Source of the DNA: Deltaproteobacteria bacterium
GTDB taxonomy: Bacteria; Desulfobacterota; Syntrophorhabdia; Syntrophorhabdales; JANXAF01
NCBI GenBank assembly: GCA_026417175.1
Contig: JAOADT010000021.1
Coordinates: forward strand, 1-35,720
Direction: 5' to 3'
Length of the DNA stretch: 35,720 nt
Shown here: positions 1 through 35,720 of the stretch, piece after piece
Layout of the letters: every line of letters begins with the position of its first letter
How positions within the stretch are numbered: position 1 is the stretch's first letter
Translations under genes and position numbers: made by a program
Notes under the pieces: model-generated
What the model saw: the letters and a program-made list of their open reading frames with translations, nothing else
Told to the model about the DNA's origin: nothing
Database searches by the model: none

Positions 1-470
1 AGCGTAAGCTGTGTAAAACCTAATCTAGTAGCAATACCAGGACCTACCTGTGCCGTATCACCGTCTATAGTCTGTTTGCCACATATAATCAAATCAATTC
101 TACCGTATTCTCTTTGGATTCTTTTAATTGCTTCAGCCAAAACAAAGCTAGTGGCGAGTGTGTCTGCTCCTGCAAATTTTATATCGGAAAGCAAAATAGC
201 ATCATCTACACCCATAGCTAAACATTTTCTCAGCGTCTGTACCGTATTTGGGGGTCCCATTGATATAGCCGTAACTTTACACCCAAAGGTGTCCTTTATC
301 TTTAAAGCCTCTTCGACGGCATGAGTGTCGAATGGGTTTATGATAAATGGAACACCTTCCCTTATTAAAGTACCAGTAACAGGATCCACCCGCACCTGGG
401 TAGTGTCTGGGACCTGTTTCACTGCAACCACGATCCTATTTAATCCTAAATTAGTTGTTTTTTCTTGCAT
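1..470 (-). CDS. etfB: Electron transfer flavoprotein, beta subunit (3' end missing)
   Basis: EtfB pairs with EtfA to carry electrons between flavin dehydrogenases and the quinone pool or other acceptors in the cytoplasm. About 156 codons are visible; the gene runs out of the window at position 1, so the C-terminal part is missing. The N-terminal part reads VAVKQVPDTTQVRVDP, then a NPFDTHAVEEAL segment, and near the window edge CGKQTIDGDTAQVGPGIA, the family's nucleotide-binding hallmark. The start at 470 (ATG) leaves about 12 residues before the conserved strand. An in-frame ATG at 482 and a GTG at 530 behind AAGGAG are alternatives, but the latter would add residues unlike the family and would lie upstream of the proposed promoter's start site. 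The partner etfA would be expected just outside the window. The identity is secure; the exact start is not. Confidence 0.93.
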   Translation of the reverse strand, partial: MQEKTTNLGLNRIVVAVKQVPDTTQVRVDPVTGTLIREGVPFIINPFDTHAVEEALKIKDTFGCKVTAISMGPPNTVQTLRKCLAMGVDDAILLSDIKFAGADTLATSFVLAEAIKRIQREYGRIDLIICGKQTIDGDTAQVGPGIATRLGFTQLT

Positions 471-814
471 GGCGTCGACCATCCGTGAGATTTTATATAG
501 ACTTGAAATAAAGTGCACAATCTTTAGCACAACTCTCCTTTTCTGTCAATAATTTTGTCGCTCTCATGTGATTTTTTTTACATGCAGATCATCTTTTGGA
601 ACATCACATCGAAAGAGTACCTTTCATTATCACTTTGACTTAAACGTCGTCCATTAGAGCTATGGCTCTGTTATTTTTAGGACAGTTTATAACGGCCGGA
701 AAAATTTCTTCTTAAATCAAAAGAATCTCCTTTATGTTTCGCTGCGAACAACGCGCGTAAGGATTATAAGATGTTGGAATCTGTCATGAATACCCGCTTT
801 TGATGATACCGAGG
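471..814. other. Intergenic region between etfB start and yihY-like stop
   Basis: No convincing gene on either strand. It holds the candidate etfB promoter at one end and a small hairpin, AGAGC-TATG-GCTCT, near 657-670. The hairpin has no T-tract, so it is not called a terminator. Nothing else is recognisable. Confidence 0.5.
521..549 (-). promoter_or_regulatory. Candidate sigma70 promoter for etfB
   Basis: On the minus strand a perfect -35 TTGACA (544-549) is followed after 17 nt by TAAAGA (521-526). The -10 is a poor match. If used, transcription would begin near 514, just upstream of the ATG candidates at 482 and 470. A second weak pair, TTGTGC and TATATA spaced 15 nt, lies slightly downstream. 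Confidence 0.35.
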
Positions 815-2149
815 TTAAATTTCTCTTACCTGTACATTTCCTGGAGAACTTTCGATGGATTCTGCTATCTTTCCCAGAAAAAAAAGGACTCGATCAACCT
901 CTTCTGAAGCGGTATCCGGTAAATAAGCATCCCCCTTTTTTTCATAGGCATCTATTACTGTTTTCAGCGTGAGTCCTTCGATTGGTCTTGCGGGTTGAAA
1001 GGCAGGTTGTTCCTTTACTCCTTTTGAAACTTCAACCACCAGACCAGCCTCTATCAGTTCATTTAAAAGTTGGGAAACAAGACGGACCGGGATTTTCAGC
1101 ATATTCGAGATTTCTTTCACATTCAATGGGTTCTCCGCATGAGCAAACCGCAGAGCTATAAGACGAAAGATTCTGAGTACAAGCACCTTCTTTGAAGATT
1201 GGCTTATTCGCGAGTAATCTGGGTGAAAGCCAAAAGTCTCATAATGTTCATTTGCATGAGCTATCTCTGCACCAAAAAGGATAATCATCCAGGCCGCTTG
1301 AAGCCAAATGAGAAAAAGGGGTAAGGCCGCAAAACTTCCGTATATCGCTCCGAACTTCGTGACCCCAATTTGAAACTTGATATACAACCATTGAACAATC
1401 TGAAATACCGTTCCTGCCGCAAATGCACCGAGAATACCTGAACGTACAGGCACTTTCGTATTTGGTAAAACTATGTAAACGAGAGTCAAAAGGGTCCACA
1501 TGGACACATAAGGCAGGATGTTCAAAAGAATAAGGAAAAAATAACCAAAGAAACCGAGTGCGGCAATTTTATTCATAACCGCCTTGAGGTGGCTTGCCAC
1601 AAGCACCGTTGCACTGCTTGAAACGACAAAAAGGATAGGAGCAAAAACTATCATTGTGATGTAATCAGTAAATTTTTGAGTGAGGCTCCTTGTTCTTCGT
1701 ACATCCCAAATTTCGTTTAGGGACTCTTCGATCTTCCCCAATATGGAAATAACCGTCCAGAAAAGAACTAAAACACCAACTCCTGCAACAATTCCACCTT
1801 TTACATGTTCAAGCATAGATCTCGAAAAAGCAAGCAGCTGATTTGTAACATCCGCACTCCAGTTCCCTTTAGCAGCAATCTGAAGAATATGTTTTTCGAT
1901 TATTTTCTCCAGCCCAAAACCCTTCGCAATTCCAAAGGCGACTGCCATCAGTGGGACAATATTCAGTAAAGAGTAGTAAGTGAGCATCGAGGCATTTTTC
2001 TGACAATCGTCTTTCCAAAAGCCATACCCGGCCAAAAACAATACCCGTAGATATCTTAGGGGGACAGCCTTCCACTTAGGCAGGTCTTTTATGTGGATCT
2101 CCCATATTCCCCTCTGAATAAAACCAAAAATTTTAGAAAATATTGTCAT
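815..2149 (-). CDS. YihY/BrkB-family (UPF0761) inner-membrane protein with C-terminal winged-helix-like domain
   Basis: Polytopic membrane protein of 444 residues. The YihY/BrkB domain spans roughly residues 30-300 with about six hydrophobic segments. Family-typical stretches are NASMLTYYSLLNIVPLMAVAF near the N-terminus (fixed part ASMLTYYSLL), WTVISILGKIEESLNEIWDV, and YGSFAALPLFLIWLQAAW before the last helix. Residues about 330-400 form a soluble tail, LNVKEISNMLKIPVRLVSQL, that reads like a winged helix of the Rrf2 type. Such tails are found in longer members of this family. The molecular role of the family is not settled; the old ribonuclease BN name was an error. The gene follows mscL by 10 nt, so the two are probably co-transcribed. 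The start is ATG with only a weak ribosome-binding site, consistent with coupling to mscL. Confidence 0.88.
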   Translation of the reverse strand: MTIFSKIFGFIQRGIWEIHIKDLPKWKAVPLRYLRVLFLAGYGFWKDDCQKNASMLTYYSLLNIVPLMAVAFGIAKGFGLEKIIEKHILQIAAKGNWSADVTNQLLAFSRSMLEHVKGGIVAGVGVLVLFWTVISILGKIEESLNEIWDVRRTRSLTQKFTDYITMIVFAPILFVVSSSATVLVASHLKAVMNKIAALGFFGYFFLILLNILPYVSMWTLLTLVYIVLPNTKVPVRSGILGAFAAGTVFQIVQWLYIKFQIGVTKFGAIYGSFAALPLFLIWLQAAWMIILFGAEIAHANEHYETFGFHPDYSRISQSSKKVLVLRIFRLIALRFAHAENPLNVKEISNMLKIPVRLVSQLLNELIEAGLVVEVSKGVKEQPAFQPARPIEGLTLKTVIDAYEKKGDAYLPDTASEEVDRVLFFLGKIAESIESSPGNVQVREI

Positions 2150-2159
2150 TTTTTGCGGA

Positions 2160-2609
2160 TCATCCTAAGTCCGAAGTGCAGTTGGGACAGCGCACAGCCT
2201 TAACAGGTATTACAGAGAAGCAATAAATGCATTCTTTTGTTGTCGGAACCAAAGGAGGTACCTCTTGCTGGCGCCTTAATTTATTTACTCCTTTTACTAG
2301 GATAAACACGGAAAAAGCGACAATCACGAAGCTAACAATAGTGTTGATAAAGTATCCATAGTTGATGGTAACAGCACCGGAAGCCTTAGCCTGGGCAAGG
2401 GAGATATATGGACCCGGAACATTTCCTTCCTTAATTACAAGAAAGAGATTTGAAAAATCAATGTTTCCCAACACATATCCAATGGGCGGCATAATCACAT
2501 CATTAACTAACGAGTTAACTATACCTCCAAAAGAAGCCCCTAAAATAATCCCGACAGCCATATCTAGGACATTACCACGCATTGCGAATTCTTTGAATTC
2601 CTTTAGCAT
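2160..2609 (-). CDS. mscL: Large-conductance mechanosensitive channel MscL with a C-terminal zinc-ribbon-like tail
   Basis: MscL opens under membrane tension to release solutes during hypo-osmotic shock. The 149-residue product begins FKEFAMRGNVLDMAVGIILG, the conserved N-terminal helix and TM1, followed by NDVIMPPIGYVLG and a periplasmic loop. TM2 is at about residues 88-106 (YFINTIVSFVIVAFSVFILVK). Instead of the usual short charged helix, the C-terminus carries two CxxC pairs (C127/C130 and C141/C144), a zinc-ribbon pattern. Ordinary MscL is about 130-140 residues, so the tail accounts for the extra length. A GGGAGG ribosome-binding site stands 9 nt before the ATG. The stop of the broken DUF748 gene lies 23 nt upstream. 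Confidence 0.95.
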   Translation of the reverse strand: MLKEFKEFAMRGNVLDMAVGIILGASFGGIVNSLVNDVIMPPIGYVLGNIDFSNLFLVIKEGNVPGPYISLAQAKASGAVTINYGYFINTIVSFVIVAFSVFILVKGVNKLRRQQEVPPLVPTTKECIYCFSVIPVKAVRCPNCTSDLG

Positions 2610-2632
2610 AATAGCGTCCCTCCCAGTAATTT

Positions 2633-5600
2633 TTATTTTATTTTAAATTCAACCCGGCTATCTTTTACATTTTCTTTTCTGTCCGGTGAAAGGCTCTTGG
2701 GTTCCACAAGGAAGATCCTTTCAGGCTCTATTTCTTTTGCTTTGAGGAGTATGTCTTTTACTTTTTGGGCACGCATAAAAGCGAGCGTTCTCAAATCACC
2801 CTCTTTCACCTCTATGTGGTTAAGTATGAGTCTTTCCATTTCAGGATCTGGAAGATTTTTTGTCATGCCAACTAGGTTCCGAGGTTTTGGAAATTTTTCC
2901 TGTTTGTATGCCATCTTTAAGTACTTAGAATACTCTGCAGGATCAATTTTTATTTCATCTATCGATGGTGGGGTCTGCCCTTTTTTAACCATTTCTTTAA
3001 TCTTTTGAGCCTTCAACTTTTTAAGCAAGATTTCTCTCTTCAATGCTTCTCGATCCTTTTCCAAATCCACATGTCCCTGTATCTCCAGTCTGACTCCAGG
3101 TCTTTCTTGAAGTGCTTTCGCTAGGTTTTCAACCTTCTTAAAATTGGTCTCATCAAGGATAAGAGTTCCTTCTTCGAACTCTACATAACTTAGCTCCTCT
3201 CCTCCACCAAATAACGCACCGAGAAGGGCAAAAGGAGATGTCGCCGCTTTTGTGACAAGGTTGATTACCACCTGAAGTATAATTCTTAAGATACTGAATT
3301 TGGGGTCATCAATAGTTCCGCGCACCGGGATATCTAGTTTTATCACCCCATTTCGATCCTTAAGGAGCGCAATTGCGAGCCTTACGGGTAATTTTGTTGC
3401 ATGAGAACTTTCTACTTTGTCACCAAACGTAAGTTGATCCAAAAAAATTCGATTTTCCGAATCAAGTTTTCTTTTTTCTATGAGATACTCCAGATCTAAG
3501 GAAAGTTTCCCTTTTTGGATTGTTTAGCCTACATATTTCCCAGAGTACGGACTCATAGAACTAAGATCCATATCCTTGAACCTTACCTTCACGTCAATAA
3601 AAAGATCTTCTCTTAAGGGATTAATCTTTCCGACAATTTCGAGCGGTGCATATCCGTCAAGCTTTCCATGAAACTCAAGATCAGCCATCGCCGATTCTTC
3701 TGACGATAAACCGGACGCCTGTCCCTGAATCTCAACTAGATTCGCAAAATATGGAGGCTCCAAAGACCTATCAGAGAACTCAATCTTTCCGTTCCGGAGA
3801 ATAATGGTCCCAATTTGGATCTGTTTCCCAAAAGGCTTCAAACCTATTTCTTTTTCTTTTACCTTTTGAGAAGGTATTTTAGATCTGTCTATATTTACTC
3901 CGGGTTTTTCCTGAACGATTATATCACGAATGTTGAGCCTGCCCTCTGGATAAAGAAGAATTTTGGCGTAGAAATCAGAAAGGGATATCTCTTTGACGCG
4001 AATAGTAAGAGGCTCAATATCAAATACTAAACCCTCTAAACTTAGCAAACCACACTTTAAGAGTTCCTCTCCAGTCTCCTTTTCAGTTGAGGCAAATTGA
4101 ATGATAGAAAGGTCTCCCTTAAACGCTATCTTTGTCTCTTTCGTTTCAGAAAGGGTCAAAGAGAGATCTCCGTTAGTTGAGAAAATACCTTTAGTAATCT
4201 GGATCCTCAATTTGTCTGTGATGTACGGCTGGAATGCTGAAATTGGGATTTCTTTTAATTCTATCTTAAGCTTCGCTTGAAAGGGTTCAATAACTACATT
4301 TCCAGCTGCTTTGAACCTCCCCTTTTTGTTGAGTAAAAAGGAGAGAGCAAGATTTCCCTTGCTATTTTTTTCTGTGGAGAGATTTTGGCTTCTTACGCTA
4401 ATCTCATCAATTAAAAGATGAGCTGAATCTTTGGGTAGCCGGTCATCTAACTCAACCCGGTATCGTTCAATATTTACATCCCGAATCAAAATCAACCATG
4501 GTTTTTCTAATTTTTTGTTTTCTCCTTTATCTTTCGTCTCTTTGAAAATGTCATTCTGCTGAACTAGCTCGAGAAAATTTACTGAGCCGTCCTTGTGACG
4601 AACTACCCTGAGTATCCCTCTATCCGTGTGGATCATTCCAATCTTTAGCTCTTTTTTTGATAGGTGAAGATTGGTGTCCTTGATAGTGAGAACTGGGATT
4701 TTAACAATTTCTTCCTCCTTGTCCTTTACCTTAAGTCGTAGATCTGTCAAAGATAAATCAAGCTTTGATACAGAAATGTCCGACTGGCCACCTTTTTGAA
4801 AATACCGATAGGATGTGGAAATGTTCAGTTGTCCTCCATCCACGTTGCATAGAATGAAATCTTCATAATATGGAGAATACTTTTTCAACCTGACCGCCTT
4901 TAGTTCAAGGTTTCCTTGAATACCTAGTGGTTGTACCGAAAACTCGCCTGAGATATGCATTTCTTCATTGGACTCGGTCTTGGCTTTTAGAGCGTATATC
5001 GATTTCCCCCCTTCCTTATTCGTAAAGCTCTCTACTGTTAAATTCAACGGTGAAATAGTAGTTCTAAAAAACTTATCCCTTAAAAAATCCGAAACATAAA
5101 TTTTTCCGTCCGTGATTTGTATTTGATCAATGTCAAGACTAATAGATTTCCCTTTTTCTTCAGAATCACCAGTTGAATTCCTGCTATTTTCCGTAAACGA
5201 AAAGGTGTCTACAAAATTTATTTTCCCATCCTTTCTTCGCATGATAGTTATTTCCGGAGATTGGACAAGTATTCGAGAAACATGAAATTTTTTGATTAAG
5301 GGCTCCGAGGAATCCAAAATGACATTTAAATATGGCATCCTTAATAGGGGTGTACCGTCCAATTCGTCAACAGAGACTTTCCACAACGAAAGATCTCCAT
5401 TCACGCTCAAAGAGGGGGGTTGGTTTTTTGGTTGGATAAATCTAATCTTAAGTGACATATCCAAAACAGCTGAAGGTATCTTAAATTTTATCTTGACCGG
5501 AACATAAGGAATATATTGATGTAGACTTAGTTCTTTCGCATTGATCTCAAAATTGGTTTCCTGACTGTCATGAAAGGGTTTAGTTTTTCCCTTTAGCTCA

Positions 5601-6216
5601 TAATACGTCCCGTTTATACGTGCAGAAAATTCAGGCTGGACGAACGTTTCAACATAATGGGGTATGTTTGAAATGAAGGGAATCCCTACCCGTAATTCAC
5701 GCACTGTATGTTTCGTTCTTTTAGGTTCATCCCAAAAATCGATACTACCGTCGACGATCCGTATATTGCTAAAAGAAAATAGGATATCTCTTTTGCTTTT
5801 TTTCTCGCTAGGATACCTTTCTTTATCTTCAAGAAGATCTGAAAAATTAAAAGTCAGATCAGACCTTCTTTTTATGGTGAGATGAGGCCTGATGATTCTA
5901 ATTTCTTTGAGAATGAGTGCTCGGCGAAGGACGGAAATACTCTCAAGATTCAAAAAGAGTTCGTTTAAAGAAAGGAATAATTCTTCTTTTGATATTTCTT
6001 CCCTCTCTTTAACCGTAAGCCCATCGCCGTAAGAGAAAGCACATATGGGTTTACTTTAATTTTTCTGATGCTTACTTCCCTGTTTAGGGCACGAGAAAGT
6101 TCCTTAGTTAAGACTGACTTGAGAATTGGCGGTAAAATGAAGAAACCGAGCACAGAAAAGAGAGCAATAAAAAGAAGGACAGAAATGAGAATCTTTTGGA
6201 AAAGCGATTTATTCAT
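2633..6216 (-). pseudogene. Large DUF748/AsmA-like protein gene, interrupted by one frameshift and one in-frame stop
   Basis: One gene of about 1,194 codons is broken into three open segments. It begins at 6216 with an ATG and a signal-anchor helix (ILISVLLFIALFSVLGFFIL). It continues through long beta-rich AsmA/DUF748 repeats (INFVD, VNFLELV and LNIRDI motifs) and ends at 2633 with an OmpA-like tail. Lesion 1: the frame is lost at the G-tract 6020-6022 (minus strand ATGGGC). Adding one G restores GLTVKEREEISKEELFLSL, the normal family sequence, where the first frame instead ends at 5965. Lesion 2: a TAA at 3524-3526 sits between GKYVG and TIQKGKLSLDLEYLIEKRKL. Reading stays in the same frame across it, and family members have Tyr there as I remember them. 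TTG codons at 5953 and 3442 would be the only internal starts and look accidental. Such proteins are thought to work in envelope lipid or protein traffic. The rest of the gene is undamaged, so inactivation is recent, or these are sequencing errors. Confidence 0.85.
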
Positions 6217-6246
6217 GAGCGCACCTCTTTTTTACAAAAACCTTCT

Positions 6247-6720
6247 TTAGCAAATGAGTAACCCCGGGCTAAATCTTTTCTTAACCCTTTTCTCTTCCTC
6301 TTCCAGAACGTAAAAAAGTCCAACCAAGGCTTTGTTCACCACATACTGATCTAAGTCATAATCCTATTTTTTCAAAAGAAATTAACAAAAAGTGACCCAC
6401 CAACCCTTTATATCGTCTGGCTACTCCCATCTCACCTATGGACCTTTTAACAACGGGTTTAAATACCTCCTCCGGTTTTTCCCACGTATTATTTTTAAAA
6501 TAACCTCTTGCCTCGATCTCACAACCGAATTCTCTGTTCCTACTTTTAAAGTTTATTTTAGTCCCTCAGTTGTTTTTCGGTCGCTTGTGATTTTTCCCTG
6601 AGTTAGCTTGAGCTCCTTACAAATTTGATCCAGCTCGTCACCTATCTTCCAAAAACTTAGTAAGAAAGAGAAAATAGAAAAATTGAAGTAAGACCTCTTG
6701 GGTCGACTCTTATGTCCTTT
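6247..6720 (-). pseudogene. Decayed DUF4197 protein gene
   Basis: No complete frame exists, but pieces of a DUF4197 protein can be read in order on the minus strand. A hydrophobic, signal-like stretch (FNFSIFSFLLSF) near 6685-6650 is followed by DELDQICKELKLTQGKIT, then GLK-stop-TLKVGTENSV. The stop is TAA at 6553-6555, where the family has an acidic residue. A jump follows to GYFKNNTWEKPEEVFKPVV and KRSIGEMGVARRYKGLV (6510-6385). A further frame change near 6358 leads to YDLDQYVVNKALVGLFYVLE (6360-6301), ending at a TAA at 6247-6249. About 100 residues of the family's middle are absent, so there is an internal deletion besides the nonsense and frameshift lesions. DUF4197 proteins are secreted and of unknown role. 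The remnant lies directly upstream of the broken DUF748 gene, with the same orientation. The family match is from memory. Confidence 0.7.
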
Positions 6721-7208
6721 TAATCGTTTTACAACTAGTTCTGAAATAAAAAGTACCCCCCGAAAAGTTTGCCCTAGTGCCTCGATCCTTCTGTCCTCAA
6801 TGTGCGATACACAGTTATTCCCAATTATAAAATTTTAATTTTAGCATTGCAATCCTTTTGTCTTATGTACCAGAAGCAAGGACAAAATCTAGTATGAAGA
6901 CTGCGCACTAAGAAAACAATTATGTGCTAAACAGTATATGCGATCTGGTTCTTTATTTTTCTTTGTGAGATCTAATTTCAACTCTATTGGCCAATTTAAG
7001 ATTAAAGATTAGTCCGGATTTTTCACACCAATGTTGTCACGCATAAAGTATTATCTAGGCCAAAATTTACTTTACTTTCTATTACAAGGAAGGCCCAGCG
7101 GAAAGTGCGAAAAGAAGAAAGGTTAAGTCTTTACCGAAACGGTTGAATATTTCAGTAGGATACGCTTCATCCACTTTTTCATATTAGTTCGAGACGGGCA
7201 AAAAATTC
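6721..7208. other. Intergenic region, nothing recognised
   Basis: AT-rich sequence between the DUF4197 remnant and the promoter of the NlpC/P60 gene. No frame longer than a few dozen codons, no tRNA-like fold and no inverted repeat stood out. It may include the lost promoter and leader of the decayed gene. Confidence 0.5.
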
Positions 7209-7238
7209 TTGACACAGGTTTTTCCATTTTGGTAAAAA
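7209..7238 (+). promoter_or_regulatory. Candidate sigma70 promoter (extended -10) for the LysM-NlpC/P60 gene
   Basis: The perfect -35 TTGACA at 7209-7214 is followed after 18 nt by TAAAAA at 7233-7238. The -10 is preceded by TGG, which gives an extended -10 element. The predicted start site is near 7245, leaving a short leader that contains the AAGGGG ribosome-binding site. Confidence 0.55.
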
Positions 7239-7260
7239 GTCATCCAAAAAGGGGTTGGTA

Positions 7261-8106
7261 GTGAAAGTAATTTCCTTCTTTTTGAGCCTTATATTCATTA
7301 TCTCATTTTCATTTGTAGTGCATGCTGAACAAAAAAACAATAATTTACGGAAGGCTAGCGCGCAGGTTACAAAGAAAAAGGTTACCAGTTCTGTGCATCA
7401 AACAAAAAAATCAGTCACTTTGACAGCCCAGGATAACATTTATGAGGAAAATGAATCAACGTTTATTAGACATCGGGTAAAGAGAGGTGAAACACTCGCT
7501 GAAATAGCCCGGATGTACGGGGTAAGCATAAGGGAAATTAAAAGTGTAAATAGACTTAAGACGCAAACGCTTTCACCAGGAAAGATACTAGTTATTCCTC
7601 AGAGAGAAGAAGAGGAAGAGGAGGAAATAGTTGAAGTTGGCGAAAAATCATTCGGAAAATGGAAAGACCCAGATGAAAGATACAGACTTGTAAAAGTTGC
7701 AAAAAGCTTCGAGGGTGCTCCCTACAAGCTGGGTGGCAGCACCGTAAGAGGTCTTGATTGCTCTGCGTTCGTTAAGAAGATTTTTGAAATTTTTGATGTA
7801 AATTTACCAAGGACCGCTAAGGAGCAGTATAGAGTAGGAAAGAAAATAGAAAAGGAAGAGCTTACCATAGGGGATCTTGTTTTTTTTAAGACAAGACCTG
7901 GTAGGAATTATCCAACCCATGTGGGAATTTATATAGGAAACGGAACCTTTATCCATGCGTCCTCTCATCACAAAAGAGGAGTAAGAGTAGATAGTCTAGA
8001 TTCTCCTTTTTATAAAAGAACATATGTGGGAGCAGTAAGAATAAAGGAACTACCTGACGATTTAGCAGAGAAGAAAGATAGAATCTCGTCAGAAAGTAAC
8101 TCGTAA
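7261..8106 (+). CDS. Secreted LysM-NlpC/P60 peptidoglycan hydrolase
   Basis: A 281-residue exported cell-wall enzyme, predicted to cleave peptide cross-bridges (gamma-D-Glu-diamino acid type) in peptidoglycan. Residues 1-22 are a signal peptide (FFLSLIFIISFSFVVHA). A LysM domain at 70-113 (HRVKRGETLAEIARMYGVSI, ending LSPGKILVIP) binds the glycan. An acidic linker of repeated Glu follows at 116-123. The NlpC/P60 domain covers about 142-262. Its catalytic Cys167 lies in GLDCSAF, with His220 in HVGIYIG and His232 in FIHASS. The GTG at 7261 is chosen because AAGGGG ends 6 nt before it; a TTG two codons upstream has no such spacing. The membrane-protein gene follows after 4 nt, so the two are probably one transcript. 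Confidence 0.93.
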   Translation: MKVISFFLSLIFIISFSFVVHAEQKNNNLRKASAQVTKKKVTSSVHQTKKSVTLTAQDNIYEENESTFIRHRVKRGETLAEIARMYGVSIREIKSVNRLKTQTLSPGKILVIPQREEEEEEEIVEVGEKSFGKWKDPDERYRLVKVAKSFEGAPYKLGGSTVRGLDCSAFVKKIFEIFDVNLPRTAKEQYRVGKKIEKEELTIGDLVFFKTRPGRNYPTHVGIYIGNGTFIHASSHHKRGVRVDSLDSPFYKRTYVGAVRIKELPDDLAEKKDRISSESNS

Positions 8107-8110
8107 TCTA

Positions 8111-9319
8111 TTGACAAAAACTCGTATTCTATTGCTATTACTGTTATTAGCTTCTCTTTTTCATGTATTTGGATATTTCGTTCTAATAAAAAGGATTGAA
8201 CCTTTCATCTACTTTCAGTACCTTATATTTTGGTGGACGTTCATTGTTGGTTTGGATTCTTTACTCTGGTTGAAGACAGGCGAGTCAAGAGTTCTAAATA
8301 GGAAGCTCCCCTACACCATTCTAATGTCTTCAGCTTTTTGGTGTATCTTTGAAATTATAAATGTTAGAATCGCAAACTGGTTTTATATAAACCTTCCTCA
8401 AGAGATAGAGATAAGGTATTTAGGTTATTTTTTTGCATATGGTACTGTTATACCGGGGATTATGTTATTGAGAGACTTATTTAATCTGGTTTTCCGCATT
8501 GAAATTAGGAGAGAGGTTTTAATCATAAGAAACTATCCAATTTATGCAATCTCTTTAGGAACAACCACGTTTTTTTTGACCCTTTTCTTCCCAGAATATT
8601 TTTTTCCTTTTACATGGATCTTTCTTTTTCTTGTTATGGATGGGATAAATTACAAAAAAGGTTACGGTTCTATTTTTTCCGAAGTCGAGAAAGGAGAGTA
8701 TGGAAACTTAGTCTCAACAATGATTTCCGGTTTTGTTTGTGGCATCCTATGGGAATTTTGGAACTATTGGGCAATAGCAAAGTGGGTTTACACTGTCCCC
8801 TTTTTTGATAGATTGAAAGTGTTTGAAATGCCCCTTCTTGGGTATCTGGGATTTTCTCTCTTTGCATTGGAAGTTCTTTCATTTGTCAATTTTATAGAGG
8901 GTCTTGGCAAAGAAAGGAGAAAGATTTTAATCCTGTTGGCTTTCATTGTATTCATTGTGGCGTTTCCTCTTATTGACAGATATACAGTATTTTCATATAG
9001 AACTAAGATTGATGAGCTATACTTTTTGGGAAAAGGAAAGTTGGAACACTTAAAATCGAAGAGAGTGATGAGTAGCTACGGAATAGATGAATCGTTTCTA
9101 ACAATCGAGGAGAGACAGAAAATGGAACTTCTTCACCTTTACGGCATGGGGATCGAGAATCTAAAGAAACTTGAGAATCACGGAATAAATTCGATTGATG
9201 AGCTCGCCATGTTAGATGAGAGAAATTTTTCACTGATTACAGGTGAAAAAAATCTAAGAAGAGTAAAAATTTACTTGAATACTGCAAGAAGGGTTAAAAA
9301 CTCTTCACGAGATTTCTAG
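8111..9319 (+). CDS. Polytopic membrane protein of unknown function with a helix-hairpin-helix-like C-terminus
   Basis: I do not recognise the family with confidence. The 402-residue product has about eight hydrophobic helices between residues 5 and 290. Aromatic-rich motifs lie near the membrane face: FWCIFEIINVRIANWFYIN and GILWEFWNYWAIAKWVYTVP. The paired WE..N..W.Y pattern recalls carotenoid-cyclase-like membrane folds, but this is only a resemblance. The soluble tail (about 325-400) contains LLHLYGMGIENLKKLENHGI followed by SIDELAMLDE. This reads like a helix-hairpin-helix or DUF4332-type motif. The start is TTG, 4 nt after the upstream stop and without a good ribosome-binding site, which suggests translational coupling. 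Its 3' end overlaps the convergent Nudix gene by 26 nt. Confidence 0.75.
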   Translation: MTKTRILLLLLLLASLFHVFGYFVLIKRIEPFIYFQYLIFWWTFIVGLDSLLWLKTGESRVLNRKLPYTILMSSAFWCIFEIINVRIANWFYINLPQEIEIRYLGYFFAYGTVIPGIMLLRDLFNLVFRIEIRREVLIIRNYPIYAISLGTTTFFLTLFFPEYFFPFTWIFLFLVMDGINYKKGYGSIFSEVEKGEYGNLVSTMISGFVCGILWEFWNYWAIAKWVYTVPFFDRLKVFEMPLLGYLGFSLFALEVLSFVNFIEGLGKERRKILILLAFIVFIVAFPLIDRYTVFSYRTKIDELYFLGKGKLEHLKSKRVMSSYGIDESFLTIEERQKMELLHLYGMGIENLKKLENHGINSIDELAMLDERNFSLITGEKNLRRVKIYLNTARRVKNSSRDF

Positions 9320-9704
9320 CTATTTTAAAGTCGGGCTCATAAAAATCAAAATTTAATAGATCTTCCTTTCTTACCCATTTTGCGTCTTCGTGTTCTTTTA
9401 GACAAAGAGTGCCCGATAAGTATTCTGCTTCATAGGCGTGTAAGATTATTTTACGTCCTGAACATATCTCGTGCATTTCCACAGACACACATTTCTTCAC
9501 TTTAATTTCCAACTCTAGTTCTTCCCTTATCTCCCTAACTAGACACTCCTCAGGACTTTCCCCTTTCTCAATTTTCCCCCCTGGAAATTCCCATCTCGAT
9601 TCTCTACATCTTGTAGCTTTCCTTTTCGCAATTAGAATTTTTCCCTCCTTCTCAATTATACCCGCGACCACATTAAGCGTACGGGTATTTTTTATTTCAG
9701 GCAT
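9294..9704 (-). CDS. Nudix hydrolase (MutT-like)
   Basis: A 136-residue Nudix pyrophosphatase of the small MutT type, which clears oxidised or other nucleoside diphosphate derivatives from the cytoplasm. The Nudix box starts at G43: GGKIEKGESPEECLVREIRE continues with EL, giving G-x5-E-x7-RE-x2-EE. The usual closing glycine is replaced by Glu64. The N-terminal VVAGIIEKEGKILIAKRK and the RWEFPGGK entry to the box are typical of MutT/8-oxo-dGTPase relatives. The gene is the last in the gatB operon, 2 nt after the SAM hydrolase stop. Its 3' end overlaps the convergent membrane-protein gene by 26 nt. The substrate cannot be told from sequence. Confidence 0.9.
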   Translation of the reverse strand: MPEIKNTRTLNVVAGIIEKEGKILIAKRKATRCRESRWEFPGGKIEKGESPEECLVREIREELELEIKVKKCVSVEMHEICSGRKIILHAYEAEYLSGTLCLKEHEDAKWVRKEDLLNFDFYEPDFKIARNLVKSF

Positions 9705-9706
9705 GA

Positions 9707-10489
9707 TTAGACCAATTCCACTCTCACTTTTTCATTTTTTGTTATAGAAAAAGTATCTCGTATGCTACCGCTGAACATTGCAAATTCTAGATAACCTGAG
9801 CTTCCCACAACGCATGTAAGTTCATCGTCCATATATGTTTTACTTAGTTTTGTGAAGTTTAGATCTCGTATACGAATCCTGAACCCCTGTTTTGATGTAA
9901 ACTCCTCGAAGAACTCATAGGGGATATTTGTGATGGCATTTCCGAATCTGTCAAACCTTACTACCTCACCTATTAAAACATCATTTATTATATCGGGGAA
10001 ATAGCTTGCATTAAAAACAGGGTTCATAACTTTTTCACCGAATGAAGAAGGATTAAATCCTTTGGCAAGATAAACAGCAGAGGGGGCGAATATGTCTCTC
10101 CCATGAAAAGTGTTACTTATCCTTTTAAGCATGAAGTCTCTGTTTGTTATCTGATAGGTCTCAAACTCCTCATCCAAAAGAAGCGTGTATATACCGTTAT
10201 CAGGACCCACAAAGAAATATCCCGATTTCGAGAGAATAATTGGTCTCCTGTTTGTCCCCACTCCTGGATCGACCACTGTTACATGTACAGTTCCTGGTGG
10301 AAAAAATGAGTAGTATTCTTTTATGACAAATGCTGCTTCTCTTATATCCTGAGGCTCTATGTCATGTGTTATATCTACCACTTCAATATCTACATCGAGA
10401 TCCATAGCTAGGTTTAACATAACTCCCTTCATAATCCCTACGTAAGGATCTTTCGTACCAAAATCTGTCAGTAAAGTTATAATCTTCAT
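9707..10489 (-). CDS. S-adenosyl-L-methionine hydrolase (adenosine-forming), DUF62 family
   Basis: A 260-residue member of the SAM hydroxide adenosyltransferase (duf-62) family. The family splits S-adenosylmethionine with water into adenosine and L-methionine, and is related to fluorinase and chlorinase. Visible family marks are the N-terminal ITLLTDFGTKDPYVGIMKGV, DITHDIEPQDIREAAF, VHVTVVDPGVGTNRRPI, FVGPDNGIYTLLL and NTFHGRDIFAPSAVYLAKG. The C-terminal beta domain carries RFGNAITNIP. The family's catalytic Asp-Arg-His-type residues fall in these motifs. The start overlaps the mtnA stop by 4 nt. Sitting beside mtnA, it suggests that the operon handles SAM or its sulfur products. Confidence 0.93.
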   Translation of the reverse strand: MKIITLLTDFGTKDPYVGIMKGVMLNLAMDLDVDIEVVDITHDIEPQDIREAAFVIKEYYSFFPPGTVHVTVVDPGVGTNRRPIILSKSGYFFVGPDNGIYTLLLDEEFETYQITNRDFMLKRISNTFHGRDIFAPSAVYLAKGFNPSSFGEKVMNPVFNASYFPDIINDVLIGEVVRFDRFGNAITNIPYEFFEEFTSKQGFRIRIRDLNFTKLSKTYMDDELTCVVGSSGYLEFAMFSGSIRDTFSITKNEKVRVELV

Positions 10490-11517
10490 TCCTTAAAGAG
10501 AAGCCTTATATTTTCAGTAAATGGTTGCACAACAACACCCTTTTCGGTGATAAAACCAGATATGAGGTAATTAGGGGTTATATCAAAAGAATAGTAAAGT
10601 GCTTTGTATGATTTTAGAGTTATATACTTTTTGCCAATTTTTATAACTTCCTTCCCGTCCCTTTCCTCTATGGGAATAGACTGACCTGAAGGTAAAGAAT
10701 TATCAAAGGTTGATAGACAGCAAGCCACAAAAAAAGGCACATTTTCATTTTTTGCACATAGGGCTATCATGAAAGTCCCTACTTTGTTCGCGGTATCTCC
10801 GTTCAAAGCTACCCTGTCCGCGCCGACAATAACCTTGTGAATCATTCCCTTTTTCATAAGGAGACCTACATGATTATCCGGTACAATCTCAAAATTGATG
10901 CCTTGTTTTTTAAGTTCATACGCACTCAGTCTCGCACCCTGAAAGTATGGTCTTGTTTCCGTAATAATCACCTTTGTTCTTTTCCCCTGTTCTTTTGCCT
11001 TCCTAATTATGCCTAGTGCAGTTCCATAACCGCCTGTAGCAAGTTCTCCTGCATTGCAGTGACTCAAGATAGTGTCACCATCATTCACTAGTTCCGCGCC
11101 TCTCTCTGCGAGCATTATGTTGTTTTTTATATCCTCTTCGTGTATAAAACGCGCGATTTCAAGAAGCTTCCTCGGTAGGTCACGTTCGTCTTTATGTTTT
11201 TCGTAGCCTTTTTTCATCTTGTCCAAAGCCCAGAAAAGATTGTGCGCTGTAGGTCTAGTTTTAGCAAGCTTGCTGTAAATTCTTTTAATGTCATCTTTTG
11301 TTAATTCTCCTTTTTTTTCTAGGAGCTCTTTTACGCCAAAAGCAAAACCATATGCAGATACAATACCTATAAGTGGAGCACCTCTAACAATCATGCCATT
11401 TATCGCTTTTACAAAATCATCCAAAGTAATTAAAGGTACAAAAACTTCCTTGAAAGGAAGTTTTCTTTGATCTAGAACAAGGATTCTATCCTCTCTAAAT
11501 ATTATGTGACTACTCAC
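10486..11517 (-). CDS. mtnA: S-methyl-5-thioribose-1-phosphate isomerase
   Basis: MtnA converts 5-methylthioribose-1-phosphate to methylthioribulose-1-phosphate in methionine salvage. In some bacteria the enzyme also takes 5-deoxyribose-1-phosphate. The 343-residue product has [17 protein letters not shown], the active-site Cys154 in [35 protein letters not shown], and Asp234 in [19 protein letters not shown]. These match the family's catalytic Cys and Asp and separate it from eIF2B-type paralogues. It begins with GTG at 11517, inside the gatB 3' end (8-nt overlap), and overlaps the SAM hydrolase gene by 4 nt. No mtnP, mtnK or later salvage gene is in the window. Confidence 0.93.
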
Positions 11518-12967
11518 TTTGTTTTTTAAGTTTTTCCCTCAGAATGTCATTTACTAACTTTGGGTTCGCTCTTCCTTTAGTTTCTTTCATAACCTGACCT
11601 ACAAAAAAACCGAAAAGTTTTTCCTTTCCTTTTTTGTACTCTTCTACTTCTTTTGGGTGACCTAATATCACTTTCTCCACTGCCTGTTTTATCAGAGATT
11701 CGTCTGAAATTTGTAAAATATTCTTCTCTTCCACATATTTCTTAGGAGAAATACCTTTTCTAAAAAGTTCTGGAAACATATCTTTTGCGATCTTTATACT
11801 TATTTTTCCATCCTTTATTAGATACAGAAGTTCTGCAAGATGCTGGGGACGAAACTTTACTTTTTCGATTGGCACATCAGTCTCTTTCAGTTCCCGTAGA
11901 AATTCAGTCATTATCCAGTTACTCACTGCTTTCGGCTCAGGATAAAGTTTTACAGTCTCCTCAAAATAGTTTGCCAATTCTTTTTCCGAACAAAGTATTT
12001 CTACATCATATTGAGGCAGATTGTATTGCTGCACAAACCTCTCCATCTTTTCACTGGGGAGCTCTGGAAGTGTTACTTTTATAGTCTCAATCCATTCTTC
12101 GTCCACTATTAACGGCAAAAGGTCAGGGTCTGGAAAATACCTATAATCGTGAGCCTCCTCTTTACCTCTCATGGAGTAAGTTATTCCTTGATCGGGATTA
12201 AACAGTCTCGTCTCTTGGATTATCTGCTGACCCTTCTTTATAGTCTCTATCTGTCTCCTTATTTCATAGTCGAGAGCCTTCTCTATGTACCTGAAAGAAT
12301 TTAGGTTTTTTAGTTCTGTCCTTGTGCCAAATTTCGTATCTCCCTTTTTCCTCACAGAGATGTTAGCGTCACATCTTAGACTTCCCTCTTCCATATTTCC
12401 ATCACATATTTCGAGATAAACTAGAGTACTCCGGAGAAGCTTTAAATATTCAACTGCTTCTCGCGGTGTGGATATATCAGGCTCACTTACTATTTCCAAA
12501 AGAGGTATACTTGCTCGATTAAAATCGACTAGTGTATAGGAGCTTGTCTCTATTGTCCCCTCGTGGATCAGTTTACCCGCATCTTCCTCAAGATGGATCC
12601 TTCTTATTCTAATTTTTTTCTTTCCATTCCCCGTGGTAATATAAATGTGTCCGTTCACACATATAGGTTCTTCATACTGCGATATCTGATAACCTTTTGG
12701 TAGATCCGGATAATAGTAATTTTTCCTGGCGAATATACTTTTTCTATTTACAGTGCAGTTCAGTGCGAGTCCCAGTTTTATTGCATAATTGACAGCCTTT
12801 TTGTTGAGCACTGGAAGAGCACCGGGTAGACCCATGCAGACTGGGCAGGTATGGGCATTTGGTTCAGCACCAAATTTCGTTGAACATCCACAAAAGAGTT
12901 TGCTCTCTGTTAAAAGCTGAGCATGTACTTCAAGCCCTATTACGCCCTCGAACTCTCCGTAATCCAA
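11510..12967 (-). CDS. gatB: Aspartyl/glutamyl-tRNA(Asn/Gln) amidotransferase subunit B
   Basis: GatB is the kinase and transamidation subunit of GatCAB, which turns mischarged Glu-tRNA(Gln) or Asp-tRNA(Asn) into the amide forms. The 485-residue length is normal. It opens [20 protein letters not shown] and has zinc-binding cysteines C26, C28, C41 and C44 ([16 protein letters not shown]). Further conserved motifs are [45 protein letters not shown] and [11 protein letters not shown]. The C-terminal YqeY-like tail ends [16 protein letters not shown]. The start is TTG at 12967, with GAGG about 8 nt upstream. It leads an operon of four overlapping or abutting genes. gatA and gatC are not in the window. 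Confidence 0.96.
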
Positions 12968-13388
12968 AGCTTTACCTCAATGGTTTATGAATATACATCA
13001 CTAGTTTATAATTTTCAAAGTCTTTTAATAAAAACTTATAGCCCTGCGTAGCAAAAAGCACCAATAAAAGCTTGCTAATTTGACTTAAAAAAATTACAAA
13101 ACGCTAATAAGCACTGATTTTTTGCCAATTTTGTTGGTATAACCTAGCATGTTTATAACAGGTTTAAAGCCAATTAAAAAAAGGTTAAACCAAAAGACAC
13201 ACTAAGTTTGAAAATATTTAGAATATATGCGATTATTAAATTGCTGTATATACATAATGATTTTGTCTTCGAATGGATAAGAAGTATGTTTTTAAATATA
13301 TAGGTAATAAGCAACGCAAATCGATTTTGTTTTTTACGCGTATGTGTCATACTTTTTATGGTCAGATCCGCAGTGCATAAAGGGGAGA
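12968..13388. other. Divergent intergenic region between gatB and the MBL-fold gene
   Basis: Very AT-rich. Besides the gatB promoter it contains two short palindromes, GGTATAACC (13136-13144) and GGTTAAACC (13183-13191). A 7-bp inverted repeat, GGTTTAA (13161-13167) with TTAAACC (13185-13191), is also present. A weak plus-strand promoter candidate is TTGAAA at 13208-13213 with GATTAT at 13231-13236, spaced 17 nt. No gene is evident. Confidence 0.4.
12990..13018 (-). promoter_or_regulatory. Candidate sigma70 promoter for the gatB operon
   Basis: On the minus strand TTGAAA (13013-13018) and TATATT (12990-12995) are separated by 17 nt. The predicted start site near 12983 leaves a leader of about 15 nt that contains the GAGG ribosome-binding site of gatB. 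Confidence 0.6.
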
Positions 13389-14321
13389 ATGGATTTTAAA
13401 GAGATCGATGGTTTGTCTATAACGGTCATTGTAGATAATTTTTATGACGCGCTTCTCGATGATCCGCCTTGCGGAAAAAGGTTTAGAACAACTCCTGAAA
13501 AATCTATCTACGCTGAACATGGTCTTTCTTTTTTCATAACAGCTCATAAAGGCGAAAAGAAACACTCCTTTTTACTTGATTTTGGTGTGGATGGTAACCT
13601 ACTTTTGCATAATCTAAAGGTACTTGAAATAGAAATCAAATCCATATCTTCCCTTGTACTAAGTCACGGCCACTTTGATCATTATGGAGGATTAAAAGGG
13701 CTTGTGAAGTACCTGGACTATCATGGAATAAAAGGACTTCCACTCTTTTTGGGAGAAGGGGCTTTTTCACGAAGATTTTTTAAAAAGAAGGACGAAAAGG
13801 AGTTTATAGACCTGGGCGAGCTAAAGAGAGAAGAGGTTGAAGGAGTTACCAGGATTTATGAGTTAAGGGAACCGATAGAATTTTTACCAGGATGTTACCT
13901 TACGGGAATAATAGAAAGGAAAAATGATTACGAGCACATTCCAAATAATCTGTTTCTTTATAAGGAAGGGGAAATCGTCAGCGATAATTTTCAAGAGGAA
14001 CTAGCTGTATTTTTTTTCATCAAGGGTAAGGGATTGGTTGTAATTTCCGGTTGTGCACACAGAGGAATTGTGAATACCATCAGTCAAGTTGTTGAAATAA
14101 CAGGCATACAGAAGGTTCATGCAATTGTAGGTGGATTTCATCTTATTCACGCCGAAGAAGAACGAGTACATATGACATTCAAAGGTTTAAAAGATTTTTC
14201 TCCAGATTACATTATCCCATGCCATTGCACAGGATTTTTCGCAAAAGTTCTTTTTATTGCAACGTTTGGCAAAAGCTGTATTATTAATACAGTTGGAAGT
14301 ACCTATCATTTTTTGGGGTAA
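13389..14321 (+). CDS. MBL-fold metallo-hydrolase (dihydropterin-synthase-like group)
   Basis: A 310-residue metallo-beta-lactamase-fold protein of the group annotated as 7,8-dihydropterin-6-yl-methyl-aminobenzene 5'-phosphate synthase-like. The metal-binding motif is LSHGHFDHYGGLKGLVKYL (HxHxDH). Later ligands are in SGCAHRGIVNT and at the C-terminal PCHCTG. The N-terminal ITVIVDNFYDALLDDPP and the EHGLSFFI segment are typical of this group. The ATG at 13389 is preferred because AGGGG stands directly before it; a GTG 45 nt upstream has no ribosome-binding site. A DUF364 gene follows after 6 nt, so both are likely co-transcribed. The real substrate is unknown; the pterin-synthase name rests on archaeal relatives. 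Confidence 0.85.
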   Translation: MDFKEIDGLSITVIVDNFYDALLDDPPCGKRFRTTPEKSIYAEHGLSFFITAHKGEKKHSFLLDFGVDGNLLLHNLKVLEIEIKSISSLVLSHGHFDHYGGLKGLVKYLDYHGIKGLPLFLGEGAFSRRFFKKKDEKEFIDLGELKREEVEGVTRIYELREPIEFLPGCYLTGIIERKNDYEHIPNNLFLYKEGEIVSDNFQEELAVFFFIKGKGLVVISGCAHRGIVNTISQVVEITGIQKVHAIVGGFHLIHAEEERVHMTFKGLKDFSPDYIIPCHCTGFFAKVLFIATFGKSCIINTVGSTYHFLG

Positions 14322-14327
14322 ATAGGT

Positions 14328-15080
14328 GTGGTGACACTTGAGAGAGTAAAAGAGATTTTCGAAAAAGTTGTACGAGAAAGAGGACTATATGAAGATAGTG
14401 TTTTAATATCCTTTCGTCCACTGAAACCAGAAGAAACTATCGGAAACCCCAAAAGAGACGATTTCCCAATAGTTATTGGAAAGGAGAAAGTAATTGAAGC
14501 TTCTTTTAAGGAAGCAAAAGCCCATGTTTTTACCGACTCACCAGTCAACTACTCGGGACACCTAAGGGAAATCCTGAAACTCAATCTTAGAACAAACGAA
14601 GAGAGAGCCGTATTCGTTGGCGCTTTAAATGCGGTGCTTAAGTTTTTAGACATTGTGGAAAAGACAATACACTGTAAGGACAAAGAACCTTTTGAGTGCG
14701 GAAAGAAAATTGCAAAATATTTGATAGAAAAAAAAGATGTAAAGAAAATCGGCCTCATAGGGTTTAATCCAGGAATTTTAGAAGGATTAGTAGATGCTTT
14801 TGGACCTAAGGCTTTAAGGGTGACAGACTTGAACACCGAAAATGTTGGGAAAAAGAAGTTTGGAGTTCCTATTTGGGATGGCAACTCTATGACGGAACGA
14901 TTGATACAAGAAGTTGACTTTATTCTTGTAACCGGCACTACATTCGTAAATGGAACATATGAGGGTATACATGAATTAATTGAAAAACATGGCAAAAACC
15001 ATTTGATTTATGGTGTGACTGGAATAGGTATCTGCACTTTACTCAGTTTAAACTCTATTTGCCCTTATGGGAGATATTAA
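14328..15080 (+). CDS. DUF364 (putative heavy-metal chelation) protein with N-terminal DUF4213-like part
   Basis: A 250-residue cytoplasmic protein. The N-terminal part (about 1-110) looks like the DUF4213 partner domain, with VFTDSPVNYSG and RAVFVGALNAVLKFLD. Residues about 120-250 form the Rossmann-like DUF364 domain, with KKIGLIGFNPGILEGLVDAF, the dinucleotide-type turn, then RVTDLNTENVGKKKFGVPIW, DFILVTGTTFVNGTYEGI and the end motif GICTLLSLNSICPYGR. The family's heavy-metal chelation label comes from a structural-genomics inference, not a proven activity. DUF364 genes are often near metal-transport genes, and an ABC importer is convergent here. The start is tandem GTG codons at 14328, 6 nt after the MBL stop. 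Confidence 0.85.
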   Translation: MVTLERVKEIFEKVVRERGLYEDSVLISFRPLKPEETIGNPKRDDFPIVIGKEKVIEASFKEAKAHVFTDSPVNYSGHLREILKLNLRTNEERAVFVGALNAVLKFLDIVEKTIHCKDKEPFECGKKIAKYLIEKKDVKKIGLIGFNPGILEGLVDAFGPKALRVTDLNTENVGKKKFGVPIWDGNSMTERLIQEVDFILVTGTTFVNGTYEGIHELIEKHGKNHLIYGVTGIGICTLLSLNSICPYGRY

Positions 15081-15570
15081 AATTAGAGAAGTCCCCAATC
15101 CGCACCAGGATCAGGTATATAAAAAACTTAAAAACTGGCTCAATTGTGTTTTAAGTTTTATGGCTTAACCTCATTCATAATAGAAAAAATATTCAATGGA
15201 ACATCTGACCCACTGTTATCTTTCAATAAAAAATTTTAATGGCGAAAAGCTTAAAATAGAAGGGTGGTTCCATTTTATCTGTGTGACCTCCCTAAGTTCC
15301 ACGAAAACCTGTAAGCCCTGGTTTTTCAGCTATTAGAAGTCTAGATTCGCCTTTTTTATTAGGAATTTCCCAAATGTCTTTGGCCTATTCTTATGAAGTC
15401 CCAAAAAGGTAAAGATCCAGGACTTGTTCCTGAAACACGGTTTTTCAGCCCCTAAAATCTAACACAGCCTTAAAAAACTTTATACTGGAATGTCTCTTGT
15501 AAGGTTTTATATTTTTTATACTTGAGTGGATTCTTCCCTTTCTGCATAATTTATTATTTTAGAGCTCTTT
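15081..15570. other. Intergenic region between convergent genes
   Basis: Contains the AT inverted repeat above and two copies of GGTTTTTCAGC near 15330 and 15444. No gene, transposase fragment or RNA fold was recognised. It may be decayed sequence. Confidence 0.4.
15123..15159. terminator. Inverted repeat downstream of the DUF364 gene, possible weak terminator
   Basis: A perfect 11-bp inverted repeat, AAAACTTAAAA (15123-15133) and TTTTAAGTTTT (15149-15159), flanks a 15-nt loop. It begins 42 nt after the DUF364 stop. The stem has only one GC pair, so termination is uncertain despite the T-rich right arm. Confidence 0.3.
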
Positions 15571-16323
15571 TCAATGTGCATATGGAGAAATGCCGTTTGA
15601 AAATTGTTTCTTTTCAAGAAAAAGAAAAATTCTTTCGAAAAACAAAGACATAAGGGCCAGAATAAAAAGACAACTCAATATGATGTCCGGTCTAATAAGA
15701 CTTTCTGCTTTCATTACAAGCGCGCCTAGGCCTTTAGGAATTGCCAACATTTCAGCTGCGATTACGACCCTCCATGATCCACCAGAAGACAACCGAAGTC
15801 CAGCGAATACATGGGGAAGCGCAGAGGGAATAATAACTCTTAGTATCAGATCTTTACCTTTTGCTCCGAGGCTTCTTGCTACCTTTACGATTCTCTGGTC
15901 AATACTCTTTATCCCGGATCTAGTCGTGTAACACACCGGGAAAAAAGAATGAATTGCTATAACGAGTATTGGCAGAGCCTCTGTTATTCCAACCCACAAC
16001 ATCAAAAGTGGCACCCAACCTATCGCTGGAATAGGGTAAAAAAAGGAGATAACTGGAGAGAGGGACTTATCTAACAAGGCTTTGTATCCAGTTATGATCC
16101 CCACAATTGTCCCGACAAGGGCACCTATGGAGAATCCAATTATTACCCGCAGAAGGGTGCGAAAAAAATGTTCTGTCAAAATTCCCTTTAAAGTTAAGCT
16201 TACTGTTTCTTGAACAACCGTGCTGAAAGGGGGAAAAAGATCATTCCTCATAAGATGCGAGCCGAACTCCCACACTATAAGTAGCGAAATAATTGGTGCG
16301 ACAAAGGAAATTTTTTCTTTCAA
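15571..16323 (-). CDS. ABC importer permease, TauC/SsuC-like
   Basis: A 250-residue inner-membrane permease of the nitrate/sulfonate/taurine class (BPD_transp_1). It has about six helices. The cytoplasmic coupling loop reads ARSLGAKGKDLILRVIIPSA followed by LPHVFAGLRLS, matching the EAA motif that contacts the ATPase. A typical front end, VWEFGSHLMRNDLFPPFSTV, and the stretch ISFFYPIPAIGWVPLLMLW identify the family. The start is TTG at 16323, 3 nt after the binding-protein stop with AGGA directly before it, so translation is probably coupled. It is the last gene of the ATPase - binding protein - permease operon. The substrate is unknown. Confidence 0.9.
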   Translation of the reverse strand: MKEKISFVAPIISLLIVWEFGSHLMRNDLFPPFSTVVQETVSLTLKGILTEHFFRTLLRVIIGFSIGALVGTIVGIITGYKALLDKSLSPVISFFYPIPAIGWVPLLMLWVGITEALPILVIAIHSFFPVCYTTRSGIKSIDQRIVKVARSLGAKGKDLILRVIIPSALPHVFAGLRLSSGGSWRVVIAAEMLAIPKGLGALVMKAESLIRPDIILSCLFILALMSLFFERIFLFLEKKQFSNGISPYAH

Positions 16324-16326
16324 GTC

Positions 16327-17307
16327 CTAAAACCCAGTATAGATTAGATCCTTGGCCGCAACGCGACCTTTTAGATATCCCTTTCTATCCATAAAATTTA
16401 TAACATCCTGCACGACGTCCCGGTTTACATCGTTAGTGAATATGACCCTCGACATAGATGCCCGAATCTCATTTTCTGTTACAGAAAGTTTCGTCTTAGG
16501 ATCCAGCTTTTCAACAAAACCCGATCTTTGGGCTTCAAATGTCAGATATTTTGCAATAATCCGTGCTGAATCTTCCTTGTTGGTAATAATCCACTCGGTT
16601 GCCTTTTTTATTGCTACGTTGAGGCTCCTTACGGCCTTAGGTTTTTTCTCCAATACTTCATTTTTTACTACTAGAACACTTCCTAGAAAATCTGGCCAGA
16701 TGTCTTTTGCCGTTAGAATAATCTTAAAGCCTTCTTTTTCTGCAAGTGAAAGATAATGTTCCGGCAAAAAACAAGCATCTAATGAACCTGATTTTAGAGC
16801 AAAAAGCATGTTTGGAGGATTCATCCGTAAAACCGACGAAAGCACAACGTCCTCATTTAATCTATACTTTTCCACGGTTTTTCTTAAAATTAAATCTGTT
16901 CCGCTCCCTTCTCTTACGCACCCAATCTTAAGTCCCTTTTTTTCAAGATCTCTTGGATGTTTTATCTTATCGCCATCTGACACTAACCCATATCCATATA
17001 AATGTAACCCCGAGATGATCCTCAGTTTTACCCCCCCATTTACAAAAGAAGTAATCGTTGGAGGAAGGCAAATAAAAGCCGCCTCAATGTCACCCCTTTT
17101 AAGTGAAGAAGCTAGAGCAACCCCAGTAACATAAGCTTCATAAGATTTTATCTTCAATTGTTCTCTGTCAAAAAAACCTTTGTCAAGTGCTACGTAGAAA
17201 GCCGCCGCATGAGTGTTAAATTCGGTGGCGATGGAAATTTTGTCTTGCGCAAAAATTGAGCCACAAAAAAATGTTACAACGTAGAGAGCTGTTAATATCC
17301 CTTTCAT
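16327..17307 (-). CDS. ABC importer periplasmic binding protein, NMT1/SsuA-like
   Basis: A 326-residue secreted binding protein. The signal peptide is residues 1 to about 20 (ILTALYVVTFFCGSIFAQ). The mature protein opens KISIATEFNTHAAAFYVALD-type sequence. It goes on to KGFFDREQLKIKSYEAYVTG, SLKRGDIEAAFICLPPTI and GLKIGCVREGSGTDLILRKT, the two-lobed NMT1/TauA/SsuA pattern. Relatives bind thiamine precursors, sulfonates, taurine or nitrate, so the family does not fix the ligand. GGAGG stands 4 nt before the ATG, and the ATG overlaps the ATPase stop by 4 nt. Confidence 0.88.
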   Translation of the reverse strand: MKGILTALYVVTFFCGSIFAQDKISIATEFNTHAAAFYVALDKGFFDREQLKIKSYEAYVTGVALASSLKRGDIEAAFICLPPTITSFVNGGVKLRIISGLHLYGYGLVSDGDKIKHPRDLEKKGLKIGCVREGSGTDLILRKTVEKYRLNEDVVLSSVLRMNPPNMLFALKSGSLDACFLPEHYLSLAEKEGFKIILTAKDIWPDFLGSVLVVKNEVLEKKPKAVRSLNVAIKKATEWIITNKEDSARIIAKYLTFEAQRSGFVEKLDPKTKLSVTENEIRASMSRVIFTNDVNRDVVQDVINFMDRKGYLKGRVAAKDLIYTGF

Positions 17308-18368
17308 GCCTCCTCCGTGTAGGTTCTTAATCTTCTCAGCTTGAATATTAGAAAGACTTCTTTTTGTGGATGGAGATTCAATTCCCGAAAAGTCTCTCTA
17401 GGCAGTTCGACGACAAGAATATGGTCACCAACTCTCACTTTCATGTTAATTATCGAAGAAAGATCCTCTATTTCGAGAATGGTACCTTTTACCCTGTTTA
17501 CCTCTGGTCCGGGAGGCTTATCAACTGATACGTAAATGTCTCTCGAAGAAAGGGCAATTTTCTTTATGTTATTATTTTCTTGGGGCACGAGTAGTCTTAT
17601 CCCGCCTAAAGAAACTTCGCAAAGACCAGATCCAATAGGTCTAACGTGATCCACATCTAATATATTTGGGACACCCACAAATTTAGAAACCACACCGCTT
17701 TTTGGAAAGAAGAATATCTCGTGGGGGGAGCCTACTTGCTCAACTCTTCCAGAGTTTATAATGGCGATTTTTACAGCTAGTTCTTCCGCTTCGCCAAGAT
17801 TGTGTGTAACGTGGATTGTGGTTAATCCAAGCTCCTTATGGAGCCGTTTCAATTCAACCCTAAAGATTTTAGAAGTTGAAATATCCAGATTACTAAGTGG
17901 CTCATCAAGAAGAAGCAAGTCAGGTGCTAAAGCAAGCGCCCGTGCTATCGCGACTTTCTGTTTCTCACCGCCTGATAATGTTCTAATATCTCTATTTAAA
18001 AGATGTTCGATTCCTAAAATCTCAGATAAAAATCTCACCTTTTTCTTTCTCTCTCCATCGGAATACTTCCTCATTCTAAGACCAAATTCGATATTTTTTT
18101 GCACATCCAAAAATGGAAAGAGCACGCAGTCCTGTGGCACATACCCAACGTTTCTGTGCTCGGGTGGAACATTGGTTATATCCTTACCACCAAGGAGTAT
18201 AGAACCTTTTTTTATTTTCCTTAGTCCTGCAATAGCTTCTAAAAGGACCGTTTTTCCAGAACCGTTCGGACCCAAAATGACAAAGTAATCGTGTTTTTTT
18301 ACTTCAAGGTTGATCCCTCCCAGGGAAAAATTACCTACCTCCACAATAAGATCTTTCACTTCTAACAC
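17304..18368 (-). CDS. ABC importer ATPase with C-terminal TOBE-like domain
   Basis: A 354-residue ATPase that powers the adjacent permease. Walker A is GPNGSGKTVLLEAIAG, the Q-loop lies in GYVPQDCVLFPFLDV, the signature is LSGGEKQKVAIARALA, Walker B is LLLLDEPLSNLD, and the switch His is in IHVTHNLGEAEELA. Residues about 230-354 form a TOBE-like tail (FVGVPNILDVDHV, AGTILEIEDLSS-type strands), as in ModC, CysA and PotA. TauB/SsuB ATPases, the usual partners of this permease class, are about 250 residues and lack it. A TOBE tail often means regulation by the cargo. The start is GTG at 18368 with GGAG 5 nt upstream. A perfect sigma70 promoter precedes it. Confidence 0.92.
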   Translation of the reverse strand: MLEVKDLIVEVGNFSLGGINLEVKKHDYFVILGPNGSGKTVLLEAIAGLRKIKKGSILLGGKDITNVPPEHRNVGYVPQDCVLFPFLDVQKNIEFGLRMRKYSDGERKKKVRFLSEILGIEHLLNRDIRTLSGGEKQKVAIARALALAPDLLLLDEPLSNLDISTSKIFRVELKRLHKELGLTTIHVTHNLGEAEELAVKIAIINSGRVEQVGSPHEIFFFPKSGVVSKFVGVPNILDVDHVRPIGSGLCEVSLGGIRLLVPQENNNIKKIALSSRDIYVSVDKPPGPEVNRVKGTILEIEDLSSIINMKVRVGDHILVVELPRETFRELNLHPQKEVFLIFKLRRLRTYTEEA

Positions 18369-18392
18369 TTATACTCCAGTAAATCTTGTGTA

Positions 18393-18420
18393 AGCGTTGT
18401 AGCCTATTATATATAACGCT
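18393..18420. promoter_or_regulatory. Dyad over the -10 box, candidate repressor operator
   Basis: AGCGTT (18393-18398) and AACGCT (18415-18420) form a perfect inverted repeat with a 16-nt spacer that contains the TATAAT box. The outer bases, spacing and one inner arm (CGTTATAT) recall, from memory, the molybdate-responsive ModE operator. A second dyad, AAGAGCA (18433-18439) with TGCTCTT (18449-18455), touches the -35. No regulator gene is adjacent. Confidence 0.45.
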
Positions 18421-18434
18421 CGAATTTATGTCAA
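18406..18434 (-). promoter_or_regulatory. Perfect sigma70 promoter of the ABC ATPase operon
   Basis: On the minus strand TTGACA (18429-18434) and TATAAT (18406-18411) are spaced exactly 17 nt, a full consensus match. The predicted start site is near 18399, about 30 nt before the GTG. A promoter this strong usually needs a repressor, which fits the dyads around it. Confidence 0.8.
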
Positions 18435-18916
18435 GAGCAAGTCAATCATGCTCTTACGTCAATTACCCATTGAAACCAACAATCACATTAGGGTGGTGTT
18501 CTATACTACACTCTCAAGGTTGGTATTTTAGGATGGTGAAGACTGAAGTATGAATTGATGGGCTGTGTTACAAGAAAAAAGATTTGACTAGAACCATTGT
18601 TTTGGAATTTTACGTTGGGTTATAAATGGATAAGCCAAAATTCATTGAAAAGAATTTTTCTAGCCTTGTAAATACATGGTTAAATGAGGAAATCATAGAA
18701 ACATGACTCATTCATAAAAAGTCACCAAAACCTTAAAAGGTCAAATTTATTAGAGGTAAACGAGAGGCTTAAAAAATGGCCGTATTGTAACTAAACTTTG
18801 AACGAGAAACTGACATCGATTTACTTCGGGAATCTGAAAAATTTAAGAACTGGAGATCAACTTTTTACTCCAATTAGAAAACCACATATATCTGATTTTT
18901 TGAACGTAACGCAACC
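18435..18916. other. Intergenic region between two importer operons
   Basis: About 480 nt with no convincing gene on either strand. It contains the AAGAGCA/TGCTCTT dyad (18433-18455) next to the -35 of the downstream operon; this may be an operator or a weak terminator. A short plus-strand frame starting near 18626 reads MDKPKFIEKNFSSLVNTWLN and then stops. It resembles nothing I know. Confidence 0.4.
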
Positions 18917-20008
18917 TTACCAGTTGCTAAGAACTGTTATTTTCCCCTTTTCTATAACAATCTTTCCGAAGAATCCGAAATTTCTCTTGATTTCTCCGTA
19001 TACTGATTCAGAAACAAAGAATCTAATTATTCGCTCTGCCTGTTCGTCGATGTTTACGTTCTTGAAGGAAGCTGGATAAACAACCTTTCCGATAAAAAAT
19101 GCATTGGTTACGGCGAGCTCAACATTTGTGTTATAGTAATTGTAAGGAAGTATGGTGAATAGTTTATTCTCTTTTATAGCTTTAAGATTCATGAAGAGAC
19201 CGGGAGAGTCAATTAGCTCTTTCTGAAAAATCGAAAGACCGTTAACATCTACAAATATAATGTCAGGATTGAGAGATAGGAGCTTTTCTTTTTCTAGAAA
19301 AAGGTGGCCATCTTTTCCAAAATCATCTACAACGTTCTTAACATTTACCAGCTTAAATGGAAGAAAACCCGCCTCAGTTGATGTTATACCATGCTGCCCT
19401 TTAAAACCAATCCCACCTGCGTATACCTTCGGTTTTTCCTTTTGATTTAAAGTCTTTTGTGCCAGATATTCTTCTGTTCTTTTGAGGAATTCGTCTATTT
19501 CCATAACCCTGTTTTCCCTGCCAACTATTGAACCAACAAGTGTAAGGGAATCGATGAATTTTTTAGCTCTTAGTACACCAACAGATCCGTAGTCGAGAGC
19601 AATAACTGGTATCATTGTTCTCTCCTGTATCATATCCATAGTTCCTCTATCGAATCCCACAGCAAATATGACATCGGGCTTAACACTTACTATCTTTTCA
19701 AAGTCTGGGAGTTTACCAGGTCCGCCTTCGCCGATTAAGGGTAGGTCTTTAATTTTTTCTTTAATTGCAAGAGTGTACGGCCTCCCATACGGAGTAAAAC
19801 CGCCTTTTTCGACTCTCTCAACCCCCACCACTTTATCTACGGAGGAAAGGTAGGTTATCATTCTAAGAGCACCAGGGCCAATTGCGACTAATCTTTCTAC
19901 CTTTTCAGGTACTTTGATTCTTCTGCCTAGTAAGTCTTCCACTTCCTTACACTCCAGACTTTGGATCAGCAATAATAGGACAAAAATTACACTTAGTAAT
20001 ACTTTCAT
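18917..20008 (-). CDS. ABC importer periplasmic binding protein, BtuF/FecB-like
   Basis: A 363-residue secreted binding protein of the metal-chelate class (Peripla_BP_2). The signal peptide is MKVLLSVIFVLLLLIQS-type. Family marks in the mature part are EVEDLLGRRIKVPEKVERLV, KPDVIFAVGFDRGTMD and VIALDYGSVG. A later KVYAGGIGFKGQHGITSTEA is also conserved in binding proteins that sit beside FmdE or tungstate/molybdate-type FecCD systems. The ATG at 20008 is chosen because AAGGAGG lies just upstream; the frame extends 9 codons further but without that support. The ATG overlaps the methyltransferase stop as ATGA. It is the last gene of the FmdE operon. Relatives carry cobalamin, haem, ferric siderophores or oxyanions; the ligand is unknown here. 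Confidence 0.88.
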   Translation of the reverse strand: MKVLLSVIFVLLLLIQSLECKEVEDLLGRRIKVPEKVERLVAIGPGALRMITYLSSVDKVVGVERVEKGGFTPYGRPYTLAIKEKIKDLPLIGEGGPGKLPDFEKIVSVKPDVIFAVGFDRGTMDMIQERTMIPVIALDYGSVGVLRAKKFIDSLTLVGSIVGRENRVMEIDEFLKRTEEYLAQKTLNQKEKPKVYAGGIGFKGQHGITSTEAGFLPFKLVNVKNVVDDFGKDGHLFLEKEKLLSLNPDIIFVDVNGLSIFQKELIDSPGLFMNLKAIKENKLFTILPYNYYNTNVELAVTNAFFIGKVVYPASFKNVNIDEQAERIIRFFVSESVYGEIKRNFGFFGKIVIEKGKITVLSNW

Positions 20009-20784
20009 ACACCCTCCTTTAGCTGTACTTTCCATGTTATCAGAGCCACTTCTGCATCAGTCCTGTGACTCACCATGTTAGATCCAAAATGACGCTTAAG
20101 TTCAGTAAATATTTTTTCTTTTCTAGGATTTTTTCCGTATAGCCTGATATAGCAACAAAGGTCATCCAGTGCCTCCTCTAGAGTACCCCAAAAATCCCAG
20201 CTATACTCAAAAAATTCAACGTGAAACCTTCTTCTCAACTTTTCTAAAGTCAAACATATGGAAAAGGCGGGAGAGTGAAAATTCCATTCAATACCATGCA
20301 TTGCAAAGATTTTTTCCATCAGGTGGTTCTTTCTTTTCCCCCACCCCATGTAAATAAGCCATTCCTTGGAACAGTCCTCCATTTTAAGGATATCTCTTAC
20401 TGATTTAACGGCAGGGGTCATCATAGCCATGACAATATCAAATTTTTTTGTAAAACCAAGCTCTTTTGGATCTACATCCTCCCAGAAGTAATTCAAAAGA
20501 ACTATGTTTTCTAACCCGTGTCTTTCAGCTTGATTTTTTAATATGGATAACATTTCACATGAACAGTCAATTCCGCAAACTAATCTCGCTTCACTTGCAA
20601 GAGGGAGTGTATATATTCCAGTTCCGCATCCAATATCGAGTATTTTTTTTCCAGAAAAAAAGACACCGCGGACTCTCAGCTTGTCAATTACGAATATAGT
20701 GTTTTTTAAACTTCCCTGATCGAAGGGAAGTGGATATTTAGGTGCCTTTTTATCCCAAAAATTTTTCAAAAGTTCCCTATCCAT
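20005..20784 (-). CDS. Class I SAM-dependent methyltransferase in a metal-importer operon
   Basis: A 259-residue cytoplasmic methyltransferase. It begins DRELLKNFWDKKAPKYPLPF, then shows SAM motif I at residues 47-57 (KILDIGCGTGIYTLPL) and the acidic ribose contact Asp73 in CGIDCSCEML. Motif IV is near KFDIVMAMMTPAVKSV. The C-terminal half is not a standard small-molecule methyltransferase pattern that I can name. It lies 9 nt after the ATPase stop and overlaps the binding protein by 4 nt, so it is part of the same transcript as an importer. It may modify a chelator or an imported complex, but that is an inference from position only. Confidence 0.85.
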   Translation of the reverse strand: MDRELLKNFWDKKAPKYPLPFDQGSLKNTIFVIDKLRVRGVFFSGKKILDIGCGTGIYTLPLASEARLVCGIDCSCEMLSILKNQAERHGLENIVLLNYFWEDVDPKELGFTKKFDIVMAMMTPAVKSVRDILKMEDCSKEWLIYMGWGKRKNHLMEKIFAMHGIEWNFHSPAFSICLTLEKLRRRFHVEFFEYSWDFWGTLEEALDDLCCYIRLYGKNPRKEKIFTELKRHFGSNMVSHRTDAEVALITWKVQLKEGV

Positions 20785-20793
20785 CTTTTGAAT

Positions 20794-21552
20794 TCAGCCA
20801 TTTTTTATTAAGACGTATGGTGAACCCATCATCTCTTTTATTTCCACATCGATCCCAAAAACTTTCATTATGATCTCACTACTTATTATTTCTTTTCCAC
20901 CAAACGCCTCTATGCGACCCTCTTTGAGAAACAAAAAAACGTCTGAATACCGAAGGGCAAGATTTATATCATGAAGAACGAATACAGTGATTAGGTGTAA
21001 TTCTTTTGTGGCTTTTGAAATGAGTGATGCCATCTCAAATTGGTTTTTTATGTCAAGATAGGTAAGTGGTTCGTCTAATAAGAGTACTTTTGGATTCTGA
21101 GCGAGAGCTCTTGCAATTATCACCTTTTGGAATTCTCCTCCACTTATCCTCATTATTGACTTAGATTTTAGATGGGAAAGACCCATTACATTGATTACCC
21201 TTTCTGTTATCTGGATATCTTCTTTTTTAATCCTGAAATGCACGTGAGGCTTTCTTCCTGAAAGTACCGCTTCAAAAACTGATGTATTAAATCCTTCCGA
21301 TCTTTGCGGGACGTATCCTATTATTTTTGCTTTCCCACTTAGACTAATTTCTGCCAAGTTTTTTCCATCTAAAAAGACAGCTCCATTCTTTGGTGAAAGA
21401 ATGGAGGCAAGAACTTTAAGAAGCGTAGTTTTTCCTGACCCGTTAGGTCCTAAGATGGATAATATTTGCCCACTTTCCAAAGAAAAATTTACATTATCCA
21501 AAATAGGCGCACTATTATATGAGAAAGTTATCCCTTTAACTGTGATTCGCAT
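20794..21552 (-). CDS. ABC importer ATPase, BtuD/FecE-like
   Basis: A 252-residue ATPase for a type II (BtuCD-like) importer. Walker A is GPNGSGKTTLLKVLASIL, the Q-loop is in IIGYVPQRSEGF, the signature is ISGGEFQKVIIARALAQ, Walker B is VLLLDEPLTYLD, and the switch His is in FVLHDINLALRYSD. The length is normal. The ATG at 21552 lies inside the permease 3' end (17-nt overlap), which implies coupled translation. It works with the FecCD-type permease next to it. Confidence 0.94.
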   Translation of the reverse strand: MRITVKGITFSYNSAPILDNVNFSLESGQILSILGPNGSGKTTLLKVLASILSPKNGAVFLDGKNLAEISLSGKAKIIGYVPQRSEGFNTSVFEAVLSGRKPHVHFRIKKEDIQITERVINVMGLSHLKSKSIMRISGGEFQKVIIARALAQNPKVLLLDEPLTYLDIKNQFEMASLISKATKELHLITVFVLHDINLALRYSDVFLFLKEGRIEAFGGKEIISSEIIMKVFGIDVEIKEMMGSPYVLIKNG

Positions 21553-22600
21553 CTCTAGACCTCACAAGCAAATAAAGAAAAAATGGTGCTCCAAAGAAAG
21601 AAGTTATTATCCCTACCGGAAGGACGTTGGGCGCTATTATTTTTCTTGCCAACATGTCAGACAAAACAAGAATTAGAGAGCCAATAACCGTAGACACCGG
21701 TATAAGAAATCTTTCATCCTCACCTACAAATAATCTACCTATATGAGGTGCTATTAGACCGACAAAAGCAATGATCCCAAGAAATGATGTTATAATTGAT
21801 GTAACCATAGCCGTAATCAGAAACACTTGCATTCTTATACTTTTTGCCTTGACTCCTAAAGTTTTTGCCACATCGTCTCCCCATTTTATGACGTTAAGAT
21901 CGTTACTTCTTGTCAGGAGGTAAAGGAAACCTCCCACGACAAAAAAAGCAATGAGAGGAATATTTTTCCACGTTGCTTTCCCAATATCCCCGAATGTCCA
22001 AAAAACTGATGCAGCTACCTGAACATCCTCTGCAAAATACTGAATAAACATTGTGAGCGCAGAAAAGAATGCACTTATTGCTATTCCCGCTAAAACCACA
22101 ACTTCGCGTGTCGCTCCTTTAAGGGAGGAAACCACAAAAATCAGAGAAATGGAGAAAAGTGAGCCTATAAAAGCACATATGACGACAGGATAGTAACTAA
22201 AAACTGTTATTCCTTCTCCTGTCTTGTGTTGTAAACCTGCACCAAGCACTATTATAGCAAAAGAAGCTCCGAAGGCGGCTCCCTGGGAGAGTCCCAAGGT
22301 GAACGGGGAAACTAGAGGATTCTTTAAAACATTCTGTAATACACATCCAGAAAGTCCAAGCCCAGCACCCGCCAGAGTCGCACCTAAAAGTCTGGGGATC
22401 CTAATTTGCCATAAAATATGGGATATGGTTCCATGTTCTTTTCCTAAAATCGTGGAAAATACAGAAAGTATGTCAGTTCGATAGGATCCGGTGGCAAGAA
22501 AGATGAAAAAGAATACTGCAAAAATAAGTAGAAGTATCGAAAAGACTCTCTTTTTCCGTTTGATGAGAGATTCATAAAAGTCGTAAGATATATGGCTCAT
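21536..22600 (-). CDS. ABC importer permease, BtuC/FecCD family
   Basis: A 354-residue permease with the many hydrophobic helices of the BtuC class. Conserved stretches are RIPRLLGATLAGAGLGLSGC, VLQNVLKNPLVSPFTLGLSQ, GAAFGASFAIIVLG and FVGLIAPHIGRLFVGEDERF. The C-terminal end LPVGIITSFFGAPFFLYLL is diagnostic of the family. The ATG at 22600, 2 nt after the FmdE stop, is preferred. An upstream GTG at 22639 would run 37 nt into the FmdE gene. Charged N-terminal residues (KRKKRVF) precede the first helix, as is usual. Confidence 0.94.
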   Translation of the reverse strand: MSHISYDFYESLIKRKKRVFSILLLIFAVFFFIFLATGSYRTDILSVFSTILGKEHGTISHILWQIRIPRLLGATLAGAGLGLSGCVLQNVLKNPLVSPFTLGLSQGAAFGASFAIIVLGAGLQHKTGEGITVFSYYPVVICAFIGSLFSISLIFVVSSLKGATREVVVLAGIAISAFFSALTMFIQYFAEDVQVAASVFWTFGDIGKATWKNIPLIAFFVVGGFLYLLTRSNDLNVIKWGDDVAKTLGVKAKSIRMQVFLITAMVTSIITSFLGIIAFVGLIAPHIGRLFVGEDERFLIPVSTVIGSLILVLSDMLARKIIAPNVLPVGIITSFFGAPFFLYLLVRSRDANHS

Positions 22601-22602
22601 AT

Positions 22603-23238
22603 TTATCGAAATTCCCTTTTTTGGGCACAGGGTATACACAGATTGGATCCGTTAATCTCAACTAACTTTTTCACCATGACAGGCTCTCCACATCCTCCAC
22701 AGATCTCTGACTTCATTATTTTAGCGGATGGAGGAAGTTCCATTTCTACTTCTCTTACTGAGAATATCTCTTCAGGTTCACTCTTAAGTACTCTTACTGC
22801 TCTTTCCAATTGAAATTGTTCAAACAGTCTTTTTTCTTCCATCGAAGCATTTCCGCTTAAAACTTTATCCATAAGACTGAAGATCTCCATATTTTGTGGC
22901 TGAGTCAAAACACCACTTTTTAGAGCAACTCTTAAACCCCTTTTTGTATTTCTAGATAAAAGGGTTAAGGCCATCTTCCCATAATCTTTAAAAAAAATAT
23001 TTCCTTTGCCGAAGGTGCACCCGGTTATAACTTGCACTGCATCAACAAAGCACGAGTCGTTCTCAACTATTCCAATGATTTCTTCATCGGAGACCTTCTT
23101 TTCTTTTAGTCTATGCATAGCAAGAATTGAACTTTTGTAACCCAAAGCTAAACCGGGACACAGGTGACCATGGAATTTCACACATTCAGCAAGTCCTTTG
23201 TAAATGTCAATAATTTGGTCTTGTGTTGGTTTTAGCAC
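22603..23238 (-). CDS. FmdE-domain protein with C-terminal zinc-ribbon
   Basis: A 211-residue protein of the FmdE family, named after a formylmethanofuran dehydrogenase subunit. In bacteria it is also found beside metal importers. The core motif FHGHLCPGLALGYK supplies His23, His25 and Cys27. Cys63 (NDSCFVDAVQVITGCTFGKG) and Cys74 follow. The tail has a four-cysteine zinc-ribbon (C180, C183, C201, C204). The pattern suggests that the protein binds metal and may take up or hand over the transported metal inside the cell; this is an inference. The start is GTG at 23238 with a weak ribosome-binding site. It leads the operon, and the permease follows after 2 nt. Confidence 0.9.
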   Translation of the reverse strand: MLKPTQDQIIDIYKGLAECVKFHGHLCPGLALGYKSSILAMHRLKEKKVSDEEIIGIVENDSCFVDAVQVITGCTFGKGNIFFKDYGKMALTLLSRNTKRGLRVALKSGVLTQPQNMEIFSLMDKVLSGNASMEEKRLFEQFQLERAVRVLKSEPEEIFSVREVEMELPPSAKIMKSEICGGCGEPVMVKKLVEINGSNLCIPCAQKREFR

Positions 23239-23248
23239 TCTTTAAAAA

Positions 23249-23277
23249 TAAATAACATCATATACCCCTTTGGTCAA
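23249..23277 (-). promoter_or_regulatory. Candidate sigma70 promoter of the FmdE importer operon
   Basis: On the minus strand TTGACC (23272-23277) and TATTTA (23249-23254) are spaced 17 nt. The predicted start site near 23242 falls almost at the GTG start codon, so the message would have little or no leader. Confidence 0.5.
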
Positions 23278-23297
23278 GAATTATTTTCCAAAATATG

Positions 23298-23326
23298 TTG
23301 ACAGATAACCAATGGGCTAGTAAAAT
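23298..23326 (+). promoter_or_regulatory. Candidate sigma70 promoter of the tetR-RND operon
   Basis: TTGACA (23298-23303) and TAAAAT (23321-23326) are spaced 17 nt. The start site near 23333 favours the ATG at 23340 as the tetR start and leaves a very short leader. This promoter is divergent from, and about 20 nt apart from, the fmdE promoter. Confidence 0.55.
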
Positions 23327-23339
23327 GAGCGCAGGGAAT

Positions 23340-23912
23340 ATGAACAAACGTTCAGTTTCTCAAACGAAAAGAGCAATAATGGAGGCCGCCCTTAATCTAT
23401 TTGTTAAACATGGCTTTACCAGAACTACCATGAGGATGATTGCAAAGGAGGCTAATATAAGTGTTGGAGCCCTTTATCTGCATTTTAAGAACAAAGAGGC
23501 TTTGTGCCTTTTCATACTTAGGGAGAAGTTGGGAGAGCTCTTTAGGAAACTGGAAGATGTAACTCGAAATAAAACCAAGGCAGAGGAAAAACTCAAGGCG
23601 TTTATGGGAACCTGTATTGAATACGCAAAAGACAACAGGGAGCTAATAGTAGCCCATAGTGCAGAAAAAGGATTTACCTTTGGTTTGGAGATAAAGAAGG
23701 AATATAGCGCAAAACAGAGGGGTCTTATAAAGGAGATAGTACTGGAAGGAATAAGGACCGGGGAGTTCAAAGAAATAGATGTTGAAGGCGTGGCTAACAC
23801 CGTGATGGCCCTAATAAGAGGATTTGTTCTTTCTTTGGTAATTGACGAGGAATGCAATTTGAAAGAAAAAGACTATTTCTTACCTCTGTTTTACGGATTG
23901 AAAAAGGGATAA
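23340..23912 (+). CDS. TetR-family repressor of the RND efflux operon
   Basis: A 190-residue TetR regulator. The N-terminal DNA-binding domain reads AIMEAALNLFVKHGFTRTTM followed by RMIAKEANISVGALYLHFKN, the classic TetR helix-turn-helix. The rest is a variable ligand-binding, dimer-forming domain. The ATG at 23340 is preferred because AGGGA precedes it and the predicted promoter overlaps the longer alternatives at 23295 and 23325. The efflux genes start 3 nt downstream on the same strand, so it very probably represses its own operon. The ligand is unknown. Confidence 0.92.
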   Translation: MNKRSVSQTKRAIMEAALNLFVKHGFTRTTMRMIAKEANISVGALYLHFKNKEALCLFILREKLGELFRKLEDVTRNKTKAEEKLKAFMGTCIEYAKDNRELIVAHSAEKGFTFGLEIKKEYSAKQRGLIKEIVLEGIRTGEFKEIDVEGVANTVMALIRGFVLSLVIDEECNLKEKDYFLPLFYGLKKG

Positions 23913-23915
23913 TCA

Positions 23916-25070
23916 ATGGAGGAAAAATTGAAAAATAAAATACTAGTGTTGATTTTTGTCGTAATTGCAGCATGTTACTGCTTTATCTTTTCTGCTTGTG
24001 AAAAAAAGAGAGATATTCAACTGCAAATATCACCAGAAGTTTCTGTACTTAAGATAGTTCCAGTAGAACTGACTCTCACAACTGAATTGCCGGGAAGGGT
24101 AAATCCCTTCAGGATCGCCGAGATAAGACCGCAGGTGAGCGGGATATTGAAAAAAAAGCTTTTTAGAGAGGGAGATTACGTAAACGAGGGGGAAGTCCTT
24201 TATGAGATAGATGAACGTCCCTATAGGGAGGCAGTGAGTAACGTAGAGGCAGCCATAAGAAAAATTTTAGCTAATATGGAATCGGTTAGAGCTAAGTACG
24301 AGCGATATTCAGAGCTTGTGAATGTGGGAGCTATAAGCAGACAAGAGTTTGATGACGTATCTGCTCAATATAAACAACTTCAAGCGGAAATAGATTACTT
24401 GAAAGCACAACTTGAGATCGCAAGGATAAATCTTGAGAATACGAAGATTAAGGCTCCCATATCAGGTAAATCTGGCAGGTCTTTTTTTACTGAGGGGGCC
24501 CTGGTTACTAGTCACCAAGCACAGGCACTCACGGTTATACAACAGATTGATCCAGTATATGTGGATATATCTCAGTCAATAAACGACTTATCTCGACTAA
24601 AAAAGAGGCTGGAGGAAGGCCGATTAAAATATGCGGGTAAGGATCAAGAGAAAGTCAGCATCATATTAGAAGACGGGAGGATCTTCCCGCATGAAGGAAC
24701 TATACAGTTTAAGGACATCACAGTTGAACAGACAACTGGCACCGTGATTATAAGGGTCCTTGTTCCGAATCCGGAAGCATTTCTTCTTCCGGGAATGTTT
24801 GTTCGTGCTGTAATAAAAGAAGGAATAAATAGGAAGGCAATTCTTGTTCCACAGAATGCAGTTTTAAGGGATACAAAAGCAAATCCTTTTGTTTATGTGG
24901 TGGATAAAGAAAACAAGGTAAAAATAAGGACCGTTAGTATTGATAGAGCCGTAAAGGACAAGTGGTTGATAAGCGAGGGGCTTTGGGAAGGCGACCTGGT
25001 GATAGTGGAAGGTATACAGAAAATAAGAGCTGGGATTCCCGTAAAGCCTGTGATTTACAAAGGAGAATAA
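23916..25070 (+). CDS. RND efflux periplasmic adaptor (AcrA/MexA family)
   Basis: The 384-residue membrane-fusion protein links the inner-membrane RND pump to the outer-membrane channel. It carries a lipoprotein signal with the lipobox FSAC near residue 28 (AACYCFIFSACEKK), so it should be anchored in the inner membrane. Conserved parts are LTTELPGRVNPFRIAEIRPQ, VSGILKKKLFREGDYVNEGE and VLYEIDERPYREAV for the lipoyl half. A coiled-coil hairpin spans about 100-165, followed by NTKIKAPISGKSGRSFFTEG and a beta-barrel. The gene sits 3 nt after tetR and 6 nt before the pump gene. Confidence 0.95.
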   Translation: MEEKLKNKILVLIFVVIAACYCFIFSACEKKRDIQLQISPEVSVLKIVPVELTLTTELPGRVNPFRIAEIRPQVSGILKKKLFREGDYVNEGEVLYEIDERPYREAVSNVEAAIRKILANMESVRAKYERYSELVNVGAISRQEFDDVSAQYKQLQAEIDYLKAQLEIARINLENTKIKAPISGKSGRSFFTEGALVTSHQAQALTVIQQIDPVYVDISQSINDLSRLKKRLEEGRLKYAGKDQEKVSIILEDGRIFPHEGTIQFKDITVEQTTGTVIIRVLVPNPEAFLLPGMFVRAVIKEGINRKAILVPQNAVLRDTKANPFVYVVDKENKVKIRTVSIDRAVKDKWLISEGLWEGDLVIVEGIQKIRAGIPVKPVIYKGE

Positions 25071-25076
25071 TCAATC

Positions 25077-28000
25077 ATGTTATCTAAATTTTTTCTAGAT
25101 CGTCCTGTATTTGCTTGGGTAATAGCAATTATAATAATGGCAAGTGGAGCTTTAGCAATATACAAACTCCCTGTTTCCCAGTATCCTCTAATTGCCCCAC
25201 CATCTATTTACATAATGGCTTACTATCCTGGCGCGTCTGCAGAAACTGTAGAAAATAGCGTTACCCAAATCATAGAGCAGAAATTGACCGGTCTAGATAG
25301 GATGCTATATATGTATGCCACGAGTGATTCTTCTGGTACCTCAAGAATAGAAATAACATTTGAACCTGGTGTTGATCCAGATCTGGCTTGGGCTAAGGTC
25401 CAGAATAAGCTACAACTAGCTATGGCGAGTCTCCCGGATGTGGTCCAGCAAATGGGTTTAAGGGTCGGTAAGGCAACGAGGAACTATCTTTTAATTGCCA
25501 ACCTTATTTCTGAAGACGGAAGCATGGATGGGAGCGACTTAAGGGACTATGCACAATCGTATTTGGAGAAAGTTTTGTCCAGGGTGGAAGGTGTTGGAGA
25601 AGTGGAGATGTTTGGAACCCAATACGCCATGCGTCTTTGGCTAGATCCCCACAAACTTTTGAGCTACGGAATGACTATAGAAGACGTTATAAAAGCGGTG
25701 AAGTCATATAACGTTGAAGTTTCCGCAGGACAAATCGGTGGTGCTCCTCAAATAAAGGGTCAGAAACTAAATGTATCTATAATAGTGGAGAGCCTCAGAA
25801 AGACACCCGAAGAGTTTGCTTCGATTCCCCTGAAGATAGGTAGAGATGGATCGGTAATAAGGGTAAAAGATGTAGGTAGGGTTGAACTGGGCACTGAACA
25901 GTATGACATAGAAAACTTTTATAATGGAATGCCTTCTGCTGGAATAGCTATAAGACCTGTTCCCGGAGCAAATGCGCTTGATACAGCAGAGAAGATAAAG
26001 AAAAAGCTAGAGGAAATGAAAAGGTACTTTCCGCCTGGTATGAACGTTGTTTATCCATTCGATACCACACCCTTTACAAAAGTAGCAATACGTGAGGTGA
26101 TAAAAACTCTTTTTGAAGCCATAATTCTTGTTTTTCTGGTAATGTGGCTTTTTTTGGGAAGTTTGAGAATAACGTTTATTCCTACTATTACTGTACCTGT
26201 TGTTCTTCTTGGTACTTTTGCGGTTCTTAAACTATTTGGTTATTCGATTAACATGTTAACTATGTTTGCCATGGTTTTAGCCATTGGCCTCCTTGTGGAT
26301 GATGCCATCGTAGTTGTAGAAAACGTGGAGCGTATCATGAGAGAGGAAGGTCTTCCTCCGCGAGAAGCAACCGAAAAGTCTATGGATCAAATAACTAGTG
26401 CGTTAATTGGGATAGGGCTCGTACTTTCGGCAGTGTTCGGACCTATGGCCTTTTTTGGTGGGTCTACGGGAGTAATTTACAGACAATTCTCAGTTACTAT
26501 CATATCTTCCATGCTTCTTTCAGTTCTGGTTGCTCTTATTTTAACACCTGTGCTATGCGTCACGTTCATGAGAAAGAGAGAAACCACTTCGTCGATCTCA
26601 AAAACTTTTTTCCTCAAGTTAGACAGAGCCTTTTTCAATTTGAGAGACAGATACGTAAGACAAGTAGAAAAGTCTTTTTTTAGGGTAACGCGTTACTTAA
26701 TAGTTTACATCATAGTTGTGGTTGGTTCCTTATATTTTTTCTCAAAATTGCCTACAGCGTACATTCCAGATGAAGATCAGGGTATTCTCATGGCCCAGGT
26801 TATACTTCCACAGGGTTCTACCTTGGAACAAACAAAGTCTGTTCTTAATGAGATTTACAGGTACTTTAGGGATAATGAAAAGGATTCAGTTGAATCGTGC
26901 ATGTACGTGGCAGGTATCGGTTTTTCTGGGAGGACACAAGCTAATGGTATGGTTTTTATAAAATTGAAAGACTGGCATTTGAGAAATAGAAAGGAACAAA
27001 AGGTAGACCAGATTGCAAAACGGGCTATGATGGCGTTTTCCAGTTATAAGAAAGCTCTCGTATTCGTTTTTCCACCTCCATCTATTGTAGAACTTGGGAG
27101 ATCAAAAGGTTTCGATTTCCAATTGTTAGACAGGGGAGGTGTGGGACATGAGGTCCTAATGTCTGCAAAAAATGAACTTTTAAGGATGGCAAATAATGAC
27201 AAAAGGCTTTATGCTGTAAGGTACAACGGACTAGAAGACGTACCACAGCTTAGAATAGAGATTGATTGGGAAAAAGCAGGTGCACTCGACGTTCCAATTA
27301 CTTCAGCGTATAATGTGATCTCGGCATCTTTCGGTGGCATATACATAAATGACTTTATACATCAAGGAAGGGTAAAGAGAGTTTATGCCCAATTGGATGC
27401 GCCCTACAGGATGCTACCGGAAGATTTAAATAATGTTTACGTCAGAAATTTCGAGGGAAAGATGGTCCCATTTTCTTCACTTGCCACCATTAAATGGGTT
27501 TATGGGTCCCCTAGACTTGAAAGATATAACGGTTTTCCATCTATTAACATACTGGGAGAAGCAGCCCCAGGAAGGAGTTCAGGGGAGGCCATGGCTGCAA
27601 TGGAAGAAATTGTGTCAAGGCTTCCTTCTGGTATAGGTTACGAATGGACTGGCGTTTCTTACCAAGAGAGGTTGGCAACAGGTCAGGCTCCGATTCTTTA
27701 TGCCTTTTCAATTTTTGTGATCTTTCTCTGTGTTGCCGCTCTTTACGAAAGTTGGGCCATTCCAATTGCCAATCTTCTTATGCTGCCCCTTGGAGTGTTT
27801 GGGGCAACACTTGCCACATATTTGAGAGGGCTCCACAATGACGTGTACTTTCAGATCGGATTCCTCACCACCTTGGGTCTTTCTACAAAAAACGCTATTC
27901 TAATAATCCAGTTCGCAAAGGAAAGATTGAAAAAAGGAGAAAATCTATTATCTGCCACTAAATCCGCCGCAAAAATAAGGCTGAGACCGGTTATAATGAC

Positions 28001-28196
28001 GTCTTTTGCCTTCTTTTTCGGTGTTTTACCCCTTGCCCTAGCTACTGGAGCTGGAGCAGGGGCTATGAAGGCTATAGGTACAGCTGTGTGTGGAGGAATG
28101 CTTTCGGCCACTTTTATTGATATGTTCTATATTCCACTCTTCTTTGTTCTCGTTTCAAAAGTTTTTGCCGTAAAAGGGATAAAAGAGAACACATGA
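25077..28196 (+). CDS. RND multidrug efflux pump, HAE1 type (AcrB/MexB-like)
   Basis: The 1,039-residue inner-membrane transporter exports drugs or other hydrophobic compounds using the proton gradient. It begins MLSKFFLDRPVFAWVIAIII, the standard HAE1 start, followed by LPVSQYPLIAPPSI and YPGASAETVENSVT. The proton relay residues are present: Asp408 and Asp409 in GLLVDDAIVVVENVERIM, and Lys938 in GLSTKNAILIIQFAKE. The length, twelve helices and two large periplasmic loops fit a full single-gene pump. The stop overlaps the next ATG by 4 nt. The substrate range cannot be read from sequence. Confidence 0.96.
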   Translation: MLSKFFLDRPVFAWVIAIIIMASGALAIYKLPVSQYPLIAPPSIYIMAYYPGASAETVENSVTQIIEQKLTGLDRMLYMYATSDSSGTSRIEITFEPGVDPDLAWAKVQNKLQLAMASLPDVVQQMGLRVGKATRNYLLIANLISEDGSMDGSDLRDYAQSYLEKVLSRVEGVGEVEMFGTQYAMRLWLDPHKLLSYGMTIEDVIKAVKSYNVEVSAGQIGGAPQIKGQKLNVSIIVESLRKTPEEFASIPLKIGRDGSVIRVKDVGRVELGTEQYDIENFYNGMPSAGIAIRPVPGANALDTAEKIKKKLEEMKRYFPPGMNVVYPFDTTPFTKVAIREVIKTLFEAIILVFLVMWLFLGSLRITFIPTITVPVVLLGTFAVLKLFGYSINMLTMFAMVLAIGLLVDDAIVVVENVERIMREEGLPPREATEKSMDQITSALIGIGLVLSAVFGPMAFFGGSTGVIYRQFSVTIISSMLLSVLVALILTPVLCVTFMRKRETTSSISKTFFLKLDRAFFNLRDRYVRQVEKSFFRVTRYLIVYIIVVVGSLYFFSKLPTAYIPDEDQGILMAQVILPQGSTLEQTKSVLNEIYRYFRDNEKDSVESCMYVAGIGFSGRTQANGMVFIKLKDWHLRNRKEQKVDQIAKRAMMAFSSYKKALVFVFPPPSIVELGRSKGFDFQLLDRGGVGHEVLMSAKNELLRMANNDKRLYAVRYNGLEDVPQLRIEIDWEKAGALDVPITSAYNVISASFGGIYINDFIHQGRVKRVYAQLDAPYRMLPEDLNNVYVRNFEGKMVPFSSLATIKWVYGSPRLERYNGFPSINILGEAAPGRSSGEAMAAMEEIVSRLPSGIGYEWTGVSYQERLATGQAPILYAFSIFVIFLCVAALYESWAIPIANLLMLPLGVFGATLATYLRGLHNDVYFQIGFLTTLGLSTKNAILIIQFAKERLKKGENLLSATKSAAKIRLRPVIMTSFAFFFGVLPLALATGAGAGAMKAIGTAVCGGMLSATFIDMFYIPLFFVLVSKVFAVKGIKENT

Positions 28197-29650
28197 TGAG
28201 ACTTTCGCTATTACTCACGGTTGTAATTGCCATCGCTTCTTGCTCGTCAAATTACACCTACAAGCAACCTTCTATTCCGGTTCCTGCCTTTTTTAATAAG
28301 ACTGACATTTCCGGAAAGACTGAATATGCCCCACTCGTCAAGGAAATTACCATTCACGATTTTGTTAAGGATAAGAAGCTTCAAGCATTAATAGCTATTG
28401 CAGTAGAGAATAATAGAGACCTTAAGATTTCTTTAGCCAATGTACAGAAAGCCAAAGAATATTTTGGAATAAAAAGGGCAGAGCTTTTGCCTTCGTTAGG
28501 TATTTATTTGGAAGGATCTAGACAGAGGATACCCTCTGATCTCTCTCCTAGGAGTGAATCAATCATAAACGAACAGTACTCCTTTGTAACAGGCTTAGTA
28601 TCGTGGGAGATTGATATTTTTGGAAAGATAAGAGCACAAAAGGATATGGCTTTTGAAAGTTATCTTGCGCAGAAAGAGATAAGCAGGGCTGTCAAACTTT
28701 CTCTCATCACTGAAGTTGCCGGTGCGTACTTTACCTACGCGGCAGACCAAGAAATTCTAAAAATAGCTAATGATCTGATAAGGACGAACACCGAAATATA
28801 TGAGATAGTTAAAAAACGTTATCTTACGGGGATGGCCACTGAAGTGGAGTTGAAACACGCGGAAGCCCAGGTTGAAAATGCGAAAGAGACTCACCTCAGA
28901 TATCTTCAAGAAACTCAGAAAGACAAAAATGCGCTGGATTTACTTGTTGGAATTTCTGTACCAGAAGAATTACTACCAAATGGTATGGCAGATGTGGTAC
29001 CTCTTTTGGATATATCCTCCGGTTTATCCTCGGAGATTCTCTTGACAAGACCGGACATTATGGCACTTGAACACAATCTTAAATCTATGAATGCCCAAAT
29101 CGAAGCAGCGAGAGCGGCCTTTTTTCCAATAATCTCTCTTACCAGTATCTTAGGTGTAGCGTCTGGAGAACTCAGTGGACTTTTTCTATCGGGGTCTAAA
29201 ACATGGACCTTCAAACCACAGATAAAAACGCCCGTATTTGATACGAGAGTCATGAAGGCTCACAGATTGGCGAAAATAGAAGCAGAGATAGCAGTTTTAA
29301 ACTATGAGAAAGCCATTCAGAACGCTTTCAAAGAGGTTTTAGATTGTCTTTCTTTTAAGGCAATAATAATTGAGCGAAAGAAAGCATACCAGAATATGGT
29401 TTTTAGTCTCGCCGAGGGATTAAGACTTTCTAAGTTGAGGTACGAAAAAGGAATAGATAACTATCTTTCGGTGCTTATTTCGCAAAATAGTCTTCTTTCT
29501 GCAAAAATATACGAAACTCGGCTTGAGCTTCTGAGAAACACAAACCTCCTTTCCCTTTATAAAGCTTTAGGAGGTTCTAAGGATTTAGATTATTTACTTA
29601 CTTCAGTTTTTTGCGGTTCCGCGCAAGGATGTCCCTCTTCTTCTCCGTGA
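28193..29650 (+). CDS. RND outer-membrane factor (OprM/NodT-type lipoprotein)
   Basis: The 485-residue TolC-like channel completes the tripartite pump. The N-terminal lipobox is IASC near residue 17 of a lipoprotein signal. Two repeated outer-membrane efflux domains are seen, with LIAIAVENNRDLKISLANVQ, WEIDIFGKIRAQKDMAFESY, LLTRPDIMALEHNLKSMNAQ and IEAARAAFFPIISLTSILG. The ATG overlaps the pump stop by 4 nt. The last ~15 residues (SVFCGSAQGCPSSSP) are unlike the family end and lie opposite a small antisense gene. They may result from that overlap. Confidence 0.93.
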   Translation: MMRLSLLLTVVIAIASCSSNYTYKQPSIPVPAFFNKTDISGKTEYAPLVKEITIHDFVKDKKLQALIAIAVENNRDLKISLANVQKAKEYFGIKRAELLPSLGIYLEGSRQRIPSDLSPRSESIINEQYSFVTGLVSWEIDIFGKIRAQKDMAFESYLAQKEISRAVKLSLITEVAGAYFTYAADQEILKIANDLIRTNTEIYEIVKKRYLTGMATEVELKHAEAQVENAKETHLRYLQETQKDKNALDLLVGISVPEELLPNGMADVVPLLDISSGLSSEILLTRPDIMALEHNLKSMNAQIEAARAAFFPIISLTSILGVASGELSGLFLSGSKTWTFKPQIKTPVFDTRVMKAHRLAKIEAEIAVLNYEKAIQNAFKEVLDCLSFKAIIIERKKAYQNMVFSLAEGLRLSKLRYEKGIDNYLSVLISQNSLLSAKIYETRLELLRNTNLLSLYKALGGSKDLDYLLTSVFCGSAQGCPSSSP

Positions 29651-29733
29651 CATTCCTTTATTCTTTCTGGGGTGCAATCTTCGGGCTTTCCTTGAAGATT
29701 AGTAGGATTCATGCATGAACATGTTTCACACAT
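29590..29733 (-). CDS. Small Cys-rich protein, antisense to the outer-membrane-factor 3' end
   Basis: A 47-residue product not long enough for usual gene calling. It starts MCETCSCMNPTNLQGKPEDC, continues TPERIKECHGEEEGHPC, and ends with a short charged tail. The six cysteines and the two His beside the later ones (CHG, HPC) suggest metal or redox binding. I recall short Cys-rich proteins with a similar TPEQIxxCHG-type motif from deltaproteobacterial genomes, but no function. A strong GGAGGTG ribosome-binding site precedes the ATG and a well-formed promoter lies about 25 nt further up. Its last 61 nt overlap the 3' end of the pump channel gene on the other strand. Confidence 0.75.
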   Translation of the reverse strand: MCETCSCMNPTNLQGKPEDCTPERIKECHGEEEGHPCAEPQKTEVSK

Positions 29734-29757
29734 AGTAACACCTCCATGAGTCTCCTT

Positions 29758-29794
29758 ATTATGACTTAAAAAAGTGGTGTTTTCAAGTCATAAT
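29758..29794 (-). promoter_or_regulatory. Promoter of the Cys-rich gene embedded in a perfect 10-bp dyad
   Basis: On the minus strand TTGAAA (29781-29786) and CATAAT (29758-29763) are spaced 17 nt. The sequence also forms a perfect inverted repeat, ATTATGACTT (29758-29767) and AAGTCATAAT (29785-29794), with 17 nt between arms. One arm covers the -10 and the other touches the -35. This suits a dimeric regulator. A terminator for the pump operon is a less likely reading because the stem is AT-rich. Confidence 0.55.
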
Positions 29795-29835
29795 TGGTTT
29801 CCAAGCTAATGGAAATATTGATTTTTCGACACATT

Positions 29836-29844
29836 TGGTATAGA
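29836..29844 (+). promoter_or_regulatory. Candidate extended -10 promoter for lpxK
   Basis: TGG-TATAGA at 29836-29844 matches an extended -10. A weak -35, TTGATT (29818-29823), is 15 nt upstream. The start site near 29851 is 4 nt before the lpxK ATG, and no ribosome-binding site is seen, so the message may be effectively leaderless. Confidence 0.4.
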
Positions 29845-29854
29845 CTTCACAGAC

Positions 29855-30952
29855 ATGCGCGTTTTCTTTCAAGCCTTTTGGTATAAGAAAAAAAATATAA
29901 AAAAAAGCCCTGTATACTTTGTTCTTTTGTTGCTTTCTTGGTTTTATAGGTTTTGTCTGGTCATAAGAGAGCACCTTCTTAAGAGGTTAGAAGAGGAAAA
30001 AATCGGGGTTCCTGTTATAAGTGTAGGAAATTTAAGTGTGGGAGGGGAAGGGAAAACGCCTCTTGTAATCAAAATTGCATCTATGTTTTTAAAAACCGGT
30101 TTGAAACCCGGAATTGTTATGAGGGGTTATAAAAGAAAAAAAAGAGGGGTATTTATTGTTGATCCCGAGAAAGATAATGCAGAAACGTGTGGTGATGAGG
30201 CTTACCTTATCGCTAGAAACGTAAATTGTCCGGTAGCTGTTGGAATTAGGAGGGAAAGAGCTGTACGACAAATGTTAGAATCGCGTGGAGTAGATTTAGT
30301 CATATTAGACGACGGATTTCAGGTCCGAAGATTAAAAAAGGATGTAGAAATAGTCATCATGAAAACAGAAAGGGAATCATTAAATTTTCATCTTTTTCCG
30401 CTAGGCCCGATGAGGGAACCATTGGAAAATATAAAAAGATCGGACTTGATTGTTTTCAATCTAGGGTTCAAAAAAAAAGGTTTTTTGGGGATCCCAAAGG
30501 AGCTTACCGAGTCTAAAACTATTTTTTTTGCCAGTCTTAAACCCTTGAACATCTGTAATATAAAGACTGGGGCTTACATGGATTTTAATTATCTGAAGGG
30601 TAAGGAAATAGTAGCTTTTTCCGGTCTGGCAGATAACGAGTCTTTTTTTGATCTTCTAAAGAATGTAGGGGCAAAAATCAAGGACGCCATTTCTTTTCCA
30701 GACCACCATTTCTATAAGGAAAAGGACATACAAAAAATACTAAACCGTAAAGGGCAACTTTATGTAACCACAGAAAAGGACGCCGTAAAACTTTTCCAGC
30801 TAAACATTCCGGATACTTTCTACTACCTTTCAGTAGATATGAATATTGAAAGAGAGAAAGATTTTTTTTCATCAATTTTAGATATCATTGAAAAAAAACG
30901 TCATGGAGAACCTATATGGAGGAAAGAGTTTATATCTTTGACACAACATTAA
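29855..30952 (+). CDS. lpxK: Tetraacyldisaccharide 4'-kinase
   Basis: LpxK phosphorylates the 4' position of the lipid A disaccharide at the inner-membrane face. The 365-residue product has an N-terminal membrane helix ([17 protein letters not shown]), then the P-loop at about 58-69 ([13 protein letters not shown]). Further conserved stretches are [26 protein letters not shown], the DDGFQVRRL motif, and FPLGPMREP. The C-terminal [12 protein letters not shown] and [12 protein letters not shown] are also typical. It shows that the organism makes lipid A. The 3' end overlaps leuA by 37 nt. Confidence 0.93.
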
Positions 30953-32436
30953 GGGATGGGGAGCAGTCCCCTGGGTACACTATGAATACACAGGAAAAAC
31001 TAAGAGTTGCTAAGCAACTTGAGGCTCTAGGCGTAGACATAATAGAAGCAGGATTTCCACAGGCTTCAGAAGGTGATTTTCAAGCGGTAAAACTCATAGC
31101 TGAAACCATAAAAGAGTGCGAGGTGGCAGCTTTGGCGAGGGCGAATGATGAAGACATAGACAGGGCATGGGAAGCGATAAAAAATGCAAAAAAGCCGCGG
31201 ATTCATACATTTATCTCAACTTCAGATATACATCTTAAATATCAGTTGAGAAAAACCAGAGACGAAGTTATATCCATAGCTGTGCGTTCAGTAAAAAGAG
31301 CAAAAAAATATACTGACATAGTAGAATTTTCAGCAATGGATGCCACAAGGAGTGATTGGGATTTTCTTGTAAAAATTTTTGAAGAGGCAATAGATGCCGG
31401 TGCTACAGTTATAAATATCCCCGATACCGTTGGATATGCCGTTCCCGACGAGTTTGGAAAGCTAGTAAAGTACATTAAAGAAAACGTGCGAAACATCTCA
31501 AACGCTATAATAAGTGTCCATTGCCATAATGACCTAGGTTTAGCCACGGCTAATTCTATAGCGGCGATAAGAAGCGGAGCAAGGCAGGTAGAATGCACCA
31601 TAAATGGTATCGGAGAAAGAGCAGGAAACGCTTCCTTAGAAGAGATAGCAATGATTTTAAAAACCAGAAAGGACATGTTCTCTGTATACACTGGGATAAA
31701 TACCGAAAAGATTTATCCCACAAGTAGACTTGTTACAACTATAACAGGAGTACCGGTACAGCCTAACAAAGCTATTGTTGGGGCCAACGCATTTGCTCAC
31801 GAATCTGGAATCCATCAGGATGGCTTACTTAAAGCAAAATTCACTTATGAGATAATGACGCCAGAATCAGTGGGGATCCCCAAAAGCACATTAGTTTTAG
31901 GAAAACACTCGGGTAGACATGCCTTTAGAGAGCGTATTAAAGAACTTGGTTTTAACTTGAATGAAAGGGAGCTAAATCTAGCGTTTAAAAGATTCAAAGC
32001 GCTTGCCGATCTGAAAAAGAATGTTTACGACGAAGACATAGAGATGATCATTATGGACGAGATATATAAAGTGCCCGAGAAGTATAAGTTGGTATACTTA
32101 AACGTCACATGCGGAAATACGACAGTACCGACAGCTACGGTAAAGCTAGAAATAGATGGGGTTGTACTTCAGGAAGTGTCAACAGGAGTAGGTCCAGTAG
32201 ATGCCACATATAAAGTTATAAAGAAGCTTGTGAAAACACAGAGTAGGCTTGTTAAATATTCAGTGAATTCTATAACAAAGGACATGGATGCTCAGGGAGA
32301 GGTGTTCGTAAAATTGGAAGAAAAAGGTATATCAGCTGTAGGTAAAGGTGTAGATACCGACATAATAGTTGCCAGCGCAAAAGCGTACCTTAATGCATTG
32401 AATAAGCTAGAATTTATGAAGCAGAAAAAGGGGTAA
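30916..32436 (+). CDS. leuA: 2-isopropylmalate synthase
   Basis: LeuA condenses acetyl-CoA with 2-oxoisovalerate, the first committed step to leucine. The 506-residue length suits the form with a C-terminal regulatory LeuA-dimer domain (about 370-500), where leucine inhibits. The TIM-barrel catalytic part begins [18 protein letters not shown], with [30 protein letters not shown] and [15 protein letters not shown]. These include the metal-binding His pair and the NGIGERAGN signature. GGAG stands 7 nt before the ATG, inside the lpxK 3' end (37-nt overlap). Confidence 0.94.
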
Positions 32437-32439
32437 CTC

Positions 32440-33702
32440 ATGGGAATGACAATCACTGAAAAAATCCTTGCATATCACTCAGGCAAAAAATACGTAGAAC
32501 CAGGGGAGATAATCGAAGCCAAGATAGACTTGGCTTTAGCGAACGACATCACTGCCCCTCTATCAATTGAAGAATTCGAAAAAGTTAAAGCAGAGAAGGT
32601 CTTTGATCCTGATAAAATAGTTTTTGTTTTGGATCACTTCACTCCAAATAAAGATGTACAGGCAGCAGAAAATTGTCAAAAGGTTAAAGAATTCGCAAGA
32701 AGATTGGGTATCAGAAACGTATACGATGGGGGAGTATGCGGAATTGAACATGCTCTCTTGCCAGAGCTGGGCCTTGTGATGCCAGGCGATGTGGTTATAG
32801 GCGCAGACAGCCACACTTGTACATATGGAGCACTTGGTGCCTTTGCCACGGGTGTCGGTAGCACAGATTTAACATTCGGTATGGTAACAGGTCGGTTGTG
32901 GTTTAAGGTACCAGAGACTATAAGATTCGTTTGTCACGGAAAGTGGAGAAAATGGGTTACGGGAAAAGATTTGATTTTACATATAATTGGTATGATAGGA
33001 GTAGACGGGGCACTTTACTCCGCTATGGAATTTGTGGGAGATGCCATATATGAACTGTCCATGGATTCGCGATTCTCAGTTGCTAATATGAGCGTAGAAG
33101 CTGGAGCCAAAAATGGGATTTTCCATGTTGACGACGTCACTCTCAATTACTTAAAAGATAAAACGAAAAGAGGGTTCAAAATCTTTGGGAGTGATCCTGA
33201 TGCAAACTATAAAGAGGTAATCCATCTCGATGTAGGAAAAATAGGATTACAGGTTGCATGTCCGCATCTTCCATCTAACGTTAAAGATGTGGAGGAATTG
33301 ACGAACATTTCTCTTGACCAGGTGGTTATCGGTTCTTGCACAAACGGCAGACTTGAAGATTTAAAGATAGCTGCAGAGATAATGAAAGGAAAAAAAATAC
33401 CCTATGGTCTAAGATGTATAATAATTCCCGCCACTCCGGGGATTTACCTTGAAGCGTTAAAGAAAGGTTACGTCCAGGTATTTCTTGAAGCTGGGTGTGT
33501 CATTTCTCCGCCTACGTGTGGACCATGCCTGGGAGGACATATGGGTGTTTTAGCAAAAAATGAAAGGGCACTTGCAACGACAAACAGGAATTTTATAGGA
33601 AGGATGGGCCATCCTGAAAGCGAGGTTTACCTATCCGGTCCTGCTGTCGCAGCTGCTTCTGCAATCATGGGTAGAATAGCCCATCCTGAGGAGGTATCAT
33701 GA
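32440..33702 (+). CDS. leuC: 3-isopropylmalate dehydratase, large subunit (archaeal/HacA-type)
   Basis: LeuC with LeuD isomerises 2-isopropylmalate to 3-isopropylmalate using a [4Fe-4S] cluster. The 420-residue form is shorter than the E. coli type and fits the LeuC/HacA-like group of archaea, many anaerobes and deltaproteobacteria. The cluster cysteines are C300 (GSCTNGR), C360 and C363 ([13 protein letters not shown]). Also seen are [14 protein letters not shown] and [19 protein letters not shown]. The ATG at 32440 follows leuA by 3 nt and the stop overlaps leuD by 4 nt. Confidence 0.93.
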
Positions 33703-34199
33703 GGTTTTCAGGGAGGGTGTTCAAGTTTGGTGATAATATTGATACGGATGTTATAATACCAGCTAGATACCTAGTGCATACCGACCAGAAGATATTGGCT
33801 AGTCACTGTATGGAACCTATTGATAAGGAATTTTCAAAAAAGGTTAAACCGGGAGACATCATAGTTGCAGGAACGAATTTTGGGTGTGGATCCTCAAGGG
33901 AGCATGCTCCAATTGCCATTCTTGGCTTGGGAATTCCTGTCGTCATCGCAAAAAGTTTTGCAAGAATATTCTATCGAAATGCCTTTAACAAAGGACTTAT
34001 TTTGTTAGAATCAGACGTTTACGATCACGTCCAGGAAGGTGATGAAATATTCGTCGACGCAAAAGAAGGTTTAATTAGAACGAAAGATAGGGAACTTAGA
34101 TCAAAACCCATACCACCATTTATGATCGAACTAGTACAATCCGGGGGTCTTCTGAACTACTTAAGGAAAAAATTAGAAAGAGAAGGAGGTTTAGGATGA
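33699..34199 (+). CDS. leuD: 3-isopropylmalate dehydratase, small subunit
   Basis: The 166-residue swivel subunit that completes the LeuCD enzyme. It begins [20 protein letters not shown], then has [20 protein letters not shown], the substrate-specificity loop of the short LeuD type, followed by [17 protein letters not shown]. Its length pairs with the short LeuC upstream. It overlaps leuC by 4 nt and asd by 4 nt, so all three should be translated together. Confidence 0.93.
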
Positions 34200-35212
34200 A
34201 AACGTACAATGTCGCTGTTGTTGGCGCAACGGGCGCAGTTGGAAATGAAATGGTAAAAATTCTGGAAGAGAGAAAATTTCCTGTAAAATCTCTCAAACTT
34301 CTTGCCTCTGAAAGAAGCATAGGTAAAAGCTTGGAATTCATGGGTACCGATTTACCTGTTGAGGTTCTCGATGAAAAATCATTCAAGGGTGTTGAGATAG
34401 CTTTGTTTTCGGCAGGGGGTTCTGTAAGCTTAAAGTATGCTCCTATTGCTGCAAGTGAAGGATGTGTGGTGATAGATAATACAAGTGCTTTTAGAATGGA
34501 ACCAGATGTACCATTAGTGGTGCCTGAGGTAAACCCTCATGCCATAAAGGATTACAAAAAGAGAAACATAATTGCCAATCCAAATTGCTCAACCATCCAA
34601 ATGGTTGTCGCTCTAAAGCCACTGCACGATTACGCAAAAATAAAAAGGATAGTGGTTTCAACTTATCAATCAGTTTCTGGAACCGGAAAAAAAGCTATAT
34701 TCGAGCTTGAAGATCAGGTTCGAGCTCTGTTAATGAATAAAAAGGTGGAAAAGAAGGTTTACCCTCATCAGATCGCCTTTAACTGTCTACCTCACATAGA
34801 TGTTTTTCTTGAAAATGGTTACACAAAGGAAGAGATGAAGATGGTAAATGAAACAAAAAAAATTATGGAAGACGACACTATAAAGGTAACAGCTACAACC
34901 GTCAGAGTCCCTGTTTTCTATGGTCATTCTGAATCGGTAAACGTTGAATTCGAAAGAAAGATAACACCAGAAAAGGCAAGAAGTTTACTTCGAAAGGCAC
35001 CTGGGGTAAAGGTCGTTGATAATCCTTCAAAAAATCTTTATCCCCTTGCAATTAATGCGGCAGGGAAAGACGAGGTATTTGTGGGAAGGATAAGAAAGGA
35101 CGATACAGTTGAATATGGCCTTAATATGTGGATTGTAGCGGACAATGTTAGAAAAGGGGCAGCCCTTAATGCAGTCCAGATTGCGGAGATTTTAATTCAA
35201 AAGTATTTATGA
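34196..35212 (+). CDS. asd: Aspartate-semialdehyde dehydrogenase
   Basis: Asd reduces beta-aspartyl phosphate to aspartate semialdehyde, the branch point to lysine, diaminopimelate, methionine and threonine. The 338-residue product shows the NADP-binding GATGAVGNEMVKILEERKFP and SAGGSVSLKYAP. The catalytic Cys131 lies in NPNCSTIQMVVAL. Also seen are YQSVSGTGKKAI and the later VRVPVFYGHSESVNVEF. It overlaps leuD by 4 nt. In related genomes leuB usually lies between leuD and asd; here it is absent. Confidence 0.95.
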   Translation: MKTYNVAVVGATGAVGNEMVKILEERKFPVKSLKLLASERSIGKSLEFMGTDLPVEVLDEKSFKGVEIALFSAGGSVSLKYAPIAASEGCVVIDNTSAFRMEPDVPLVVPEVNPHAIKDYKKRNIIANPNCSTIQMVVALKPLHDYAKIKRIVVSTYQSVSGTGKKAIFELEDQVRALLMNKKVEKKVYPHQIAFNCLPHIDVFLENGYTKEEMKMVNETKKIMEDDTIKVTATTVRVPVFYGHSESVNVEFERKITPEKARSLLRKAPGVKVVDNPSKNLYPLAINAAGKDEVFVGRIRKDDTVEYGLNMWIVADNVRKGAALNAVQIAEILIQKYL

Positions 35213-35235
35213 GGGGCTTACTAGGTCTGCCCCTC
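35211..35235. terminator. GC-rich hairpin between convergent genes, likely bidirectional terminator
   Basis: GAGGGGC (35211-35217) and GCCCCTC (35229-35235) form a 7-bp GC-rich stem with an 11-nt loop. It overlaps the asd stop and the last codons of the convergent coiled-coil gene. The T-tracts are short, so efficiency is unclear. Confidence 0.45.
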
Positions 35236-35556
35236 TTCCTGTAATTTCTTTAGGTCTTCTATTTCTTCTTCGATCTCTCTTATCTTTCTTTTCATTCGAT
35301 TTATATCTTCCACCCTTTCTTTTATGAAAGGGGTCTGCATATCAATTGCCTTACCAGACATATGCTGGTCGTACACATACTCTCCTATCTCCGCGTAAGC
35401 CTGATTTATATCCTTTTTTAACCTTCCAATGTCCAGATATTTTTTTTTCGTTATTTTAGCTCTGATTTCCAAATTATGCGCGATATCCTCCGCCACTTCC
35501 TTTAATGTTTTTAAACTCTCTCCCGTTTTCTTTCTAAGTTCATCCATTATGGGCAT
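35221..35556 (-). CDS. Small cytoplasmic coiled-coil protein, function unknown
   Basis: A 111-residue, highly charged protein with no signal peptide or membrane helix. The first half (RKKTGESLKTLKEVAEDIAH, then KKDINQAYAEIGEYVYDQ) and the tail (INRMKRKIREIEEEIEDLKK) predict long helices and a coiled coil. The AYAEIGEYVYDQHMSGKAID segment resembles small conserved proteins found near stress or sensor genes, but I cannot name the family. GGAGGT stands 7 nt before the ATG at 35556; a second ATG three codons later is possible. It lies 35 nt after the stop of a receiver-domain protein gene on the same strand. Confidence 0.8.
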   Translation of the reverse strand: MPIMDELRKKTGESLKTLKEVAEDIAHNLEIRAKITKKKYLDIGRLKKDINQAYAEIGEYVYDQHMSGKAIDMQTPFIKERVEDINRMKRKIREIEEEIEDLKKLQEEGQT

Positions 35557-35591
35557 AAAACCACCTCCGTTTTTAAATAATAGAATAAAAA

Positions 35592-35720
35592 TCAGACAGT
35601 GTCCAACATTTCTCTGACTTTTAAGAGGAGCTCACTATAAGACAAAGGTTTACTTAAAAAATTGTAACGATGGTCCATTGCCGGAAAATCCATATTTTGG
35701 TCAGGGTAGCCACTTACAAA
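35592..35720 (-). CDS. C-terminal end of a response-regulator receiver domain protein (5' part outside window)
   Basis: Forty-two codons and a stop continue off the window edge. They read FVSGYPDQNMDFPAM, then FLSKPLSYSELLLKVREMLD and end TV. This is the typical end of a CheY-like receiver: the switch residue region (xSGY), the conserved Lys-Pro (KPL) and the last helix (LLxKVREmLD). The final-domain position suggests a hybrid histidine kinase or a receiver at the end of a multidomain sensor. The phosphate-accepting Asp is outside the window. Confidence 0.8.
   Translation of the reverse strand, partial: FVSGYPDQNMDFPAMDHRYNFLSKPLSYSELLLKVREMLDTV

Follow-up and report, generated by a model that had tools for sequence, protein, structure and literature searches.

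Probable recent inactivation of a large DUF748/AsmA-like gene in an uncultured Syntrophorhabdales genome

The window, the whole 35,720-nucleotide stretch of DNA that was analysed, makes up one entire contig (G000:C13) among the 97 of G000, a draft genome of 2.15 Mb. Its minus strand carries, from position 6216 to position 2633, a single 1,194-codon gene of the DUF748 (AsmA-like) family, which is probably a recently inactivated pseudogene. The gene is interrupted by a single-base frame break and by an in-frame TAA, both of which we infer to be real changes in the DNA, and the case looks like ordinary gene decay rather than a special code or a switch. An earlier note on this sequence had described a single DUF748/AsmA-like gene with two lesions, and its coordinates and codon count are right. 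The parts of the gene and its downstream neighbours are as follows.

5965..6216, minus strand: 5' piece of the DUF748 gene, with the ATG and an N-terminal hydrophobic anchor (PF05359 profile positions 12–81, 62.7 bits)
6019..6024, minus strand: single-base frame break, the frame changing between neighbouring family columns
3527..6019, minus strand: middle piece of 831 codons (three PF05359 stretches, 597.2 bits; PF05170 (AsmA), 50.2 bits)
3524..3526, minus strand: in-frame TAA in place of the family Tyr codon (all 28 unmasked homolog rows have Tyr; a 29th is masked)
2633..3523, minus strand: C-terminal piece to the native TAA (PF05359 profile positions 769–1037, 375 bits; weak OmpA-like stretch)
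2160..2609, minus strand: mscL, intact, downstream neighbour (PF01741; same order in the counterpart genome G041)
815..2149, minus strand: gene for a BrkB/YihY-type membrane protein, intact, downstream neighbour (PF03631)

The frame that opens at the ATG at 6216 has 83 codons, the first 66 of which are family-like and end in ...LSLTAMG, with 17 out-of-frame codons following before a stop. The gene body resumes in a different frame at 6019 and runs for 831 codons to the TAA at 3524–3526, after which 295 further codons lead to a second TAA, the end of the gene. The tally is thus 66, 831, 1 (the stop) and 296 codons, the last number including the native final stop. Because no continuous open frame spans the gene, which is broken at approximately 6020 and again at 3524–3526, it is classed as a broken member of DUF748 and not as a working one.

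All three pieces exceed the PF05359 gathering score of 50 bits and together match nearly the whole profile in register, and the middle piece also scores above the cut-off of PF05170, in keeping with the AsmA-like clan to which DUF748 belongs. The OmpA match of the C-terminal piece (23.8 bits) lies under its cut-off. The best PF05359 stretch of the middle piece ends at profile position 766 and that of the C-terminal piece begins at 769; since the two pieces abut in register, the TAA amounts to the replacement of a single residue. The masked row in that alignment column is L035. The claim that the frame is the same on both sides of the TAA is thereby borne out. The frame break falls exactly between adjacent family columns; the homologs have no residue between these columns, and the rows that reach the site continue straight through it. 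As read from the sequence, one base is absent here. The earlier note had specified a missing G at 6020–6022; the loss of one base holds, and its identity is left unspecified by the sequence alone. Apart from its two lesions, the gene differs from the DUF748 family in that a repeat stretch of the N-terminal part (profile approximately 140–338) is present twice, at 4541–5989. This stretch is also doubled in G007, G009 and G010 (frames of 1,207–1,222 codons) and is single in shorter homologs of roughly 1,000 codons.

Searches covered 46 genomes of the order, G000 included, and a strong DUF748 match was defined by E ≤ 1e-60. Such a match is present in 33 of the 46 genomes (32 of 45 without G000). 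No internal stop was found in the listed matches of the 32 other genomes, several of whose genes end at contig ends, with that of G021 interrupted by a masked stretch. The disabling lesions of the window are absent from the intact homologs. The 13 genomes without a strong match, some of which are incomplete bins, include G001 and G002, the two same-family genomes of a comparison set that contains none of the same genus. No DUF748 match was detected in G001 at E ≤ 0.001, and G002 has only a short DUF748 protein, the long gene being absent. Relics of the gene were sought in L152:1–2700, upstream of the G001 counterpart of nlpC, and in L083, with no significant match (best E, 0.92).

The best match beyond the order set, from a collection of genome contigs, is in G041 (CALIBK010000099.1), with 56% identity over the middle piece. 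The C-terminal part of the G041 gene, 77% identical, lies on a separate contig of the same genome and is followed by mscL and brkB, and the order DUF748–mscL–brkB is common to both genomes. The G041 gene has itself been disabled at three places: its frame breaks at codon 57/58, a TAA interrupts it at approximately codon 475 and, at approximately codon 916, a multi-copy element with inverted ends has been inserted, with TTATT on each side. G041 has Tyr at the site of the window's TAA and the window has a sense codon at the TAA of G041; because each gene is intact where the other has its TAA, the lesions of the two are independent.

The window gene is otherwise well preserved. In 26 intact homologs (a set that excludes the incomplete or masked rows L033, L034 and L035), 124 columns show no variation; of these the window gene keeps 116 and the G041 gene 118. 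Four of the eight departures in the window gene recur in G041, and a fifth is the TAA itself. At the three codon positions, the window and G041 differ by 0.156, 0.071 and 0.560 in the C-terminal piece and by 0.203, 0.081 and 0.608 in the intact mscL. Retention of the invariant columns, together with coding-type differences resembling those of mscL, points to purifying selection until recently, and the good preservation of the remaining coding sequence indicates that inactivation was recent. It weighs somewhat against this reading that two lesions without other decay require only a short time to have passed since the gene was lost.

A survey of comparable lesions covered 39% of the G000 genome (835,720 bases), with comparison ORFs from samples of G001, G002 and G041; only genes with at least 70% query cover and matches of at least 35% identity were retained. 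Eight of the 433 genes assessed were flagged, including the window gene, which was flagged through its TAA alone, the G041 query used stopping short of the frame break. The other seven comprise three pseudogenes with several lesions each, one gene in which a TGA stands in place of Cys, two with a stop in an N-terminal stretch that matches poorly, and one whose N-terminal stretch is ambiguous. The more clearly defined among them are listed here.

L053:13645–14424 and 17731–18736: an enoyl-CoA-hydratase-like pseudogene with two stops and a DctP-like pseudogene with stops and a frame change
L124:10605–12134: a pseudogene with eight stops, the intact homolog of which has no Pfam match
L136:14929–15516: an in-frame TGA where the homolog has Cys, in the context FVCPTE

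The two L053 pseudogenes are near each other. The TGA in L136, in a frame that we take to be a peroxiredoxin, probably specifies selenocysteine. In L054 the stop lies directly upstream of the listed start, in L130 it falls within the poorly matching N-terminal stretch, and in L142 the N-terminal stretch is ambiguous. No clear isolated frame break was seen among the 432 other assessed genes, in a survey that recovered 345 of 403 simulated single deletions. By our arithmetic (zero in approximately 438 kb), the approximate 95% upper bound is 0.03 frame-break errors per gene of such length.

These results bear on whether the gene is really intact and has only been misread, through a mistake of assembly or base calling in a draft metagenome bin. 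The draft state of the genome, the good conservation of the coding sequence apart from the two lesions, as sequence error would look, and the position of one lesion, an indel beside a short homopolymer, are all compatible with such an error. The other lesion, however, is a substitution, and the G041 counterpart is broken too, one of its lesions being an element insertion that base-calling error cannot produce. Scattered assembly error is also made improbable by the concentration of G000 lesions in a few multi-lesion pseudogenes, and the survey yielded no clear isolated frame break in another gene, so that an error is on balance unlikely, though less so than the readings that follow. Of the options in the earlier note, recent inactivation is the best supported, by the intact single-frame relatives, the conserved remainder and the independently broken syntenic counterpart.

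Programmed recoding or phase variation, which the same note had also listed, would let some cells make the full protein by a −1 shift in the vicinity of codon 66 and by reading through the TAA. G041 likewise has a −1 break approximately nine codons away (codon 58 compared with 66) and one in-frame TAA, and a heptamer of slippery form, A AAC CCA, was noticed by eye approximately nine codons upstream of the window break. A slip at this heptamer would nevertheless replace conserved residues downstream, and the heptamer is missing in G041. Moreover, the window and G041 carry their lesions at different sites, none is common to any relative examined, and no conserved shift site was found, G041 being broken at another codon; strong matches elsewhere in the order have no internal stop. 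The TAA is a normal stop in G000, where 231 of the 567 ORFs of at least 200 residues listed for the sample terminate in it, and the G run at the break is GGG, three long, which gives little basis for phase variation. Recoding and phase variation are accordingly left without support and are highly improbable. Production of two or three functional proteins from the pieces, for example via internal starts, is the least credible reading of all: TTG-start ORFs of 809 and 269 residues do flank the TAA, but the body would be without its membrane anchor, the pieces lie in contiguous family register, and no examined relative is divided into separate genes at these points (the L035 row is masked at the TAA site), a comparison that the single-gene reading survived. 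Finally, because the −1 breaks lie so close together and cut the anchor from the body in both relatives, detachment of the anchor, or restriction of body synthesis to rare frame-shift events, could have been selected in the two instead of arising by simple decay. The chance of two frame breaks falling so near is on the order of 2% (our estimate, from approximately 18 of 1,195 positions), and we give selected detachment a very low probability.

Under the favoured reading of recent inactivation, the intact ancestor would have encoded an inner-membrane-anchored AsmA-like/DUF748 protein of approximately 1,193 residues, possibly a periplasmic β-rich bridge of the TamB/YhdP kind that carries phospholipids towards the outer membrane. 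This lipid-bridge function is suggested by kinship with TamB and AsmA, to which DUF748 is described as having profile similarity (PMC4494059). The architecture and genetics described for the E. coli AsmA-like proteins in PMC8593681, which also treats their redundancy, point the same way. According to these two sources, YhdP, TamB and YdbH of E. coli belong to the same AsmA-like group, with an N-terminal anchor and a large periplasmic part; the window gene, in contrast, matched only the DUF748 and AsmA models. An AlphaFold2 model of the 831-residue middle piece, built from a five-row alignment, was unusable (mean pLDDT of 33.5). Translation from the ATG at 6216 would now end after 83 residues, of which 66 are native (including the anchor) and 17 foreign, and a ribosome that regained the frame would still meet the TAA, with loss of the last 295 residues. 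With an early frame break, and a TAA even after frame recovery, no working product is expected. G000 retains an intact YhdP-like protein of 1,020 residues (PF13116, 87.5 bits) and a short DUF748 protein of 355 residues; no match to TamB (PF04357) was found in this genome. Loss of the gene is probably tolerated because the YhdP-like paralog remains.

As in ordinary bacterial pseudogenes, disabling lesions lie within a conserved gene, and G000 has other multi-lesion pseudogenes; the window gene is the least decayed of those seen and differs from them in having an independently broken counterpart in G041. An uncultured lineage thus appears to be losing a large AsmA-like envelope gene that is stop-free in most of its order. 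The gene is damaged independently in two genomes and was not found in two genomes of the same family, while the YhdP-like paralog stays. This modest natural example fits with AsmA-like proteins being redundant with one another. An annotation should show one pseudogene here, not three genes.

Of the 32 loci L007–L038, which have short flanks, 9 show brkB next to the DUF748 gene. Upstream of the broken gene, approximately 1 kb (6217–7254) without an ORF of at least 80 residues separates it from a divergent NlpC/P60 gene; this 1,038-base region matched only itself in a blastn search against the compared loci, and an Rfam scan of the window gave no match.

G041 provides the best gene match found and is not necessarily the genome nearest to G000. 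Reciprocal best pairs of G000 and G041 have a median identity of 36% (47 pairs from a small G041 sample that includes non-orthologs), and the corresponding medians for G001 and G002 are 71–72% (234 and 211 pairs, respectively); on L111, a conserved contig, many genes reach 54–88% identity. The block of three genes may have been transferred horizontally, or G041 may be a mixed bin. The G041 element (CCYAAATTGAGCGATT...), of roughly 200 bases, lies at L036:4475–4675 and 7503–7642 and at L103:16058–16250, and also occurs in L104, L106–L108, L110, L112, L116 and L117; many of the G041 contigs sampled carry full or partial copies, frequently at their ends. The copies upstream of and within the DUF748 gene have opposite orientations, and the sequence immediately upstream of that gene recurs on the other contig, beside the C-terminal part, as would be seen with an invertible or misjoined segment between the two copies. 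The brkB gene of G041 (L103:13673–14671) matches the window protein only from residue 112 and, judged from this alignment, looks N-terminally truncated.

Follow-up and report, generated by a model that had tools for sequence, protein, structure and literature searches.

The 35,720-nt stretch of DNA analysed here (the window) encodes, on its minus strand, an FmdE-family protein, a FecCD permease, an ATPase, a class I SAM methyltransferase (MTase), and a type III binding protein (SBP), in that order, in a single tight operon running from 23238 down to 18917 (Table 1). Judged largely by the genes found around its relatives, this operon is probably a molybdenum (or tungsten) acquisition unit. An earlier note had described a five-gene operon over this span, combining FmdE and a zinc-ribbon with a permease, an ATPase, a SAM methyltransferase, and a binding protein; Pfam matches and the gene junctions bear this out, and the span was correct.

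The Operon and Its Products

The genes are closely packed: 2 nt separate the FmdE stop from the FecCD start codon (ATG 22600), FecCD and the ATPase gene overlap by 17 nt, 9 nt lie between the ATPase and MTase genes, and MTase and SBP overlap at an ATGA, provided that the SBP start is ATG 20008, a candidate preceded by an AGGAGG site. GC content (38%) is close to that of the window (39%). The set constitutes a type II (BtuCDF-architecture) ABC importer: one operon supplies a FecCD permease, a matching ATPase, and a binding protein of class III. The source genome is available as a draft of 2.1 Mb with 96% completeness.

Table 1. Genes of the operon and metal-binding motifs of its FmdE protein
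Feature	Position	Strand	Basis and remarks
FmdE-family protein (PF02663) with C-terminal DksA/TraR-type zinc finger	22603..23238	-	First gene of the operon; Pfam; PDB homologues 2gvi, 3d00, 2glz
FHGHLC motif of FmdE (His23, His25, Cys27; fourth ligand Cys63)	23158..23175	-	Alignments with solved members; ligand roles from PMC2954224
Four-Cys zinc finger of FmdE (C180, C183, C201, C204)	22627..22701	-	Pfam zf-dskA_traR; residue list
FecCD/BtuC-type permease	21536..22600	-	PF01032, 302.5 bits; PDB match; likely ATG 22600, longer ORF from 22639
ABC ATPase, FecE/BtuD/HmuV type	20794..21552	-	ABC_tran, 113 bits (Pfam); NCBIfam
Class I SAM-dependent methyltransferase (MTase), unnamed subfamily	20005..20784	-	Methyltransf_25, 46.7 bits; AlphaFold2 model; fold search; tree
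Type III (helical backbone) periplasmic binding protein with signal peptide	18917..20008	-	Peripla_BP_2, 60.2 bits; likely ATG 20008, longer ORF from 20035; model and PDB fold search

The FmdE assignment (140.7 bits to Pfam PF02663, against a cut-off of 22.9) is accompanied by a zf-dskA_traR match of 33.4 bits. All of the metal ligands of solved family members are intact in the alignment of the window protein; the crystal structures of these members contained Zn/Ni, not Mo (PMC2954224). NCBIfam offers no curated name for FmdE or the MTase, the best match being CpaM at 45–48 bits (cut-off 180).

In the MTase, the SAM motif DIGCGTG occupies residues 50–56. A fold search with its confident AlphaFold2 model (pLDDT 93.7) gave the Rossmann fold, with E-values of 1e-12 to 1e-13. 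The fold was also considered as a guide to the substrate, but the neighbours are many small-molecule methyltransferases (TM 0.5–0.67, including the dithiol S-methyltransferases TmtA and GtmA) and are too generic for a substrate to be named from them.

The permease matches the 2nq2 permease (PDB search). For the SBP, the fold search placed MolA, a molybdate/tungstate protein of H. influenzae, directly after Thermotoga maritima TM0189 (2etv; 46% identical over the full length), at an E-value of 4.7e-17, with the siderophore-type YiuA close behind at about equal scores; BtuF was absent from the top 50. MolA is thus the nearest functionally characterised structure, and the modelled fold fits molybdenum or tungsten as substrate but does not decide the matter.

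Conservation of the Gene Set

FmdE-like genes are found in 33 of the 46 genomes of the class. Another genome of the same family (G002) has the identical five genes in identical order (locus L034), and G121 has all five together with a TonB receptor. Among the closest other MTases in a phylum-wide search, one belongs to a locus with TonB, a TonB receptor, FmdE, MTase, SBP, FecCD, and ATPase (L171), and a second to one with FecCD, SBP, MTase, a divergent FmdE, and a TonB receptor (L170). A scan of genome contigs yielded only two relatives.

By raw counts, uncorrected for kinship between genomes, 16 of 40 FmdE loci ranked by FmdE similarity alone have a FecCD gene no more than 5 kb from FmdE; for the top 20 MTase homologues, FmdE is that close at 10 loci (relatives' loci were annotated with HMMs in six frames). 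Proximity of FmdE to an importer is therefore common; the MTase accompanies them at some of the loci, and few genomes have exactly this five-gene operon. On these counts the association is not due to chance. Nor is co-occurrence scattered, which the earlier note had held to speak against a functional unit: the neighbourhood survey shows it to be conserved.

That half of the top MTase homologues have no FmdE nearby is one argument for a regulatory or moonlighting role, with the FmdE-TraR protein as a metal sensor or regulator and an MTase whose target is unconnected with the imported metal. The FmdE zinc finger is in keeping with this, and regulation or metal sensing has been proposed for the family (PMC2954224). 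Against it, several different MTase subfamilies recur at FmdE-importer loci, and in the MTase tree the window protein falls in one clade with those of L034, L170, and L171, plus L052 on a long branch, all of which stay within importer clusters. Such a role seems quite unlikely.

Vitamin B12 as a Possible Substrate

A further alternative is an ordinary vitamin B12 or corrinoid importer with unrelated passenger genes. The best NCBIfam match of the permease is BtuC (205 bits, under the cut-off of 334), and in one genome (G021) a cobalamin riboswitch and an FmdE gene are no more than 3 kb apart. That riboswitch precedes a TonB-like gene, however, and genes on the opposite strand separate the TonB-like gene from FmdE.

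Rfam scans found zero cobalamin riboswitches in the window and 15 related loci. The source genome has three, all on other contigs; one is directly upstream of a TonB-B12-type receptor gene (290 bits), after which come genes resembling BtuF and BtuC. The best matches at this locus are BtuF and the TonB-B12 receptor, though below cut-off, while the NCBIfam matches of the window SBP do not include BtuF. Cobalamin-riboswitch loci from across the class, many of which hold BtuCDF-type importers and TonB receptors in the same genomes, provide a matched control: none of 20 has FmdE, this MTase, DUF364, MoeA, or ModE. With no riboswitch, a separate BtuB/BtuFCD locus in the same genome, and these control loci, B12 import was rejected as very unlikely, in agreement with the earlier note, which had set the operon apart from ordinary B12 importers.

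Molybdenum and Tungsten Genes Around the Relatives

At the level of the order, the relatives' cluster comprises a divergent ModE-type HTH gene, TonB receptor, DUF4213/DUF364, TonB, FmdE, MTase, FecCD, ATPase, MoeA (in two genomes), and SBP. A gene with a ModE repressor domain is present in 6 of 12 such FmdE-MTase-importer clusters; its best family is TIGR00637, at 64–67 bits in the three tested (below the 98.5 cut-off). MoeA is inside or beside the cluster at 4 of the 12 loci; with ~102 copies in the 46 genomes (~135 Mb), about 1.4% of 19-kb loci would be expected to hold one. ModABC-type genes occur at three of the 12, with ModA (212 bits) and ModB (252 bits) in L044 and ModC (359 bits) in L049, all over cut-off. 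DUF364 is present in nine. The PF12849 profile was uninformative as a marker, as PstS-type proteins match it everywhere.

A different arrangement recurs in four other genomes (L180, L182, L185, L188): a homologue of the window-type MTase is encoded divergently next to FmdE, and the gene after FmdE specifies a MoCF_biosynth (molybdopterin-binding) protein, this call resting on Pfam runs for three of the four. L180, one of these loci, also contains a DUF364-NMT-SBP pair and a gene of the ModE type. Molybdopterin oxidoreductases lie next to other FmdE genes, and in L052 an MTase of the window type shares a cluster with MoeA.

Molybdenum genes (ModE, MoeA, ModABC, MoCF) are thus above background in homologous clusters, mainly those of sister subfamilies: the subfamily with ModE, MoeA, and ModABC is distinct from that of the window, its FmdE being ~32% and its MTase ~24% identical to the window proteins, and directly beside the window operon there is no ModE, MoeA, or Mod gene. 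The surroundings of the operon do include a weak DUF364 gene (14328–15080, 4 kb away) and an NMT operon, which the pair in L180 matches.

The source genome shows a demand for these metals: it encodes seven PF00384 (bis-PGD) and five AFOR (AOR-type) enzymes, and it has a Moco locus, MoaA, and two MoeA. ModA was not found in it. Among the 46 class genomes ModA is missing from four (one of them 66% complete), including both with this exact operon (G000 and G002; Fisher p 0.006), although these two are relatives, so that a single event within their family may account for both absences. There is a TupABC-like tungstate system (TupA 190 bits, below the 400 cut-off); tungstate may accordingly be covered, which would leave molybdenum as the gap.

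Candidate Functions

By genomic context, then, molybdenum or tungsten would be the best candidate substrate. The SBP, permease, and ATPase, with their BtuCDF/MolBCA architecture, would import the metal free or chelated; in the relatives equipped with TonB, it would probably arrive as a chelate or another species too large for porins. In the cytoplasm FmdE, equipped with a zinc finger and a metal site of His and Cys residues, may act on the incoming metal and pass it on towards MoeA and molybdopterin, while the MTase might modify a ligand co-imported with the metal, or else a pterin or thiol intermediate. Molybdenum is converted to thiomolybdate in sulfidic media (PMC10390477), which, speculatively, could explain why an anaerobe might need more than ModABC.

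The main competing possibility is that the operon takes up a chelate of ferric iron or of another first-row metal; FmdE would then serve as a chaperone for Zn, Ni, or Fe, and the MTase would break down or alter the chelator. Siderophores and heme are what most type III binding proteins and FecCD permeases handle, YiuA structures stand beside MolA in the SBP ranking, and TonB receptors, TonB, and ExbBD are found in the relatives; the Zn/Ni of the FmdE crystals (PMC2954224) would also be accommodated. Neither Fur-type control nor genes for siderophore biosynthesis were noticed in the neighbourhoods of the loci read. In addition, one MTase relative (L183) is paired with a NikA-like importer, so other metals are possible. 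A first-row substrate would nevertheless leave the recurrent ModE, MoeA, ModABC, and MoCF genes near FmdE-MTase clusters unexplained; it is possible, though on the unlikely side.

For molybdenum or tungsten import a more specific version can be proposed, in which acquisition is gated by methylation. Anaerobes of sulfidic habitats would take up the metal on a catecholate, dithiol, or thio ligand via TonB and BtuCDF-type pumps; the MTase would O- or S-methylate the ligand, releasing the metal, which FmdE would catch and feed to MoeA. In this detail the proposal is doubtful.

The earlier note's suggestion of an importer for a metal, oxyanion, or chelate with a cytoplasmic FmdE is supported, but its description of the substrate as undescribed needs correcting: most FmdE genes were reported in 2010 to lie beside metal-ion transporter genes, with a role in metal transport suggested (PMC2954224), and the relatives point to Mo/W. 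This proximity was therefore already known. New here are the conserved MTase, the Mo/W assignment, the matched-control exclusion of B12, the ModA gap, and the finding that ModE, MoeA, and ModABC accompany the FmdE-MTase-importer set; no description of the whole set was found in the literature searched.

FmdE is a decades-old puzzle, recognised in the 1990s but never assigned a function, and its connection to an MTase, a BtuCDF-type importer, and Mo/W supply makes its role testable, and cheaply. If the assignment is right, some importers that carry an "iron siderophore" or "B12" label in anaerobes are wrongly annotated and in fact handle Mo/W, and TonB receptors may give these organisms access to complexed molybdenum.

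Comparison With Known Systems

The BtuBCDF system for B12 import shares its permease and ATPase families with the operon, and TonB receptors are found in the window's relatives; the operon differs in lacking a riboswitch and in having the extra FmdE and MTase, and the same cell has a separate B12 locus. DUF364/DUF4213, a heavy-metal chelation family for which a parallel case for transport of Fe, W, V, and Mo has been made (PMC2954201), is frequent in related clusters and absent from the operon itself. TM0189, the closest SBP relative of known structure, is annotated as an iron(III) binding protein, and T. maritima is a control genome without FmdE.

MolBCA of Haemophilus influenzae (HI1470–1472; PMC4031551) has the same BtuCDF-type architecture, and its 2nq2 permease matches the window FecCD. 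As described, however, it includes neither FmdE nor a methyltransferase; MolA is only ~20% identical to the window SBP, and the likeness in substrate is one of context. With the FmdE family as characterised (PF02663; 2glz, 2gvi, 3d00; PMC2954224), the window shares the FHGHxC metal site, the second motif, the zinc finger, and metal-transporter neighbours. A word search of that paper returns no methyltransferase, whereas the window set includes an MTase; nor does the paper single out one metal as the one transported.

Gene neighborhoods of FmdE and methyltransferase homologs

Besides the FmdE operon, the window contains a candidate second metal system, in which a perfect TTGACA-17-TATAAT box precedes the genes for the binding protein, permease and ATPase; at a related locus (L180), homologs of the window's DUF364 and binding protein are paired, with a ModE-type gene adjoining. 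The divergent TetR/RND/TolC-type set, whose start is 57 nt from that of FmdE, is an ordinary efflux operon.

Features of the window and of related loci
Feature	Location	Strand	Remarks
MBL-fold gene, DUF364 gene	within window 13344-18368	+	DUF364 match weak
NMT1/SsuA-type binding protein, permease, WtpC-like ATPase	within window 13344-18368	-	after MBL-fold/DUF364 pair
TetR regulator, RND adaptor, RND pump, TolC-type genes	window 23295-29650		divergent from FmdE
Cobalamin riboswitch (genome G021)	L038:9572-9771		precedes TonB-like gene
Two tetrapyrrole-methylase-domain proteins	L051:12747-14588, L051:16602-18353		inside FmdE-methyltransferase-DUF364 cluster
Extended FmdE-domain proteins	L068:9193-10152, L163:7217-8230, L170:2839-3933		extension N-terminal to FmdE domain
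Molybdopterin oxidoreductase (window's own genome)	G000:C11:121131-122402		one in-frame TGA
Methyltransferase relative, NikA-like oligopeptide-family importer, TonB receptor	L183:434-8813		neighboring genes

The cobalamin riboswitch lies ~2.7 kb from an FmdE gene in its genome, with opposite-strand genes intervening. Both tetrapyrrole-methylase proteins have a signal-like N-terminus ahead of the domain and a weak molybdopterin-domain match.

Molybdopterin oxidoreductase genes, some of the pyrogallol hydroxytransferase type, adjoin FmdE genes at L046, L057-L066, L069, and L158. The oxidoreductase with an in-frame TGA is perhaps a selenocysteine formate dehydrogenase.

The extended FmdE proteins, whose extensions open with a signal-peptide-like stretch and whose genes adjoin TonB receptors or importer genes, may represent a periplasmic variant. 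The NikA-like locus has no FmdE beside the methyltransferase relative, and is perhaps the same methyltransferase idea applied to another metal.
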